Of a stretch of DNA of 64,000 nucleotides, positions 1 to 64,000 are shown piece after piece (within the stretch, counting starts at the first letter, position 1; every line of letters starts with the position of its first letter). The DNA comes from Halorarum salinum (GTDB lineage Archaea; Halobacteriota; Halobacteria; Halobacteriales; Haloferacaceae): assembly GCF_013402875.1 (NCBI RefSeq), contig NZ_CP058579.1:620001-684000 (forward strand), read 5' to 3'. The position numbers were made by a program, and so were the translations under genes. The notes beneath the pieces were generated by a model, which was not told the origin of the DNA, did no database searches, and saw only the letters and a program-made list of their open reading frames with translations.

Positions 1-1
1 C

Positions 2-445
2 GCGGCCGCGCTGCTCGACCGCGGCGTCGACCGCGTGATCCTCGGCACCGCCGCGGTCGAGAACCCCGACGTCGTCGCCGAGATATCGGCGGAGTACCCG
101 GGGAGCGTGATGGTCAGCCTCGACGCGAAGGACGGCGAGGTCGTCGTCTCCGGCTGGACCGAGGGCACCGGGCTCGACCCCGCCGAGGCGGCGGGCCGCT
201 ACGAGGAGCTCGGCGCCGGCGCCGTCCTCTTCACCGACGTGGACGTCGAGGGACGGCTCGAAGGGGTGAACCGCGAGGCGGTCGAGCGCGTCGTCGACGC
301 CGTGGAGATCCCGGTCGTCGCCTCCGGCGGGGTCGCCTCGCTGGCGGACGTGCGGGAACTGCGCGAGGCCGGCGCCGCCGCGGTCGTGGTCGGCACCGCC
401 CTGTACGAGGGGCGGTTCACGCTCCGCGAGGCGCTGGACGCCTGA
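2..445 (+). CDS. hisA: HisA (5' truncated by window edge), phosphoribosylformimino-AICAR-P isomerase
   Basis: This is the C-terminal part of the TIM-barrel isomerase of histidine biosynthesis, which converts ProFAR to PRFAR in the cytosol. The frame is open from the first bases of the window, so the N terminus lies outside it. Visible family signatures are the VILGTAAVENP strand, a GWTEGTG loop with the catalytic-side residues, LFTDVDVEGRLEG (second phosphate-binding half of the barrel) and IPVVASGGVASLADV followed by VVVGTALYEG. HisA and HisF share these motifs, but the ILGTAA and YEGRFTL endings fit HisA better. hisB follows about 390 bp downstream on the same strand, with a small opposite-strand gene between them. 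Confidence 0.93.
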   Translation, partial: AAALLDRGVDRVILGTAAVENPDVVAEISAEYPGSVMVSLDAKDGEVVVSGWTEGTGLDPAEAAGRYEELGAGAVLFTDVDVEGRLEGVNREAVERVVDAVEIPVVASGGVASLADVRELREAGAAAVVVGTALYEGRFTLREALDA

Positions 446-511
446 CGACGTCCGGGGAAGGCGGGTCCTCCCGCCGGTCGCCGACCGACCTCCGGACCCG
501 CCGCCCCGACC

Positions 512-664
512 TCACTCGCCGAGGAACCGCGAGAGCGACGCGACGGCGAAGGTCGTCGAGAGCGCGACGAGCGTGACGCCCGCGACGACGCCCAGCGCCG
601 TCGCCGAGGCGATGGAGACGGACCCGCCCGCGAACGCGAGCAGCGCGGGGAACTCCGATTGCAT
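512..664 (-). CDS. Small hydrophobic protein, 50 residues, between hisA and hisB
   Basis: This short frame has an ATG at 664 and a TGA at 512-514. The protein starts MQSEFPALLAF and ends SLSRFLGE. Nearly all of residues 6-45 are hydrophobic or small (Ala, Val, Leu, Gly, Ser, Thr), enough for one or two membrane segments. It lies antisense to the his genes in the gap between them. No functional motif is visible. The codon pattern (GC-rich third positions, no rare codons) and the membrane-like composition favour a real gene over chance, but the length limits certainty. Confidence 0.6.
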   Translation of the reverse strand: MQSEFPALLAFAGGSVSIASATALGVVAGVTLVALSTTFAVASLSRFLGE

Positions 665-837
665 GGACCCGACCGACGGGCCCCGACGTCATGAACCCCG
701 AGCAGACGGCCGTCTGACGTGTCTGACGGGTGACGGACGGGCGGGGGTGGCACCCGCGGCGGCGTCCGCCAGCCGGGTGCGGGAACCGCACCCACGGTTC
801 CGCAACCGTCTTGGCGGGTCCGCCCCGAGGTCCGCCC

Positions 838-1428
838 ATGAGCGACCGTACGGCCGCCGTCACGCGGGGGACGGCGGAGACGGAGATCGAACTCACGCTG
901 GGGGTCGACGGCGACGGCGACCACGAGGTCGACACCGGCGTCGGCTTTCTGGACCACATGCTCGCCGCGCTGGCGAAACACGGCCTGTTCGACCTGACCG
1001 TCCGGTGTGACGGCGACCTGGAGGTCGACGACCACCACACCGTGGAGGACGTGGCCATCGTGCTCGGCGAGGCGTTCGACGAGGCGCTCGGCGACCGGCG
1101 CGGCATCCGCCGCTACGCCGACCGCCGGGTGCCGCTGGACGAGGCCGTCGCGAGCGTCGTCGTGGACGTGTCCGGCCGGCCGCACTTCGAGTGGTCGGGG
1201 GAGTTCTCCCAGGACCGGGTGGGGGAGTTCACGAGCGACATGGCCCGCCACTTCGCCTACTCGCTGGCGACCAACGCCGGCCTGACGCTCCACGCGTCGA
1301 TCGAGTCGGGCGTGAACGCCCACCACGAGGTCGAGGCGCTGTTCAAGGCGCTCGCGCGGGCGCTGGACGACGCGACGCGGCTGGACGAACGCCGGAGCGA
1401 GGTGCCGAGCACGAAGGGCGACCTCTGA
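838..1428 (+). CDS. hisB: Imidazoleglycerol-phosphate dehydratase HisB
   Basis: HisB dehydrates imidazoleglycerol phosphate to imidazoleacetol phosphate, a step shared by all histidine producers. The 196-residue protein has the metal-binding repeats of the family: [36 protein letters not shown] and [12 protein letters not shown]. The length is typical of the monofunctional enzyme. The ATG at 838 is chosen over an upstream GTG in the same frame because the preceding in-frame residues are Arg/Pro-rich leader-like sequence, while homology begins with the [11 protein letters not shown] region. The pathway neighbour hisA lies just upstream. Confidence 0.96.
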
Positions 1429-1461
1429 GCGGAAGTCCGTCGCCGGGGCGCCGACGACGGG

Positions 1462-2619
1462 TCAACTCGGCAGCCGACCCGTTCGCTCGAGGAACACGAG
1501 GACGACGATGGAGGCCCCGAGGAGGAGCGCCGCGCCGCCGAACACCGAGTCGTAGGAGTACCCGCGCTCGACGAACAGACCCAGGGCGTACGAGCCGAGC
1601 GCCTGCGTCAGCATCCACGTGGAACTGAACGCGGCGTAGGCGCTACCCCGCGTCGAGTCCGGGAGCGTGTCGAGGAGGTAGGTGTCCACCGCCGGGAACA
1701 GCGCGTGGACGACGAAGCCGACGACGGCGGTGATCACGACCAGCGGAAGCAGCCCTTCCGCCATCGTCAACGCGAGCAGGCTGGCGGAGAACGCGCCGAC
1801 GATCCCGAGCAGGTACGGGACGTGGGGGAGCCTGTCGGCCAGGTCGCCGCCGAAGTAGAACGCGGGGACGCCGGCGGCGAAGACGATCGTGAGCATCGCT
1901 CCCGCCGCCCGGTCGGAGAGCCCCTTCGACTGCATGTACAGTTCGTAGAAGTTGAACACGCCCTGCCAGACGAACACCGCCGCGCCGACGATCGCCAGCG
2001 TCGTCGCGATGATGCGCCACTCCGAGAGCGCGCCGGCGAGGAAGTCGCGATCGGCCTCCCCCGCGTCCGGCATGTCGGTCCCCCGCGCGGCGACCCACGT
2101 GTAGGCCGTCACCGCCGCCGCGCCGGCGGCAATCGCCCACAGCGAGAGCCGCCAGTCGACGAGGAGCGTGAGCGCGACGAACGGCGCGGCGACCACCGCG
2201 GCGATCTGGCTGGCACCCCCGTGGATTCCCATGACGCGGCCGACGCGCTGCGGGTATAGTTCGCTCAGGAGCGGGTTCGCCGAGACGAAGTACACCCCGG
2301 AGGCGATGCCCATGAGGAACGCCCCGGCCATGAGGTGCCGGACCGTCGTCGCCGTGGCGGCGATCCCCGAGGAGACCGCGAGGATCACGCCGGACCCGAG
2401 CACGACGTGGTGTCTCGGGACCTTGGTGAGGAGCCACCCGGTGGGCATCCGGAGGGACGCGCTCCCCACCCACGCGAGCGTCACGACGAGGCCGGCGGTC
2501 GCCTCGCCGATGGCGAACTCGCCGATGAACACGTCCAGGAGCGGCGCGAAGACGATCCTGGCGAGGTTGACGAGGAAGACGAGTCCACAGAAGGAGGCGA
2601 AGAGTCGAGCGCGGGCCAC
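1462..2619 (-). CDS. MFS family transporter
   Basis: This 385-residue protein has about 12 predicted transmembrane helices, as expected for a single-domain major facilitator. The N terminus (MARARLFASFCGLVFLVNLARIVFAP) leads directly into helix 1. The loop between helices 2 and 3 (RMPTGWLLTKVPRHHVVLGSG) is a recognisable variant of the MFS motif A (G-x-x-x-D-R-x-G-R-R type). The second half repeats the pattern with GGDLADRLPHVPYLLGIVG. It is convergent with hisB. The substrate cannot be told from the sequence; an efflux or metabolite exporter is as likely as an importer. Confidence 0.88.
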   Translation of the reverse strand: MARARLFASFCGLVFLVNLARIVFAPLLDVFIGEFAIGEATAGLVVTLAWVGSASLRMPTGWLLTKVPRHHVVLGSGVILAVSSGIAATATTVRHLMAGAFLMGIASGVYFVSANPLLSELYPQRVGRVMGIHGGASQIAAVVAAPFVALTLLVDWRLSLWAIAAGAAAVTAYTWVAARGTDMPDAGEADRDFLAGALSEWRIIATTLAIVGAAVFVWQGVFNFYELYMQSKGLSDRAAGAMLTIVFAAGVPAFYFGGDLADRLPHVPYLLGIVGAFSASLLALTMAEGLLPLVVITAVVGFVVHALFPAVDTYLLDTLPDSTRGSAYAAFSSTWMLTQALGSYALGLFVERGYSYDSVFGGAALLLGASIVVLVFLERTGRLPS

Positions 2620-2711
2620 GGTCGTCGTTCCGGCCAGCGGGCCTCAAGCGTTCCGAAATCCGAACGATTCGCCGCAGTCCGGGCGGTCGCCACGGAACCG
2701 ACGTCCGCTCC

Positions 2712-3126
2712 TCAGCGAAGGGCCCGTGACACGCCGGACCCGTCGTCCATCCCGAGGCGACGAACCCCGTACTCGGCGCCGCCCGCGAGAAACGCCGCCG
2801 CGGCCACGAGGAACCAGCCGACCAGGTACCAGCCGGACGGCGTCGGGTCGGACGGGAGTCGGGGTCACCGGCGGCGCGACGTACACCGACCACGTGCCGT
2901 ACGCGGACGCGACGAGTGCACCGGCGACGACGATGGCGTACGCGAGGGACGGGTCGACGCGCGTCGAGAAGCCGAACCAGGGCCAGAGCGCTCCCGCGAC
3001 GACGAGGTGGAAGGCGGCGCCGAGCAGGACGGGGCCGAGCGTTCGGCGGGACGGGAGGGGGACCGCATCCGGGAGGGATGTGGAGCGGGGAGGTCGGCCG
3101 GCGGCGTAAATCCTCCTCCGGAGCAC
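2712..3126 (-). pseudogene. Small membrane protein gene broken by an apparent frameshift
   Basis: From a GTG at 3126 the reading frame encodes LGPVLLGAAFHLVVAGALWP and AYAIVVAGALVASAYGTWSVYV, two good membrane segments. After VAPPVTPT the frame turns into an Arg/Gly-rich shadow. In the neighbouring frame, starting at about 2850, the sequence continues as SGWYLVGWFLVAAAAFLAG followed by GAEYGVRRLGMDDGSGVSRALR and a TGA at 2712-2714. A single-base change within about 2845-2857 would join them into one protein of roughly 110-140 residues with three or four helices. Either the gene is inactivated or the read contains an indel. The true start codon is uncertain. No family was recognised. Confidence 0.6.
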
Positions 3127-3169
3127 GACCGTCCCCGCAGTGTGGCCCCGGGGTCGCGCTACCGGGCCG

Positions 3170-4024
3170 TCACGCCTTCGTCAGCTTTCCGCGGTTCTCC
3201 GCGAGGACGTCGCGCTCGATGGCGTGGTCGATGATCGCCTCGACCTCCGAGACCTCCAGTTCGTAGGCGCCGCTCGCGAGGTCGGTGATCTCCGCGCGGT
3301 CGACCGGGAACTCGCGGTTGTTCAGCAGGCGCATCACGGTCCGGAACTCGTCGGGTTCCCCGGGGCGCGACCGCTCCGGACGCCCGTCCTTTCCGGCGGT
3401 CTCGTCGTCCGATTCGGTCCCGGCCTCGTCGGCCCCGTCCGCTCCGACCGCTCCATCCGATTCGTCGGCGTCGTCCGCGTCCGCCCCTCCGTCGTCGCTC
3501 GCCCCGTCGTCGTCGGCCGCCTCCGGTCCGGAATCGTCGGGCACGGGGTCCTGTTCGGCGGCGGTGGCCCTCCGGACGGCCGCGACGTCCGAGGCGTCCA
3601 TGGTCCGCCGTTCCGCGCCGTCGGCCCCGTCCTCGTTCCCCCGTCGCGTCCGGGGCGCGCCGGAGTCGATGATGACCGCGTCGTCGGCGGGCGAGACGGG
3701 GTTCTCCGAGCGGGCGCTGGCCTGTGCGCCGTCCTCCGGCCCCTCCGCGTCGGCGTCCCCGTCGTCGGCGCCCGACTCGAGGGTGGACTGTGCCGGGTCG
3801 GTGGCCGAGGCGGCCCGCGTGTCTCCGCCGAGGTCGGCCGCGGGGTCGGAGGTGGCGCCGAGTCGGGCGAGAAGCGGGGCGGTCACGGAGTCGAGCGTGG
3901 TCCGGCAGCGCTCACACAGCACCACGCGCACCTGTTCCTCGGGCGTCGGGTCGAGTTCCGACGGGACGACCTCGTAGGCGCCCGCCGCGCGCGCGCCGCA
4001 GAAGTCGCAGTCGAGTTCGCGCAT
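3170..4024 (-). CDS. Acidic protein with N-terminal zinc finger, 284 residues
   Basis: The protein begins MRELDCDFCGARAAGAYEVVPS and continues to VVLCERCRTTLDSV: two Cys-x2-Cys pairs about 37 residues apart, which would bind one zinc. Residues from about 60 to 200 are a low-complexity linker very rich in Asp, Glu, Ala, Ser and Gly. The last 80 residues (EFRTVMRLLNNREFPVDRAEITDLA, then a helix ending VLAENRGKLTKA) look like a compact helical domain, plausibly winged-helix-like. The ATG at 4024 gives the compact zinc-finger start; a GTG at 4036 is possible. The layout suggests a nucleic-acid-binding or regulatory role, but this is inference. Function is unknown. Confidence 0.78.
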   Translation of the reverse strand: MRELDCDFCGARAAGAYEVVPSELDPTPEEQVRVVLCERCRTTLDSVTAPLLARLGATSDPAADLGGDTRAASATDPAQSTLESGADDGDADAEGPEDGAQASARSENPVSPADDAVIIDSGAPRTRRGNEDGADGAERRTMDASDVAAVRRATAAEQDPVPDDSGPEAADDDGASDDGGADADDADESDGAVGADGADEAGTESDDETAGKDGRPERSRPGEPDEFRTVMRLLNNREFPVDRAEITDLASGAYELEVSEVEAIIDHAIERDVLAENRGKLTKA

Positions 4025-4208
4025 GGGAGGGGCCACTCACGGAGGGGGTTTGGCTCTTCCGTCCGCGTCGCTCGGCGAACCCGTTGGTACCACGTGACGT
4101 CCCCGTGGAGTGATCGGAACGGCCGAGTCGACCTCCGAATCCGGGTACGTCGAGGGAACCGCCGGCCTGCGCGCGCGACGCGAGCCCCCTCGTGGGGCGA
4201 CAGCACAC

Positions 4209-4665
4209 GCGCGCGAGGGACGAGAAGTGCAGCGTGAGTGACCGGAGGGAGCGAACGCGAGGAGTGCAGGAGGCTGCTCACGCGAGCGGAGTCGTTCGAA
4301 AGGCGCTTCGCGCCTTTCGTGATGCTGCCGGATTAGGAATCTGGCCGCTGACGGGAACTCGGGGAGTTCCCGTACCGACGAAGATCTTCGATTTTCGAAC
4401 CACGAGGGCGAGTTCCGAGGAGCGTGCTCCGAGGTACGGGAGGGTGAGGCCGCGGTGCGGTCGGCCGAGACTGGAAGAGGCCGCGGCGTTCGCGGGCGCA
4501 CGCGCCCGTGAATTCGGGAGGGCGTGCTCTCCCGTAACTCGACGAACCCAGGACCCGCCAAGCACCGGAGCGCGAACGGAGTGAGCGCGGGGAGCACAGC
4601 GTGGTCCGCGGGAGTCGAGAGCCGCGGGGGCTTTCGGGAACTGCTTCCCGGCGACCGAATCGACA
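4209..4665 (+). repeat. Dispersed modular intergenic repeat, copy A
   Basis: This is the longest-ranging copy of the family. Modules in order are a GCGCGAGGGACGAG box (about 4210-4223), a GAGTGACCGGAGGGAGCG stretch, GCAGGAGGCTG (4266-4276), a hairpin cassette (4297-4430), a GGTGCGGTCGG..GGAAGAGGCCGCGG box (about 4454-4486), CAAGCACCGGAGCGCG (4559-4574) and GAGCCGCGGGGGCTTTCGGG (4619-4638) with GAACTGCTTC. The cassette holds perfect hairpins at 4297-4306/4310-4319 and 4351-4360/4364-4373, a 12-bp palindrome at 4379-4390 and GGAGC/GCTCC near 4419-4430. The gap 4025-4809 holds no convincing gene. Confidence 0.75.
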
Positions 4666-4809
4666 TCGGATCCGACAGCCACGGCACCTTCGAGGCCACG
4701 AGGCTGACGAACGGAGGACCGGCGATCCGACCGCGGCCGGATCACGAACGCCGAACGAGCCACGAACACCGAACGATTATGTCCGACGCCGCCGCCTCCA
4801 CGAACAGCG

Positions 4810-5310
4810 ATGTTCGACGAGATCATGGGGAAGTTCGAGGGCTCGCCGGGCCAGCAGGCGGTCATCCGGCTGCTGCTCGAGCGGGGCTTCTCCGTGAACG
4901 ACGAGGGGCGGGTCGTCTCCGGCGGCATCGAGATTCCGGACACCGGCATCGCCCGCGAGGCCGAGGTGGACCGCCGGGTGGTGGACGCGACGACGACCGC
5001 CATCCTCGAGGACGAGGAGCTGCGCCGCATCTTCCGCAACATCACCGCGATCCCGAGCCTGATGGACCTCGCGCCGGTGCTCGACCTGACGGTGCTGACC
5101 GTCGAGGTCGGGGATCCCGACGCCTCCGGCATCGTCGCCGACATCACCGCGATCCTCGCGGACGCGGACATTTCGCTCCGGCAGGTGCTCTCCGACGACC
5201 CGGAGTTCGCCGACGACGCGAAGCTGTACGTCATCACTGACCAGGAGATTCCGGGCGACCTGCTGGTGGAGATCCGGGACCTGCCGTACGTCCGGAGCGT
5301 GGAGTTCTGA
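4810..5310 (+). CDS. ACT-domain protein, predicted regulator of amino-acid metabolism (COG2150-like)
   Basis: This 166-residue cytosolic protein has an N-terminal helical, winged-helix-like part (residues 1-60: SPGQQAVIRLLLERGFSVNDEGRVVSG) and a C-terminal ACT domain (about 90-166: LDLTVLTVEVGDPDASGIVADIT, ISLRQVLSDDPEF, LYVITDQEIPGDLL). ACT domains bind amino acids and commonly control regulators or enzymes. The overall arrangement matches the archaeal COG2150 family. The upstream sequence ATTATG near 4774-4779 could be the TATA element. The start at 4810 is used because the upstream ATG at 4779 is in another frame. The ligand is unknown. Confidence 0.85.
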   Translation: MFDEIMGKFEGSPGQQAVIRLLLERGFSVNDEGRVVSGGIEIPDTGIAREAEVDRRVVDATTTAILEDEELRRIFRNITAIPSLMDLAPVLDLTVLTVEVGDPDASGIVADITAILADADISLRQVLSDDPEFADDAKLYVITDQEIPGDLLVEIRDLPYVRSVEF

Positions 5311-5493
5311 CCGCGGGCGTCCGCCGGCCGCGAAGCCGCGTCGGTCGCCGCGGATCCGACCGGATGCCGACCGAAACCGCGGCGCGAGGTGACGGAGTAC
5401 GTGTAGTTTCCGTGCCTCCAACGCTCCAATTCCCGACGTTCCCGGCGAAATTCTTAGATGGACTTGAACCCAAACGCGGAGGAGTTGCCGAAC

Positions 5494-6084
5494 ATGACCA
5501 CCGACAGGGAGCGGGAGATGGAGCCTCGGACGATCGAAGGGACGGACGCGCTCGTCAACGTCGAGTCCGGCGAGATCTTCCTCGACGTCCCCGCCGCCAG
5601 CCCCCGGTACATCCGCGTCGAGGAGGGCGGTACCGTCCGGGAGGGGGACATCCGCTCGCGGTCGGAGGGGGAACTCGAGTCCCCGTCGCTCCGGAAGTGG
5701 ACGATCGAGACGATCGGGCCGGAGACGGTCATCGGAACGGACCGGAAGACGGGGGAGCGGCGCGAGTGGGAGCGCACCACGCTCGAACGGCAGCTAGCGA
5801 CCGGCGCGCTCAGCACGACCCTGACCGACTTCGAGCGCGTGAACGTGACCGATCGGAAGGGGGACGACTCGAACGAGCGCTCCGTCGTCGCGGTCGTGTA
5901 CGGGAACGACGGGGAGAAGTTCTCCCGGACGTTCCGGCCCGTCGACGGTGAGACCGGCGGGGAGGAGCGGCGGCTCGAACCGGTCGATGCCGACGATCGA
6001 ATCGGGGAGTTCGAGGACGAGCTCCGGGAGCGGTTCGATCGGGCGGTCGAGCTCGCCCTGCGGAACGAGGGGTACGCGGTCTGA
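5494..6084 (+). CDS. Hypothetical acidic protein, 196 residues
   Basis: No family was recognised. The protein is soluble and charged (PRTIEGTDALVNVESGEIF, GETGGEERRLEPVDADDRIGEFEDEL) with a C-terminal helix ELRERFDRAVELALRNEGYAV. The ATG at 5494 is preferred over the one at 5458. A GGAGG ribosome-binding sequence lies at 5478-5482, eleven bases upstream of 5494, and an AT-rich element (AAATTCTTAG) at about 5447-5456 would place transcription start between the two ATGs. It appears monocistronic, between the ACT protein and the SRPBCC gene. Confidence 0.75.
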   Translation: MTTDREREMEPRTIEGTDALVNVESGEIFLDVPAASPRYIRVEEGGTVREGDIRSRSEGELESPSLRKWTIETIGPETVIGTDRKTGERREWERTTLERQLATGALSTTLTDFERVNVTDRKGDDSNERSVVAVVYGNDGEKFSRTFRPVDGETGGEERRLEPVDADDRIGEFEDELRERFDRAVELALRNEGYAV

Positions 6085-6181
6085 CCGGCGCTCCGCGCCC
6101 CCGAACGCGCCCGACCGGCGAGGACTGCACTTGCAACCCGAGTAGCCGAGGGGAAAGCGGTCCAACCGCGGACGACTCCCG

Positions 6182-7036
6182 ATGTCACCCCCACCACCGT
6201 CCGTGGCGACCGCCGGCCCGCCGGAACGCCCGCACGCGCCCCATCGATCGCCCGTCGACGGCTCCCCCGGAACGTGGGAGCGGGCGGCGACCGCGGCGCT
6301 CGGCGGAACGCTCCTGGCGCGCGGCCTCCGGCGGCGCTCGTTCGGGGGCGCGGCGGCGGCGCTCGGCGGCGGGTGGCTCCTGTACCGCGCGATCACCGGG
6401 CGCGGCCGGTCGGCCCGGACGTTCGTCCCGGCTCCGACGTGGTCGTCGAGCGGAAGCGACCGAACCGGCTCCGGACCGTCGGACGGCGCGACGACGGTCG
6501 AACGCGCCGTCACCGTCCGGGGAGACGCGGACGAACTCGCCGGGGTCTGGCGCGACCCGGAGCGACTGGCTCTCGTCGCGGGGCACGTCCTCGAGGTGAC
6601 CGCCGGGGACGGGGACGGAGACGGGGTCGCGGAGGACGGAAACGTCGAAGGCGGAGCGGACCAAAGCGACGAGGGGCGACTGCGCTGGACCGTTCGCGGT
6701 CCGCTCGGCCGGGTCCTGTCGTGGGAGACGCGGGTCGTCGAGGAGCGCCCCGGCGAGCTCCTGCGCTGGGAGTCGGTCGCGGGCGCCGCGGTGCCCAGCG
6801 AGGGCGAGGTCCGGTTCGACCCGGCGCCGGGCGACCGGGGGACGGAGGTGACCCTCCGCGTCCGCTTCGACCCGCCCGGCGGCCGGCTCGGCGACGCGGC
6901 GATGGGACGGTTCGGCGTCGTGCCCGACGCGCTCGTGGGCGGGGCGCTCCGCCGCTTCCGGAGCCTCGTCGAGACGGGCGAGGTGCCGACGCTCGAGGGG
7001 AACCCCTCCGCCCGCGGGCGGGGTGATCTGCTGTGA
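6182..7036 (+). CDS. SRPBCC/cyclase-dehydrase-like protein with N-terminal membrane segment
   Basis: The 284-residue protein has a Pro-rich N terminus, then one or two short hydrophobic segments (residues 38-68: AATAALGGTLLARG, GAAAALGGGWLLYRAI), a spacer, and a C-terminal START/SRPBCC-like domain. The latter begins ERAVTVRGDADELAGVWRDPE and includes VLSWETRVVEERPGELLRWESV and GTEVTLRVRFDPPGG. Such domains bind hydrophobic ligands. An insertion rich in Gly and Asp (about residues 140-165) interrupts the domain, as is common in haloarchaea. The stop is 37 bp before the preferred start of the alcohol dehydrogenase, so the two are probably one operon. Confidence 0.8.
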   Translation: MSPPPPSVATAGPPERPHAPHRSPVDGSPGTWERAATAALGGTLLARGLRRRSFGGAAAALGGGWLLYRAITGRGRSARTFVPAPTWSSSGSDRTGSGPSDGATTVERAVTVRGDADELAGVWRDPERLALVAGHVLEVTAGDGDGDGVAEDGNVEGGADQSDEGRLRWTVRGPLGRVLSWETRVVEERPGELLRWESVAGAAVPSEGEVRFDPAPGDRGTEVTLRVRFDPPGGRLGDAAMGRFGVVPDALVGGALRRFRSLVETGEVPTLEGNPSARGRGDLL

Positions 7037-7073
7037 GGGCGGACCGCCAGTCCGCTGCGACGGGGGTCCGCCC

Positions 7074-8243
7074 GTGAGGGCCCTCTGCTGGCACGGCGTG
7101 AACGACCTGCGCGTGAACGACGTCCCCGAGCCCGAACTCGTCAACCCGCGCGACGTCGTCCTCCGGGTTCGGCTGACGACGGCCTGCGGCTCGGACCTCC
7201 ACTTCATCGACGGCTACCTCCCGACGATGCGCGAGGGCGACGTCATCGGCCACGAGTTCATGGGCGAGGTGGCCGCGGTCGGCAGGAAGGTGGACGACGT
7301 CGAGGAGGGCGACCGCGTGGTCGTCCCGTCGTTCGTCGGCTGCGGCAACTGCGGCTACTGCCGGGGGGACCTCTGGTCGCTCTGCGACAACACGAACCCG
7401 AACCCGGAGCTCCAGGAGCCGGTGCTCGGCGACGCGACCGCCGGCATCTACGGCTACACCCACGCCTTCGGCGGCTACGCCGGTTCGCACGCCGAGTACG
7501 TCCGGGTGCCCCACGCCGACGTCAACTGCTTCCACGTCCCCGACGAACTGAGCGACGAGCAGGCGCTGTTCGCCTCCGACGCCTGGCCGACCGGCTACAT
7601 GGGTGCGGACTTCTGCGACATCCGGCCAGGCGACACCGTCGCCGTCTGGGGCTGTGGTGGGGTGGGGCTGATGGCACAGGGGAGCGCGGCCCTGATGGGC
7701 GCCGAGCGCGTCGTCGGCATCGACCGCTTCCCCGAGCGCCTCCGGATGGCGCGCGAGGAGGCGGGGTCCGAGACCATCGACTACACCGAGGTGGACAGCG
7801 TCGTCGACACGCTGAAGCGGATGACCGGCGGGCGGGGCCCCGACGCCTGCATCGACGCGGTCGGGATGGAGGCGCACGGCACCGGACTCGCCCACGCCTA
7901 CGACCGTGCGAAGCAGACGCTCCGACTCCACACCGACCGTGGCGAGGCGCTGCGCCAGGCCATCGTCGCCTGCCGCAAGGGCGGGACGCTGTCGATCCTG
8001 GGCGTCTACGGGCTGATGGACAAGTTCCCGCTGGGAATCGTGATGAACAAGGGGCTCACCGTGCGGACGGCCCAGCAGCACGGGCAGGCGTACGTCCCGC
8101 GACTGCTGGAGCACGTCGCGGAGGGCGAGATGGACCCCTCCTACCTCGCGACCCACGAACTCCCGCTCGAGGACGCCGTGCGCGGCTACGACCTGTTCAA
8201 GCACAAGGAGGACGGCTGCGTCAGGCCGGTGTTCGCGCCCTGA
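7074..8243 (+). CDS. Zinc-dependent alcohol/formaldehyde dehydrogenase family protein
   Basis: A 389-residue MDR-superfamily oxidoreductase. Catalytic zinc ligands are visible in TTACGSDLHFIDG (Cys) and VIGHEFMGEVAAVG (His-Glu). The structural-zinc loop is CGNCGYCRGDLWSLCDN (four Cys). The NAD-binding fold is VAVWGCGGVGLMAQGSA followed by VVGIDRFPERL. The long insert after the structural loop (GIYGYTHAFGGYAGSHAEYVRVP) resembles the glutathione-independent formaldehyde dehydrogenase subgroup. A GTG at 7074 is chosen (VRALCWHGVNDLRV), where family similarity begins; a GTG at 7023 would overlap the upstream gene. The substrate is not certain. Confidence 0.9.
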   Translation: MRALCWHGVNDLRVNDVPEPELVNPRDVVLRVRLTTACGSDLHFIDGYLPTMREGDVIGHEFMGEVAAVGRKVDDVEEGDRVVVPSFVGCGNCGYCRGDLWSLCDNTNPNPELQEPVLGDATAGIYGYTHAFGGYAGSHAEYVRVPHADVNCFHVPDELSDEQALFASDAWPTGYMGADFCDIRPGDTVAVWGCGGVGLMAQGSAALMGAERVVGIDRFPERLRMAREEAGSETIDYTEVDSVVDTLKRMTGGRGPDACIDAVGMEAHGTGLAHAYDRAKQTLRLHTDRGEALRQAIVACRKGGTLSILGVYGLMDKFPLGIVMNKGLTVRTAQQHGQAYVPRLLEHVAEGEMDPSYLATHELPLEDAVRGYDLFKHKEDGCVRPVFAP

Positions 8244-8342
8244 GGGGCAGTCGCGGCCAGCACGGCACGCAGCGTTGGACCGCACGTCGAACGCCGCCAC
8301 CGAACCGACGCCCTCTTCGTACCCCGCACCCCAGACCCCGCC

Positions 8343-8837
8343 ATGGACGACCGCACGGCGACCGTCCTTCGGCTGCTCGCTGTGCAGGCGGCGGTCGTGA
8401 GCGCCGCGATCCACCTCATCGAGGGGGTCCCGAAGCTCGCCGTCTACCTCCCGCTGCTCTCGTTCGCCGACCCGCGCGGCTACCTGTTCGTCCCCTCCGC
8501 GCTGCTGCTCGTCGGGCTCTCGGCGGCCATCGTCCGCGGCGCGCGCCACCGCCGACTCTACTCGCTCTCGGCCGGCGTGCTCCTCGCGTACTGCGCAGGG
8601 TACGTCTGGTGGCACCTCACCGACCACGGGGGACTGGTGCCGAACCACGAGGTGACGGACCCGGTCGGCACCATCGCCGAGCACCTCGTCGGCGACCCGG
8701 TCGCGTTCGTGGCGTTCTTCGCCCAGATCGTCGGCGCGGCGCTGTTCCTCGCGTTGTTCGTCGGCGACCCCGAGCTCCCGGGGGCCGGGGACCGCGACGC
8801 CGGCGCCGCCGTCGCGGACCGGCCGGCCGACGAGTAA
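8343..8837 (+). CDS. Integral membrane protein, hypothetical
   Basis: 164 residues with about four predicted helices: residues 8-25 (VLRLLAVQAAVVSAAIHLI), 48-65 (LFVPSALLLVGLSAAIV), 72-92 and 125-145 (VAFVAFFAQIVGAALFLALFV). His in helix 1 and the CAGYVWWHLTDHGG segment place several His and Trp residues near the membrane face. The C terminus is a short acidic tail. No known family was recognised. It stands 30 bp upstream of the IMPACT-family gene, so the two may share a transcript. Confidence 0.78.
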   Translation: MDDRTATVLRLLAVQAAVVSAAIHLIEGVPKLAVYLPLLSFADPRGYLFVPSALLLVGLSAAIVRGARHRRLYSLSAGVLLAYCAGYVWWHLTDHGGLVPNHEVTDPVGTIAEHLVGDPVAFVAFFAQIVGAALFLALFVGDPELPGAGDRDAGAAVADRPADE

Positions 8838-8867
8838 CCCTTTGGGCCCGCACCCCGGAGTCGGGGT

Positions 8868-9524
8868 ATGGAGCCGTACCGAACCGTCGCCGACCGCGCC
8901 ACGGCCGAGTTCGAGGTGCGCGGCTCGCGGTTCCTCGGCCACGTCGCCCCCGTCGACGCCGTCCCGGCGGCGGAGTCGTTCGTCGAGGCGGTCGAGGCCG
9001 AGTTCGACGACGCGACCCACAACGTTCCGGCGTATCGGGTTCCCGCGGGAGATCGTTCGAGGTCGCCCGCCGATGTCGGTGCCCGGGGCGGCACCGGAGA
9101 CGCCGCCGAGGTGATGCTCCGCGAGTACGCCAGCGACGACGGCGAGCCGACGGGTTCGGCGGGCAAGCCCGCGCTCAACGTCCTCCAGCAGCGGGACGTC
9201 GAGCGCGTCGTCGCGGTCGTGACGCGCTACTACGGCGGGACGAACCTCGGCGTCGGGGGGCTGGCCCGTGCCTACTCCCGGGCGGTGAAGGAGGGGCTAG
9301 ACGCCGCCGGCGTCGTCGAGGAGGTTCCCCACGAGCGGTTCTCCGTCACCGCCGAGTACGACGACTCGGGCACGGTCCGGGGCGTCGTCGAGAGCGCGGG
9401 CGTGGAGTTCGACGCCGACTACGGAGCCGAGGTCACGTTCGCCGTGCGCGTGCCCGTCGAGGAGGCGGACGACCTCCGCGACCGTCTGCGGTCGGCCACC
9501 TCCGGCCGCGTCGACGTCGAGTGA
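8868..9524 (+). CDS. IMPACT/YigZ (UPF0029) family protein
   Basis: 218 residues. The N-terminal domain carries the family fingerprint: FEVRGSRFLGHVAPV, DDATHNVPAYRV, then YASDDGEPTGSAGKPALNVL, YYGGTNLGVGGLARAYSRAV. The C-terminal domain (about 140-218) is the small ferredoxin-like UPF0029 domain. Bacterial YigZ and eukaryotic IMPACT act in translation-related regulation; the archaeal role is not established. A short insertion (RSRSPADVGARGGTGDAAEVML) separates the first strands. Confidence 0.9.
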   Translation: MEPYRTVADRATAEFEVRGSRFLGHVAPVDAVPAAESFVEAVEAEFDDATHNVPAYRVPAGDRSRSPADVGARGGTGDAAEVMLREYASDDGEPTGSAGKPALNVLQQRDVERVVAVVTRYYGGTNLGVGGLARAYSRAVKEGLDAAGVVEEVPHERFSVTAEYDDSGTVRGVVESAGVEFDADYGAEVTFAVRVPVEEADDLRDRLRSATSGRVDVE

Positions 9525-9636
9525 CGCGTGTACCCGGCACCGACGATCCGCCCGCGACGGTCAGGTAGCGACGAGCGGAACCGGCAGGCCCCGCACCGGC
9601 ACGTAGCTTGAGGGGGCTACGGCGACACCACCGCCC

Positions 9637-10791
9637 ATGAGCGATCCGGACTCCGTCGCCGTCGTCGGGGGCGGCATCGTCGGCTCGGCCGCCGCGTACC
9701 ACCTCGCCCGCGAGGGCGTCGGGACGACGCTGTTCGACCGCCGCGATGAGGGGCGCGCGACCGACGCCGGCGCCGGCATCGTCGCCCCGGCGACGAGCAG
9801 CCGAACCGGCTCCGACCCGTGGTTCTCGTTCGCCGTCGAGGCGGCCGACCACTACCCCGACCTCGTCGCCGCCCTCGAGGCCGACGGCGTCGCCGACCAC
9901 GGCTACGCGTCCGCCGACCTCCTGAGCGTCGCCGTCGACCCGGACGAAGTGGGGGCGTTCGAGACCGCGAAGCGACGGACCGAGCGGCGGGCCGAGGAGT
10001 ACGGCACGCCCGCCCCCGGAACGTTCGAGGAGATACCGATCGATCGGGCCCGCGAGCTGTTCCCGCCGTTGAGCGGCGCCGAGCGCGCGATGGTGTACCG
10101 CGACCAGGCCCGCGTGGACGGGCGGGCGTTCGCCGCGGCGCTCCGGGAGGCCGGGGAGGAACACGGCCTCGCGGTCGAACGTGCGGACGTGACCGGGATC
10201 GAAACGGAACGCGTCGACGCCGATGGCGCGACCGTTTCGGGCGTCGTCGTCGACGGGAACGACCGCGAGTTCGAGGCGGTCGTCGTCGCGGGCGGCGCCT
10301 GGTCCGGCGCGTTCGCCGACGCGCTCGGGGTGGAGATTCCAGTCGAACCGCAGCGCGGCCAGATCGTCCATCTCGCGGTCGAGGCCGACACCGAGGACTG
10401 GCCCATCGTGAGCCCGTTCCGGCACAAGTATCTGGTGTCCTGGCCGAACGGCCGGGTCGCCGTCGGCGCGACCCGCGAGGACGACGTCGGGTTCGCCCCG
10501 CGCGCCACCCTCGCGGGCCTGCACGACGTGTACGGCGAGGCGCTCCGGGTCGCGGAGGGGCTTCGGGACGCAGAACCCGTCGAGACCAGGGTGGGGCTCC
10601 GTCCCGTGTCGCGTGACGGGTTGCCGGTTCTCGGCCGGGCGCCCGACGTCGACGGCGCGTACCTCGCGACCGGCCACGGGCCGACGGGGCTCACCCTCGG
10701 TCCGTACAGCGGGAAGGTCGTCGCCGACCTCGTTCGGGGGATCGAACCGGAAACCGACCGCTCCGCGTTCGATCCCACGAGATTCCGGTAA
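9637..10791 (+). CDS. FAD-dependent oxidoreductase, DAO family (D-amino-acid dehydrogenase/glycine oxidase-like)
   Basis: 384 residues. The N-terminal dinucleotide-binding motif is SVAVVGGGIVGSAAAYHLAR, followed by TTLFDRRDEG (ribose-binding acid) and the GAGIVAPATSSR loop. The middle includes RDQARVDGRAFAAALREAG, and the end has the FAD-closing motif GLRPVSRDGLPVLGRAPDVDGAYLATGHGPTGLTLGP, typical of the DAO superfamily. The reaction would be oxidative deamination of an amine or amino acid. The substrate is not determined. The gene is followed 77 bp downstream by the S9 peptidase, a possible catabolic pairing. Confidence 0.9.
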   Translation: MSDPDSVAVVGGGIVGSAAAYHLAREGVGTTLFDRRDEGRATDAGAGIVAPATSSRTGSDPWFSFAVEAADHYPDLVAALEADGVADHGYASADLLSVAVDPDEVGAFETAKRRTERRAEEYGTPAPGTFEEIPIDRARELFPPLSGAERAMVYRDQARVDGRAFAAALREAGEEHGLAVERADVTGIETERVDADGATVSGVVVDGNDREFEAVVVAGGAWSGAFADALGVEIPVEPQRGQIVHLAVEADTEDWPIVSPFRHKYLVSWPNGRVAVGATREDDVGFAPRATLAGLHDVYGEALRVAEGLRDAEPVETRVGLRPVSRDGLPVLGRAPDVDGAYLATGHGPTGLTLGPYSGKVVADLVRGIEPETDRSAFDPTRFR

Positions 10792-10868
10792 CGGCTGCCG
10801 AGAGCGGCGCTACACCCCGCCCTTCCGGGTTCCGAACGTTCTTCCGCCGGCACGCCATCGCCCGCGGT

Positions 10869-12956
10869 ATGGACCGAATCCAGGCGAGCGATTACCACGA
10901 GATCGCCAAGCCGAGCGACCCCCGGGTCGCGCCGGACGGCGACCGGGTGGCCTTCGTGCGGACCGTCCCCGACGGGGACGACGAGTACGAGTCGACGGTG
11001 TACGTCGCGCCGACCGACGGGGGCGAGGAGCCGCGACGGCTCACCCTCGCGGAGGGGACCGACGCGGAACCGCGGTTCTCGCCCTCGGGGGACCGCCTCG
11101 CGTTCACCTCGACGCGGGGGAAGGACGACGACACCCAGCAGCTCTGGGTGCTCCCGCTCGACGGCGGCGAGGCCGAGCAGGTGACCGACGTGGTCGGAGG
11201 CGTCTCGGCCATCGAGTGGAGCCCCGACGGCGACCGAATCGCGTTCGTCCAGTCGGTCACCGCCGAGGATCGCGAGGAGGGACGGGACCTCGCCGTGCCG
11301 GACGAGTACGAACCCGAGGAACCGGACCCGCGGGTCATCGACCGGACGGTGTTCCGTTCGGGAGAGCAGTACTTCGACGGGAAGCGCTCGCACGTGTACG
11401 TGCTCGATCTGGACGCGGCAGACGACGGCGCGGGTGACGCGAACGACGCGCTCGAACGGCTCACCGACGGAGACGTCGACCACGCCGCTCCGACGTGGGG
11501 CGACGAGACGACGCTGTACTACGCCGCAAAGGACCTCGGCGAGGACCCCGACGACAACTACCGGTTCAGCGTCCACGCCCACGACACGGGCGCCGACGAG
11601 GCCGAGCGCGTCCACGAGACCACGGGCTTCGGGATGGCGCTCGCAGCCAGCGGCGACCGGGTCGCCTGCCTCCACACCGAACCCGACCGGGCGTCCATCA
11701 GGCCGACCGACCTGCACGTGTACGACCGCGGGAGCGACGGGGTGGTGAACGTCACCGCCGACATCGACCGGGGTCTCGGGTACGAGGCCGACCCGCAGTG
11801 GGGGTCCGACGGCGAGACGGTCTACTTCTCGACGCCCGACGAGGGTGCGACGGCGCTGTGGGCGGCGCCAGGCGACGGCAGCGAACCGCCCGAGCGACGG
11901 TACCGGGGCGGCTCGGTCAACGGCGCCCACGTCGGCGAGGACGTCGTCGCGATCACGAAGTCCGAATGGGATCGCCCCGGCGACGTGTTCACACTCGCCC
12001 TCGGGCGAGGCGAGGGCGGTCTAACCGCCGAAGCCGACGGAAGCGAGGAACGCCGCCTCACGAACCTGAACGCGGAGTATCTGGAGCGCGTCAGCGTCGG
12101 CGAACCCGAGGCGATCGAGTTCGAGTCAGAGCAGGGGCCGGTCGAGGGATGGGTGCTCACGCCGCCCGACTTCAGCGAGGACGAGCGCTACCCGATGATC
12201 GCCGAGGTCCACGGCGGCCCCCACGCGATGTGGACCACGTCGGGGACGATGTGGCACGAGTTCCAGACGCTCGCCGCGCGCGGCTACGTCGTCTTCTGGT
12301 CGAACCCGCGCGGCTCGACCGGGTTCGGCGAGGAGTACATGAACGCCATCGAACGCGACTGGGGGAACGTCACGCTCACCGACGTGATGGCCGGCGTGGA
12401 GGAGGTCGCCGGGCGTGACTACGTCGACGAGGGGAACGTCTTCCTCACCGGCGGCTCATTCGGCGGCTACATGACCTCGTGGACGGTCGGACGGACCGAC
12501 TACTTCCGCGCGGCCGTCTCCCAGCGTGGCGTCTACGACTTCACCGGCTTCTACGGCTCGACGGACGGCGCCTACAAGCTCCTCGAGGGCGACTACGACG
12601 CGACGCCGTGGGAGGAACCGGAGTTCCTCTGGGAGCAGTCGCCGGTCGCCCACGCACACGAGGTGACGACGCCGACGCTCGTCGTGCACTCCGACCGTGA
12701 CTTCCGGACCCCCGCGGGTACGGCCGACCTGTTCCACCGCATCCTCCGCAAACAGGGGACGGAGACGCGGCTGGTCAGGTATCCGCGGGAGGGCCACGAG
12801 CTCTCGCGCTCGGGCGAACCGGCCCACATCGTCGACCGCATCGAGCGCATCGCACGCTGGTTCGACGGCTACAGCGAGCATCACGACGCCGAGAAGGCGA
12901 TCGACAGGCCCGAGAACGACGGGCTGAGGGCCGGCGAAGGCGACGCGGACGAGTAG
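10869..12956 (+). CDS. S9 family serine peptidase (acylaminoacyl/prolyl oligopeptidase type)
   Basis: A 695-residue cytosolic peptidase. Residues 1-420 form a seven-bladed beta-propeller, seen as repeated WD-like blades (PRVAPDGDRVAFVRT, PRFSPSGDRLAFTST, IEWSPDGDRIAFVQS). The C-terminal alpha/beta-hydrolase domain contains the nucleophile in GGSFGGYMTS (Ser530), the acid in HSDRDFRTP (Asp611) and the histidine in EGHELSR (His643). No export signal is present. Such enzymes clip short peptides, which fits an organism that also carries the oligopeptide importer downstream. The length is normal for the family. Confidence 0.93.
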   Translation: MDRIQASDYHEIAKPSDPRVAPDGDRVAFVRTVPDGDDEYESTVYVAPTDGGEEPRRLTLAEGTDAEPRFSPSGDRLAFTSTRGKDDDTQQLWVLPLDGGEAEQVTDVVGGVSAIEWSPDGDRIAFVQSVTAEDREEGRDLAVPDEYEPEEPDPRVIDRTVFRSGEQYFDGKRSHVYVLDLDAADDGAGDANDALERLTDGDVDHAAPTWGDETTLYYAAKDLGEDPDDNYRFSVHAHDTGADEAERVHETTGFGMALAASGDRVACLHTEPDRASIRPTDLHVYDRGSDGVVNVTADIDRGLGYEADPQWGSDGETVYFSTPDEGATALWAAPGDGSEPPERRYRGGSVNGAHVGEDVVAITKSEWDRPGDVFTLALGRGEGGLTAEADGSEERRLTNLNAEYLERVSVGEPEAIEFESEQGPVEGWVLTPPDFSEDERYPMIAEVHGGPHAMWTTSGTMWHEFQTLAARGYVVFWSNPRGSTGFGEEYMNAIERDWGNVTLTDVMAGVEEVAGRDYVDEGNVFLTGGSFGGYMTSWTVGRTDYFRAAVSQRGVYDFTGFYGSTDGAYKLLEGDYDATPWEEPEFLWEQSPVAHAHEVTTPTLVVHSDRDFRTPAGTADLFHRILRKQGTETRLVRYPREGHELSRSGEPAHIVDRIERIARWFDGYSEHHDAEKAIDRPENDGLRAGEGDADE

Positions 12957-13040
12957 GCCCCCGCCACGGACGAACGGCTGCCTCGCCGCCCACGTCGAGG
13001 AGTGGGGGATGGCGCTCGGGACGACCTGTTCGCTGGAGCG

Positions 13041-13244
13041 CTAGTCGACGATGATGTCACCGTCCTCGTCGACCGAGACCGGCGCCTCGGTGGTCATCTC
13101 GGTCTCGTAGCGCTCGATCCAGTCGGCGAAACAGCCCGGGCAGAGCCGCTGCTCGTCGACGGTCGACCGGTCGACCGAGAGCCTGACGGTCCGCGCGAGC
13201 GCGTCGGCGATCCCGTCTCCACAGGCGTCGCAGGGGTCGGCCAT
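13041..13244 (-). CDS. Small zinc-ribbon protein, 67 residues
   Basis: The protein MADPCDACGDGIADALA... carries CDAC near the N terminus and CPGC about 30 residues later, giving a four-cysteine zinc site. An acidic C-terminal tail ends DEDGDIIVD. The ATG at 13244 is chosen because the longer upstream frame would add sequence with no protein-like character. Its composition matches the many tiny zinc-finger proteins of haloarchaea, some of which act as regulators; a function here is not known. Confidence 0.8.
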   Translation of the reverse strand: MADPCDACGDGIADALARTVRLSVDRSTVDEQRLCPGCFADWIERYETEMTTEAPVSVDEDGDIIVD

Positions 13245-13454
13245 GGTCGGGGGTGGGAAGCCGGGGATAAAGGCGTTACCTCCGAGTAGGGCTGGCAGGC
13301 GGTCCGACGGCATCGCGGCGGGGTGGACCGCGCAACCGCGCGTCCCGCCGCGACGGCGTTCAGGTCACGGGGGTGCTGGTCCCGTCTTCGCTGAAAAGGC
13401 TGAGGTACGGTGGCCGTGGGAAACGCGGCGAGAGGCCAAACAGGTCGGAGATCG

Positions 13455-13640
13455 TCGAACCCTCCGCGGCTCTCGACTTCTGGTTCGGTCAGTACGTCGC
13501 CGCACGGTTCTCGAAAGCCCCCGCGGCCCCTTTCAGTCCCGCCCGACCGCACCACAACCTCGCCCTCCCCAGCCTCCTGCGATGCTCGCTCGCTGCGCGT
13601 CTCGTCCCTCGCGCGGGTCGGCCGCGCGCCGACGCAGGCC
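13455..13640 (-). repeat. Dispersed modular intergenic repeat, copy B
   Basis: Minus-strand copy. It includes CGCGCGAGGGACGAG-like sequence (complement of about 13600-13614), GCAGGAGGCTGGGGAGGGCG, GGTGCGGTCGGGCGGG, CTGAAAGGGGCCGCGGGGGC and TTTCGAGAACCG. Here the AAAGGGGCCGCGG box is fused directly to the GCGGGGGCTTTC box; in copies A and E these are separated by the CAAGCACCGG module. It lies in the 643-bp gap 13245-13887, where no gene was found. Confidence 0.72.
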
Positions 13641-13887
13641 GCTCGGCCATCGCCGTCAGAAGACCCAGAGGGGACTCCCCGAGCGGAAAAACGGCACCCA
13701 GGGTTCAAACCGGATGACGGGACCATCCCCCGTGTGCGGTGAACGTCACCAGGGGCGCCACGCGGTTGCGCGACGCCGACGTCCCGCGGACCGCCAGGCG
13801 TCGCCTGTTCGCCACTGGGCAGCCCCCCTCGGCGCCGTACCTCGCCGGGGAACGTCGGACCTGCTCCTCGCCAGCGACCGCTCCGGG

Positions 13888-14394
13888 CTACTCCGCTTTC
13901 TCCTTACCGTAGCCGGCGGGCAGCAGGTTGTCCGGTTCGTCCTGGGAGAAGACGACGCGTCGGGAGTCGTCGAGCGGCCGCAGGAAGGTCCGCATCTCCC
14001 CGCGAGCGGCGACCCGGTCGAGCATCTCCTCGGCCTCGCGGACGGCGTAGTAGAGGGGGAGGACGACGACGAGCCCCGCCTCGGGCGCCTTCATCGCCAC
14101 GACCAGGAAGACGACGCCGCCCTCCTCCGCGCGGTAGGCGTCGTACTCGTCGAACGAGGTGCCCTCCATCAGCTCCTCCAGCTCGCGGAACTCGTCGCCC
14201 GGGAGGAGCACGTCCAGCCCGAGCCGGTCCGACTCCGTTGCGGCCGACGCCGTCGGGAGCGCCGTCACGTCGCCGGGGTGGAGTTCGAGCGCCTCCCAGC
14301 CGGCCTCGCGGTACTCGGCGGCGGTCGCCTCCATGTCCTCGATGACGTCCTCCCAGAGGTCCTGCACGCCAGTGAGCGGGTGACTGCCGGCCAT
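13888..14394 (-). CDS. Haloarchaeal conserved hypothetical protein, 168 residues
   Basis: A soluble acidic protein beginning MAGSHPLTGVQDLWEDVIEDM and ending LLPAGYGKEKAE. It has an N-terminal helix (residues 8-30), then EALELHPGDVTALP, a central ELEELMEGTSFDEYDAYR and a hydrophobic strand GGVVFLVVAMKAPEAGLVVVLPLYY. No catalytic motif was recognised. The ATG at 14394 is used; farther upstream the frame is Arg/Pro-rich shadow of the ABC gene. It is divergent from the peptide-ABC ATPase, 98 bp apart, sharing a promoter region. Confidence 0.8.
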   Translation of the reverse strand: MAGSHPLTGVQDLWEDVIEDMEATAAEYREAGWEALELHPGDVTALPTASAATESDRLGLDVLLPGDEFRELEELMEGTSFDEYDAYRAEEGGVVFLVVAMKAPEAGLVVVLPLYYAVREAEEMLDRVAARGEMRTFLRPLDDSRRVVFSQDEPDNLLPAGYGKEKAE

Positions 14395-14492
14395 AGGCGT
14401 GGGTCGGGTGACGACGCGTGAAAACGATTGCCTTCGGGAGCGACGGCACCGCATCGAAAGGTATTCCGGTCGCGGCGAGCGATGCCACCGGC

Positions 14493-17309
14493 ATGGACCT
14501 GCTGTCGGTTTCGAACCTCCGGACCCAGTTCGCCACCGAGCGCGGGCAGGTGAAGGCCGTCGACGGCGTCGACCTGACGGTTCGGGAGGGGGAGACGGTC
14601 GGGCTCGTGGGCGAGTCGGGCTCCGGGAAGTCGGTGACGGCCCTCTCCGCGATGGGGCTCGTGGACGACCCCGGGGAGGTCGTCGGCGGTGAGGTGACCC
14701 TCCGGAGCCCCGACCTCGCGGAGCGACTGCTCCCGCGATTCGCCGACGGGGTCGCTTCCTATCCGAAGGCGCTCGTCGACGCCCTCCGCGAGCTCGCGGC
14801 CGCCTGCCGGGACGGCGACCTCGGCGGCGTGGCGGCCGAACTCGACGACATCGCCGAGGACTGCGAGGCGCTCGCGGACCCCGAGGACGTCGGGGACACG
14901 GCCGCGGACGCCGCCGAGGACCTCCGGGCCGCGGCCGACCCGGACGACGTCGCGGCCGACCTCGACGCGCTCGCGGAGCGCGCGGCGGACGGCTTCGTCT
15001 TCGTCGAGGAGGCCCGGATCGAGAACCCGCCGGCCGAACTCTCGGGGCGTGATCCCCGAGCACTGCTTCGGAACCAGCCCGAACAGGCGGCCGAACACGT
15101 CGTCGTCGAGGACGCGGTCGTCGAACTGACCGCCGCGCCCGAGGAGGCGCTCCGGGCGGTCAGGGGCGGGGAGATGAGCATGATCTTCCAGGACCCGATG
15201 ACCTCGCTGAACCCGGCGCTCACCGTCGGCGAACAGGTCGCCGAGTCGCTCCGGCTCCACCAGTTCGACGGCCGGAAGGAGGACACGTGGCGAAACGCCG
15301 TCCGCGAGATCCTCCCGAAGATCGGCGGGGGAGAGATCGACGAGGCGGTGCTGGAACGGACCGTCGAGGTGCTCTCGGAGGTCGGCATCCCGGAACCCAC
15401 GTCCCGGGTCGACGAACACCCCCACGAGTTCTCCGGCGGGATGCGCCAGCGCGTCCTCATCGCCATCGCGCTGGCGTGTCGTCCGCGGCTGCTCGTCGCC
15501 GACGAGCCGACGACGGCGCTGGACGTGACCATCCAGGCCCAGATCCTGGACCTCGTCGGCGACCTGCAGGAGGAACTGGGGATGTCCATGCTGATGATCA
15601 CCCACGACCTCGGCGTCGTCGCGGAGACGTGTGACCGCGTCGCGGTGATGTACGCGGGCGAGATCGTCGAGGAGGGGCCGGTCGAGGAGATCTTCACGAA
15701 CCCCTCCCACCCGTACACCTACACCCTGTTGGAGTCGGTGCCGACCGAGGAGAAGGAGCGCCTCCAGCCGATCGAGGGGAACGTCCCCGACCTGATCGAC
15801 CTGCCCGACGGCTGCCACTTCGCGCCGCGGTGCCCGTGGGCCCACGAGGAGTGCCGGCGCGGGGAGATCCCGTACCTCCAGCACGGCCCCGCGGACGCCG
15901 ACCACCGCTCGAAGTGCGTCCTCGACGAGTTCGACACGACCGAGTACGGCGACGAGGACGCGCTCGGCGCCGGCGGTCACGAGATCGGCGACCGGTTGGT
16001 CGAGGTCGACGGGCTGAAGAAGCACTTCTCGCGGGCCGACGGCTACCTCGACCGCCTGCTCGCCGGCGACGTGGAGAGCGTGAAGGCCGTCGACGGCGTC
16101 AGCTTCGACGTCTACGAGGGCGAGACGCTCGGGCTCGTCGGCGAGTCGGGCTGTGGCAAGTCGACGACCGGGCGGGCGCTGCTCCAGTTGCTGGAGCCGA
16201 CCGACGGGCGGGTCGTCTTCGCCGGCGACGACCTCACGGACCTCCCGAACGACGACCTCCGGGCGCGCCGTCGCGACCTCCAGATGATCTTCCAGGACCC
16301 GATGTCGAGCCTGGATCCGCGGATGACCGTCGGACAGATCGTCGCCGAGCCGCTTCAGATCCACGACCTGCCGCCCGAGGAGCCGTCGGAGGGGATCTCG
16401 AAGCGAGAGCAGCGCCGCCGCCGCGTCGACGAGTTGCTGGAGGCGGTCGGGCTCGATCCGGGCCAGCGCGGGCGGTACCCCCACGAACTCTCCGGCGGAC
16501 AGCGCCAGCGCGTCGGCATCGCCCGCGCGCTCGCGGTGGACCCGGACTTCATCGTCTGTGACGAACCGGTGTCGGCGCTCGACGTGAGCGTCCAGGCCCA
16601 GATCCTCAACCTGCTGGAGGACCTCCAGGAGGAGTTCGGGCTGACGTTCCTGTTCATCGCCCACGACCTCTCGGTCGTCCGGCACATCTGCGACCGCGTC
16701 GCGGTGATGTACCTCGGGGAGATCGCGGAGGTCGCGGACACGGACGACCTGTTCGAGGACCCCCGGCACCCCTACACTCGGGCGCTCCTGTCGGCCATCC
16801 CGGTGCCGGACCCGACCGCCGACACGGACGACCGCGTCATCCTGGAGGGCGACGTCCCCTCGCCGATCGACCCGCCGTCAGGCTGCAACTTTCGGACGCG
16901 CTGCCCGCAGGTCATCCCGCCGGAGGAGCTCGACGTCGCGCAGGCCGACTTCCGCGCGGTCATGAACTATCGCCAGCGGGTCGAGGACCGTGCGATCGAC
17001 CCGGAGGGGATCCGCGAGGAGGCGGCGCTGCGTGAGGACGGACCCGCGGGGCGGACCGCCGCGGCCGACGGCGGCGATCCCGTCGACCCGGACGTCCCCC
17101 TCGGGCCGGCGTTGCGCGAACGGTTCGGGCTCGCGGACCTCCCGCCCACGGCGGACGGGGCGGTCGCCGAGAGCGTCGATCGGCTGGCGGCCGACGACTG
17201 GGAGGGGGCCGAACGGGTGCTCCGCGAGACGTTCGAGAGCGTCTGCGAGCGCGAGAACCCCCGGCTCGGCGATCGGGACCACCCCGCGGCCTGTCACCTC
17301 GCCGATTGA
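14493..17309 (+). CDS. Double ABC ATPase of an oligopeptide importer (DppD-DppF fusion)
   Basis: 938 residues with two complete nucleotide-binding domains. Domain 1 has Walker A GESGSGKS (40-47), Q-loop [10 protein letters not shown] (Gln233), signature [10 protein letters not shown] and Walker [13 protein letters not shown]. Domain 2 has Walker [10 protein letters not shown] (near 550), Q-loop [10 protein letters not shown] (near 600), signature [11 protein letters not shown] and [10 protein letters not shown]. Each ends in the oligopeptide-transporter C-terminal region with its Cys cluster ([26 protein letters not shown]). Domain 1 contains about 130 extra helical residues between Walker A and the Q-loop. 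A further 100-residue tail follows domain 2. The binding protein and permeases follow on the same strand. Confidence 0.93.
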
Positions 17310-17360
17310 TTCTCGGGTGAGGTTCGTTAGCATATCCGGAGAAACCCGTTATCACAAGCC

Positions 17361-17366
17361 TTTTCA
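17361..17366 (+). promoter_or_regulatory. Possible TATA element for the peptide-binding protein gene
   Basis: An AT-rich TTTTCA stretch stands out in the GC-rich background about 27 bp upstream of the ATG at 17390. This is the spacing expected for a leaderless haloarchaeal transcript. A second AT-rich run (AGTTTTTGCATG) is closer to the start. Confidence 0.4.
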
Positions 17367-17389
17367 TGGCAGTTTTTGCATGAAACAGT

Positions 17390-19072
17390 ATGGCACAGGA
17401 GTCCATCGACAGGCGAAGTTTCCTCAAGGCGACCGGCGGCGCGGCCGCCGGGATGGCCGTCACCACCGGCAGTGCGGGCTGTCTCGGAATGGGCGGCGAC
17501 GGCGGCGGCGGCGATCTGGTGTACGCCCGCGGCGACCACCCGACCAACTACGACCCCCAGCAGACCACGAGCGGGGAGGTCGCGAAGGTCACGAACCAGA
17601 TCTACGACCAGCTCATCAAGTTCGGCGCCGGTAGCGGCGGCGCGCTGGTCGAGGGGCTCGCGACCGACTGGTCGCTCGACGGACAGACGGCGACCCTGAC
17701 GCTCCGCGAGGGCGTCACGTTCCACAACGGCGCGGAGCTCACCGCGTCCGACGTGCGCGCCACGGTGCGCCGCTTCACCGACTCCGAGTACGACTACTAC
17801 CTCGGCGACTCGAACCGGTCGGGCTACGGGGCGTTCACGTTCGGCGACTGGGTCGAGAGCGTCGACGACTCCGGCGACCTCGAGGTCACCTTCGAACTGA
17901 CCCAGCAGTTCGCGCCGTTCCTCCGCAACCTGGCGATGTTCGCGGCCGCGATCCTCTCCCAGCAGCAGATCGAGGACCTGGGCGCCTCCCCTGACGAGCA
18001 GACCGCCCTCGGCGAGGAGCCGCAGGGGACCGGAGCGTTCACCTTCGACACGCTCGACAACGAGAACCAGCGCGTCAAGCTCGCCGCCAACGACGACTTC
18101 TGGGGCGAGGGTCCCCAGGTGGACGCGGTCATCTTCAAGACCATCCAGCAGAACTCCACCCGGGTCCAGGACGTCATCAACGGCGACTCCCACATCACCG
18201 ACAACCTCGACTCCCAGTCGTCCACGCAGGTCGAGGACGCCGACTCGGCGTCCCTGGCGTCGAAGAACGGCATCAACGTCGGCTACATGGCGTTCAACAT
18301 GGACCGGAAGGAGGAGTTCCGGGACAGGCAGGTTCGCCAGGCCATCAGCTACGCCGTCGACACCGAGAGCATCGTGAGCGACATCTACGAGGGCTTCGCC
18401 GAGCAGGCCGACCAGCCGCTCCCGCCGGACGTGCTCGGGTACAACGAGGAGCTCGACCCGTACGCGCACGACCCCGAGCAGGCCCAGTCGCTGCTCGAGG
18501 AGGCCGGCGCGTCCGACCTTTCGTTCGAACTCGCCACGTTCTCGAACCCCCGCGGCTACAACCCCAGCCCCGTCGAGACGGCGAACCAGGTCCGTTCGGA
18601 CCTCGAGGAGGTCGGCGTCACCGTCGAGATCAACCAGTTCTCGACGTTCTCGTCGTACCTCGAGTACACCGACGCCGGGAACCACGACGCCTGCTTCCTC
18701 GGCTGGTACACCGACAACGCCGACCCGGACAACTTCCTGTACGTCCTGCTCGACCCGAAGGTCGAGATGGACCAGGTGCCCGACGGCCAGGACTGGGTCG
18801 GCTTCGACACCGACGGCTACAGTCCCCTCAACGCCGCCGCGTGGGCCAACACGGAGTTCATGGAGACGGTCCGCGAGGCCCAGTCCTCCTACGAGGAGGG
18901 CAGCCGCGAGGAACTGTACAAGGAGGCGAACGCCATCGCCCACGAGGAGGCCCCGTGGGTGTTCATCGACTACGCGGAGACCCTGCGCGCGGTCAACGAG
19001 GCCGTCGTGGGCGACAGCTACACGGTGAGCTCCGTGGGCGGTCCCCACCTCAACACCGTCGAACTGCAGTAG
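17390..19072 (+). CDS. Peptide ABC transporter substrate-binding lipoprotein (DppA/OppA type)
   Basis: 560 residues. The N terminus carries a twin-arginine signal (RRSFLKA, Arg8-Arg9) and a lipobox ending at Cys31 (TTGSAGC), so the protein is exported folded and lipid-anchored outside the membrane. The mature part is an SBP_bac_5 domain: YARGDHPTNYDPQQT, LREGVTFHNGAELTASDV, VRQAISYAVDTESIV, DPEQAQSLLEEAG and CFLGWYTDNADPDNFL. It captures di- or oligopeptides for the adjoining importer. It follows the ATPase gene by 80 bp, and the two permease genes come next. Confidence 0.94.
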   Translation: MAQESIDRRSFLKATGGAAAGMAVTTGSAGCLGMGGDGGGGDLVYARGDHPTNYDPQQTTSGEVAKVTNQIYDQLIKFGAGSGGALVEGLATDWSLDGQTATLTLREGVTFHNGAELTASDVRATVRRFTDSEYDYYLGDSNRSGYGAFTFGDWVESVDDSGDLEVTFELTQQFAPFLRNLAMFAAAILSQQQIEDLGASPDEQTALGEEPQGTGAFTFDTLDNENQRVKLAANDDFWGEGPQVDAVIFKTIQQNSTRVQDVINGDSHITDNLDSQSSTQVEDADSASLASKNGINVGYMAFNMDRKEEFRDRQVRQAISYAVDTESIVSDIYEGFAEQADQPLPPDVLGYNEELDPYAHDPEQAQSLLEEAGASDLSFELATFSNPRGYNPSPVETANQVRSDLEEVGVTVEINQFSTFSSYLEYTDAGNHDACFLGWYTDNADPDNFLYVLLDPKVEMDQVPDGQDWVGFDTDGYSPLNAAAWANTEFMETVREAQSSYEEGSREELYKEANAIAHEEAPWVFIDYAETLRAVNEAVVGDSYTVSSVGGPHLNTVELQ

Positions 19073-19223
19073 CCCGGTGATCGCGTAGCCGGCGACCCGC
19101 CGGACCGGTCGCGGTCGGTCGGACCATCCGAACCGACCGCGCTCGGTCGAACCGCTCGACCCCGTCGCGGTGGGATGAAAACCGTTTACCGCGGCCGTCC
19201 GCGACCCACAACCCGACACCGAC

Positions 19224-20267
19224 ATGGTATCGAAGCGCTTCGTCCTGAAGCGGCTGTTGTTGCTCGTTCCCGTGCTGTTCGGGGTGGCGACGTTCGTGTT
19301 CGCCATCCTGCAACTGGCGCCGGGCGACCCCGCGAGAGTCATCGTCGGACAGCGCGCCTCCGCCCAACAGGTCGCGCAGGTCCGCACGGAACTCGGGCTG
19401 AACGACCCCGTCTGGGTCCAGTACGGTCGGTTCCTCGTCGAGGCGGCCCAGTTCCAGTTCGGCGACTCCTACCAGATCGCGAAGGGCACGCCCGTCCGCT
19501 CCGTGCTCGCGGACCGCCTGCCGGTCACCGTCGAACTCGCGCTGTACGGCCAGGCCATCGGCATCCTGCTCGGCATTCCGCTCGGAGTGCTCTCGGCGGT
19601 GAAACAGGACTCGCTCACCGACCACGCTACCCGCGTCGGCGCGCTCACCGGCCTCTCGGTCCCCATCTACTGGTCCGGCCCGCTGCTCATCCTGCTGTTC
19701 GCGACGTACCTGGGCGTGTTCCCCACGAGCGGCCGCATCAGTTCGACGACGTTCCTCCCGGACCACTGGACCCTCTTCGGGATGGAACTCCCGCTGACCG
19801 GGATGGTCACCGTGGACACGCTCCTGCTCGGCGACCTCGGCGCCTGGTTCTCGGCGGTCCACCACCTGTTCCTGCCGGCGGTCACCATCGGGGTGTACTC
19901 GATGGCGCTCATCTCGCGGATGATGCGCTCCTCGATGCTCGAGGTCGTCCGCCAGGACTACATGCGGACCGCCCGCGCGAAGGGCCAGGGCGCGAAGATC
20001 ACCGTGATGAAACACGGCTTCCGCAACGCGCTCATCCCGGTCGTCACCGTCATCGGCATCCAGTTCGGCTCGCTGCTCGGCGGCGCCGTACTCACCGAGA
20101 CGGTGTTCGGCATCGGCGGCATCGGCACGATGCTCGTCGACGCCATCGGCGCCTCCGACTACCCGCTCGTGCAGGGCGCCGTGCTCACGTTCGCGCTGCT
20201 GTTCACGCTCGTGAACCTCGGCGTCGACGTCACGTACAGCTACCTCGACCCAAGAATCCAGCAGTAA
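19224..20267 (+). CDS. Peptide ABC transporter permease (DppB type)
   Basis: 347 residues with about six helices. Family marks are the N-terminal VLKRLLLLVPVLFGVATFVFAILQLAPGDP region, ELGLNDPVWVQYGRFL, and the cytoplasmic EAA loop RTARAKGQGAKITVMKHGFRNALIP. An upstream AT-rich element (CCGTTTACC, about 19189-19197) could serve as a promoter, so the permeases may be transcribed separately from the binding protein. It is followed one base later by the second permease gene, so translation is likely coupled. Confidence 0.94.
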   Translation: MVSKRFVLKRLLLLVPVLFGVATFVFAILQLAPGDPARVIVGQRASAQQVAQVRTELGLNDPVWVQYGRFLVEAAQFQFGDSYQIAKGTPVRSVLADRLPVTVELALYGQAIGILLGIPLGVLSAVKQDSLTDHATRVGALTGLSVPIYWSGPLLILLFATYLGVFPTSGRISSTTFLPDHWTLFGMELPLTGMVTVDTLLLGDLGAWFSAVHHLFLPAVTIGVYSMALISRMMRSSMLEVVRQDYMRTARAKGQGAKITVMKHGFRNALIPVVTVIGIQFGSLLGGAVLTETVFGIGGIGTMLVDAIGASDYPLVQGAVLTFALLFTLVNLGVDVTYSYLDPRIQQ

Positions 20268-20268
20268 G

Positions 20269-21210
20269 ATGGCAACCGAATCAGCCGACACGACCGAACG
20301 GGCGTCGCGTCGCGGACTCCTCGACAGGCTCCGCGCCTCGCCGTTCCTGTCGCAACTGCTCGCGAACCGCCTCGCGCTGGTCGGCATCGGCATCATCCTC
20401 GGGATGGTGCTCGTCGCCGTCTACGCCCGCGTCTTCTACGACGTCGGCGCGCTCGCGAACTCCCGGCTCGGCGGCACCGTCCCGAGCCGCGCGCCCCCGT
20501 CGTGGGCGGGCGGAACCGCACAGACCGGCCTGTTCGGCACCGACGCGGCCGCCCGCGACATCTTCCGGCGGACGATGTACGGCTCGTGGCTCGCCCTGAA
20601 GTTCGGCACCGTCACGGTCGCCGCGTCGACGACGCTCGGCGTCTCGCTCGGCATCCTCGCGGCGTACTACGGCGACGTGGCCGACAACGTCATCATGCGC
20701 ACGATGGACGTGCTGCTCGCGTTCCCGTCGCTGCTGCTCGCGCTCGCGCTCGTCGCCATCTTCGGCGCCGGACTGTGGAAGGTGACGATCGCGCTCACGC
20801 TGGTCTACACGCCGCGGTTCGCCCGCGTCGTCCGCGGGGCCGCGCTGAAGGTGCTCGAGGACGAGTACATCGACGCCACCGTCGCGCTCGGCGCGAAGGA
20901 CCCGCGGGTGCTCGTCCGGCACGTCCTGCCGAACTCGCTCGCGCCCATCACCGTCCAGTCCACGCTCAACTTCGGGCTGGCCATCATCGACATCGCGGCG
21001 CTGTCGTTCCTCGGCTTCGGCGCGCAGGCCGGCGCCCCCTCCTGGGGGCTGATGCTCGCCCGCGGCGTCGAGAACGGCCTGCTCACCGGGAAGTGGTGGA
21101 TGTCGTTCTTCCCCGGGCTGTTCCTGGCGCTCACAGTCCTCGGGTTCAACCTGCTCGGCGACGGGATGCGCGACGCGCTCGACCCCCGGATGCGCGACAC
21201 GGTGGACTGA
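20269..21210 (+). CDS. Peptide ABC transporter permease (DppC type)
   Basis: 313 residues. It has the N-terminal helix (ANRLALVGIGIILGMVLVAVYA), the periplasmic-side GTDAAARDIFRRTMYGSWLALKFG segment typical of DppC, and the EAA loop (DATVALGAKDPRVLVRHVLPNSLAP). The C-terminal SFLGFGAQAGAPSWGLMLARG followed by LGDGMRDALDPRMRDTVD is diagnostic for this subfamily. It forms the heteromeric channel with the preceding permease. Confidence 0.94.
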   Translation: MATESADTTERASRRGLLDRLRASPFLSQLLANRLALVGIGIILGMVLVAVYARVFYDVGALANSRLGGTVPSRAPPSWAGGTAQTGLFGTDAAARDIFRRTMYGSWLALKFGTVTVAASTTLGVSLGILAAYYGDVADNVIMRTMDVLLAFPSLLLALALVAIFGAGLWKVTIALTLVYTPRFARVVRGAALKVLEDEYIDATVALGAKDPRVLVRHVLPNSLAPITVQSTLNFGLAIIDIAALSFLGFGAQAGAPSWGLMLARGVENGLLTGKWWMSFFPGLFLALTVLGFNLLGDGMRDALDPRMRDTVD

Positions 21211-21216
21211 CCCGCC

Positions 21217-21570
21217 ATGCCGTCCGCCGGCGCGGTCGACCCGCTCGCCGCTCGACTTCGACTGGTCGGCCGTGCGCTGCTGGTCGGCACCGTCGTCGGT
21301 CTCCTCGCCGGCGTGGTCGCAGTCTCGCTGTTCTCGCCGCGAACCGTCCGCACGGTGTTCGCGCTCGGCGCGCTCGCGCTGGGGTTCGGCGTGCTCGGTT
21401 GGTCCGGGTCGGTGATGGCCGGCCGCGGAATCGAGACGATGCATCGGTACATGGACACCGGGTCGGACTGGACCGAGGAGAAGTCGCGCCGCGCGATGGC
21501 CCGCGTCGGGGGCGCGGGCGCGGGCGTGATGGTCGGGTCGGGGCTGGTCGACGCTGTCGTGACGCTCTGA
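21217..21570 (+). CDS. Small membrane protein, hypothetical
   Basis: 117 residues with three predicted helices (RALLVGTVVGLLAGVVAVSL, VFALGALALGFGVLGWSG and a Gly/Val-rich C-terminal segment). A polar stretch IETMHRYMDTGSDWTEEKSRRAM lies before the last helix. It begins 6 bp after the DppC-type permease stop and probably rides on that transcript, although no known role in peptide uptake suggests itself. No family was recognised. Confidence 0.72.
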   Translation: MPSAGAVDPLAARLRLVGRALLVGTVVGLLAGVVAVSLFSPRTVRTVFALGALALGFGVLGWSGSVMAGRGIETMHRYMDTGSDWTEEKSRRAMARVGGAGAGVMVGSGLVDAVVTL

Positions 21571-21579
21571 CAGGGCGGG

Positions 21580-22899
21580 CTACGTCCGGACGTTCTGCCC
21601 GACGGCGTCGCCGAACTGCTCCCCGCCTTCTCCGCCGCTCCCGCTGCGTCCGTCGCGTCCGTCCCGACCGTCGTACACGACGCTCCCGCGAACCAGCGTC
21701 AGTTCGGGGAACACGCCCTCGAACCCCTCGAACGGCGTCCACCCGCACTTCGAGTGGAGGTCGGCGCCGCGGATCTCCCGCGCCTCGTCCAGGTCGACCA
21801 GCAGGAGGTCGGCGTCCCGGCCCGCCTCGACCCGGCCCTTCCGCGGCAGGTCGAAGACGTCGGCGGGGTTCGCCGCCACCAGGTCGCGGACCCGTTCGAG
21901 CCCCATCCGGCCCTCGCGGACCTCGTTCAGCAGGAGCGGCAGCATCGTCTCGACGCCCGGCACTCCCGACGGCGCCTCCCAGATGCCGGCGTCCTTCTCC
22001 CCGCGGGTGTGGGGCGCGTGGTCGGTGGCGACGACGTCGACCGTCCCGTCGCGGACCCGCTCCAGCAGGGCCTCGCGCCGCGCCTCGTCCCTGAGCGGCG
22101 GGTTCATCCGTCCGAACGTGCCGAGTTCTGGGAGGTCCTCGCGCGAGAGGAACAGGTGGTGTGGCGTCACCTCGCAGGTCGCGCCCGCGTCGCTGGCGGC
22201 GTCGACCCCTTCCGGCGTCGAGGTGTGGGCGACGTGGACGTCCGCCCCGGACTCGCCGCCGACCTCCAGCGCGCGCTCGACCGCGGCGGCCTCGGCCTCG
22301 GGGGTCCGGAAGGCGCTCCAGGCGTCGGCGTCGTCGCGCTCCCTCGCGGTCCGGTCGAACAGGTCCGCGTCCTCCGCGTGGACCGTGACGGTCACGTCGT
22401 GCTCCGCGGCCCGCGCGGCGGCGTCGGCGAACAGGTCGGCCTCGATCCCCATGTCGCCGGTGGAGTCGGCGAGGAACACCTCCCCCAGCGCGAACAGCGG
22501 CCGGTCGAACAGCGACTCGGGGTCCCAGTCGGGCGTGACGCCGCCGTTCAGCCCGTAGTCGACGAGCGACTTCGACGCGAGGTCCGCCTTCCCGTCGAAC
22601 GCCGCGCCGGTCGTGGTCGGCGGGTCGGTGTTCGGCTGGTCGACGACGGTCGTCACGCCGCCCGCGGCCGCGGATCCGGACCCGGTCGTCCAGTCCTCCT
22701 TGTGGGGGAACCCCGGCTCCCGGAAGTGGACGTGGACGTCGACGGCGCCCGGGAGGAGGTGTTTGCCGTCGGCGTCGACGACCGACTCGTCCGCCCCGGG
22801 GTCGAGCGTGCCGGCGTCCGCGACCGCGTCGATCTCCCCGTCGGCGACCCGGACGTCCCCGACTCGACCGTCCGCGAGCGTGGCCTGCTGGAACAGCAT
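21580..22899 (-). CDS. pyrC: Dihydroorotase (cyclic amidohydrolase)
   Basis: 439 residues of the amidohydrolase superfamily. Metal ligands appear in order: DVHVHFREPGFPHKEDW, VTVHAED, VHVAHTSTPEG and VDVVATDHAPHTRGEK. The substrate-binding MNPPLRD sequence supports dihydroorotase (pyrimidine synthesis: carbamoyl-aspartate to dihydroorotate) over allantoinase or hydantoinase, though these paralogues are close. The C terminus has an RDGRDGRSGSGGEGGEQ low-complexity tail. The ATG at 22899 starts the MLFQQATLADG strand; the much longer upstream frame is shadow sequence. Confidence 0.88.
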   Translation of the reverse strand: MLFQQATLADGRVGDVRVADGEIDAVADAGTLDPGADESVVDADGKHLLPGAVDVHVHFREPGFPHKEDWTTGSGSAAAGGVTTVVDQPNTDPPTTTGAAFDGKADLASKSLVDYGLNGGVTPDWDPESLFDRPLFALGEVFLADSTGDMGIEADLFADAAARAAEHDVTVTVHAEDADLFDRTARERDDADAWSAFRTPEAEAAAVERALEVGGESGADVHVAHTSTPEGVDAASDAGATCEVTPHHLFLSREDLPELGTFGRMNPPLRDEARREALLERVRDGTVDVVATDHAPHTRGEKDAGIWEAPSGVPGVETMLPLLLNEVREGRMGLERVRDLVAANPADVFDLPRKGRVEAGRDADLLLVDLDEAREIRGADLHSKCGWTPFEGFEGVFPELTLVRGSVVYDGRDGRDGRSGSGGEGGEQFGDAVGQNVRT

Positions 22900-23075
22900 T
22901 TGCCCGGAGTGGGCGACGGCGGGCCGTAAGTGCCGCGGTCGGTCTCGGACCGTGGCTCCCACGGGACGCCAGCAGTCACTGGTGAGACGGGCTTCCAGTC
23001 CCACCCGTGGTCGTTTCGGCCGAGCGTCGCGGACCGGGATACCGCTTCTACCGCGGCGGGCATCCAGTGGCGCGC

Positions 23076-23783
23076 TCAGCCGTCGTCGGTCGGGAGGTCG
23101 GCCACGTCGAGTCGAACCGCCTCGCGGTCGGCGACGAAGGCCGATTCGAGCGCGTCGCGGACGACGTCGGGGTCCGACGAGCCGCCCGCCGCGGCGACCG
23201 AGCCGACCGACTCGGGGTCGAACGGGACGTCCAGGGCGCCGTACACCGGGACGAGCACGTCGCGGATGGTCTCCTCCTCGGCCACCGTCACGCACCCGGA
23301 GACGAGCGCGGCGCCCCGCCGGACGCGCTGGGCGAGTCCGGCGACCTTCCCGCCGCCGGCGACGCGGACGGAGTGGTCGCCGGGGCAGTACGAGCGGGGC
23401 GGTTCGCCGGGTTCCACGTCGGCGTCGAGGCCGCGGAGCGCCTCGACGACGGTACGGACGGCCGCGTCGTACCGGTCGTCCATCCCCCGGCGCACGTCCG
23501 CCAGCGGGACGGCGCGGGCGAACGCGAGCGTCGAGTCGGCGTACGCGACCGCCCGGCCGCCGACCGAGCGCCCGGTCGGGAGGAACCCCCGCTCCTCGGC
23601 CGCTCGCTTCGCGTCCGCGTAGCCGTCCTCGCTGGCGTCCCGTCGACCGAACGCGACCAGTCGGCCGGGCGCCCAGACGCGCAGCGACGGCTCGCCGCTC
23701 CCGGCGGTCTCGGCGAGCATCGCGGCCGACGCGGCCCGGTCGCGCTCGCGCGTCGCGCACCGCCCGCGGTACACCCGGAACAC
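23076..23783 (-). CDS. Lipoate-protein ligase A family protein
   Basis: 235 residues of the biotin/lipoyl ligase fold. Visible motifs are LRVWAPGRLVAFGRRDASE, FLPTGRSVGGRAVAYADSTLAFA (the family's R-x-x-G-G-G-A-V-x-H loop, here SVGGRAVAY), YCPGDHSVRVAGGGKVAGLAQRV (with the lysine of the G-K-x-x-G-x-A motif) and GCVTVAEEE. The enzyme would transfer lipoate or octanoate to 2-oxoacid dehydrogenase or glycine-cleavage proteins. It is divergent from the LytM-like gene, 52 bp apart. Confidence 0.85.
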   Translation of the reverse strand: MFRVYRGRCATRERDRAASAAMLAETAGSGEPSLRVWAPGRLVAFGRRDASEDGYADAKRAAEERGFLPTGRSVGGRAVAYADSTLAFARAVPLADVRRGMDDRYDAAVRTVVEALRGLDADVEPGEPPRSYCPGDHSVRVAGGGKVAGLAQRVRRGAALVSGCVTVAEEETIRDVLVPVYGALDVPFDPESVGSVAAAGGSSDPDVVRDALESAFVADREAVRLDVADLPTDDG

Positions 23784-23835
23784 GCCAACGGCTCGGAGTC
23801 GGGGCGCCTAAGCGTTTCCGCCACCCAGGCGGTGT

Positions 23836-24747
23836 ATGACCGGGGACGAGGGGGACGAGAGGGACGAACGGGTCGTGCTCCCGGCCGACGTTGTGGAACG
23901 CTACCCCCGCTTCTCGCTGTACAACTCCCCGTATCCGGCCCACGACCGCGGGCGCGCGATCGACCTCTATCCGGAGGGTGACGTCGGACTCTCGCCGGTC
24001 GCCGGCGAGGTGCTCGACACGCGGACGGTCGGCTGTCCGGACCGGCCCTACGCGGTCGACTCGGACCACCTGATCCTCGTCGACGTCGGCGCCCGCGTCG
24101 CGCGAGTCCTCCACGTCGACCCGGCCGTCGAGGCCGGCGACCGCGTCGCCGTCGGGGACCCGCTCGGGGAGACGGTCCGCTCGGGCTTCTTCGGCCGCTG
24201 GGTCGACGACCACGTCCACCTCGAGTTCCGCGAGTACGGTCGGAACCCCTACCGGGCGTCGGGGTCGCTCCCGCTCGATGTGGACGTGCCGGTCCGTCCC
24301 GTCGAGTGGGACGGGACCGGGACCGTGAGCGAGACGGGCGACAGCTACGCGCTGCTCGATTCGCCGGCTCACCACGGCGACGGCTACGCGGCGCTCGCCT
24401 CGGACGCTGGCGCGCCCCTGGACGGCGGGCTCCCCCACTACAGCGCGGGCGGGCGGTTCGTCGACGGATCGGTCCACGGGTCCGACTTCGGGTTCGTCGG
24501 GGAGGCGCCGGTCGGCCTGCTCGGCGCCCGCGTCGGCACCGCGGCGGGCCGACACGTCGGCTGGGGGGAGGTGACGGTGCTGGCGAACGGCGAACCGATC
24601 ACGGGGCTCTCGCTGTTCGCCTCGCGGGTCGAGGGGTTCGGGGCGAAACTCGTCACGCGGCCGGCCGCGGGCGACCCGCAGTTCCGGGTCGGCGAGGACG
24701 TGCGGGTGTCGATCCGGCCGACCGACGGGGCAGTCCGGCTGGACTGA
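23836..24747 (+). CDS. LytM/M23-like domain protein, 303 residues
   Basis: The N-terminal half resembles a lysostaphin-type (M23) beta-fold. AHDRGRAIDLYPEGDVGLSPVAGEVL supplies a possible His...Asp pair, DHLILVDVGARVARVLHVDPAVEAGDRVAVGDPLG the core strands, and DDHVHLEFRE the H-x-H motif. The second half (from PVRPVEWDGTG to VRLD) is a distinct beta-rich domain. There is no signal peptide, so it is probably cytosolic. Peptidoglycan is absent from haloarchaea, so any hydrolytic role must be on another substrate, or the fold may act as a binding domain. The M23 assignment rests on motif spacing only. Confidence 0.65.
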   Translation: MTGDEGDERDERVVLPADVVERYPRFSLYNSPYPAHDRGRAIDLYPEGDVGLSPVAGEVLDTRTVGCPDRPYAVDSDHLILVDVGARVARVLHVDPAVEAGDRVAVGDPLGETVRSGFFGRWVDDHVHLEFREYGRNPYRASGSLPLDVDVPVRPVEWDGTGTVSETGDSYALLDSPAHHGDGYAALASDAGAPLDGGLPHYSAGGRFVDGSVHGSDFGFVGEAPVGLLGARVGTAAGRHVGWGEVTVLANGEPITGLSLFASRVEGFGAKLVTRPAAGDPQFRVGEDVRVSIRPTDGAVRLD

Positions 24748-24945
24748 GCCGGGCAACGAGTCGATTCGGTCGGATCCGGTCCGGCCACGGGTCGGTTCGA
24801 CCGCCCCGAGTCGGACGGGGTTCGACACGGCCCCGCGGCGGCCCGACCCGCACGTCCTCGCCGCCCCGTGGCGCGATCCCGCGTCGTTCGGCCCCGGGCC
24901 TCGCTTTCGACGCTCTTTTCTCCGACGGCCGAGTCCGTTCCCGTA

Positions 24946-25581
24946 ATGGCCGAATTCAAACTCGTCGTCGGCGACTCCTCCGGCGACACCCGGCAGTTCG
25001 ACGTTGACGGACAGGACGCGAACCGGTTCCTCGGACTCGACCTCGGCGAGGAGGTCGACGCGTCGGTCGTCGACGCGGACGGCATGGCGCTCGAACTCAC
25101 CGGCGGCTCGGACACGGCCGGCCGGCCGATGCGCGAGGACGTCCCGGGCTCCGACCTGAAGGAACTGCTCCTCGACGGCGGCGTCGGCTACAAGCCCGGC
25201 CGCGACGGCGAGCGCAAGCGCGTCACCGTCCGCGGCCGCGAGGTCTCCGAGGAGACGGTCCAGATCAACGCCCAGCTCGTCGGCGGCACCTTCGAGGGCG
25301 GCGTCGAGGAGGCCGAAGCGGAGACGGAGGAGTCCGAGGCGGTCGAGGAGGAAGCGGAGGACGAGGCCGACGCCGAGGACGAGGAATCCGAGGAGGCCGA
25401 CGTCGAGGGAGACGAGACGGACGAGGAAGCGGACGCTGAGGACGAGGAGGAAGCCGAGGAGGCTGACGCCGACGACGGGGAGGGGACGGACGCCGACGAA
25501 ACCGAAGCCGACGAGAGCGAAGAGGAGGAGGCCGAGTCAGCCGAGGAGGGCGACGACGAAGCCGAGGACGACGAGGAGTAA
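24946..25581 (+). CDS. rps6e: 30S ribosomal protein S6e with long acidic C-terminal tail
   Basis: Residues 1-119 are the archaeal S6e domain: [92 protein letters not shown]. From about residue 120 the protein continues for roughly 92 residues composed almost wholly of Glu, Asp and Ala. As I recall the family, archaeal S6e normally ends at about 125-135 residues. The ATG at 24946 begins the conserved domain. A small conserved gene follows 13 bp downstream, likely co-transcribed. Confidence 0.93.
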
Positions 25582-25594
25582 CCCGCTTTCCCCC

Positions 25595-26029
25595 ATGTCC
25601 GACAGAGTCGCCAGCGACGCCGCGGCCGTCACGACCTTCCGCGCGCACCTCGCGCGCTCGGGCGGCACGCGCCTCCCGTGTCTCCGGGTTCCGGACGGGA
25701 CGAAACTCGCGTCCGGCGACGAGATACGGCTCGTGCTCGACGGCGAGTCGCGACACGCCCGGGTCGAGGGCGACGCCGACGGTCTCCTGATCCGGGGTGC
25801 GTACGACAACCGACGGCTGCTGCGGAACCCCGGAGAGGGGGAGAACCGGCTGGTGGAGTGGTGCCGCGAGCACGGCCGCGAGGCCGGGGACGCGGTCGAC
25901 TTCGACGGGGTCGACCCGGGATACCTCTACGGCCTCCGGGTGCCCGGCGAACGGACCGTGTACGAGGTGACGGGCCGGCCGGACGAGGGCCTGCAGGACA
26001 TCGCCGACTCGCTGCTGGGCGACGAGTAG
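25595..26029 (+). CDS. Haloarchaeal conserved hypothetical protein, 144 residues
   Basis: A soluble, mainly beta protein (FRAHLARSGGTRLPCLRVPDG, IRLVLDGESRHARVEGD, GLLIRGAYDNRRLLRNPGEGENRLVEWCREHGR, YLYGLRVPGERTVYEVTG) with an acidic C-terminal helix. No catalytic motif was seen. Its position 13 bp after the S6e gene suggests co-expression with the ribosomal gene. Function is unknown. Confidence 0.78.
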   Translation: MSDRVASDAAAVTTFRAHLARSGGTRLPCLRVPDGTKLASGDEIRLVLDGESRHARVEGDADGLLIRGAYDNRRLLRNPGEGENRLVEWCREHGREAGDAVDFDGVDPGYLYGLRVPGERTVYEVTGRPDEGLQDIADSLLGDE

Positions 26030-26127
26030 ATCACATTTCTCGGCGGGAGTGAAACCTCCACGCCGTTCGGACCCTCTCCCGGTGTCGTTCGTGGCTCTCG
26101 GTCCCGACGTCTCCGAGCACATCGCTA

Positions 26128-26297
26128 GCGCGCAATCGTCGACAGCCGCGGCCCCTTTCAGACCCACCCACCGCACCATACCTCACCCTCCCCAGCCTCC
26201 TGCGCTCCTCGCCTCGGTCACTCTGCTCCCTCGGCTCCGGTGCTCGTCCCTCGCGCGTCGTCGGCCGCGCATGAAAGCGCGGCCGCCGCGCGCCGTC
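26128..26297 (-). repeat. Dispersed modular intergenic repeat, copy C
   Basis: Minus-strand copy in the 392-bp gap between the S6e operon and the next gene. Reading the complement, it holds GGCGCGCGGCGGCCGCG (near 26281-26296), CGCGCGAGGGACGAGCACCG, GAGGAGCGCAGGAGGCTGGG, GAGGGTGAGG, GGTGCGGTGGGTGGG, CTGAAAGGGGCCGCGGCTGT and CGACGATTGCG. It shows the repeat's left end clearly. It also spawns a spurious frame beginning VRWVGLKGAAA. Confidence 0.72.
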
Positions 26298-26421
26298 GGC
26301 GGTCGGCAGACTGACGACCCACACCGGTACGTCAGCGGAGCCTCACCCGCTCGAACTCGGTCGGAGCCGGACCCGAACCCCGACGAACAGCCCTTTTACC
26401 GTTCCGAGCGCCACACGACGT

Positions 26422-26838
26422 ATGAGCAAACTCGACGAGTTCCTCGCCGGCGAGCGCCTGGACGACGTGGCCATCTTCCTCACCCACGAGTTCCTCGACT
26501 CGCAGGGGAGGATCGCAAACATGGGCGAGGCCGTGGAGGGCGGGGTCGTCCTCGTCGTCCCCGGCGACGACGGGCGGGCCGCGTTCGCCTCGGGCACCGG
26601 CATGGACCCGATGGAGTTCGCCCGCGAGGCGATGGACGGCGAGGGGGAGATCGACCACGGGCTGACCGGGGGGAGCTGCGACGAGGGACACGAGGTCGAA
26701 CTCATCTTCGCGTTCGCGGAGGCGGAGAACCCGGACGTCGGCGGCCTCTACGCCGAGGGCGACGTGATGCACGCGTACGCCCAGTGTTCCGAGGGGCACG
26801 CGTTCTCGGAGAAGTGGATCGTCGGCGACGGGGCCTGA
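26422..26838 (+). CDS. Haloarchaeal conserved protein, 138 residues (possibly DUF5807)
   Basis: The protein MSKLDEFLAGERLDDVAIFLTHEFLD continues with GGVVLVVPGDDGRAAFASGTGMDPMEFA and ends MHAYAQCSEGHAFSEKWIVGDGA. Two cysteines (SCDEGHEV and QCSEGHAF), each followed by a Gly-His pair, could form a Cys/His metal site; this is inference. The overall pattern reminds me of the haloarchaea-specific DUF5807 family, not confirmed. It ends 4 bp before the convergent DHH phosphoesterase. Confidence 0.8.
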   Translation: MSKLDEFLAGERLDDVAIFLTHEFLDSQGRIANMGEAVEGGVVLVVPGDDGRAAFASGTGMDPMEFAREAMDGEGEIDHGLTGGSCDEGHEVELIFAFAEAENPDVGGLYAEGDVMHAYAQCSEGHAFSEKWIVGDGA

Positions 26839-26842
26839 CGCC

Positions 26843-28075
26843 TCACTCGGCCGGTTCGTCGCCGTCCGTACCGTCGCCGTCCGTTCCGCCCTCGCGGTCC
26901 GCCGCCGCGTCCTCGGCGACGCGCTCGAACGCCGCGAGGATGACTCGCTTCGTCGCCGCGCCCTCGGTGGTCCAGTGGTGGGCGTAGTCCAGCATGTCGT
27001 CGTACACGTCCGGCTTGCACCCTGCCGCCTGCGGGTGGCCGCCGCCGTTCACCTGCCCGGCGACCTCGTGGGCCCGACGGAAACCCTCGGAGCCGCGGAT
27101 CGACGCGCTGCCGGCCGGCTTGACGATCACGGCGGCGTCCATCCCCTGCCCCCGGAGCGCCTCGGCGACCTCGTTCTGCGAGCAGCGGCCGTAGGTGACG
27201 CCGACCCGCCAGTCGCCGACCTCGTGGGCCTCGGCGCGCTCGACGGCCTTCTCGATCAGCAGTTCCTTCTCGACCCGCCGCTCGGTGATGTACTCCACGA
27301 CCGGTTCGGGGAGGTCGACGCCGTAGGCGCCGACGACCGCCACGTACTCCTCGGCGTCGGTCCAGTAGGCGTAGTCCGCGACGTCGTCGCTGCGCTCGTC
27401 CTCCTTCAGCCAGAGGTCGTGGTCCCGGGTGACCCGCGCGAGTTCCGTGAACCGCTCCGGAAAGTCGTACTCGAGCGACCGGAGCGTGACGTCGGTCGAG
27501 CACTCCTCCTCGCTGTCGCCGACGACGAGGTCGATGCCCAGGTCGCGGACCGCCGCTTCGACCCCCTCGTCCCACTGGTGGTGGTCGAACCACCGGAACG
27601 ACCCCGCACGCTCGACGATCGTACGGAGGTCGTCCTCGACGTACTCGAAGGCGTCAGTGGAGATGTCACAGACGAACACGTCCGTCCCGGCTTCGAGGTA
27701 CTCGGCGACGTAGCCGAGGTCCTCCTCGAAGGAGTGCGGGCCGGAGGGGAGCAGCGCGACGGGGGACTCCTCGCGCTCCTCGTCCGCTTCTCCGTCGTCG
27801 GTGTCGTCCTCGTCGGCGAGTCGCTCGCGCAGGTCCTCCTCGAACGGGACGACGTCGAGCGCCGCGTCGTACACCTCCCGGATCAGCGCGACGCAGCCGA
27901 GGCCGTCCGCGTCGGAGTCGGTGACGATCACGGCCTCGGCGCCCTCCAGCGCCTCCACGGCGCGCTCCTCCCGACGCTCCTCGTCCAGCGAGTCGGGGTA
28001 GAAGAAGCCCTTCCCCGGGAGCTTCGATTTGCGCTCCAGCGAGAGGGAGTCGGTGTCGATGAGTTCGTCTTCCAT
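26843..28075 (-). CDS. DHH/DHHA1 family phosphoesterase
   Basis: 410 residues. The DHH domain shows AVIVTDSDADGLGCVALIREVY (motif I, metal-binding Asp residues), VFVCDISTDAFEY (motif II) and SFRWFDHHQWDEG (the DHH motif itself). The C-terminal DHHA1 domain shows GMDAAVIVKPAGSASIRGSEG and NGGGHPQAAGCK. Such proteins hydrolyse oligonucleotides or cyclic dinucleotides (NrnA/GdpP relatives) or act as RecJ-like nucleases. The length and the short, acidic insert (LADEDDTDDGEADEE) suggest an NrnA-like archaeal member. The acidic tail ends DGDEPAE. Confidence 0.87.
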   Translation of the reverse strand: MEDELIDTDSLSLERKSKLPGKGFFYPDSLDEERREERAVEALEGAEAVIVTDSDADGLGCVALIREVYDAALDVVPFEEDLRERLADEDDTDDGEADEEREESPVALLPSGPHSFEEDLGYVAEYLEAGTDVFVCDISTDAFEYVEDDLRTIVERAGSFRWFDHHQWDEGVEAAVRDLGIDLVVGDSEEECSTDVTLRSLEYDFPERFTELARVTRDHDLWLKEDERSDDVADYAYWTDAEEYVAVVGAYGVDLPEPVVEYITERRVEKELLIEKAVERAEAHEVGDWRVGVTYGRCSQNEVAEALRGQGMDAAVIVKPAGSASIRGSEGFRRAHEVAGQVNGGGHPQAAGCKPDVYDDMLDYAHHWTTEGAATKRVILAAFERVAEDAAADREGGTDGDGTDGDEPAE

Positions 28076-28149
28076 ACCGTCCGTGGACGGCCTGGGGTGA
28101 AAACACCGGCGTTAGCGCCCGAGGCGCCGGCGTCGGTGTACGAGTGTCC

Positions 28150-28602
28150 TCAGGCGGCCTCGACGCCCTCGAACCCCTCGTCCTCGAGTTGCCGGACCGT
28201 CAGCACCGGCGTCGGGCAGGTTCGGACGACGCGCTCGGCGACGCTGCCGATGAGAAAGCGGTTCTCGCCGTGGCGTCCCCGGGTGCCCGTCGCGACCAGG
28301 TCGGCGCCGATCTCGCGGGCGTACTCGGCGATCTCGTTGGCGGGCCGGCCCTCCCGGACCACGGCGGTCACGTCGCGGTCGGTCCGCTTCTGGACGCCGA
28401 CGATGGCCTCGCCGCCGCGCTCCTGGAGCGCGTGGCGCATGTCCTCGCGCACGGCGTCCGGCGAGGAGTCGACCTCGCCGGCGTCGACGACGTAGAGCGC
28501 GTGGACCGCCGCGTCGAACTTCCCCGCCAGGTCGAGCGCGACGTCCACCGCCCGCCCGACGCTCTCGGAGCCGTCGGTGGCGATGACGATGGTGTCGATC
28601 AT
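28150..28602 (-). CDS. Universal stress protein (UspA family)
   Basis: 150 residues with the canonical Usp fold: MIDTIVIATDGSESVGRAVDVAL at the start, VVREGRPANEIAEYAREIGADLVATGTRG, and the ATP-binding loop GTRGRHGENRFLIGSVAERVVRTCPTPVLTV (G-x2-G-x9-G-S/T pattern). It is a probable ATP-binding stress or energy-status protein. The ATG at 28602 gives the standard family start. Confidence 0.93.
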   Translation of the reverse strand: MIDTIVIATDGSESVGRAVDVALDLAGKFDAAVHALYVVDAGEVDSSPDAVREDMRHALQERGGEAIVGVQKRTDRDVTAVVREGRPANEIAEYAREIGADLVATGTRGRHGENRFLIGSVAERVVRTCPTPVLTVRQLEDEGFEGVEAA

Positions 28603-28801
28603 CACTCCACGTATGGCCCGTCTCCGGCTTAAATCCCCGCGGGTCCCGCGTACTCGCCGGCCCTCTGGTCGGCCTCGCCGAGCGAAATCGGGTGGGGGCG
28701 TCGAACGGTCACCCCTGGAAACGCTGTGGCTCCCTGCCGGATACCCTCGATCACCGACCAACCGCTGCGGTATCGCCGGTTCATCCACCGCGAGGGAGGG
28801 A

Positions 28802-28914
28802 GGCGGGGCGAAGCCCCGCCGACCGAGCGAGCGGCGTTTTGGCATGAACGGGTTTTACCGGGGGTCGACGAGCGAGCGCGCCTCCGGCGCGCGAGCGAGG
28901 ACGCCCCCGGTAAA
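28802..28914. other. Structured intergenic block with nested inverted repeats
   Basis: The 322-bp gap 28603-28924 holds no gene. It contains a perfect hairpin GGCGGGGC-GAA-GCCCCGCC (28802-28820). It also contains a long-range stem, TTTACCGGGGG at 28854-28864 against CCCCCGGTAAA at 28904-28914, which encloses a second stem GCGCGCC-TCC-GGCGCGC (28876-28892). The block sits 11 bp beyond the stop of the AMMECR1 gene and upstream of uspA on the minus strand. It could be a terminator, a processing signal or a small RNA. Confidence 0.6.
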
Positions 28915-28924
28915 GGAGGTTCGT

Positions 28925-29536
28925 TTACAGCTGTTCGACGCTGCCGCCGTCGTCGCGCTCGCGGAACACCTGCCCGTCGATGAGCGTCACCATGGTCTCC
29001 TCCTCCTGCCACGCGGTCGGCGCCAGTTTCGCCTTCCGGCAGACCCGTGAGAGGAACTGCTCCTTGCTCCAGCCGTTCTCGACCGGGATCGTCGGGTAGA
29101 GCCAGCCGTGCTTCTCGCCGTGGTCGATGGCGACGCCGTGGCGACCGAGTTCCAGGTCGGCGACGGGGTCGTTGGTGAGCGTGACGTTGGAGACGACGCA
29201 GGCGGAGACGAGGATCGAGTCCAGCTCCTTCGGTTCGACCTCGGAGCCGCCCGTGTCGGACGAGGCCGCCTTGATGGCCGCGTCGACGATGGCGTGACCG
29301 AGCTGTTCCTTCCCCCGATACGACCCGGCACAGCCGCGCATCCGGCGGCGGCCGCGGGTCGACTGGAGGCGGACGAAGGCGCCGGTGCGGGCGTAGAAGG
29401 CGTCGCGCATGCTTCCCGGGTGTTCGCGCTGCCCGTGGAGAACGTACGATTCGACCGCTTCCCGAGCGAGTTCGACCGCGCGATCACCGTCCTCGTAGGT
29501 GAGTCGAACGGTCTGCGCCTCGGACATGGACATCAT
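28925..29536 (-). CDS. AMMECR1-domain protein (TIGR00296 family)
   Basis: 203 residues with the family signature RRRMRGCAGSYRGKEQLGHAIVDAAIKAASSDT (the conserved C-x-G...A-x-x-A-A-x-x-D block), followed by LDSILVSACVVSNVTLTNDPVADLELGRHGVAIDHGEKHGWLYPTIPVENGW. Archaeal AMMECR1 homologues are widely conserved and structurally known but of unresolved biochemical role. Three possible ATGs are clustered at 29536, 29533 and 29527; the outermost is given. Confidence 0.9.
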   Translation of the reverse strand: MMSMSEAQTVRLTYEDGDRAVELAREAVESYVLHGQREHPGSMRDAFYARTGAFVRLQSTRGRRRMRGCAGSYRGKEQLGHAIVDAAIKAASSDTGGSEVEPKELDSILVSACVVSNVTLTNDPVADLELGRHGVAIDHGEKHGWLYPTIPVENGWSKEQFLSRVCRKAKLAPTAWQEEETMVTLIDGQVFRERDDGGSVEQL

Positions 29537-29662
29537 AAGGGCACACTCCGACTTGAACCCTTCCCTTCAAGTGAGGGACCGGTATGCGCGCCCAAACGGC
29601 CGGTAAGCACGGTCCTAGTTACCTCCTAAGGGCGTCCTACTCGGGCCGATGGCGTCCGGCGG

Positions 29663-29675
29663 CGAACCGCTTAAA
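29663..29675 (+). promoter_or_regulatory. Promoter of RNase P RNA gene (BRE plus TATA)
   Basis: The sequence CGAACCGCTTAAA has a BRE-like CGAAC followed by a TATA element CTTAAA at 29670-29675. Adding the usual 25-28 bp places transcription start at about 29698-29702, just before the first P1 helix strand of the RNA. Confidence 0.65.
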
Positions 29676-29699
29676 CCGCGGAGCGGCGTACGTCACGAC

Positions 29700-30098
29700 G
29701 GCAGAGGGAGCCCGATCCCCGTGCCCCCGCAGTCGCGGCGTCGCCGCCGGGACCCGTCGGGGCATGAGGAAAGTCCCCCCACCGCCCGGACGGGCGACCG
29801 GACGCAAGTCCGGAGCCGGAGACGGCTGGCGCTGGAACAGAAACGACACCCCCCGGCCCGACCGATGAGGTCCGCGAACCGACCCGCGAGGGGAGGGAGT
29901 TAACCGACCGAGGGCCCCGAGACTCCGCGTCTCGCGACGGCCGGGAACGGATGGAACGGCGAATCCTCGCCGGTGCAAGTCCGCGCCGACGGGGCGCACA
30001 CGCGCCCCCGATGGTAGTCCGGCCGCCGCCTCGCGCGGCGAGGCGCGGACGCGTAGCCGAATGTCGGGACGAACAGAAGGGGGCTTACTCCCCTCAGC
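29700..30098 (+). ncRNA. rnpB: RNase P RNA (archaeal type A)
   Basis: This is the catalytic RNA that trims tRNA 5' leaders. The universally conserved segments are all present in order: GAGGAAAGTCC at 29766-29776, GGAACAGAAACGACACC near 29834-29850, a GGTGCAAGTCCG block near 29970-29981, and the end block TAGCCGAATGTC...ACAGAAGGGGGCTTAC up to 30087. P1 pairs GAGGGAG (29704-29710) with CTCCCCTC (30088-30095), which sets the ends to within a few bases. A perfect small hairpin CCGCCGC-GA-GCGGCGG (30105-30120) follows and may mark the 3' end or termination. Confidence 0.96.
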
Positions 30099-30186
30099 CG
30101 CTCACCGCCGCGAGCGGCGGCGCCGGGCCGACCGCACCGTCGGACGCTGGTCGTGCGAACGGCTGACACACTCCCGGCGAACTAAA

Positions 30187-30504
30187 ATGCGTGGAGTGCG
30201 AAGGGGTGACGTGGACAGCCGAGAACTGATGACGGCCCTGGAGCGGGAGTTCGGCGGCGAGGAGCCGCAGCGCAAGGTCGTCGCCCGACAGGCTCGCGAC
30301 CTCGCCGACTCCGGCAAGGTCGAGGCCGATCGGGGCGACGAACTGACCGTCGAGACGGTCGTCGGAAACATGGCGGACGCACCGGAGGACAGCGACCTCG
30401 TCGAGCGATGGAACTGGTGGCTCGGGTCGCTCGAAACCGCGTACGGCGGCTACGAACGGTTCACCGTCCGCTTCGTCGACGACGGCCCGGACGTGAACGC
30501 CTGA
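30187..30504 (+). CDS. Conserved hypothetical protein downstream of rnpB, 105 residues
   Basis: The protein starts MRGVRRGDVDSRELMTALERE and ends RFTVRFVDDGPDVNA. The N-terminal 45 residues are helical and charged (EFGGEEPQRKVVARQARDLADSGKVEADRG, compatible with a winged-helix-like unit). A Trp-rich segment (LVERWNWWLGSLETAYGGYERF) follows. No family was recognised. The ATG at 30187 follows an AT-rich CTAAAATG. It lies 92 bp after the RNase P RNA. Confidence 0.75.
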   Translation: MRGVRRGDVDSRELMTALEREFGGEEPQRKVVARQARDLADSGKVEADRGDELTVETVVGNMADAPEDSDLVERWNWWLGSLETAYGGYERFTVRFVDDGPDVNA

Positions 30505-30570
30505 GTCCCGCCGTCACCGACCCGACGGACCCGACGGCTCCCGATTCGACCCGTCCCTCCGATTCGATCC

Positions 30571-30595
30571 TCGACCCGATCGGGTCGATCGACCC
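30571..30595. other. Overlapping perfect palindromes upstream of MBL hydrolase gene
   Basis: TCGACCCGATCGGGTCGA (30571-30588) is an 18-bp perfect palindrome. It overlaps a second, GGGTCGATCGACCC (30582-30595). They lie about 100 bp upstream of the promoter at 30691. They could be an operator or a bidirectional terminator after the preceding gene; the GACCC-rich surroundings also raise the chance of coincidence. Confidence 0.45.
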
Positions 30596-30690
30596 GACCC
30601 GTCCGTCGTCGACGGTTCCGCCCGCGCCGGACCCGCCCTCCGTCCAACCGTTCGGCCGCCTCGTGGTGTTCCTCCCCCGCGTGGGGAACG

Positions 30691-30697
30691 TTTTTGG
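30691..30697 (+). promoter_or_regulatory. TATA element of MBL-fold hydrolase gene
   Basis: TTTTTGG, preceded by GGGGAACG, lies 27 bp upstream of the ATG at 30721, the spacing of a leaderless haloarchaeal promoter. Confidence 0.5.
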
Positions 30698-30720
30698 ACC
30701 GCGCTCGCCCGGTTCGGAGT

Positions 30721-31641
30721 ATGGAACCCGGCGACGTCGAGGCGGTCCCCGGCTGTACCGACCTGTACTACCTGGACACGGGGATGTACGACACCCCGAA
30801 CTACGGGACAGTGTACGTCCTCGACGCCGAGCGGCCGGCCGTCGTCGACACGGGCATCGGCACGAACCGCGAGTACCTCTTCGACGCGCTGGAGGAACTG
30901 GGCGTCACCCCCGACCTGATCCTCCCGACGCACGTCCATCTCGACCACGCGGGCGGCGTCGGCTTCCTCGCCGAGCGTTACCCCGACGCGACGGTCCGGG
31001 TCCACGAGGTCGGGGCCCCGCACCTCGTGGACCCGGACCGATTGATCGAGGGGACGAAGGCCGCCGTCGGCGAGCAGTGGGAGTTCTACATCGACCCGAA
31101 GCCCGTCCCCGAGGACCGGATCGACCCGCTCTCGGGCGGCGAGACGCTCGACCTGGGCGACCGCGACCTCGACGTCCACCACGCACCCGGCCATGCGCCC
31201 CACCAGGTGTTCTTCCACGACCGCGGCGACGACGTCGTCTTCACGGGCGACGCGGCCGGCATCTACGTCCCCGCGTACGACGAGATCAAGGAGACGACGC
31301 CGCCCTCGACGTTCGATCTCGACGCCTGCCACGGGGACGTCGACGCGATCCGCGAGCTCGACCCCCGCGTCCTCTGTTTCGGCCACTTCGGTCCCCGCGA
31401 GTTCGACGACGGGATGCTCGCCGAGTACAAGCGCACCCTCCTGGAGTGGGTCGAGGCGGTTCGGCGGAAGCGCGAGGGACTCGACGACGACGAGGCGGTC
31501 GTCGAGCACTTCGCCGCCCACGCGCCCGAGCGGTTCGTCGACCTCTGGGGCGAGCGGAAGGCCCGAGCGGAGGAGCGACTGAACGCCCGCGGCGTGCTGG
31601 CGTATCTGGACTACGTCGAGCGGCAGACGGAGCAGGGATGA
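30721..31641 (+). CDS. MBL-fold metallo-hydrolase
   Basis: 306 residues. The zinc motif is THVHLDHAGGVGFLAERYP (H-x-H-x-D-H), with further ligands in VHHAPGHAPHQVFF (His), VVFTGDAAGIYVP (Asp) and LCFGHFGPRE (His). The N terminus LYYLDTGMYDTPNYGTVYVLDAERPAVVDTGIG is the usual first beta-sheet. A C-terminal helical extension (LLEWVEAVRRKREGLDDDEAV and after) may shape the active site. The reaction cannot be assigned; glyoxalase II-like or lactonase-like thioester or ester hydrolysis is typical. Confidence 0.9.
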   Translation: MEPGDVEAVPGCTDLYYLDTGMYDTPNYGTVYVLDAERPAVVDTGIGTNREYLFDALEELGVTPDLILPTHVHLDHAGGVGFLAERYPDATVRVHEVGAPHLVDPDRLIEGTKAAVGEQWEFYIDPKPVPEDRIDPLSGGETLDLGDRDLDVHHAPGHAPHQVFFHDRGDDVVFTGDAAGIYVPAYDEIKETTPPSTFDLDACHGDVDAIRELDPRVLCFGHFGPREFDDGMLAEYKRTLLEWVEAVRRKREGLDDDEAVVEHFAAHAPERFVDLWGERKARAEERLNARGVLAYLDYVERQTEQG

Positions 31642-31723
31642 GTGTTCCGGACGCCCTGACCACCGGTTCGCACGGGGAGCACGGGGAAGGTTTTCGAGCG
31701 TACTGCCGTTGGACTACCGTCAC

Positions 31724-31930
31724 ATGAGCCGGCCAGTTCGATACACTGGCGGGGGGATAGCCGTCGTCGGCCTCGCCGTCGCGGCATCGTTCGTCGGACC
31801 GCGAACGGCCGATCCGGTGGCGGCGATGGTCGTCGGCTTTCCCTCGCTCGGGGTTCGCATCGGCGGAATCGTCCTCGGCCTGATCAGTATCGCCGCAGGC
31901 CTCCGATTGATCGGTAGCGCGGGTGGGTGA
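31724..31930 (+). CDS. Small membrane protein, 68 residues
   Basis: MSRPVRYTGGGIAVVGLAVAAS... has two hydrophobic segments (residues 10-24 and 44-62: VRIGGIVLGLISIAAGLRLI) and a short loop. Its start follows a plausible TATA (GGTTTTCG near 31689-31696). No family was recognised. Confidence 0.7.
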   Translation: MSRPVRYTGGGIAVVGLAVAASFVGPRTADPVAAMVVGFPSLGVRIGGIVLGLISIAAGLRLIGSAGG

Positions 31931-32099
31931 ACGTCCGCCGACTTCTCACGGGTGTGCCCGGCCGACTCGCCCCCGTCTCCCTCCTGACCCGACGGAAGTC
32001 GTGACCGACGGGGCAAGTGACCCACGACCACCAGGAAACCCTCGACAACGGGCGTCGAGTGGAGGCACCGTTAAGGTCCCGCCCTCGCCAGGGGTTCCC

Positions 32100-34094
32100 A
32101 TGGCTTGGAGGCAGGCGGAACGGGAGTTCGACCCCGACCTCACGCGGGACTCCCTCGCGGCGACCTTCGACGCGAGCGCCCGCCGGAACGCCGACCGGGT
32201 CGCACAGCGGTACAAGGGGGGCGTGTACGACCGCTCGCTCGTCCGCGGCGGCGTGGTCGACGCCGCGCCCGAGGGCGAGTACGCCGACCTGACGTACGCA
32301 GAGATGCACGACCTCGTCCGGCGACTCTCCGCCGGCTTTCGCGACCTCGGCGTGGCGCCCGGCGACCGCGTGGCCGTCTTCGCCCACACGCGGATGGAGT
32401 GGGCCCAGACCGACTTCGCCTTGCTGGGCGCCGGCGGCGTCGTCACGACCGTCTACACCTCCTCTTCGAGGGGGCAGGTCCGTCACCTGCTCTCGGACCC
32501 GGGCGCATCCGGCGTCGTCGTCGAGAACCGGGACCTGCTGGAGCGGGTCCTCGCCGTGGAGGACGACCTCGACCTGGAGTTCCTCGTGCTGCTCGACGGC
32601 GACCCCCACGAGCGCGAGGACGTCCACACGCTCGCGGAGGTCCACGACAGGGGCGCGGAGCTGGACCCCGGCGACGGCTGGGTGGTGGACCGCGAGCTCG
32701 ACGACCTCGCGAGCCTCATCTACACCTCCGGCACCACGGGCACCCCGAAGGGCGCCGAACTCACCCACCGGAACTTCCTGGCGAACGTCGACCAGTGCTA
32801 CCGGCGGTTCGGCCCCCGCCCCGACAGGGCGGGGTCGGGGGTGCCCGGCATCGACGCGGACTCGGTCACCCTGTCGTACCTCCCGCTCGCGCACGTCTTC
32901 GAGCGGCTCGCCGGCCACTTCCTCATGTTCGCGGCCGGCGCGACCGTCGCGTACGCCGAGTCGCCCGACACGCTCCGGGACGACTTCGGGCTGGTTCGCC
33001 CGACGACGGCGACGAGCGTTCCCCGGGTGTACGAGAAGCTCTACGCGGCCATCCGCGAGGAGGCGAGCGAGTCAGGCCCGAAGGAGCGCGTCTTCGAGTG
33101 GGCGACCGACGTCGGCCGGGAGCACCACCGCGCCGACGACCCGGGGGCGTGGCTGGAACTCCGGTACGCGCTCGCGGACCGGCTCGTCTTCTCCTCGGTG
33201 AAGGAGGCGCTCGGCGGCAACGTGGAGTTCTTCATCTCCGGCGGCGGGTCGCTCTCGGCGGAGCTGTGCGAGCTCTACCACGCGATGGGCGTCCCCATCC
33301 TCGAGGGGTACGGGCTCACCGAGACCGCCCCCGTCGTGGCGGTGAACCCGCCGGAGGAGCCGAAGGTCGGCACCATCGGCCCGCCGGTCGTCGGCGTCGA
33401 CGTGAAGGTGGACTCGACGGTCGCTGGCGCGTCGGGTGACGCCGAGGGGGAGGTCGGGGAGCTGCTCGTGAGGGGCCCCAACGTCTTCCGGGGCTACCGC
33501 AACCTCCCGGAGAAGACCGAGGCGGCCTTCGACGGGGACGTCCCCGCGAGCGAAGCGAGGGGGGGTACGGACGAACTTCAGTCGTCCGAAAGGTGGTTCC
33601 GAACCGGCGACGTGGTCGAACTCCGCCCGGACGGCTACGTCGCCTTCCGCGAGCGCGCGAAGCAGCTGATGAAGCTCTCGACCGGGAAGTACGTCCCCCC
33701 GGGCGCGTTGGAGGACGCCTTCGCCGCCTCGGAGTACGTCGAGCAGGCGATGGTGCTCGGGGACGGCCGGAAGTTCGTCTCCGCGCTCGTCGTCCCGAAC
33801 GTCCCGGCCGTCCGCGAGTGGGCCGAGGGGGAAGGGGTCGACCCGCCGGAGGACCGTCGGGAACTGTGCCGGGACGGGCGCGTCCGCGAACTCGTCCAGC
33901 GGGAGGTCGACCGCGTGAACGAGGGGTTCGAGCGGCACGAGCGGATCAAGCGGTTCCGGCTGGTTCCCGAGGAGTTCTCCGAGGAGAACGACCTGCTCAC
34001 GCCGACGATGAAGAAGAAACGACGGAACGTCCTCGACCGCTACGCCGACCAGGTCGACCTGCTGTACGAGGAACCGGCCGAGAAACCGGCCTGA
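32100..34094 (+). CDS. Long-chain fatty-acid--CoA ligase (AMP-forming)
   Basis: A 664-residue ANL-superfamily adenylating enzyme. The P-loop is LIYTSGTTGTPKGAELTHRNF, followed by LSYLPLAHVFERLAGH, ISGGGSLSAELCELYHAMG, LEGYGLTETAPVVAVNPPEE (the A5 motif), FRTGDVVELRPDGYVAFRERAKQLMKLSTGKYVPPG (hinge and catalytic lysine region) and ENDLLTPTMKKKRRN. These match the FadD15-like acyl-CoA synthetases. The ATG at 32100 is chosen; upstream in-frame sequence is not protein-like. A small charged insertion (PASEARGGTDELQSSER) sits before the hinge. Confidence 0.93.
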   Translation: MAWRQAEREFDPDLTRDSLAATFDASARRNADRVAQRYKGGVYDRSLVRGGVVDAAPEGEYADLTYAEMHDLVRRLSAGFRDLGVAPGDRVAVFAHTRMEWAQTDFALLGAGGVVTTVYTSSSRGQVRHLLSDPGASGVVVENRDLLERVLAVEDDLDLEFLVLLDGDPHEREDVHTLAEVHDRGAELDPGDGWVVDRELDDLASLIYTSGTTGTPKGAELTHRNFLANVDQCYRRFGPRPDRAGSGVPGIDADSVTLSYLPLAHVFERLAGHFLMFAAGATVAYAESPDTLRDDFGLVRPTTATSVPRVYEKLYAAIREEASESGPKERVFEWATDVGREHHRADDPGAWLELRYALADRLVFSSVKEALGGNVEFFISGGGSLSAELCELYHAMGVPILEGYGLTETAPVVAVNPPEEPKVGTIGPPVVGVDVKVDSTVAGASGDAEGEVGELLVRGPNVFRGYRNLPEKTEAAFDGDVPASEARGGTDELQSSERWFRTGDVVELRPDGYVAFRERAKQLMKLSTGKYVPPGALEDAFAASEYVEQAMVLGDGRKFVSALVVPNVPAVREWAEGEGVDPPEDRRELCRDGRVRELVQREVDRVNEGFERHERIKRFRLVPEEFSEENDLLTPTMKKKRRNVLDRYADQVDLLYEEPAEKPA

Positions 34095-34116
34095 CCGACC
34101 GGGCGCGGCAGGTACG

Positions 34117-36030
34117 ATGGCGGTGGACTTATCGGACGTCTCCGACTACGGGCAGTCCAATGGAGGTGTAAGCGTGGCGGGGACGCTCATCGCGCTCGTC
34201 GCGGCCATCATCGGCGTCGGCGTCGTCGCCCAGGTGCTATCGGACCGCTTCCAGGTGCCGAGCATCATCTTCCTCCTCGCGGCCGGCATCGCGCTCGGAC
34301 CGGAGGGACTCGGCGTCATCACCGAGAACTCCTTCGGCGAAGCGCTCCCGACCATCGTCGGGCTCTCGGTCGCGATCATCGTCTTCGAGGGGGCGTTCCA
34401 CCTCCGCTTCGAGACGCTCCGACAGGCGCCGCGCGCCACGCTTCGGCTGGTCACGTTCGGCGCGCTCGTCGCCTTCGTCGCGACGACGGTCGTCGTCCAG
34501 GTCGCGCTGCCGGCCGTCTCCTGGCCCGTCGCGGCGCTCATCGGGGCGCTGCTCGTCGCCACCGGCCCGACGGTCATCACGCCCATCCTGGAGGTGGTCC
34601 CGGTCCGCGACCGCGTCGAGGCGGTCCTCGAGACCGAGGGCATCGTCAACGACGTGACCGCGGCCATCCTCGCGGTCGTCATCTTCGAGGCCATCCTATC
34701 GGGGACGACCGCGCCCGGCGCGCTCCTCACGCTGTTCGTCGAACGGCTCGGCACGGGCGTCCTCGTCGGCGCCCTCGTCGCCGGCGCGGTGTTCTACGCG
34801 CTCCGGTACGTCGACCTCTCCCCGAGCAACGCCCCGCGCAACGCCCGCCTGCTGGTGCTCGCCGGCGCGCTGGTCGCCTACGGCGCGGCCGACGCGTTCT
34901 TCACGGAGGCCGGCATCGCCGCCGTGGCGACGGCGGGCGTGCTGCTCGGCAACGCCGACGTCCCGTACGAGGAGGACATCACCGACTTCAAGGGCGACGT
35001 GACGCTCGTCGTCCTCTCGTTCGTGTTCATCGCGCTCGCGGCGCTGCTGGAGTTCGAGGAGCTCCTCGCGCTCGGCTGGGGCGGGCTGATCGTCGTGCTC
35101 GCGGTGATGCTTCTAGTCCGCCCGGCGCTGGTCCTCCTCTCGACCGCGGGGGACCGGTTCACCCGGAACGAGCGACTGTTCATGTCGTTCGCCGGGCCGC
35201 GGGGCATCATCCCGGCGTCGGTGTCGACGCTGTTCGCCGTACAGCTCACCGAGCGGGGCATGCCCGAGGCCGCGAACGCGCTCGTCGGCACGGTGTTCCT
35301 GGTCATCCTCGCGACGGTCGTGCTGGAGGGCGGGTTCGCCCGCCGGATCGCGGAGGCGCTGGACGTGATACCAATGCGTGTACTCATCATCGGGGGCGGG
35401 ACCGTGGGGCGCAGCCTCGCGACCCGCCTCGAAGAACGGGGAGAGAACGTCGTCGTCATCGAGACCGACGAGGAACAGGTACGGACGGCCCGGAACGAGG
35501 GCCACACGGTCCACATCGGCGACGGAACCGACTCGGAGGTGCTGGAGGCGGCCGGCGGCGCCAACGCGCGGACCGTCGTCGCCGCGACGGGGGACGACGA
35601 CGTGAACCTGCTGGTCTCCCAGCTGGCCGCCTCGAAGTTCGACCCGGAGACGATCCTCGCGCGGGTGAACGACCCCGACAACGTCGCGGCCTTCGAGGAA
35701 CTCGGCGTCCGGACCGTGGCGTCGACCTTCGCGACCGCCCAGGCGCTGGACAACTACATCGAGCGCCCGGCGCTCGCCGACTGGATGGGGGAGATCGGCC
35801 GCTCCGGGGACGTCCAGGAGGTCGAGGTGACCGCCCCGGCGATCACCGGCCGCTCCGTCCGCGAACTGGGGCCCGAACTCCCGGAGCGGAGCATCATCGC
35901 GCTGGTCACGCGGGACGGCGAGGCCGAGGTGCCGACCGCGGAGTTCACCTTCCGGACCGGCGATCGCGTCACGCTCATCGGGCAGAGGGAGGCCGTCCGC
36001 GAGGCGATGCGGCGCTTCCACCCGAGCTGA
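34117..36030 (+). CDS. Cation:proton antiporter (NhaP/CPA1 type) fused to TrkA domains
   Basis: 637 residues. The first 410 form about 12 helices of a Na+/H+ exchanger: IIFLLAAGIALGPEGLGVI, the TGPTVITPILEVV segment (unwound helix 4 region), EGIVNDVTAAILAVVIFEA (ND acidic pair) and RLFMSFAGPRGIIPASVSTLFA. At residue 420 a TrkA-N (RCK) domain begins (MRVLIIGGGTVGRSLATRLEERG, then VIETDEEQ with the adenine-ribose acid). It is followed by a TrkA-C domain (about 560-637: VQEVEVTAPAITGRSVREL...DRVTLIG). The RCK part should bind nucleotide and gate transport. Confidence 0.93.
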   Translation: MAVDLSDVSDYGQSNGGVSVAGTLIALVAAIIGVGVVAQVLSDRFQVPSIIFLLAAGIALGPEGLGVITENSFGEALPTIVGLSVAIIVFEGAFHLRFETLRQAPRATLRLVTFGALVAFVATTVVVQVALPAVSWPVAALIGALLVATGPTVITPILEVVPVRDRVEAVLETEGIVNDVTAAILAVVIFEAILSGTTAPGALLTLFVERLGTGVLVGALVAGAVFYALRYVDLSPSNAPRNARLLVLAGALVAYGAADAFFTEAGIAAVATAGVLLGNADVPYEEDITDFKGDVTLVVLSFVFIALAALLEFEELLALGWGGLIVVLAVMLLVRPALVLLSTAGDRFTRNERLFMSFAGPRGIIPASVSTLFAVQLTERGMPEAANALVGTVFLVILATVVLEGGFARRIAEALDVIPMRVLIIGGGTVGRSLATRLEERGENVVVIETDEEQVRTARNEGHTVHIGDGTDSEVLEAAGGANARTVVAATGDDDVNLLVSQLAASKFDPETILARVNDPDNVAAFEELGVRTVASTFATAQALDNYIERPALADWMGEIGRSGDVQEVEVTAPAITGRSVRELGPELPERSIIALVTRDGEAEVPTAEFTFRTGDRVTLIGQREAVREAMRRFHPS

Positions 36031-36035
36031 CCGTC

Positions 36036-36917
36036 GTGAACGCCTCGAACGGTTCGAGGGGCGCCGACCGCCCGCGCACGGTCGAGTGGTCCGCCGACGG
36101 CGCCGCCCGGGCCCGCGCGGCAGTTCGCCACCTCGTCGCGGGCGTCCTCCTCGGAACGGCGCTCCTCTGTCTCCTCCTGCTCGCAGCCCTGGCGGTCGGG
36201 ACCGCCGCCGCCGGCGACGCCGGCCTGCTCGCCCTCGTCGTGGTCATCGCGCTCGTGGGCGGCCCGGCGTCGCTCGTCTACGTCGCCGTCGCGGCCGACC
36301 GTGGGGGGTTGAGCGGGCTCGCTGACCGCGTCCCGGGGCTCGGCTCGCTCCGCCCGCGCTGGCTCGCGGCGACGACGCCCCTGGGGGTGGCGCTCCTGCT
36401 CGCGGGGTTGGCCTACCCGCCATTGCTGGCGGGCTACCTCGTCGGCTTTCCGCTGCTCGCGTTCGGCGGGTCCGTGCTCTTCCCGGCGGGTCGGCTGGAT
36501 CCGGGGACTGCGACGCTGACGGCCGCGACCGACGGGCGGGAGCGGACGCACGACCTCTCCGGGCTCGACTCGTTCTCGTGTCGGCGGGTCGGTCCGGTCG
36601 CGCTCTGTCGGCTGCGGTTCGTCGGGACGCGGGGGTTGAACGCCCCGTTCCTGTTCGCGGTCCCGGCCGACCGGGTGGGGGAGGTCCGCCCCGCGCTCGC
36701 GGCGATCCGGGAGCGGACCGACGCGGCGGGGGCCGGGCGGCCGCGTGCGGTCGTCGCCACGCTGTTCGCGTTCGGGGGGGTCTTCCTCCTCGCCGCGCTG
36801 GGGCTGGTGGTCGTCTCGCTCCGACGCGGGGAGGGCGCCGTCGCCGCGTACGGCGGGACACTCGTCGGGGGTCCGGGACTGTTCCTCTGCTGGCTGGGGC
36901 TCGCGTCCCGCGGGTGA
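36036..36917 (+). CDS. Multi-pass membrane protein, hypothetical
   Basis: 293 residues with a cytosolic N-terminal 30 residues and about six helices, including HLVAGVLLGTALLCLLLLAAL, LLALVVVIALVGGPASLVYVAVA, LAYPPLLAGYLVGFPLLAFGGS and LFAFGGVFLLAALGLVVVSL. A soluble beta-rich domain (residues about 150-220, with DPGTATLTAATDGRERTHDLSGL) sits between the helix groups. The GTG start at 36036 is 6 bp after the antiporter stop, so it is probably translated from the same transcript. Confidence 0.75.
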   Translation: MNASNGSRGADRPRTVEWSADGAARARAAVRHLVAGVLLGTALLCLLLLAALAVGTAAAGDAGLLALVVVIALVGGPASLVYVAVAADRGGLSGLADRVPGLGSLRPRWLAATTPLGVALLLAGLAYPPLLAGYLVGFPLLAFGGSVLFPAGRLDPGTATLTAATDGRERTHDLSGLDSFSCRRVGPVALCRLRFVGTRGLNAPFLFAVPADRVGEVRPALAAIRERTDAAGAGRPRAVVATLFAFGGVFLLAALGLVVVSLRRGEGAVAAYGGTLVGGPGLFLCWLGLASRG

Positions 36918-36942
36918 ACCCCGGGTACCCGACCGTACCGAC

Positions 36943-37611
36943 TCACCCCCCGACGAGCGCGAACGCGACGGTCATCCCGACGCCCGCCACGGGCGGGATC
37001 GTGAGGTTGTCGTCGATCACGTAGCCGCGGACGACCGGCTTCACGCCGTCGGCGACGGTGGCGCCGAGCGCGCCCGCGGCGGCCACGGCGACGCCCACGA
37101 GCGGCGGCCGGCCGGGCGTCACGAACGGCACCGCGAGCGCGAAGCAGACGAGGAACATGACGCCGAGCACGCCCAGTTCCTTGGCCGTGGTGGGGTCGTT
37201 CGAGCCGAGGTAGCCCGAGACGGGGTCGCCGATGGAGAGCATCAGCATCGCCGGGACGGCGACGACCGGGTCGAACGCGAACGCGGCCGCCGCCATCCCG
37301 ACCATGTACAGCGCGTACCCCGCGACGTTCTCGGCCTCGTACTCGCGGGTGAGCCGGTCGTACACCGCGTGGTCGAGGCCGACGACCAGCCTGAGGAACT
37401 CCAGCAGGAACGCGACGGCGACGCAGGCGACGAGGAACAGCCGCAACCCCCGCCAGGTCACCAGGTCGAGGACGTACAGCAGGGGGATGCCGGTCCCGGA
37501 GGCGTGGACCGCCCGGCGGCCGAGTTCGGTCACGGCCCCACCCGCGGCGGTCGCCGCCGTTCGCGTCCTCCCCGGCCGCGGTTCGTCCACCGCGGTCCGC
37601 GGCCGGGCCAT
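36943..37611 (-). CDS. SEC59/CdsA-like lipid kinase or cytidylyltransferase (dolichol-kinase-like)
   Basis: 222 residues with about six helices. The family signature is ELGRRAVHASGTGIPLLYVLDL at the start, MLMLSIGDPVSGYLGSN (S-x-G-D...G-x-x-x-G) and LGATVADGVKPVVRGYVIDDNLTIPPVAGVG (acid-rich motif near the C terminus). Members use CTP to phosphorylate polyprenols or phytol. In haloarchaea this would feed lipid or glycan carrier metabolism. Homologues are often labelled phosphatidate cytidylyltransferase, so the exact substrate is open. Confidence 0.82.
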   Translation of the reverse strand: MARPRTAVDEPRPGRTRTAATAAGGAVTELGRRAVHASGTGIPLLYVLDLVTWRGLRLFLVACVAVAFLLEFLRLVVGLDHAVYDRLTREYEAENVAGYALYMVGMAAAAFAFDPVVAVPAMLMLSIGDPVSGYLGSNDPTTAKELGVLGVMFLVCFALAVPFVTPGRPPLVGVAVAAAGALGATVADGVKPVVRGYVIDDNLTIPPVAGVGMTVAFALVGG

Positions 37612-37731
37612 TCCTGCCTACGGCCGTGCCGTTGCCGCCCGCGGGCCGTGCGCACCCGGCCGCGAGCCGCCCGGACGAACCGGCCGGTCGCCGCCCCCCC
37701 TGCCGCCGGCCGCCGGCCCTCCCAGGTCATC

Positions 37732-39528
37732 CTACGCCGTCTCGACGTCCGTCTCGACGGTTCCGTACGCCGATTCGAGATCCGTGAAGGTCCGGTCCGT
37801 CTCGGCGTCCAGCAGCGTCTCCAGTTCCCCGGCCACGTCCGCGACGGGCACGCGCACCTGCGCGGCCGTGTCGCGCTCGCGGACGGTGACCGTGTCCGGG
37901 CCGTCGCCCTCGAGGCCGTCGCGATCGACGGTGACGCAGAACGGCGTGCCGACCTCGTCCTGCCGCCGGTATCGGCGGCCGATGGAGCCGGCGTCGTCGT
38001 GCTCGACCGCCAGCCCCGCCGCGCGGAGGTCGTCGGTCACCCCGTCGGCCAGTTCGAGGAGGCGCTCGTCGTTCGAGACGAGCGGGAACACGGCGGCGTC
38101 CGTCGGCGCGAGTTCGGGGTCGAGCGCGAGGTACGTGCGCTCCTCGCCGTCGACGGTGTCCTCGCGGTAGGCGTGCTCGACGAGCGTGTACAGCACCCGG
38201 TCGACGCCGAACGAGGGCTCGACGACGTGCGGGGTGACGTGCTCGCCGTTCTCGGTCACCTCCTCGACCGCGAAGTTCGCCACCTCGGTCGGGACCGATA
38301 GCTCCTCGCCGTCGACCTCGACGGTCACCGTCTCCGCGTCGAACGCGTCCGGGTCGCGCGCGGCGAGCGACTCGAGGGCGTCGGCCACGTCGCCGGCCTG
38401 CCCGCCGAACTCGGGGCCGAGCGTCGCCATGTCGGGGTCGACGGTCGGGCGCTCGACCGTCTTCGGCTCGTCGTACTGTCTGAACACGGTGAACGACTCG
38501 CCGGAGTGCTCGGCGTGCTTCGAGAGGTCGTAGTCGCCCCGGTAGGCGAAGCCCGTGATCTCGATCCAGTCGCCGGTGACCTCCGACTCGGCGTCCCAGC
38601 AGTCGGCCGCGTAGTGGGCGAGTTCGCCGGGGAGGTGCTGGCGGAAGCGGAAGCGGTCCGTGTCGACGCCGACGCGCTCGTACCAGCCCTGCGCGACGCC
38701 GAGGTAGTAGCCGACCCAGTCGGAGCCGATCACGCCCTCCTCGACCGCCTCGCCGACGGTCGTCTCGTACGGCTCGCCGTCCTCTGCATCCTGTTCGACG
38801 GCGGAGTAGAGCGTCACCTCGACGTCGGCGACCTCCTCGAGCGGCGGCTCGTCAGTCTCGGGGTCGATGAACGTCTCCAGTTCGGCCTGCGTGAACTCCC
38901 GGATGCGAATGATGCCCCGCCGGGGGCTGATCTCGTTCCGGTAGGCCGGGCCGATCTGGGTGACGCCGAACGGGAGGCGGTTCCGCGCGTACTCCTTCAG
39001 TCGGGGGAACTCCACGAAGATGCCCTGCGCGGTCTCGGGGCGGAGGTAGCCGGGCTGGCCCGAGCCGGGACCGATGCTCGTCTCGAACATGAGGTTGAAG
39101 TCCTCGACCGGCTCGTCGGCGAGCGCCGCGCCGCAGTTCGGGCACTCGATGCCGTGCTCGGCGATGAGCTCGCCGACGCGCTCCGGGCCGAGCGCCTCGG
39201 CGTCCTCGACGTCGGTCGCGCCCTCGACGAGGTGGTCCGCGCGGTGGGAGACGCCGCACTCGGGGCACTCGACGAGCATGTCGTCGAAGCCGTCGAGGTG
39301 GCCCGACGCCACGAAGACGGCCTCGGGCATCACGGTCGGCGCCTCGATCTCGTGGTTGCCCTGCTTCACCGTGAAGCGGTCGCGCCAGGCCGACTCGAGG
39401 TTGTCCTTCAGCGCGGCGCCCTTCGGGCCGTAGGTGTAGAAGCCGGCGACGCCGCCGTAGGCGCCGTTCGCGCCGAAGAAGAAGCCGCGGCGCTTCGCCA
39501 GCTCCATCACGTCCCGCTGGCTCGCCAT
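37732..39528 (-). CDS. glyS: Glycyl-tRNA synthetase, class II alpha2 (archaeal/eukaryal type)
   Basis: 598 residues. Class II motifs are visible: PFGVTQIGPAYRNEISPRRGIIRIREFTQAELE (motif 2) and HVVEPSFGVDRVLYTLVEH (motif 3). An insertion zinc site consists of MLVECPECGVSHRADH and IECPNCGAALAD. The C-terminal anticodon-binding domain begins near LALDPELAPTDAAVFPLVSND. Its ATG overlaps the TGA of the CBS gene (TGATG at 39526-39530), so the two are translationally coupled. The longer upstream frame reads through the CBS gene in another phase and is rejected. Confidence 0.96.
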   Translation of the reverse strand: MASQRDVMELAKRRGFFFGANGAYGGVAGFYTYGPKGAALKDNLESAWRDRFTVKQGNHEIEAPTVMPEAVFVASGHLDGFDDMLVECPECGVSHRADHLVEGATDVEDAEALGPERVGELIAEHGIECPNCGAALADEPVEDFNLMFETSIGPGSGQPGYLRPETAQGIFVEFPRLKEYARNRLPFGVTQIGPAYRNEISPRRGIIRIREFTQAELETFIDPETDEPPLEEVADVEVTLYSAVEQDAEDGEPYETTVGEAVEEGVIGSDWVGYYLGVAQGWYERVGVDTDRFRFRQHLPGELAHYAADCWDAESEVTGDWIEITGFAYRGDYDLSKHAEHSGESFTVFRQYDEPKTVERPTVDPDMATLGPEFGGQAGDVADALESLAARDPDAFDAETVTVEVDGEELSVPTEVANFAVEEVTENGEHVTPHVVEPSFGVDRVLYTLVEHAYREDTVDGEERTYLALDPELAPTDAAVFPLVSNDERLLELADGVTDDLRAAGLAVEHDDAGSIGRRYRRQDEVGTPFCVTVDRDGLEGDGPDTVTVRERDTAAQVRVPVADVAGELETLLDAETDRTFTDLESAYGTVETDVETA

Positions 39529-40385
39529 CAGAGCGCCTCCAGCAGGTTCACGTCCCGGACGATGCCTGCGAGGTCGCCGCCGGTCACCAGCGGGAGCTGT
39601 TCGACGTCGTTCGAGATCATCTCCTGGGCGGCCTCCTGGACCGAGCGCTTGCGCGAGACGGTGAGCACGTCCTCGGTCATGAACCCGCGCACGGGTTCGG
39701 CGGGGATCTCGACGTTCCGGGTCGGGATGTAGGCGCTGCCGACCGCCTTGATGCCCTCCCACTTCCAGTCGTCGTCCTCGTCGGCGATGGAGTCGCCGGT
39801 GTCGTCGGCGCCCTCGACGACGCGGGCGACCTCGAGGATGTCGACCTCGGTGAGCAACCCGTCCATCTCCCCCTCGTCGTCGAGCGTCACCGCGTACGGG
39901 ACGTTCGCGAAGTAGAGCTCCCGCTCGGCGACCGGGAGCGGCGCGCCGCTGTAGGTCGTGTTCACGTCCGCGCCGGCGACGTCGCCGCAGGTCGCGTCCG
40001 TCTCCACCTCGCCGTGGGCGATGGCGTGGACCACGTCGGTGACGGTGACGATGCCGGCGAGCGCGTCGCCGTCGTTCTCCTCGACGACGGGCAGCCGGCG
40101 GGTCCCGGAGCCGACCATCAGCTGGGCCGCGTCCCGGAGGTACGTCTCCGGCGTCACGGTCGGGACCTCCCGCATGAGGATCGCCAACTGGTCCTCGTCG
40201 GGGCGCTCGATGAGGTCGTCCCGCGAGACGAGTCCGCGGTACTCCTCGCCGGCGTCCGTCTCCTTGACCACGGGTACCGAGGAGAATCGGTGTTCCTGCA
40301 GGTACTCCAGCGCGTCGTCGCGCGCACCCGGAAGCGAGACCGTGACGAGATCGGCCCGGGACGTCATCGCGTCGGCTACCTTCAT
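39528..40385 (-). CDS. Four-CBS-domain protein
   Basis: 285 residues comprising four CBS motifs in two pairs: MKVADAMTSRADLVTVSLPG, LMREVPTVTPETYLRDAAQLM, the pair-2 start PYAVTLDDEGEMDGLLTEVDIL, and GFMTEDVLTVSRKRSVQEAAQEMI. Each pair can bind an adenine nucleotide or related ligand between its domains. The gene is the first of a two-gene operon with glycyl-tRNA synthetase, whose start it overlaps. A role tied to tRNA charging or general energy sensing is inference. Confidence 0.9.
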   Translation of the reverse strand: MKVADAMTSRADLVTVSLPGARDDALEYLQEHRFSSVPVVKETDAGEEYRGLVSRDDLIERPDEDQLAILMREVPTVTPETYLRDAAQLMVGSGTRRLPVVEENDGDALAGIVTVTDVVHAIAHGEVETDATCGDVAGADVNTTYSGAPLPVAERELYFANVPYAVTLDDEGEMDGLLTEVDILEVARVVEGADDTGDSIADEDDDWKWEGIKAVGSAYIPTRNVEIPAEPVRGFMTEDVLTVSRKRSVQEAAQEMISNDVEQLPLVTGGDLAGIVRDVNLLEAL

Positions 40386-40410
40386 GACAGGGGTGTACCG
40401 CGCGACGCCT

Positions 40411-40420
40411 CTTGTATACT
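40411..40420 (-). promoter_or_regulatory. Promoter of CBS-glyS operon
   Basis: On the minus strand AGTATACAAG, an AT-rich stretch in a GC-rich region, lies 26-35 bp upstream of the ATG at 40385. It fits a TATA box for a short-leader or leaderless mRNA. Confidence 0.6.
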
Positions 40421-40587
40421 GCGAAGGTGTGGTTCGGGTTGGTACGGTGTTCCTCGCGATTCGTGGGCGTGGGTTCCGGGGTGGCCTCAAGGGTCCTCGG
40501 TGCGGTCGACCTCGGGGTCGGTTCGGCCGTCGTGGCACGGTTTCCGGAACCCCTCGCGGCGCCCGGCTCGTGGTTCGTTCGATTTCC

Positions 40588-40883
40588 CATCGAGCAGTTG
40601 CCGAAAGCCCTCGCGGCGCTGGACGAAGGCGCGGACCGCCGAGCACCGCAGCGCGAGTGTAACGAGCGCGAGGAGCGCAGCGGCCGCACCGAGTCGAGCG
40701 CCGCGGCCCCTTTCAGTCCCACCCACCGCACCGCGGCCACGCCCTCCCCAACCGGCGATGCCCTCCCTCCGGTCGGGACCTCGCCTCACCTCGGAGCGAG
40801 CTCCTCGGAACTCACCCTCGCTGCGGTCGCGTGAGCCTCGCACGAGCGGCCGCGCTCCGCGCGGCCGCCGCGCGCCACGTGGC
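40588..40883 (-). repeat. Dispersed modular intergenic repeat, copy D
   Basis: Minus-strand copy. The complement contains the left end (CGCGCGGCGGCCGCG, 40858-40873), GAGTTCCGAGGAGCTCGCTC (shared with copies A and F), GGTTGGGGAGGGCGTGG, GGTGCGGTGGGTGGG, CTGAAAGGGGCCGCGGCGCT and CGCGAGGGCTTTCGGCAACTG. A second, degenerate GCCGCGAGGGGTTCCGGAAA block follows near 40540-40563. It is head to head with copy E. Together they fill the 860-bp gap 40386-41245, which has no gene. Confidence 0.7.
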
Positions 40884-40937
40884 TAGGTTCAATGAGTGCG
40901 GTGGCGCGTGCCGGCGGGCCTCCGTGCCCGCCGGACG

Positions 40938-41162
40938 TGCGCGAGGGACGAGCACCGGTGTGTGAGCGACCGGAGGGAGCGAACACGAGGAGCACAGGAG
41001 GCTGCGGTGCGGGCGGGACTGGAAGGGGCCGCGGCTGTCGGCGAACCCCGACCACGCAAGCACCGGAGCGCGACCGGAGGGAGCGCGAGGAGCGCAGCGT
41101 CGGTCGCGGGAGTCGACAGCCGCGGGGGCTTTCGGGAACTGCTCCGCGACGACCGAATCAAC
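40938..41162 (+). repeat. Dispersed modular intergenic repeat, copy E
   Basis: The most compact full copy, with modules in order: TGCGCGAGGGACGAGCACCG (40938-40957), GAGCGACCGGAGGGAGCGAA, CACAGGAGGCTG, GGTGCGGGCGGGACTGGAAG, GGGGCCGCGGCTGTCGGCGA, CAAGCACCGGAGCGCGACCG, GAGCGCGAGGAGCGCAGCG and GTCGACAGCCGCGGGGGCTT followed by TCGGGAACTGCTCCGCGACG. It lies between the divergent repeat D and the 3' end of the subtilase gene. Confidence 0.75.
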
Positions 41163-41245
41163 CACCGCGCCGACAACTGCGGGAGGGTTCGAGCCAACCG
41201 CGAACGGGCTCCCGCCGGCGAAAACCTAGAACCGAACGACGAGGA

Positions 41246-44059
41246 TTACTCGCCCTCGACGCCGACGGTCCCGGCGGTCCCCGCCACGCCGGTCCACCCG
41301 TCACCGGCGTCGATCTGCACCGGTCCGAACAGGTGCTCCTGCGGGAGGTCCAGCAGGTCGGTCGGCGTCTCCACCTCGTAGGTGAACGTCGCCTCCTCGC
41401 CCGCCGCGACCTCGCCGAGTTCGGCGTACGTGGCGCCGGAGTCGTCGTCGGTGACGACCGAGAGCAGGTCGTCCATCACGTCCCAGCCGTCCGGGACGAC
41501 GTCGCGCACGACGGCGTCCTCGTCGGCCTCGACGGTCACTTCGACGGTGTGGAGGACGCCGGCACCGAGCAGGCCGTCGTCCCCGTCGCCGTCCTTCCCG
41601 CGTCGCCCGCGGGCGCGGACGCCGGGCGCCTTCTCCACCGAGAGGTCGAACGTGGCCCGGACGTCGTCGCCGTTCACGGCGCCGGGAACGTCGACGAGCT
41701 TCGCGACGACGAGGTACGTCGAGCCGCCGCCTCCACGCTCCTCGCTGGCCGAGACGGAGGCCGACCCGGCGACGCCGGCCGCGCGGTCGACGACGTTCGG
41801 CTCGCCGTGGTCGGCCGGGTTCCCGCCGTCGTAGACGAACAGGTCGACGTGGGGCGGCGCGGTCGCCTTCCCCGCGTCCTCGCCCTCGTAGCCCGTGAAC
41901 TCGACGCTCGCGTCGAGGTTCCCGACGCCGAGGTCGACGTAGCCCGCGACCGCGCGCTCGTCGTGCGGGAGGTCCAGTCCGACCGTCTCGCTCGTCGTCC
42001 CCGACAGTTCGCGGGTGACGGCGTCGACGGCGGCGTCGCCGTTCAGCCGGCCGTACCCCTCGAACGGGTCCCGGCCGCCGAAGTCGTACGTCGGCGCCTT
42101 CGCGCGGTGGTACGGCGCGGCCGTGAGCGCCGTCTCGCTCGCCGTGGCGAGGAGGACGCCCTTCAGCCGCATCGCGTCGGCCATCGCCGCGTCGGCGGGC
42201 GCGGGCAGCGAGAGCGCATCGGGGGCGTCCTCCTCCATCGCCTGGGCGACCAGCCCGGCCGTTCCGGTGGTGAACGGCGCCGCCATGGAGGTGCCGGCCT
42301 TCCCCGTGTAGTCGCGGATCGGCGCCTGCTCGGACTCTGGAACGTCCGCGACGCCGTTCATCGCGGCGTTCGCCAGGTCCGTGACGGTGCCGCCGGGCGC
42401 GGTGACGTCCGGCTTCATGTACGCGTCGTAGTCGTCCTCGTCGATCGCGCCGATGCCGCCCGAGGAGTAGCCCGAGATGCCGTCGAGCGGGCCGGTCGCG
42501 ACGACGCTCACCGCCTCGTCGGCCACGGCGGGCGAGCCGTTGCCGTTGATCGGCGTCGCGGCGTTGCCGGCGGCCGCGAGCGTCAGGACGCCCGCCTCCG
42601 CGATCTCCTTGACGACGCCGGGGATGCGGTCCAGCGTGCCCGCGGCGGCGCCGAGCGGGAGGCCGCCGACGTAGCCCCACGACATGTTGACCGCGCGAAG
42701 TTCGAACGTCTCGGCGAACTGGTCGGCGTGGCGTCCGAGGTCCTCGGTCGGGGCGGAGAGCCCCTGCAGACAGATCAGGCTGTGGTCGGGTGCGACGCCG
42801 GTGTGGAGGCCGTCGCCGCCCGTCTCCCGGTCGCCGGCGGTCGCCTCGGGGTCCAGGAACGCGCCGGCGGCGACGGACTCGACGTACGCCGACGCGTCGA
42901 GTTCGCCCTCGGCGGTCCGCACGGTCACGGTGTACGTGCCGGAGTCGACGGCGGGGGCCTCGACGACGACGTTCGCGCCGGGGTCGCCGTCGGCGCTCAC
43001 GGTCGCCGAATCCAGCTCCTCCCCTTCGGGCCCCTCGACGAACAGTTCGATCGCGGCGCCGTACGCCGACCCGAACACGCCGGTTCCGGCGTCGGCCTCG
43101 ACGTCGTAGCTGAGGGCCGCCCCGGCGACCGTGTCGAGCGTGACGCCCGGTTCCTCGACGGTCACACTGTCGGCGTCGACGGCGCTCGCCCGTCCGCTGC
43201 CGCCCATGATGGACGAGCAGTGGGTGCCGTGGCCGTTCTCGTCGCGGGGCCGGTCGTAGCTGCCGTACCGCGAACCCGCGTCGTACCAGCCCACGGTCTT
43301 TGGCGTGTCAGCGGTCGCCCCGCCGTCCACGCCCTCGAACACCACGTCGTCGCCGTAGGTCGTCCGGGTCCCCTCGATGGCGTAGTAGGTCCCGTCGATC
43401 CCGTACTCGGTGGTCGTGTTGAGGTACGCCTCGACGACGAAGCGGTAGTCGGAACCGGGGTCGACCGGGACGCCGACGAGCGTCTCCGGCTGGTCGCCGG
43501 TCGCGGCGCGGGCTTCGGTCTCCCAGGCGTCGCCCGTCCACGCGTCGACGCGGAACTCCAGGTCGTTGTCCTCGACGGGTCCCCACGACAGCGACGCGTC
43601 GAGTTCCTCGGCGCCCTCGGGGGCCGTGAACTCGTGGTACGCCTCCTCGCCGGTGGCGAACGTCCCCGGACCCATCGTCCCCGAGAACGACTCGCCGTCG
43701 CCGGTGTCGACGCGGCTGAGGTCGTTCTCGTCCGGCTTCGTCAGCTTCAGTTCCCCGCCCTCGAGGAACGCGGTGACGCCGTTCCACGGCCCCAGGTCGG
43801 GGTGTCGGGAGTCCAGTCCCGAGTCCGTGAGCCCGATTGTCCGGTCCCGACGGCCGCGGTAGCCCCGGTCCCACACCCGCTGGGCCTCGATCGCGCGCCA
43901 GTTCCGGAACCCGCCGTCCCCGTCCGTCGCGGCGGCCGTCGTCCGGACGCCGACCCCGCCGAGCAACCCCGCGCCGGCGAGCGCGCCGCTCGCGCGTACG
44001 AACGTCCTCCTCGATACGCCTCGTCCGGTTTCATCCTCCCCCGTGTCCTGTGAAGACAT
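41246..44059 (-). CDS. Secreted subtilisin-like serine protease (S8), TAT-exported
   Basis: 937 residues. The N terminus has a twin-arginine signal (SRRTFVRASG, Arg17-Arg18, then a hydrophobic Ala/Gly run). The catalytic triad is Asp79 (GLTDSGLDSRHP), His277 (NGHGTHCSS) and Ser591 (GTSMAAPFTTG), with the oxyanion-hole region LTLAAAGNAATP. Spacing between Asp and His is far larger than in subtilisin, because of an inserted beta-sandwich (about residues 100-250). Another insert lies between His and Ser. The last 200 residues form beta-rich C-terminal domains. It probably degrades extracellular protein. Confidence 0.93.
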   Translation of the reverse strand: MSSQDTGEDETGRGVSRRTFVRASGALAGAGLLGGVGVRTTAAATDGDGGFRNWRAIEAQRVWDRGYRGRRDRTIGLTDSGLDSRHPDLGPWNGVTAFLEGGELKLTKPDENDLSRVDTGDGESFSGTMGPGTFATGEEAYHEFTAPEGAEELDASLSWGPVEDNDLEFRVDAWTGDAWETEARAATGDQPETLVGVPVDPGSDYRFVVEAYLNTTTEYGIDGTYYAIEGTRTTYGDDVVFEGVDGGATADTPKTVGWYDAGSRYGSYDRPRDENGHGTHCSSIMGGSGRASAVDADSVTVEEPGVTLDTVAGAALSYDVEADAGTGVFGSAYGAAIELFVEGPEGEELDSATVSADGDPGANVVVEAPAVDSGTYTVTVRTAEGELDASAYVESVAAGAFLDPEATAGDRETGGDGLHTGVAPDHSLICLQGLSAPTEDLGRHADQFAETFELRAVNMSWGYVGGLPLGAAAGTLDRIPGVVKEIAEAGVLTLAAAGNAATPINGNGSPAVADEAVSVVATGPLDGISGYSSGGIGAIDEDDYDAYMKPDVTAPGGTVTDLANAAMNGVADVPESEQAPIRDYTGKAGTSMAAPFTTGTAGLVAQAMEEDAPDALSLPAPADAAMADAMRLKGVLLATASETALTAAPYHRAKAPTYDFGGRDPFEGYGRLNGDAAVDAVTRELSGTTSETVGLDLPHDERAVAGYVDLGVGNLDASVEFTGYEGEDAGKATAPPHVDLFVYDGGNPADHGEPNVVDRAAGVAGSASVSASEERGGGGSTYLVVAKLVDVPGAVNGDDVRATFDLSVEKAPGVRARGRRGKDGDGDDGLLGAGVLHTVEVTVEADEDAVVRDVVPDGWDVMDDLLSVVTDDDSGATYAELGEVAAGEEATFTYEVETPTDLLDLPQEHLFGPVQIDAGDGWTGVAGTAGTVGVEGE

Positions 44060-44080
44060 AGCTCGTCCCTGGACCGAGCG

Positions 44081-44088
44081 AAGTAAAA
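44081..44088 (-). promoter_or_regulatory. TATA element of the subtilase gene
   Basis: On the minus strand TTTTACTT lies 22-29 bp upstream of the ATG at 44059, consistent with a leaderless transcript. Confidence 0.55.
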
Positions 44089-44178
44089 TCCATCGGACGG
44101 AGTCGAAAATGTATGGGGTTCGGATACGACAATAGGGCCGTGTCCGGGCCAGCGTTCCGGTACTGTCGATTCGATTGA

Positions 44179-44184
44179 TTTATA
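44179..44184 (+). promoter_or_regulatory. TATA box of the 47-residue protein gene
   Basis: TTTATA, preceded by a CGATTGA stretch, is centred about 28 bp upstream of the ATG at 44209. Transcription would start at or next to the start codon. It is one of the best-formed promoters in the window. Confidence 0.75.
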
Positions 44185-44208
44185 CGTCCCTGTAAGAGAG
44201 TCACATAC

Positions 44209-44352
44209 ATGACACCCGCTTGCACGGAGTCAGAGGTGATGGCATCGGTCGACGAGGACAGTTCCGAGTTCGTCATCGCCGACATCACGCGGGAGGACGC
44301 GTGGATCTCCGTGGAGTCGGGCGACGCGCCGGTGCTCGAGAACTGGCGTTAG
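44209..44352 (+). CDS. Small acidic haloarchaeal protein, 47 residues
   Basis: The protein MTPACTESEVMASVDEDSS... continues EFVIADITREDAWISVESGD and ends APVLENWR. It is acidic and soluble with a single Cys at position 5. A strong TATA box at the right distance and a codon pattern like the neighbours support it as a real gene. Very similar short proteins are, as I recall, widespread in haloarchaea, with no known function. Confidence 0.78.
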   Translation: MTPACTESEVMASVDEDSSEFVIADITREDAWISVESGDAPVLENWR

Positions 44353-44413
44353 GTCGCGCCGGACGGCTCTGCCCTTCCCCGACGTCCCCGTCGAAGGGGC
44401 CCGGTTCGGGGAG

Positions 44414-44665
44414 TCACACCTCCTCGTCGGGGTCGTAGCGCTCGGCCATCCGCCGGGCCTCCGCGGCGTACCGCTCCTTCGTCCCGTCGCTCTCGACGGC
44501 CTCCAGGTCCGACTCCGGACGGTCGACCGCCGCGGTCGCCGGGTTCCGACCGAGCAGTTCCACCGACGCCTGCCGCCGGTAGTACCGTTCGCCGTCCTCG
44601 CTCGCGTACGTGAGCGAGACGGTCTGTCTGGCGTCGTACTCCCGCTCGACGAGCCACAGTCGCAT
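44414..44665 (-). CDS. Conserved haloarchaeal hypothetical protein, 83 residues
   Basis: MRLWLVEREYDARQTVSLTYAS, then ASVELLGRNPATAAVDRPE and a charged C-terminal helix ending RYDPDEEV. A beta-hairpin followed by a helix is likely. No motif indicates an activity. The ATG at 44665 is chosen over a longer frame because the preceding in-frame residues do not resemble a protein. It is convergent with the 47-residue gene. Confidence 0.75.
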   Translation of the reverse strand: MRLWLVEREYDARQTVSLTYASEDGERYYRRQASVELLGRNPATAAVDRPESDLEAVESDGTKERYAAEARRMAERYDPDEEV

Positions 44666-44802
44666 GCGTCGTGTGTGGGCGAGTGGGGTGAAAAGCGATT
44701 GCACGGTCGGCGGGGGAGAGACGGGGTGGCGCCGGGCGCCGGGCTGCGGGTCGACGGGGCCGTCGGGGCCGCCGACCTCCGTGGATCGGCGGTCGGGTCA
44801 CG

Positions 44803-46500
44803 TTACTCGGTCGACGCGGGGAACCGGAACCCGCCCAGATCCTCGCCGTCCGCCGACGAGTCCGGGTCGGGTCCCACCCCTCCGTCGGTGCGGAACTCGG
44901 CGTCGTCGAACGCCCGGCCGCCGGCGGCGTCGCCCCCGTCCGCGGCCGTCCCGTCGCGGAGTTCTCGCACCTGCGCCGAGAGGTCCTCGATGGCGTCGGT
45001 CTGCTGGTCGGTCGCGGCCACGATGCGGTCCGCCGCGTCCTCGGTCTCGCCCGAGCGTTCGCGGACGTCCTCGATGGTCGCGGTCAGTTCCTCGACGGTC
45101 GTCGCCTGGTCGTCGGTCGCGCGGGACACCTCGGCGATGCCGTCGGCGGCCTGGTCGATGGAGGCCGCGATGTCCTCGAACGCCTCCAGCACGTCGTCGA
45201 TCTGGTCGGCCGCGTGGTCGATCTGCTGGTGGGACTGCTCGGCGGCCACGACCGTCGAGTCGGTCTGGTTCTGGAGCTGCTCGATGCTGCCGGTGATCTG
45301 CTCGGTGTGCTGGCGCGTCTCGTCGGCGAGCGTCTTCACCTCCTCCGCGACGACCGCGAAGCCGTCGCCGTCCTTGCCGGCCCGCGCCGCCTCGATGTTG
45401 GCGTTCAGCGCGAGCAGGTTCGTCTGCTCTGCCACGTCGGAGATGACCTCCACGACCGACTCGATGTCGTCCATCCGGTCGCCCAGATCCGTGACCGACT
45501 CGACGAGCTCCTCGCCGATCTCGGTCACGTCGTCCGTCGCCTCCCGCGCGTCCTCGGAGGCGTCCAGCCCCTCGGAGGCCGCCTCGCGGGCCTGTTCGGC
45601 CGCGGTGTCGACCTCCTCGGCCGTGGCCGCGACCTCCTCCATCGACGCGGAGAACGTCTGCATCTCGCTCACCCCCTCGGTGAGCAGTTCGTTCTGCTCG
45701 CCGACGTTCCGTGCGATGTCCTCGGCCGCGTCGACGGCCTCCTCCACGGACCCCTCCAGCCGGCCGGTCTGCTCGTCGACGCCGGCGGCGGTCGACTCGA
45801 ACGCCCCCGCCATCTCGTTGAGTTCGTCGACGACGCCGAGCAGCCGCTCGTCGAGGCAGCCGTCCTCGTCGTCGAACGACGCGCGCGCCTCCAGGTGGCC
45901 GTCGATGAGCCGCGTGATCGTTCCCTGCAGCTCGTCGACGAGCGCCTCGACCGCCTCCTGACGGCGGACCTGTTCGGTCCGGTCCTGGACCGTCTCGATG
46001 ACGGCGACGACCTCGTCGTCCTCGTACAGCGGCATCGCCGTGAAGTAGATGTGCCGGTCGTTGCCGTGCTGGTCGGTCATCACGCTCGTGTCGGCGTACA
46101 GCGAGAGCCCCTCGTCCGCCAGGTCGACGTCGTGTTCGACGTGGGTCGTCTCCGGGGCCTCGAGCACCTTGTCCGCGAGCGTCTTCGCCCGGCGGCCGTC
46201 CGGGTAGAACATCTCGCTCGCGTGGGAGTGTCCGACCGCCTCCTCGCTGGACGCGCCGGTCAGTTCCTCGATCGCCCTGTTCCACGCGACGACCTCCCCG
46301 TCGGCGTCCAGCATGAACACCGGCGACCCGACCCCGTCGAGCAGCAGGTCGTCGTCGACGTTCAGTTCGTCCGCGTCCCGTTCCTCCTCCTCGAACGCGG
46401 CGCTCCCGTCGGCTCCCGACTCGACGGTCACGCCGCCGTCCGGCACCGGGTCGCTCTCGGCGGCGAACCAGCCCCGAACGCGACTGAGTAGCGACGGCAT
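44803..46500 (-). CDS. Soluble methyl-accepting chemotaxis transducer with PAS domain
   Basis: 565 residues with no transmembrane segment. Residues about 50-170 form a PAS domain (GVGSPVFMLDADGEVVAWNRAIEELTG...VETVQDRTEQ). From about 190 the protein is coiled coil with the transducer core: SMEEVAATAEEVDTAAEQA, the hairpin tip QTNLLALNANIEAARAG and FAVVAEEVKTLADETR. The long Glu-rich helices contain several potential methylation sites. It should feed CheA/CheW from a cytosolic signal, possibly redox or a small ligand bound by PAS. Confidence 0.9.
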   Translation of the reverse strand: MPSLLSRVRGWFAAESDPVPDGGVTVESGADGSAAFEEEERDADELNVDDDLLLDGVGSPVFMLDADGEVVAWNRAIEELTGASSEEAVGHSHASEMFYPDGRRAKTLADKVLEAPETTHVEHDVDLADEGLSLYADTSVMTDQHGNDRHIYFTAMPLYEDDEVVAVIETVQDRTEQVRRQEAVEALVDELQGTITRLIDGHLEARASFDDEDGCLDERLLGVVDELNEMAGAFESTAAGVDEQTGRLEGSVEEAVDAAEDIARNVGEQNELLTEGVSEMQTFSASMEEVAATAEEVDTAAEQAREAASEGLDASEDAREATDDVTEIGEELVESVTDLGDRMDDIESVVEVISDVAEQTNLLALNANIEAARAGKDGDGFAVVAEEVKTLADETRQHTEQITGSIEQLQNQTDSTVVAAEQSHQQIDHAADQIDDVLEAFEDIAASIDQAADGIAEVSRATDDQATTVEELTATIEDVRERSGETEDAADRIVAATDQQTDAIEDLSAQVRELRDGTAADGGDAAGGRAFDDAEFRTDGGVGPDPDSSADGEDLGGFRFPASTE

Positions 46501-46614
46501 ACGTTCGAGCGGGTCGCCACTCCCCCCTTAACGTTGCCCCCCAATATTCACGTGTGATACCGGCGCGGGGGAGACGCGTCACCCTCAAGCGGCCGGAGCG
46601 CCGATGGGCGTTCG

Positions 46615-48348
46615 ATGGATGCGAGCGAGGTCCGCGACCGGGCCGGGACCCTCCCGCGCGAGCCCGGCGTCTACCAGTTCCTCGAGGGGGACGCCGTTCT
46701 CTACGTCGGCAAGGCGGTGGACGTCCGCGACCGGGTGCGCTCCTACGCCGACCCTCGTTCCGTCCGCGTCGGACGGATGGTCGAGCGGGCCGACGCGCTG
46801 GACTTCGCGGTCACGGACACCGAGACGCAGGCGCTGCTGCTCGAGGCGAACCTCATCAAGCGGCACACCCCGCGGTTCAACGTCCGGCTGAAGGACGACA
46901 AGTCCTACCCGCTGGTCCAGTTGACGGACCATCCGGTCCCGCGAATCGAGGTGACCCGCGACCCCGAGGAGGGCGCGACCGTGTTCGGCCCGTTCACCGA
47001 CAAGGGCCGGGTGGACACGGTCGTGAAGGCGCTCCGGGAGACGTACGGGCTGCGCGGCTGCTCGGACCACAAGTACGCCGGCCGCGACCGCCCGTGCCTC
47101 GACTACGAGATGGGACTGTGTTCGGCCCCCTGCACCGGCGAGATCTCCCAGAACGACTACCGCGCGGACGTGGAGTCGGCGACGCGGTTCTTCGAGGGCG
47201 AGACCGGCGTGCTCGCCGACCCCCTCGAACGAGCGATGAACGAGGCAGCGGGGGAGCACGAGTACGAGCGCGCCGCGAACCTCCGGGACAGGCTCGACGC
47301 GATCGAGTCCTTCCATGGCGAGGGCGAGGAGGCGGTCTCGGGCCGGTCCGACGAGCGGGCGGTCGACGTGCTGGGCGCCGCCCTGGAGGGGGACGCGGCG
47401 ACGGTCGCGCGACTCCACAGCGAGCGGGGACAGCTGGTCGACCGGACGCGTCACTCCCTCGAGGCGCCGGAGGGCGAGGGCCGAGTCGCGGCGGTGCTCG
47501 CGGCGTTCCTCGTCCAGTACTACGCCGAACGGGAGCTCCCGGACGCGATCCTCCTCTCGGAGCGGCCGGCCGACGGCGACGTGCTCGACTGGCTCGCGGC
47601 CGAAGGGGTGTCGGTACGCGTGCCGGGCGCCGGACGCGAGGCGAAACTGGTCGAGCTGGCGCTCAAGAACGCCCGGAACGCGCCGACGAAGACGGACGGA
47701 CTGGCGGCGCTGGGTGACCGACTCGGCGTCGATCGACCGGAGCGCATCGAGGGGTTCGACGTGAGCCACGGCCAGGGGAGACACGTCGTCGGCTCGGACG
47801 TCTGCTTCGTGGGCGGGACCGCCGAGAAGTCGGACTACCGGCGCAAGAAGCTCGTCGACCAGAACGACGACTACGGCAACATGCGCGAACTCGTCCGCTG
47901 GCGCGCCGAGCGGGCGGTCGAGGGGCGCGACGACAGGTCTGACCCGGACCTGCTGCTCGTCGACGGCGGCGAGGGGCAACTCGGCGCGGCCCGCGACGCG
48001 CTCCGGGAGGTCGGCTGGGACGCGCCGGTCGTGGCGCTCGCGAAGGACCGGGAGCTGGTCGTCACGCCCGACGGGGTGCGCGACTGGCCCGACGACGACC
48101 CGGCGCTCCACGTGCTCCAGCGAGTGCGCGACGAGGCGCACCGCTTCGCCGTGCAGTACCATCAGACGCTCCGCGACGACGTCTCGACGGTGCTCGACGA
48201 GGTACCCGGCGTCGGCCCGCGGACCCGGCGACGTCTGCTCCGACGGTTCGGCTCGGTCGAGAACGTCCGCGCGGCGAGCGCCGACGACCTCCGGGACGTC
48301 CCCGGCGTCGGCGCCAAGACGGCGGAAGCGCTCCGCTCGCGGCTGTAG
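46615..48348 (+). CDS. uvrC: UvrABC excinuclease subunit C
   Basis: 577 residues. The N-terminal GIY-YIG nuclease is [25 protein letters not shown]. The Cys-rich region is [32 protein letters not shown]. The UVR motif follows near [17 protein letters not shown]. The C-terminal RNase H-like endonuclease is [23 protein letters not shown] and [16 protein letters not shown], and tandem helix-hairpin-helix motifs end the protein ([34 protein letters not shown]). It nicks either side of damaged DNA in nucleotide-excision repair. Haloarchaea have this bacterial-type system. Confidence 0.96.
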
Positions 48349-48734
48349 GCTGCTTGGCTGACGGGCGGTGATACGTCCCACACGGCGGGCCACCGCACGA
48401 CCGCTCGCCGCCGCGTGGCCTCGATCAGGTCACGGGGCGTGTGGTTCCGGTATCGTACTTCAAATCTACGTCGAGTAGTCGCCGCCGTCGCCGGCCGACG
48501 TCGGTCGACGTCGACGGTTCCACCCCACCGTGAGCGTCGGCGACCCGACCGACAACCACGCGGCGAGCGCGGCGGACGGAACCATCCCCAGCGGACCGAC
48601 CGGTAGCAGCCCCAGAAGCAGGTCCCGATGGGGATGTCAGCGGTCCGGGTTCGCGACGCGAGGTGTCCCCGTCGATGGCGCGTCGACGGAAAAGCGGGGG
48701 TGCGTCGACGGTACGATCGGACGCGGCGACCGGT
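48349..48734. other. 386-bp intergenic region without a clear gene
   Basis: This gap lies between the convergent uvrC and mdh genes. On the minus strand an open frame runs from 48636 to a stop at 48466-48468 and reads PHRDLLLGLLPVGPLGMVPS, then AALAAWLSVGSP, which is membrane-like. It begins right after an in-frame TGA (48637-48639) and has only an internal ATG (48585). It may be the remains of a small membrane protein. No repeat copy is present here. Confidence 0.4.
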
Positions 48735-49649
48735 CTACGAGATCTTCCCGTACTGGTCGGAGAGCTTCTCGGCGGCCTCGTCCATCAGCTCCCGCTCGTA
48801 GTCGTCCAGCTCCCACTCGACGACCTCCTCGACGCCGTTCGAGCCGAGTTTGACGGGGACGCCGAAGGCGGTGTCATCGTGGCCGAACTCGCCGTCGAGC
48901 GGGAGCGAGCCAGGGAGCACCTCGCCGGTGTCGTGCAGGACGGCCTCGACCATGTGGGCGACGCCCGTCGCCGGGCCCCACTGGGTCGCGCCCTTGCGTT
49001 CGATGACGTCCATCGCGGACTCCTGCAGGTCGCCGAGGATCTCCTCGCGCTCGTCGGCGGTGAACTCGGGGTCGCGGCCGTCGACGCGGACCTTCGAGAA
49101 GACCGGGACCTGCGCGTCGCCGTGCTCGCCCAGGATGGTCGCCTCGACGTTCTTCACGGGGGTGTCGAAGCGGTCCGAGAGGACGTAGCGGAACCGGGCG
49201 GAGTCGAGTCGGCCGCCGAAGCCGATCACCTCGTGCCGGTCGCGGTCGCCCGCCTCGTACAGGTGGCGGTTCAGCAGGTCGACCGGGTTCGAGGTCGTGA
49301 TCGAGACGAAGTCGTCGTTGTACTCCGCGAGCGAGGAGCCGATGTCTTCCATGATCGGTGCGTTGTCCCCCGCGAGGTCGATGCGCGTCTGGCCCGGTTG
49401 CCGGGGGATGCCGGCCGTGACGACCACGACGTCCGAGCCCGCGGTGTCCTCGTACTCGCCCTGCACGACCGTGGTGTTCGAGTCGTACGCGATCCCGTGG
49501 TTGGTGTCGGCCGCCTGTCCCACCGTCGTCTCCCGCTGGTCCGGGATGTCGACGAACACGAGCTCGTCGACGATGTCCCGGAGCGCGAGGTTGTAGCCGG
49601 CCGCCGCGCCCACCGTCCCCGCCGCGCCGATGATGCTAACCTTCGTCAT
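48735..49649 (-). CDS. mdh: Malate dehydrogenase (lactate-dehydrogenase-like)
   Basis: 304 residues. The N terminus [21 protein letters not shown] is the NAD-binding motif. The ribose-binding Asp is in LVFVDIPDQ, the substrate Args and catalytic loop in [37 protein letters not shown] and [17 protein letters not shown], with catalytic His in [14 protein letters not shown]. The R-Q-P-G-Q-T-R loop marks malate rather than lactate specificity. The acidic surface fits the halophilic malate dehydrogenases. The reaction is malate + NAD+ to oxaloacetate in the TCA cycle. Confidence 0.96.
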
Positions 49650-49676
49650 ACCACGTAAACAGCGACCGGAAATTCG

Positions 49677-49691
49677 GGTAAACGTTTCGAA
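49677..49691 (-). promoter_or_regulatory. Promoter of mdh
   Basis: On the minus strand a CGAAACGTTTACCC stretch carries a BRE-like CGAAACG followed by TTTACC. It is placed 28-42 bp upstream of the ATG at 49649. It shares the 217-bp divergent region with the upp promoter. Confidence 0.6.
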
Positions 49692-49836
49692 AGTCGCGAT
49701 TTCGGTGGCCGTGCGTCGTAGGAACGATCGACAGTCGTCGAATCACGGCCGCCGACCGCCGACGGCGAGGGACGCGGACGACCGCTCCCCGCCGCGAGCC
49801 GCGGTTCGTTGCCCCGGACGGGCCGTTCCGCCGGGG

Positions 49837-49843
49837 TTTATGG
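49837..49843 (+). promoter_or_regulatory. TATA element of upp
   Basis: TTTATGG lies 27 bp upstream of the ATG at 49867. It supports that ATG as the start and argues against the ATG at 49840, which is part of the element. Confidence 0.65.
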
Positions 49844-49866
49844 CCGTCCCCGTCCGCCCCTCTAGC

Positions 49867-50544
49867 ATGCCAATCGAGGAACGTGGGGACGCGCACCTCA
49901 TCACCCACGCGCTCGCCAAGGACACCCTCTCGCGGCTTCGCGACGTGGAGACCTCGCAGGTCGCCTTCCGGAAGGGGCTGGTGAAACTCGGCCGCATCTG
50001 CGGCTACGACATCATCGACGGCGCGATGGAGACGGAGTTCGTCTCCATCCGGACCCCGCTGGCCGAGACGACCGGCGAGCGGGTGAAGCGGCTCGACGAC
50101 GTGGTCATCGTCAACGTCCTCCGCGCGGCGACGCCGTTCGTGGAGGGCCTGCTCAAGGCGTTCCCCCGCGCGAAGCAGGGCGTCATCTCGGCCGGCCGTA
50201 ACGAGGAGGCCGGCATGGGCGAGGACGGCACTTTCCCCATCAGCATCGACTACACGAAGCTCCCCGAGATCAGGGAGTCCGACACGGTCATCGTCGCCGA
50301 CCCCATGCTCGCGACCGGGTCGACGATGTGTGCCGTGCTCGACCACGTGCTCGAACAGGGTCCCGACCCGGAACACCTGTTCGTGCTCTCGGCGGTCTCG
50401 GCGCCCGACGGACTCGTCCGCGTCGGCGAGCAGTTCCCCGAGGCGGACCTGCTCACCGTCGCCATCGACGACCACCTCAACGACGAGGGGTTCATCGTCC
50501 CCGGCCTCGGCGACGCCGGAGACCGGGCGTTCCGGACCGAGTAG
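49867..50544 (+). CDS. upp: Uracil phosphoribosyltransferase
   Basis: 225 residues of the PRTase fold. The PRPP-binding loop is [24 protein letters not shown]. Other family features are [30 protein letters not shown], the flexible loop [25 protein letters not shown] and a C-terminal uracil-binding [18 protein letters not shown]. The enzyme salvages uracil to UMP and complements the dihydroorotase-based de novo route found elsewhere in the window. Confidence 0.96.
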
Positions 50545-50586
50545 CCCCCTCTTCCTGATTCTCCCCGACTCGTTCGACCGGCATTC

Positions 50587-51075
50587 GGCGCGCGGCGGCC
50601 GCGCCTCGGTCACGCGAGCGAGGGTGACCTCACGGGACCGCAGGTCCCGGGTAGTGTGCGACCGAATACGCGCGAGGGATGAGTGAGCGACCGAGCGGCA
50701 GCGAGGGAACGAGCGAATCGGCTGGGGAGGGCGTGGCTGCGGCTACGGTGGGTTGGACCGAAAGGGGCCGCGGCTCTCGGGGAAGCACGGGCGGTCAAGC
50801 ACCGGAGCGCCCGAACGGAGTGAAGGGGCGAGGGTCACGTGAGCACCAGCGAGCGTGACGGTTCGAGACGGCGTGGCCGTCTCGTCGTGCCGAAAATCTC
50901 CGATTTTCGTGCACTTCCGAGGAGCTTGCTCCGAGGTAAAGCGCAGCCGGCCGCGCGAGTCACGCGAGCGAGGGTGACAACGGAAGTCACGGCCCGCACA
51001 GCGAACGTAGTGAGCGAGCAGGACCGTCTTCCGGTAGCCGAGACCCGCTGCCCCTTTCGGGAACTGCTCCATGAC
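50587..51075 (+). repeat. Dispersed modular intergenic repeat, copy F
   Basis: This long plus-strand copy fills most of the 623-bp gap 50545-51167. It starts GGCGCGCGGCGGCCGCGCCT, includes CGCGCGAGGGATGAG, CTGGGGAGGGCG, CCGAAAGGGGCCGCGGCTCT and CAAGCACCGGAGCGC, then a hairpin cassette with perfect stems CGAGACGGC/GCCGTCTCG (50864-50884) and CGAAAATC/GATTTTCG (50891-50909). It then has TTCCGAGGAGCTTGCTCCGA, and ends at CCCCTTTCGGGAACTGCTCC. The cassette parallels that of copy A. Confidence 0.72.
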
Positions 51076-51167
51076 GGGTGGGCCAACATCGGATACGAGA
51101 CCCGCGGGCGCGTTCGAGGTACATCTCGGCCGGTACTCCCCCATCGAGAGTACCGGGGCAAGCAGGC

Positions 51168-51740
51168 TCACTCGAACGTCACGTCCGCCAGTTCCGTCGT
51201 CTCGCCGAACAGCCAACCGGCGTGTTCGACCGCGTAGTCGCGGTGGTCCTCGGTGATGTAGCCGAGCGCGTCGGCGACCACGACCGGGCGGTAGTCGCGA
51301 AGCCCGGCCGAGCCGGCAGTGTGGAGGACGCAGACGTTCGCGAGGGTGCCACAGATCACCAGGTCGTCGACGCCGTGAGTGTCGAGCCAGCCCTCCAGGT
51401 TCGTCCGGTAGAACGCGTCGTAGGTGTGCTTCTCGACGACGTGGGCGGCCTCGTCGGTCGGGAGGTCGTCGATCAGTTCGGCGTCCCAGGAGCCCTCGAC
51501 GACGTGCTCGCCCCAGCGCTCGAACTCGTCGTAGTAGTGGGCGTCCTCGAACTGTTCCGGAGGGTGGACGTCCCGCGTGTACACGACCGGAACGTCGGCG
51601 GCGGACGCGCGCTCGACGAGCGTCCCGACCGGTTCGATGGCGGCCTCGCTCCGTTTCGCGTGCAGGCTGCCGTCCGGGTGGCAGAAGCCGTTCTGCATGT
51701 CGACCACGACGACGGCGGTGCGATCTGGGTCGAACCTCAT
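51168..51740 (-). CDS. Isochorismatase-family hydrolase (nicotinamidase-like)
   Basis: 190 residues. The triad regions are visible: TAVVVVDMQNGFCHPDGSL (Asp), HVVEKHTYDAFYRTNLEGW (Lys) and DLVICGTLANVCVLHTA (Cys in the N-V-C-V turn). Residues DVHPPEQFEDAHY lie in the substrate loop. Nicotinamidase activity (nicotinamide to nicotinate) is suggested by the nicotinate phosphoribosyltransferase two genes away; the classic D-x-H metal site of PncA is not obvious, so another amide substrate is possible. The ATG at 51740 starts the MRFDPDRTAVVVVD strand. Confidence 0.87.
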   Translation of the reverse strand: MRFDPDRTAVVVVDMQNGFCHPDGSLHAKRSEAAIEPVGTLVERASAADVPVVYTRDVHPPEQFEDAHYYDEFERWGEHVVEGSWDAELIDDLPTDEAAHVVEKHTYDAFYRTNLEGWLDTHGVDDLVICGTLANVCVLHTAGSAGLRDYRPVVVADALGYITEDHRDYAVEHAGWLFGETTELADVTFE

Positions 51741-51886
51741 GTCGGAAGCGTGGTGACGGGAGAGCAAAAGGACTCGCCCGATCCGCCGGGTCGAACCGGC
51801 GGGAGCCGGGGCGACGCGGTCCGGACCGGTACACCCGGGTCGTGCTTGCGGACAAGGTACTTACACCCGCAGTTCCATGCCGGAGT

Positions 51887-53533
51887 ATGCGACGCTCCTC
51901 CCCGTCGGTCCGCTCCAGGCGGTTCGGCGCGCTCCTGCTCGTCGCCCTCCTGGTCGTTCCCTCGCTCGCCCCGGTCGCGGCGGCCACGCCGGGCGAGCAG
52001 GTCGCGGCCGCGGGGACCTGGGCCGACGACGCGCCGCCCGACCCCGAGAACGACACGATCGGCTGGGAGAACGGCGTCTGGCACAACGAGAGCATCCACG
52101 TCGACCAGTCCGACGGGCTGAACGACACGGAGCTGGAACTGTTCGTCGCCCGATCGATGGCGCGGGTCGAGTACGTCCGGGAGGAGGAGTTCGACGAAAC
52201 CGTCCCCGTCGAGATCCTCAGCCGCGAGGAGTACCGCAACCAGACGGAAGGACGGATGGGCGACCGGCCGGAGTACAACCGCTGGAACGACCAGGTGTGG
52301 GAGGCGATGTTCGTGGTGGGCGAGGACACCGGCTCCGCGGAGGCGATCGGCGAGACGCAGGGCACCTCGGTCGCGGGGTTCTACTCGCCACGGGACGACG
52401 AGATCAAGATCATCACGGGCACGCCAGAGGAGCCGACCGTCAGCAACGCCACGCTCGTCCACGAACTGGTCCACGCGCTCCAGGACCAGCAGTACGACCT
52501 GACGAACGAAACGTACACCGCGCACACCCAGGACGGTGACCTCGGTGTCAACGGCGTGGTCGAGGGCGAGGCGAACTACGTCGAGTCGCGCTACTCGGAG
52601 CGCTGCGGGGAGGAGTGGAACTGCGTCGAGACGCCCGACTCAGGGGGCGGCGACGGCGGGAACCCGAACCTCGGCGTCCTGCTCACCATCTTCAATCCCT
52701 ACTCGGACGGCCCGGTGTACGTGAACGAACTGGTCCAGGAGGGCGGCTGGGATGCGTTCGAGGAGCGGTTCGAGGACCCGCCGCGCTCGTCCGAGCAGAT
52801 AATCCACGTGACCGACGAGGAGCCCGAATCGATGGAGTTCGAGGACACCGCCCGGAACGGCTGGGAGACGTACCCGGACCGGGGGCAGAACGGCTCGGAC
52901 ACCGTCGGCGAGGCGTCCATCTTCGCGATGTTCTGGTACCAGGCGAGCCAGTACGGCGCCGACACCGTGAACCCACGGACGCTGTTCGACGTCGAGAACG
53001 AGTACGACACGTACAACTACGACGCCGAACCCTCGAACGGCTGGGCGAACGACCGCGTGTTCCCGTACCGCAACGGCGAGGGTGAGGACGCCCGGAACGG
53101 CTACGTCTGGAAGACGGCGTGGGACACCGAGGCGGACGCGACCGAGTTCAACGACGCCTACCTCCGGATGCTGGAGGCCCACGACGCCCGCGAGACCGAC
53201 GACGGCTACTACGTCGTGCCCGACGGCCCGTTCGAGGACGCCTTCCTCGTCGTCCGGGACGGCCGGGAGGTGATCATCGTGAACGGGCCGACCGTCGAGG
53301 ACGTCGAGGACATCCGGCCCGCGCTCGCGGCGGGGACGGCGACCTCGACCCCGGAGGGCCCGACCGCGACGCCGACCGACGAAAACGGCGGGAGCGGCGA
53401 GAACGGAGCGAAGGGCGGCAACGACGGGACAGCGACGTCCGCGAACCCGACCGAGACGACCGGCGCCGGCTTCGGCTTCCTCGTCGCGGTCGCCGCCGTG
53501 GGAATCGCCGCACTCCTCGCGCGTCGGGACTGA
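51887..53533 (+). CDS. Cell-surface metalloprotease-like protein (Hvo_1808-family)
   Basis: 548 residues. The N-terminal signal is RFGALLLVALLVVPSLAPVAAA, and a large extracellular domain follows. It contains an H-E-x-x-H motif, TLVHELVHALQDQQYDL, followed by GVVEGEANYVESRYSERC, where the E-G-E-A sequence could supply the third zinc ligand. A Thr/Pro/Gly-rich stalk (from TATSTPEGPTATPTDENGG) leads to a C-terminal hydrophobic anchor, GFGFLVAVAAVGIAALLARRD. It looks like a surface-anchored zinc protease. The pattern matches what I recall as the Hvo_1808 surface-protein family. Confidence 0.82.
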   Translation: MRRSSPSVRSRRFGALLLVALLVVPSLAPVAAATPGEQVAAAGTWADDAPPDPENDTIGWENGVWHNESIHVDQSDGLNDTELELFVARSMARVEYVREEEFDETVPVEILSREEYRNQTEGRMGDRPEYNRWNDQVWEAMFVVGEDTGSAEAIGETQGTSVAGFYSPRDDEIKIITGTPEEPTVSNATLVHELVHALQDQQYDLTNETYTAHTQDGDLGVNGVVEGEANYVESRYSERCGEEWNCVETPDSGGGDGGNPNLGVLLTIFNPYSDGPVYVNELVQEGGWDAFEERFEDPPRSSEQIIHVTDEEPESMEFEDTARNGWETYPDRGQNGSDTVGEASIFAMFWYQASQYGADTVNPRTLFDVENEYDTYNYDAEPSNGWANDRVFPYRNGEGEDARNGYVWKTAWDTEADATEFNDAYLRMLEAHDARETDDGYYVVPDGPFEDAFLVVRDGREVIIVNGPTVEDVEDIRPALAAGTATSTPEGPTATPTDENGGSGENGAKGGNDGTATSANPTETTGAGFGFLVAVAAVGIAALLARRD

Positions 53534-53643
53534 CCCGGCCGGTTCCGGCCCGGCATCCCCCGGCGCCCGCCCGTCCCGTCCGCTGGCGCGTCGTCCGGCC
53601 GCGAAGCGTGACCTTTTCCCTCGACCGGACGAATCCCCCGGCG

Positions 53644-54813
53644 ATGGACGCTCCCGCGCCCGATTTCGACGTCGTTCCGCCGGCCGCCGTTCGGGAGGGC
53701 CGCGCCACGGACGCCTACTTCGCCCGGACCGAGGAGACGCTCCGGCACGCCGACCGGAACCCGAACGTCGTCGCGGAGGTGACCGCGGACCAGTTCCCCG
53801 ACGGCGAGTTCGAACTCCTCGCCGGCGTGAAGGACGCCGCCGCGCTGTTCTCGGGGCTCGACGTGGACGTCGACGCGCTCCCGGAGGGGACGCTGTTCGA
53901 CGGGGGGCCCGTGTTGCGCGTCGAGGGGCGCTACCTCGAGTTCGCGCGCATGGAGACGTCGCTTCTGGGCTTTCTCTCGCACGCCTCCGGCGCCGCCACC
54001 GCGGCCCTGGAGTGCCGCCGCGCGGCGCCCGACGCGAACGTGCTCTCCTTCGGCGCCCGGCACGTCCACCCGAGCGTCGCGGCGATGGTCGAGCGGAGCG
54101 CGCTCGTCGGCGGCTTCGACGGCTTCTCGCACGTCGCCGCCGGGGAGGTGATCGGCCGGGAGGCGTCGGGGACGATGCCCCACGCGCTGATCATCTGCTT
54201 CGGCCCCGGGGAGCAGGAGGCCGCCTGGCGCGCCTTCGACGAGGCGGTCCCGGCGGACACCCCCCGCATCGCGCTCTGTGACACCTACACCGACGAGAAG
54301 GACGAGACCATCCGCGCGGTCGAGGAACTGGGCGACCGGCTCTCGGGCGTCAGGCTCGACACGACCGGCTCCCGCCGGGGCGACTTCCGACACATCGTCC
54401 GCGAGGTACGGTGGGAACTCGACGCCCGCGGGTTGGACGGCGTGGACGTCTTCCTCTCCGGGGGGCTCGGTCCCGGCGACCTCCGGCGCCTCCGGGACGT
54501 CGCGGACGGCTTCGGCGTCGGGGGGTACGTCAGCAACGCCGACCCGGTGGACTTCGCGCTGGACATCGTGGAACTCGACGGCGAACCCACGTCCAAGCGC
54601 GGGAAGCTATCGGGCGTGAAGGAGGCGTACCGGACCGCCGACGGCGGGCACCACGTCGGGCTTCGGGGGCGCGAGGGCCCCGAGGACGGCGAGCCGCTGC
54701 TGGAGCCGCTGGTCCGCGACGGCGAGGTGGTCCGGGAGTTCTCCATCGACGAGGCCGCCGAGCGCGCGCTGGCGGAGGCCGAGGCGACCGGGTTCGGTGC
54801 CGATTCGGAGTAG
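53644..54813 (+). CDS. Nicotinate phosphoribosyltransferase
   Basis: 389 residues of the archaeal NAPRTase type. It begins FDVVPPAAVREGRATDAYFARTEETL. Conserved elements include SLLGFLSHASGAATAALECRRAAP, FGARHVHPSVAAMVERSALVGGFDGFSHVAAGE (active-site His and Gly loops), TDEKDETIRAVEELGDRLSGVRLDT and DVFLSGGLGPGDLRRL (phosphate site). It converts nicotinate and PRPP to nicotinate mononucleotide. The isochorismatase-family amidase lies just upstream, beyond the surface protease, suggesting an NAD-salvage neighbourhood. Confidence 0.92.
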   Translation: MDAPAPDFDVVPPAAVREGRATDAYFARTEETLRHADRNPNVVAEVTADQFPDGEFELLAGVKDAAALFSGLDVDVDALPEGTLFDGGPVLRVEGRYLEFARMETSLLGFLSHASGAATAALECRRAAPDANVLSFGARHVHPSVAAMVERSALVGGFDGFSHVAAGEVIGREASGTMPHALIICFGPGEQEAAWRAFDEAVPADTPRIALCDTYTDEKDETIRAVEELGDRLSGVRLDTTGSRRGDFRHIVREVRWELDARGLDGVDVFLSGGLGPGDLRRLRDVADGFGVGGYVSNADPVDFALDIVELDGEPTSKRGKLSGVKEAYRTADGGHHVGLRGREGPEDGEPLLEPLVRDGEVVREFSIDEAAERALAEAEATGFGADSE

Positions 54814-54870
54814 GGAGCGGCGCGTTCGGGTCGGTTCAGTCGTACGCCTCCGGCACAACCATGACGACCT

Positions 54871-55068
54871 CGAAAGCCCCCGCGGCTGTCGGCGAACGCG
54901 GACGAGACAAGCACCACAGTGCGAGCGACCGAAGGGAGCGAGCGCGAGGAGCGCAGCGAGGGTCACGCGGACGGAGTGAGGGTGACCTCGGAAGTCGCAG
55001 CCGACGAGCGCAGCGAGGAGGACCGTCTTCCGTAGCCCCGGAGCCGACAGCCGCGGGGGCTTCCGCGG
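54871..55068. repeat. Dispersed modular intergenic repeat, copy G, with 20-bp terminal inverted repeat
   Basis: Bounded by AAGCCCCCGCGGCTGTCGGC (54874-54893) and its perfect reverse complement (55043-55062), giving a 189-bp unit. Inside are CAAGCACCACAGTGCGAGCG, GAGCGCGAGGAGCGCAGCGA, AGGGTCACGCGGACGGAGTG and a GGAGGACCGTCTTCCG block shared with copy F. The structure resembles a miniature inverted-repeat element, though no target-site duplication was identified. It fills the 342-bp gap 54814-55155. Confidence 0.78.
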
Positions 55069-55155
55069 TCGTTGCCACAGCGATACGTCGACCTCCACCC
55101 ACGGGGAGGGTACCTATTCCCGCAATTTTTGTACGCTCGCGGCGACCCCCGACCC

Positions 55156-56373
55156 ATGACCACCGTCGACGTCACCGCCATCCGGAACGCGAGGGAGCGG
55201 TTCGACCCCGACATCGTCCGCGAGACGCCGGTCGAGCGGTCGCGGTCGCTCTCGGAACGCTCGGGCGCCGACGTCCGCCTCAAGATGGAGCACCTCCAGC
55301 GCACCGGCTCGTTCAAGACGCGGGGCGCCTCGAACAAGCTCGCCCGGGTCGCCGCCGGCGGCGACGTCGAGCGCGTCGTCGCCGCCAGCGCGGGCAACCA
55401 CGCCCAGGGCGTCGCGCTCGCCGCCTCCCACGAGGGCGTCCCGGCGACCATCGTGATGCCGAAGACCGCCCCGCAGATGAAGGTGAACGCCACGCGGGGC
55501 TACGGCGCGGAGGTCGTCCTCCACGGCCACGAGTTCCAGGACGCGCTCGCGCACGCCGAGGAACTGGCCGACGAGCCGGGGAGCCTGTTCGTCCACGCCT
55601 ACGACGACCCGGACATCGTCGCGGGCCAGGGCACCCTCGGGCTCGAGATCGCAGAGCAGGTGCCCGAGGTGGACACCGTGGTCGTCCCCATCGGCGGCGG
55701 CGGGCTCATCTCGGGCATCGCGACCGCGCTCGACGCCGTGGCGCCGGAGGTCCGCGTCGTCGGCGTGCAGGCCGAGGAGGCCGCGACGGTCCCGCGGAGC
55801 CTCGACAAGGGGGAGCCGATCAACATCGAGGAGACCCGGACCATCGCGGACGGCATCGCCACCGGCGGCATCTCGTCGCTCACCTACGACCTGATCGAGG
55901 CGCACGTCGACGAGGTGGTGACCGTCAGCGACGACGAGATCTCCCACGCCATCCTCACGCTGCTCCAGCGCGCGAAACAGCTCGTCGAGGGCGCCGGCGC
56001 GACCTCCGTCGCCGGGATGCTCTCGCCCGACCTCGACGTGACCGGCGAGACGGTCGTCCCGCTGCTCTGTGGCGGGAACATCGACATGTCGATGCTCCAG
56101 ACGGTGCTCACCCACGCGATGACCGACCGCGACCAGCTCCTCCGGCTCCGGGTGCGCATCGACGACGAGCCGGGCGAGATGGCGCGCCTCTCGGACCGCA
56201 TCGCCGCCCAGGGGGCGAACATCCGGAACGTCCGGCACGATCGCGCGGTCGAGGACCTCCGCGTCGGCGAGGCGTACCTCGTCTTCCGCGTCGTCACGAG
56301 CGGCCACGAGCACGCGAGCCAGATCCTCTCGTCGGTCCGCGAGTGCGGCTACGAGGTCGAGCGCGTGAACTGA
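55156..56373 (+). CDS. ilvA: Threonine ammonia-lyase (dehydratase) with ACT domain
   Basis: 405 residues. The PLP lysine is in RTGSFKTRGASNKLA. The phosphate-binding loop is VVPIGGGGLISGIATALD, and the Ser/Asn contacts lie in VAASAGNHAQGVALAA. Residues about 325-405 form an ACT domain (RLRVRIDDEPGEMARLSDRIAAQGANI). The enzyme converts threonine to 2-oxobutyrate plus ammonia; the C-terminal ACT domain suggests allosteric control, but one ACT unit is typical of both biosynthetic archaeal IlvA and catabolic TdcB-like forms. An AT-rich element near 55124-55131 is the probable promoter. Confidence 0.93.
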   Translation: MTTVDVTAIRNARERFDPDIVRETPVERSRSLSERSGADVRLKMEHLQRTGSFKTRGASNKLARVAAGGDVERVVAASAGNHAQGVALAASHEGVPATIVMPKTAPQMKVNATRGYGAEVVLHGHEFQDALAHAEELADEPGSLFVHAYDDPDIVAGQGTLGLEIAEQVPEVDTVVVPIGGGGLISGIATALDAVAPEVRVVGVQAEEAATVPRSLDKGEPINIEETRTIADGIATGGISSLTYDLIEAHVDEVVTVSDDEISHAILTLLQRAKQLVEGAGATSVAGMLSPDLDVTGETVVPLLCGGNIDMSMLQTVLTHAMTDRDQLLRLRVRIDDEPGEMARLSDRIAAQGANIRNVRHDRAVEDLRVGEAYLVFRVVTSGHEHASQILSSVRECGYEVERVN

Positions 56374-56583
56374 GAACGGGTGCGAACCGGGAACGGGTAC
56401 GACTCCCGTGGTAAGCACCCACGTTCCACCCGAAACGAAGGGGTTTCCGGGCACCCCCGATGACGGGTCGTTCACGCCGCAGTAGCACGGTTCCGGACTT
56501 ACCCCGACCCCCGGTTCGTCAGCCGTCCGGATAGCCCGTCGCTAACGGGGTTTCGAGTCGGGTCGAGCCGTGGAGACCGGATT

Positions 56584-56625
56584 CGCTCGCGGGTCGACGG
56601 GTTCGCCCGCGAGCGGAGACTCCGC
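56584..56625. terminator. Paired hairpins between convergent ilvA and DUF460 genes
   Basis: CGCTCGCGGG (56584-56593) pairs perfectly with CCCGCGAGCG (56606-56615) across a 12-base loop. It is followed by a GCGGAGACTCCGC mini-stem (56613-56625). The position, 15 bp beyond the DUF460 stop and downstream of ilvA, fits a bidirectional termination or mRNA-end signal. There is no T-run, so this is by structure only. Confidence 0.45.
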
Positions 56626-56639
56626 CCCCGTTCGGCGAC

Positions 56640-58607
56640 TCACTCGACCCCGCTCGCACGGTGCTCGGAGATGATCTCGTCGACCATGTCGACGGTCTGC
56701 TGGCGCTCGCGTTCGGCCGCGCGATCGTGCCAGTCGTCGATCAGGTCCTCGACGTCGCTCTCGCGGGCGACCGCCAGTTCGTCGACCTCCTGGGTCCGCA
56801 CGTCCCCGGCCGGCCCGACCGGGATCTCGTGCTCGAACAGCGCCTCGTCGGCGGCGTCCGAGAGGCCGCCGCTCTTGAGCACCGCCCTCGGCTCCGTCCC
56901 GGCGAGCAGTTCCGCGGTCGCCCGGCCGGCGCCCGAGGCGTCCCGGAGGAGGACCACGTCGCCGGCGGCGAGCCCGAACTGCTCGTCTGCGTGCTCGATG
57001 GCGGACTTGGTGAACTGCTCTATCACCTTCACCGGAATCAGGTCGCGGCCCCCGGCCACGTCCGAGAAGTTGTCGTGGTCGAGCTTCCAGAGCGCCTTCA
57101 GGCGGTCGAGCTTCCCCTCCAGCTCCTCGGCGTGCTCCTCGGCCTCGTCGCGCTCGCGCTCCAGCCGGTCGTTCTCGCGCCGGAGGCGGGTCACCTCGCG
57201 GTCCCGCCTGGCCTCGCGGCGCTCCTCCCGACGGGTCTCGGTGAGCTCCTCCTCCAGTTCGGCGATGCGCTCGTCCTTCGCGCCGAGGTCGTCCTTCAGG
57301 CCGTCGGCGTGGTCCTGCAGGCGCTCGACGCGGGCCTCGAGGTCGCGGATGCGCTCCTCCTCGGCGGTGAGTTCCCGCGGCTCGTGGCCCGACTCCGCCT
57401 CCTCCTCGTCGGGGTCGTCGGTCAGCTCCCGGAGCGCGGCCTCGACCGACTGCCCGCCGGCGACGACGCGGGCGATCACCTCGCCGCGCTCGACCCCGGC
57501 GGGCGTCTTGCGGGTGACCCGCTCGAACTGGTCCTCGTGGTCGTCGAAGGCGTACAGCGCCGCCGCGAGCGCGTCCCGCTCGTGGTCGTTGTCGTAGGCG
57601 ACGTCCTCGGTCCGCTGCAGCTTGTCGTCTACGGGCAGGTCGCGCTCGGGCGCCCAGCCGGCCGCGTCGAAGGAGCGCCTGAACTTCTCGACGGTCTCGG
57701 GCATCGGGTGGACGTCCGCGGCGACGACGACCGGCCTGCCGCGCTCGACGAGCCACTCGATGACCTCGGCGGTGTCGGCCGTGCGGGTCGAGAGCACGTC
57801 GAGCGCGTTGCCGTCGAGGTCGAGGACGGCCGCGGCGGTCGTCGTCCCCGGGTCGATGCCGACGATGACGTGGTCCCGGCGCTTGGCCAGCGGCTCGAAC
57901 TCCACGCCGTCCCGGCGCTCCTGTTCGATCTCGACCCGGGTGTCGCCCGAGCGGTTCCGCGAGACGGGGATCTCCCCCGGGGGCGCCTCGACGGTGAAGA
58001 CGGCGTTGCCGTAGCCGCCGTACTTCTCCTTCGCTTCCATCTCGAACTCGAGTTTCGCCTCCTCGAGCTTCGACTCGACTTCGCGGGCGCGCCGCTTCAC
58101 GTTGCCGTGGATGCGGCGGGTGTAGCGGTCCTCGCTCCAGCCGCCCTTGCCGGTCGACCGGCCGCGCGAGACCTTCACGGTGGTCGTGTCGGCGAACGCG
58201 CGCACCGCGTAGCCGACGTTCGCGGCCGCGAGCCGCGCGGCGGCCTCGGCCTCCTGCATCGGGTCCTTCCCGTACGGGACGCCGTGGCGGGCGGCGACCC
58301 GGGAGAGGGGCTCCGGCCGTTCGTCGCCGGTCACCTGCACGAGGGTCGTCTCGGCCGGGAGCGCGCGGAGGAAGTGGACGAGGGCGTCCTTGTCCTCGGC
58401 CAGTTCGTACATGTTGTCCGTCGCGACGAGCGCGGGTCCCTCGGCGTCGATGAGTCGCCTGAGCTTCCGGGCGCTCACCACGTCGCGTTCCAGCGTCTCG
58501 CCGTCGAATGCCACCAGGGCGTAGGAGGGCGCGTCGCCCCGGATGTCACCGCTCTGCACGTCGACCCCGTACACGAGGGAGTCGAGCACGCTCGTCCGGG
58601 CGTTCAC
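56640..58607 (-). CDS. DUF460 (COG2433) protein: RNase H-like fold plus coiled coil
   Basis: 655 residues. The N-terminal part (LVYGVDVQSGDIRGDAPSYALVAFDG) and the central IVGIDPGTTTAAAVLDLDGN are RNase H/RuvC-like strands with conserved acidic residues. Residues about 395-505 form a long charged coiled coil (EERIRDLEARVERLQDHADG and onward). A C-terminal domain begins near RLKALWKLDHDNFSDVAGG. It is an archaea-specific family of unknown role, suspected to be nucleic-acid related. The GTG at 58607 is chosen (VNARTSVLDSLVYG); the upstream extension is Arg/Pro-rich and unlikely. Confidence 0.88.
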   Translation of the reverse strand: MNARTSVLDSLVYGVDVQSGDIRGDAPSYALVAFDGETLERDVVSARKLRRLIDAEGPALVATDNMYELAEDKDALVHFLRALPAETTLVQVTGDERPEPLSRVAARHGVPYGKDPMQEAEAAARLAAANVGYAVRAFADTTTVKVSRGRSTGKGGWSEDRYTRRIHGNVKRRAREVESKLEEAKLEFEMEAKEKYGGYGNAVFTVEAPPGEIPVSRNRSGDTRVEIEQERRDGVEFEPLAKRRDHVIVGIDPGTTTAAAVLDLDGNALDVLSTRTADTAEVIEWLVERGRPVVVAADVHPMPETVEKFRRSFDAAGWAPERDLPVDDKLQRTEDVAYDNDHERDALAAALYAFDDHEDQFERVTRKTPAGVERGEVIARVVAGGQSVEAALRELTDDPDEEEAESGHEPRELTAEEERIRDLEARVERLQDHADGLKDDLGAKDERIAELEEELTETRREERREARRDREVTRLRRENDRLERERDEAEEHAEELEGKLDRLKALWKLDHDNFSDVAGGRDLIPVKVIEQFTKSAIEHADEQFGLAAGDVVLLRDASGAGRATAELLAGTEPRAVLKSGGLSDAADEALFEHEIPVGPAGDVRTQEVDELAVARESDVEDLIDDWHDRAAERERQQTVDMVDEIISEHRASGVE

Positions 58608-58777
58608 GGCCCTCCGTTGGGGGTTCGGGGGTAAAAAGGCCGCGCCGAAACCGCCACTCGGCGTCGACGGACCGGCCGGCGCGCGGCCGGCCGACGTCGG
58701 CCGAACGTCCCGTCCGCGGGTCGTTCCACCGCGTCGGCGTCGGCGACGGCGGATCACGCCACGTGGTGATCGCGGGG

Positions 58778-59167
58778 TCAGGCCGCGTCGGTGACCGGCA
58801 GCGGTTCCCGCCGGCCGCCCGCCGCCGCGCGGACCGCCCCGCCGAGCAGCGCGAACGTCTCCCGCCTTCCCTTCTCGACGTAGGCGGCCGCGTCGGCCAG
58901 CACGACCTCGGGCACGTCCTCGACGGGCGCGCCGGTCACGACCACGAGCGGCGGGCCGCGACAGGCGACCCAGGCGGCCCGGTACGCCTCCGTCGAGGAC
59001 CGCGGGTCGACCGCGAGACAGTCGGCCCGCCGCGCGGGCTGGAGGGCGAACTCGACCCGGCCCGCCGTCTCGACGGCGATGCCTTCCCGCGCCAGTAGTT
59101 CGACGGCGGCCGCGCGGAAGCCGGCGTTCTCGTCGGCCAGGAGCAGGCGGAGTTCGGGGGTCGTCAT
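58778..59167 (-). CDS. Degenerate response-regulator receiver-like protein
   Basis: 129 residues resembling a lone receiver domain. The start LRLLLADENAGFRAAAVELLA corresponds to the D-D pair of receivers (here Asp-Glu). RADCLAVDPRSSTEAY contains a possible phospho-acceptor Asp. PLVVVTGAPVEDVPE carries the Thr position, and AAYVEKGRRETF has the conserved Lys. The match is weak at the third strand, so phosphorylation competence is uncertain. No histidine kinase or output domain is adjacent. Confidence 0.65.
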   Translation of the reverse strand: MTTPELRLLLADENAGFRAAAVELLAREGIAVETAGRVEFALQPARRADCLAVDPRSSTEAYRAAWVACRGPPLVVVTGAPVEDVPEVVLADAAAYVEKGRRETFALLGGAVRAAAGGRREPLPVTDAA

Positions 59168-59263
59168 CGGACGGGGGTTCGCCCGAACGGACTTTTCGGT
59201 CGCTATGAGGGGAGCGGTGCCGGCGTGTGAGAAACGTAGTCAGCCGTGGCGATGAGCGAGCCC

Positions 59264-59311
59264 CGCGTCGGCCCCGGCACGCGAGTCCGCGTCGGCCCCG
59301 GCACGCGAGTC
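59264..59311 (+). repeat. 24-bp tandem repeat, two copies
   Basis: Two identical 24-bp units (59264-59287 and 59288-59311), each starting CGCGTCGGCCCC and ending GCGAGTC, are followed by a truncated third (CGCGTCG). They lie in the 223-bp gap 59168-59390, where no gene was seen. Confidence 0.75.
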
Positions 59312-59390
59312 CGCGTCGCCCGATCGGCGCGGACTCGCGTCGGAAGCGACCGGGTTACCTGGGAAGTGCACCGGACGGCCTGGAAGCGGC

Positions 59391-60338
59391 TCAGCCGGCG
59401 TCGGGGAACGGCACCTCGAGTTCGTCGCCGTCGTCGGGGACGAACGCGTCCCCGTCGTACCCCTCCCGCTCGAACGCCTCGCGGGCCTCCGACTCCAGCA
59501 GGCCCGCGCGGGCGGCGTAGCGGGAGGAGATGTGCGTGAGCGCCAGTCGGTTCGCGCCGGCCCGACGGGCGACGTCGGCCGCCTCGGCGGCGGTCGAGTG
59601 GGCCGTACTGCGGGCGCGGTCGGCGTCCTCGCTCGCGAACGTGGCGTCGTGGATCAGCAGGTCGGCGTCCCGCGCCGCCTCGACGGTCGCCTCGCTCGGC
59701 CGCGTGTCGCCGGTGTACGCGACGGTCCGTCCGGGTCGGGGCGGGCCGACGACCTCCTCCGGCTGGACGACCCTGCCGTCACCCAGTTCCACGGCCTCGC
59801 CGGCGTGGAGTCGGCCGTACGCCGGGCCGGGCGGGATGCCGAGTTCCTCCTCGGCCTTCTCGCGGTCGAACCGGCCCTTCCTGTCGGCCTCCGCGAGGAC
59901 GAACCCCATCGAGGTCGTCCGGTGGTCCGTCTCGAACGTCCGAACCTGGTACTCCTCGCGGGCGAGCGCGACGTTCCCCGGGCGGACCTCGTCGACCCGG
60001 ACCGGGTAGGAGGGGTCGTGGCCGCCGGCGTGGACGAGCTGCCGGAGCGTCCGCTTCGACCCCGGCGGGCCGTGGATGGCGAGCGCCTCCTCGCGGTCGT
60101 TGAAGTCGAGGCTCTGGACGAGCCCCGGGATGCCGAGGACGTGGTCGCCGTGGAGGTGGGTGACGAAGACGTGCGAGAGCCCGAATCCGGTCCCGTACCG
60201 CATCATCTGCCGCTGGGTACCCTCCCCGCAGTCGAACAGGAGTTCGTCGCCCTCGCGGTTGACGTGGAGCGCGCTGGGGGCGCGCTCGACCGTCGGCACC
60301 GCGCCGCTCGTCCCGAGGAAGGTCACCCGCAGCGTCAT
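59391..60338 (-). CDS. rnz: Ribonuclease Z (tRNA 3'-processing endonuclease)
   Basis: 315 residues of the MBL fold. The start MTLRVTFLGTSGAVPTVERAPSA is the standard RNase Z N terminus. Zinc ligands are in FVTHLHGDHVLGIPGLVQSLDF (H-x-H-x-D-H), with the family-specific GTQRQMMRYGTG, the exosite-containing PAYGRLHAGEAVELGDG region, VAYTGDTRPSEATVE, LLIHDATFA and LALTHISSRY. It removes tRNA 3' trailers and so pairs functionally with the RNase P RNA gene in this window. The ATG at 60338 is used because longer frames add no domain. Confidence 0.95.
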   Translation of the reverse strand: MTLRVTFLGTSGAVPTVERAPSALHVNREGDELLFDCGEGTQRQMMRYGTGFGLSHVFVTHLHGDHVLGIPGLVQSLDFNDREEALAIHGPPGSKRTLRQLVHAGGHDPSYPVRVDEVRPGNVALAREEYQVRTFETDHRTTSMGFVLAEADRKGRFDREKAEEELGIPPGPAYGRLHAGEAVELGDGRVVQPEEVVGPPRPGRTVAYTGDTRPSEATVEAARDADLLIHDATFASEDADRARSTAHSTAAEAADVARRAGANRLALTHISSRYAARAGLLESEAREAFEREGYDGDAFVPDDGDELEVPFPDAG

Positions 60339-60548
60339 GTCCGGTAGTGTGGGTGCCCGCTGTGAAACGCTGTCGGAAGCGGCGCGCCGCCGTCCGCGCC
60401 CGTCTCGCACCCTCCCCGGGCCGCTCTTGCCGAATCGAAGGGCTCGCGTCGTCCTCGCCCCAGCTACCGCGTGGTGCGTTCGCGTGCCCCACGCCATCCG
60501 GCTGCCGTCCCGGATTAATCCGGCTAAATCCCGGTTCGGGAGCTAGCG

Positions 60549-60555
60549 AATATAT
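60549..60555 (+). promoter_or_regulatory. TATA element of the DUF4382 lipoprotein gene
   Basis: AATATAT within GCGAATATATCC lies about 30 bp upstream of the ATG at 60583. It is conspicuous in the surrounding GC-rich DNA. The 244-bp gap 60339-60582 otherwise holds no gene. Confidence 0.65.
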
Positions 60556-60582
60556 CCGGAGCCCGAGTGAGAGCCGAGTACG

Positions 60583-62316
60583 ATGGTACGAACCGGGGGG
60601 AACCGCCGCGCGCTCGCCGCGCTCGCCGCCGCGCTGCTCGTCGTCACGGCGGGCTGTGGTGCGGGCGTGACGCCCGGCGAAGATGGCAGTTCGGGCGAGG
60701 GAACCGGCACGGTGAACTTCTTCATCAGCGACCAGCAGAACGCGATCGACCAGTTCGAGCAGCTAAACGTCACCGTCTCGGCGGTGATCCTGGTGCGCGC
60801 GGACGCCGGGAACGGCACCGCGACGCCGGCCGGGGACGGATCCGGCGCGACCGACGAGAACGGCGACGGGACCGGCGACGACGGGAACCGAACCGCCGAG
60901 GACGGCACCGAAGCGCCCGGGCCCGCGGAGGGCGAGCGGGTCACCTACGGGGTGGACGACGTCACGGTCGACCTGACCGAGCTCCGGGGCGCGAACGCCA
61001 CGCGGCTCGGCGCCATCGACGCGCCGGAGGGGAGCTACACCCAGGTCGTCGTGCGCGTCGAGTCGGTCGAGGGCACGCTCACGGACGGCTCCGAGGCCGA
61101 CGTGAAGCTGCCGAGCGAGCGGCTCCGCCTCAACAAGGGGTTCGCGGTGGGGAACGGCGAATCGGTCGACTTCGTCTTCGACGTGACCGTCTTCGAACGC
61201 GGCCCGAACGGCTACGTCCTCCGGCCCGTGGCGGGCGAGTCCGGCACCGGCGACGAGGTCGACATCGAGGCCCTCGAGCGCGGAAACGGCTCCGCGGCCG
61301 GCGGAGGCAACGCGAACGGGTCGGGCAACGCCGGGAACGGCGGCGACGGTGCCGGAAACGGCGCGAACGGTAACGATGGGGCCGACGATGGCGACGGCTC
61401 GAGCGATGAGGCGAACGGGAACGGCGCCGACGGGACGAGCGGCAACGGCGACGTGAACGCCGACACGGAGGGTAGCATGACCTTCTACGTGAGCGACGAG
61501 GAGAACGCCATCGGCGACTTCGAACGTCTGAACGTGACGGTGACGGCGGTCGGTCTGCACCGCGCGGGCGACGGCGACTCCGGCGGCTGGGTCGAGCGGG
61601 ACGTCGACGACCGGACCGTCGACCTGACGACGCTGACGGGGGCGAACGCGACGCGGCTCGGCACCTTCGGCGTCGGGAACGGCACCTACGACAGGGTGTT
61701 CGTCCACGTCGGCGGGATCGACGGAACGCTGGCGGACGGCGAGTCGGTGAACGTCAAGCTCCCGTCGAGCAAGCTCCAGGTGGACAAACGGTTCACCGTC
61801 GGGAACGGCGAATCGGTCGACTTCGTCTACGACATGACGGCGTTCGAGGCCGGCAACTCGGGCAAGTACATCCTCAAGCCGGTCGTGGGCGAGTCCGGGA
61901 CGGGCGACGAAGTGGACATCGACCCCGTCGACGAGGACGATTCGAACGAAGGCGACGCGGACGACGAGTCGGCGGACGGGGACGGATCGGCGGACGACGC
62001 CGCCCTGAACGCCTCCTTCGTCGGCGACGTCTCGGCCGGCGAGGAGGCCACCGTCGCGGTGACCCGGAGCGGTACCGGGGTCGAGAACGCGACGGTCAGC
62101 GTGACCCAGCAGGCCGACGACGGGCTCTCGATCGTCGAGTTCGAGACGGACGCGAACGGGACCGCGACGTTCGACGTCGATGCGAACGCGACCGGGCTGA
62201 GTGTGACCGTCGAAGACGGCGGCGACGAGGTCGAACTCGAACGCGAGTTCGAGGCCGATGGAACCGACGACGGGAGCGGTGACAGCGCCGCGTTGCGGGC
62301 CCCGCTCCCTGGGTGA
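60583..62316 (+). CDS. Lipoprotein with two DUF4382 domains
   Basis: 577 residues. The N-terminal signal ends in a lipobox at Cys25 (LVVTAGC), so it is an exported lipoprotein. Two homologous beta-rich DUF4382 domains follow. Each starts with an F-[FY]-[IV]-S-D-x-x-N-A-I-x-x-F pattern (FFISDQQNAIDQFEQLNV near residue 46; FYVSDEENAIGDFERLNV near 302). Each contains NATRLG, VKLPS and GNGESVDFV[FY]D. They are joined by a Gly/Asn/Asp linker (about 228-290). The last 100 residues form a smaller beta domain with ENATVSVTQQADDG. Ligand and role are unknown. Confidence 0.88.
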   Translation: MVRTGGNRRALAALAAALLVVTAGCGAGVTPGEDGSSGEGTGTVNFFISDQQNAIDQFEQLNVTVSAVILVRADAGNGTATPAGDGSGATDENGDGTGDDGNRTAEDGTEAPGPAEGERVTYGVDDVTVDLTELRGANATRLGAIDAPEGSYTQVVVRVESVEGTLTDGSEADVKLPSERLRLNKGFAVGNGESVDFVFDVTVFERGPNGYVLRPVAGESGTGDEVDIEALERGNGSAAGGGNANGSGNAGNGGDGAGNGANGNDGADDGDGSSDEANGNGADGTSGNGDVNADTEGSMTFYVSDEENAIGDFERLNVTVTAVGLHRAGDGDSGGWVERDVDDRTVDLTTLTGANATRLGTFGVGNGTYDRVFVHVGGIDGTLADGESVNVKLPSSKLQVDKRFTVGNGESVDFVYDMTAFEAGNSGKYILKPVVGESGTGDEVDIDPVDEDDSNEGDADDESADGDGSADDAALNASFVGDVSAGEEATVAVTRSGTGVENATVSVTQQADDGLSIVEFETDANGTATFDVDANATGLSVTVEDGGDEVELEREFEADGTDDGSGDSAALRAPLPG

Positions 62317-62322
62317 TCCCGG

Positions 62323-62976
62323 TCAGGACTCGGTTTCCGCGGTTCCGTCGGCTTCGGTTCCGTGAGCCGTGGGTTCGCCGGTCGAGGCTCCGTCGGTCGG
62401 AGTAGCGTCGGTCGGAGTGCCGTCAGGGGTGGCCCCGTCAGCTCCGCCGGACGAGCCGCCGGAGTCGCCTCCGGACACGCTCCGGCCGGCGCCGGCGCTC
62501 CCGCCGATCGCGTCGGAGGAGGCGTAGTTCACGCCGACGTACTCGCCGTCGTGCAGCAGGACGAGCGTGTAGTCGGCCGGCACGGTCAGGTTCGCCGCGA
62601 AGCGCGCCTCGGCGCGGCCCGCCTCGCACGTACCGGCGTCGCCGTCCCGGACGGTCCGTACGTCGAGCATGAACGTTTCCGGCGCGATGCGGTCGAACCG
62701 GGCGTCGAGGCTCACGTCGGGCCCGGCGACGGTGAGGTTCTCGCGGAGCGTGAGGTTCTGGCCGGAGCCGTTCGGGGCGCTCTCGGTCCGGTCGACGGCG
62801 CCGGGTTCGGTCGGGTCGACGCAGCCGACCGCCGTCGTTTCGAAGCCGTTGAGGCCGGCGTCGGGCTGTTCCGCGAACGGGTCGTCGATCGCGACCGCCG
62901 TCGTGACGCCGCCGGCGGCGGCGCCGCCGACGAACGCGAGGAGGGCGATCACGATGGCGGTGGTGCGGGAGACCAT
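62323..62976 (-). CDS. Exported protein with N-terminal membrane anchor, Ser/Gly/Thr-rich C terminus
   Basis: 217 residues. A signal or anchor helix (TTAIVIALLAFVGGAAAGGVTTAVAI) is followed by an extracellular domain with two cysteines (VGCVDPTEP and GTCEAGRAEA) and several Asn-x-Ser/Thr sites (NGS, NLT twice). The tail is low complexity (SGGADGATPDGTPTDATPTDG). It is convergent with the DUF4382 lipoprotein gene, with only 6 bp between the stops. No family was recognised. Confidence 0.75.
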   Translation of the reverse strand: MVSRTTAIVIALLAFVGGAAAGGVTTAVAIDDPFAEQPDAGLNGFETTAVGCVDPTEPGAVDRTESAPNGSGQNLTLRENLTVAGPDVSLDARFDRIAPETFMLDVRTVRDGDAGTCEAGRAEARFAANLTVPADYTLVLLHDGEYVGVNYASSDAIGGSAGAGRSVSGGDSGGSSGGADGATPDGTPTDATPTDGASTGEPTAHGTEADGTAETES

Positions 62977-63066
62977 GCGTTCAGTGGGTTTCGACTCCGG
63001 GTTATCAGTGTTGTCGTCGATCCTGTAGGAGTGGCTGTCCGGGTGGAGGGGAACTGCGGAGATGGT

Positions 63067-63264
63067 CTCGAAAGCCTCCGCGGCTGTCGGCTCGGGGACC
63101 GCAACTGCGCTCCTCGCCTCGGTCGCGCCGCTCCCTCGGCCGCGGTGCTCGTCCCTCGCGCGCGTCCGGCGGGCACTACCCGGGACCTGCGGTCCCGTGC
63201 GGTCACCCTCGCTCGCACGCTCGCTCGCGTGACCGAGGCGCGGCCGCCGCGCGCCAAGTGGCTG
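63067..63264 (-). repeat. Dispersed modular intergenic repeat, copy H
   Basis: Minus-strand copy in the 435-bp gap 62977-63411. The complement holds GGCGCGCGGCGGCCGCGCCT at the left end, then CGGTCACGCGAGCGAGCGTG, GGGACCGCAGGTCCC, CGCGCGAGGGACGAGCACCG, GGCGAGGAGCGCAG and GCCGACAGCCGCGGAGGCTT followed by TCGAG. Its left end is nearly identical to that of copy F, and its right end to the terminal repeat of copy G. Confidence 0.74.
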
Positions 63265-63411
63265 ACTCCCCATCGACGCGAGCACTGTGGCGGGGACGCA
63301 GAACGCGGGGCTTTCGAGGAGGCCTTGTTTCACCTCGCTCCGTCTGACACGTCCTAACCGAACCAACTAGAACGGCCACGTTCATAGCCCCCGGCCCGCT
63401 ACGAGCCACCA

Positions 63412-64000
63412 ATGGACGGCCCGCTGTGGACCGAGACGCACGCCCCCGACCTCGCTGACCTCCCCCAGCCGGAGGTGCGCGAGCGGCTCTCCCGGGCGGT
63501 CGACGAGCCGATGAACCTCGTCGTCCAGGGTCCGACCGGCGTCGGCAAGACCGCCGCCGTCAGGGCGCTCGCCCGCGAGACCCACGCCGACCCGGGCAAC
63601 GACCTCATCGAGATCAACGTCGCGGACTTCTTCGGCCGCACGAAGAAGGAGATCCGCACCGACCCGCGCTTCGAGCCGTTCCTCCAGGGCCGGAGCCGGA
63701 TGGCCAAGCGCGACATGATCAACCGGGTGCTGAAGGAGTCCGCGGCCAACGCGCCGATGTCCGGCGAGTACAAGACGGTCCTGCTGGACAACGCCGAGGA
63801 GATCCGCGAGGACTTCCAGCAGGCGCTCCGGCGCGTGATGGAGCAGTACCACCGCGCGACCCAGTTCGTCATCGCGACGCGCCAGCCCTCGAAGCTCATC
63901 CCGCCGATCCGGTCGCGCTGCTTCCCGGTGCCGATGCGCGTCCCGACCACCGACGAGACCATCGGCGTGCTCGCGGGCATCTGCGAGGCCGAGGACGTCG
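63412..64000 (+). CDS. RFC small-subunit-like AAA+ protein (3' truncated by window edge)
   Basis: The first 196 residues of a clamp-loader-type AAA+ ATPase. It begins MDGPLWTETHAPDLADLPQP. Walker A is VVQGPTGVGKTAAV. The Walker B position reads VLLDNAEEIREDFQQALRRVMEQY, with Asp-Asn-Ala-Glu in place of the usual Asp-Glu-Ala-Asp. The sensor/Arg-finger region is FVIATRQPSKLIPPIRSRCFPVPM (S-R-C). It likely corresponds to the second RFC small-subunit paralogue of haloarchaea and would load PCNA onto DNA. Position 63412 ATG gives the standard start. Confidence 0.87.
   Translation, partial: MDGPLWTETHAPDLADLPQPEVRERLSRAVDEPMNLVVQGPTGVGKTAAVRALARETHADPGNDLIEINVADFFGRTKKEIRTDPRFEPFLQGRSRMAKRDMINRVLKESAANAPMSGEYKTVLLDNAEEIREDFQQALRRVMEQYHRATQFVIATRQPSKLIPPIRSRCFPVPMRVPTTDETIGVLAGICEAEDV

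Follow-up and report, generated by a model that had tools for sequence, protein, structure and literature searches.

A probable rearranged member of a dispersed haloarchaeal hairpin family in the NaPRT–ilvA intergenic region

The NaPRT–ilvA intergenic region contains a long inverted repeat

The window (the whole 64-kb stretch of DNA analysed) is part of a two-contig, 4.26-Mb haloarchaeal genome, G000. Within it, the repeat designated copy G lies between a phosphoribosyltransferase gene with QRPTase domains (NaPRT) and a threonine-dehydratase-like gene (ilvA; PALP match and a below-cutoff ACT match), with 50–100 bp separating it from each. The perfect 20-bp terminal inverted repeats and 189-bp unit previously described at this position were borne out: the 20-mer AAGCCCCCGCGGCTGTCGGC occupies positions 54874–54893 and its exact reverse complement 55043–55062, giving an outer span of 189 bp. 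Extended outward, the arms reach 30 bp and are 93% complementary (54864–54893 and 55043–55072). The left arm, on the plus strand, comprises the foot and stem that we term E, while the right arm, on the minus strand, is a second E foot at the end where canonical members of the family have a different foot, F. Enclosed by these arms are (i) the conserved interior of the family (GCTGCGCTCCTCG...GTGGTGCTTGTC on the minus strand; 54906–54961), identified by covariance model and alignment, and (ii) an additional internal stem module of 44 bp, delimited by CGGAAG and CTTCCG (54989–55032), which is shared with the element at C1:1255927 in an alignment and has a match at window positions 50950–51039.

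As the window is 71.5% GC and contains GAGCG-rich tracts, we considered whether chance or low-complexity sequence explains the repeat. When up to three mismatches were allowed, AAGCCCCCGCGGCTGTCGGC matched six times in the window, relative to 0.02 matches expected from shuffled sequence, and the left-end motif CGAAAGCCCCCGCGGCTGTCG matched 93 times in G000, relative to none for its reversed control. The 209-bp stretch containing copy G folds at -117.5 kcal/mol (z = -6.1). Together, the shuffled and reversed controls and the fold score exclude chance for the copy G repeat, and we rejected this explanation as having negligible probability.

Members of the repeat family in the G000 genome

A blastn search of G000 yielded 102 pieces of the repeat family, and the blocks around E motifs typically extend over 150–600 bp. 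The E end reads CGAAAGCCCCCGCGG... and the F end reads ...CCGCGGCCCCTTTCAG or ...GCCGACAGCCGCGGCCCCTTTCAGTCCC. The sequence-only reading had described the other copies as one-ended, which is literally true of the 20-mer but misleading, since most copies in G000 are two-ended: 60 E-F units, bearing the different inverted end F, were recognised among the extracted copies, with a modal span of 111–118 bp. The canonical unit, of approximately 113–127 bp, consists of an E foot (C-GAAAG-CCC), a 14-bp variable stem, an interior with conserved CTGCGCTCCTCG...CTGCGGTGCTT, the complementary stem, and an F foot (CCC-CTTTC-AGTCCC). The two feet pair, as do the stems, and between them CCC faces CCC in a 3-nt internal loop. 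Although the stem sequence varies from unit to unit (e.g., CTGTCGGC, GCTCGGG, TGCTGGAC, and GTTCTCGGC), the two arms of each unit are complementary to one another. Some units have the interior flipped with respect to the arms.

Units occur singly, as tandem partial copies, and as composites of the form E-F-M-F'-E', five of which were found. The composite in the window (40600–41136) consists of two inverted hairpin units around a central module of approximately 300 bp that starts and ends with F sequence; its left half is an E-F unit on the plus strand (40600–40718), recognised by arm pairing and the model. The canonical full-length E-F unit at 41017–41136, on the minus strand, matches the covariance model of the family, R1, at 100 bits over all 121 positions. 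Elsewhere in the window are an E-F unit with an enlarged interior (4469–4638, minus strand, 66 bits), an E-end copy with a weak full-length match (63067–63204, plus strand, 35 bits), and a short E-F remnant that retains hardly any interior (13510–13540, plus strand). The window also carries an archaeal RNase P RNA gene (RF00373, 102.6 bits) at 29749–30092. Tandem E arms were observed at several sites in G000, typically exactly 57 bp apart and with degenerate copies further out (C1:615848/615905, 3857961/3858018, 4007742/4007799, and 1575860/1575917, among others). Convergent, tandem, and divergent intergenic gaps are all occupied, and in 31 tandem-gene cases, with genes called by codon-position GC content rather than from annotation, 16 units were in the sense and 15 in the antisense orientation.

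Covariation of the hairpin arms

Within the 60 units, a unit's own arms pair at 7.18 of 10 variable positions, compared with 5.86 ± 0.12 when arms were re-dealt among units; the maximum of 5000 such shuffles was 6.28. In an alignment of 36 sequences from G000, 95.3% of the cells pair and 62 double changes were counted, relative to 19.3 ± 3.1 in shuffled alignments (covariation, 0.269 versus 0.099). The corresponding values for an alignment spanning eight genera were 95.9%, and 162 relative to 49.2 ± 5.2 (covariation, 0.597 versus 0.149). Across these eight genera the feet covary as well, GAAAG/CTTTC being exchanged with GGAAG/CTTCC. The CCCxCCC internal loop is present in 35 of the 36 rows of the G000 alignment and 36 of the 37 rows of the cross-genus alignment (71 of 73 rows combined, the two alignments having five units in common). 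A covarying stem enclosing an invariant internal loop implies that the fold of one strand, as DNA or RNA, is maintained.

An asymmetry between the strands provides a hint as to which one folds. On the E-to-F strand of the cross-genus alignment, A-C mismatches outnumber G-T pairs by 21 to 1, or 16 to 1 when each genus and pair is counted once, many of the A-C cells coming from one pair; within G000 the asymmetry is weaker (17 versus 9). Because ordinary double-stranded DNA mutation gives no excess of A-C over G-T, this pattern hints that the opposite, F-to-E strand is the one that folds, either as RNA or as single-stranded DNA.

The covariation could also be a mutational by-product of template switching or gene conversion between arms or between copies, with no selected structure. 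Consistent with such an origin, the pairing is extreme, and the perfect arms of copy G are what palindrome correction would produce. Moreover, at the lone orthologous site with a scorable unit in both G000 and its congener G002, the arms differ greatly, indicating that part of the covariation comes from turnover of copies or conversion among them; too few orthologous units were scorable in these two genomes for a series of compensatory changes at fixed sites. Indiscriminate correction, however, should erase the CCCxCCC mismatch that nearly all aligned rows retain, and we regard a purely mutational origin as unlikely.

Distribution among haloarchaea

Matches to R1 (E ≤ 0.01) were found in 39 of 60 haloarchaeal genomes, with 50–60 matches, 60 being the scoring cap, in the three congeners and in G008, G015, G016, G042, and G059. 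Units taken from other genera have the same architecture with genus-specific stems. The hairpin is also present in plasmid records from Halobaculum, Natrinema, Haloplanus, Haloarcula, Haladaptatus, and others; the Haloarcula record carries no annotation, and the other four records inspected have no feature under the match. Phage records yielded no match to the family. A unit of the E-F type was observed at positions 503–700 of locus L143 (PXRY01000048.1, from the metagenome-assembled genome Halobacteriales archaeon QS_8_65_32), the only place in the genome collection where a 25-mer matched exactly. Two loci of G015, L245 and L247, have tandem duplications upstream of the core that join apparently unique flanking sequence to an E arm (e.g., TCACTGTTCCGACAGAAAC + CACCGAAGCCCCAGCCGC, twice), a pattern that points to the hairpin as a site of slippage or template switching.

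Rfam (15) was searched at strict and lax thresholds: the copy G unit had no match, and the best hit over five related loci (E = 0.41) was far below the gathering threshold and outside the core. Literature searches by sequence and by terms, with mostly open-access coverage that leaves room for an earlier description, returned no account of the family, which is apparently undescribed. High-copy palindromic repeats such as REP, ERIC, and BOX are well studied in bacteria, whereas those of archaea have been little described. An element of conserved structure that most sampled haloarchaeal genomes contain, and that Rfam lacks, would explain much of their recurring GC-rich intergenic sequence.

Evidence of mobility

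Target duplications were looked for at the unit flanks in G000, as the sequence-only reading had proposed, but the best scores for duplications and terminal repeats did not exceed those of a control pairing unrelated flanks. Of 80 repeat blocks in G000, 16 have both flanks co-linear within 1.2 Mb of the G002 genome, and 10 of these have E and/or F motifs there. Such motifs are absent from the co-linear G002 positions of three G000 sites (1255927, 1575730, and 520661). The intergenic sequence is too divergent to reveal insertion boundaries, but species-specific empty sites exist.

The marks of mobility, i.e., terminal repeats abutted by 8-bp duplications, were found only in G034, a genome of the related genus g6, as judged from the sequences of its copies. 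At three loci (L263, L269, and L270), exact duplications of 8 bp (AGACTGTA, CCGCTCCC, and CCGACCGC) directly adjoin terminal repeats of the form GGTaCTGTTTAGTTAa (GGtaCTGTTTAGTTAa), with 12–14 of 16 positions matching. The ends of these elements lie exactly 49 bp to either side of the core, which is thus at the exact centre of a total length of 215–216 bp. G034 also contains IS6 elements of 697 bp whose ends are the same, and an IS6 transposase (NF033587) is detected above the cut-off in both G034 and G000. IS6-family elements with TGTTTAGTTAAG-type ends were observed at L282 and L288 (G034; 697 bp each) and at L286 (G000), whose transposase frame contains two stop codons. Elements of the IS6 family duplicate 8 bp of target sequence, and their ends have GG tips with a cTGTt motif (PMC7986276).

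In genus g6 (G034), the core thus forms the centre of IS6-type miniature inverted-repeat transposable elements (MITEs), which we postulate to have been moved in trans by IS6-family transposases. In the window's genus, recombination and the turnover of modules would now be the main sources of change among copies. Three of the 11 G034 copies have clear IS6 ends; in the others they are decayed or unrecognisable, yet the cores remain paired, suggesting that the hairpin core is probably kept for a reason other than IS6 transposition. The presence of IS6 insertions with intact duplications in one genus, and of hairpins without them elsewhere, provides a system in which to ask if hairpins of this kind are mere passengers, act as parasites, or serve a function.

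One such reason would be that the core acts as a structured RNA, or as a hairpin of one particular DNA strand in single-stranded form, selected for a cellular or selfish function, with mobility being incidental. Compensatory changes over eight genera, the invariant internal loop, and intact cores in G034 copies that lack clear IS6 ends are all consistent with this idea, as is the A-C excess on the E-to-F strand, which folding of the opposite strand, with wobble pairs tolerated, would produce. Conversely, the asymmetry is weaker within G000, every gene arrangement is seen with no orientation bias, Rfam contains no match, and the many copies are nearly interchangeable; on balance, we view selection for such a function as possible but doubtful. 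A broader proposal, which we offer only tentatively and think rather unlikely, is that haloarchaea as a group carry strand-specific hairpins with a fixed CCCxCCC loop (GGGxGGG on the opposite strand) that are recognised in single-stranded form by an enzyme or act as RNA, IS6 MITEs being only one of the vehicles that picked them up.

Structure and origin of copy G

The match of R1 to copy G is partial (54886–54974, 32 bits, model positions 18–103). On the minus strand, copy G can be aligned from end to end with the E-F element that begins at C1:1255927, and the two share the extra internal stem (CGGAAG...CTTCCG). Their main difference is that in copy G the F foot CCCCTTTCAG is replaced by the E foot GGGCTTTCG. 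By this alignment, copy G is best read as a derived hybrid: an E-F unit with extra internal stems that carries a second E foot in place of the F foot.

Copy G had been put forward as the best candidate for a complete miniature inverted-repeat element, of which the other copies would be composites or decayed forms. It is indeed the sole copy with a perfect 20-bp inverted E pair. However, (i) 60 units share the E-F architecture, and it is this architecture, not E-E', that recurs in other genera; (ii) the model match of copy G is partial, at 32 bits, compared with 100 bits for the full-length unit at 41017–41136; (iii) pairing through the stem is confined to copy G among the listed E..E' candidates; and (iv) in G000, target duplications with terminal repeats did not rise above control. 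That copy G is the intact prototype is thus very improbable, and we rejected it on the partial model match and the unique E-E' form. What remains of the proposal is a dispersed family with inverted ends and, in G034, a MITE built around the same core.

The F and E' arms of composites carry GCCGACAGCCGCGG in the same orientation, so a single deletion between these direct repeats in an E-F-M-F'-E' composite would yield copy G. This would be the simplest route; alternatively, palindrome correction of the CCCxCCC mismatch could give the same end product. A possible natural parallel to the deletion is offered by one orthologous site, occupied by a 697-bp composite in G000 and by an E..E' form of approximately 75 bp in G002, where the change may have gone in either direction.

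The genes around copy G have been rearranged among congeners. In G000 the order is NaPRT–[copy G]–ilvA, and the genes X and usp are adjacent with no element between them (C1:674813–675160 and 768828–768887), while in G001 the orders are NaPRT–[M F' E' element]–usp and X–[E..E' element]–ilvA (C1:2247956–2248596 and 2462152–2462553). These are reciprocal rearrangement junctions whose breakpoints coincide with hairpin elements, linking the copy G family to a site of genome rearrangement. In G002, no element adjoins ilvA, which lies next to a different gene, and a degenerate module follows NaPRT; NaPRT and ilvA are thus non-adjacent in both congeners examined. Mobility had been considered unlikely should all relatives prove to have the same unit at the same place and no empty allele. 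As gene orders and elements differ in G001 and G002, the same unit is not present throughout, but the available species also provided no clean empty allele of this exact gap. Overall, the explanation that we favour, and consider probable, is that copy G belongs, as a rearranged member, to a dispersed haloarchaeal family of non-coding hairpins that has spread as outlined above.

Comparison with known systems

In architecture, compared by description, the family bears a strong resemblance to the small mobile repeats (SMRs) of Haloquadratum walsbyi. SMR-A (HqIRS42/43/55) is approximately 110 bp long, has prominent inverted terminal repeats, and is present in tens of copies per genome; it encodes no transposase, its mobilisation has been called enigmatic, and it is often nested in other mobile elements (PMC3119063). 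The likeness is to the 60 units with inverted ends and a modal span of 111–118 bp, not to copy G (189–209 bp). Unlike SMR copies, which are commonly >95% alike within a type, the units described here have variable stems with pairing kept and a conserved internal loop, and while SMR-A inserts into PATE/IS605 palindromes (PMC3119063), the flanks here are mostly ordinary intergenic regions.

Two examples of IS6-family MITEs, of 227 and 336 bp, have been reported (PMC7986276). The 216-bp elements of G034 resemble them in having IS6-type ends, 8-bp duplications, and 697-bp IS6 partners in the same genome, whereas G000 copies have neither IS6 ends nor above-control duplications. Judged by their ends and duplications, some relatives of copy G belong to this class, namely the three G034 copies, but copy G does not, its ends being ACGACCTCGAAAG and ACGACCGCGGAAG rather than the IS6-type GGt..TGTTTAGTTA. 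In addition, conservation is higher in the internal hairpin than at the ends, opposite to the pattern of an ordinary MITE.

REP/BIME sequences, which are associated with RAYT transposases, are intergenic, high-copy, bulged palindromes of 20–40 bp (PMC3733652). The haloarchaeal family shares their intergenic location, high copy number, bulged palindromes, and single and paired inverted arrangements, but its units are longer (113–127 bp) and have GAAAG/CTTTC feet, with no GTAG/CGTC tag seen. Finally, PATEs are palindrome-associated, IS605-related elements without terminal inverted repeats, in which repeat-mediated core deletions are documented (PMC3119063). Although the units here are bounded by such repeats, both groups are palindromic, non-coding, and haloarchaeal, and the core deletions of PATEs resemble the route proposed for copy G.
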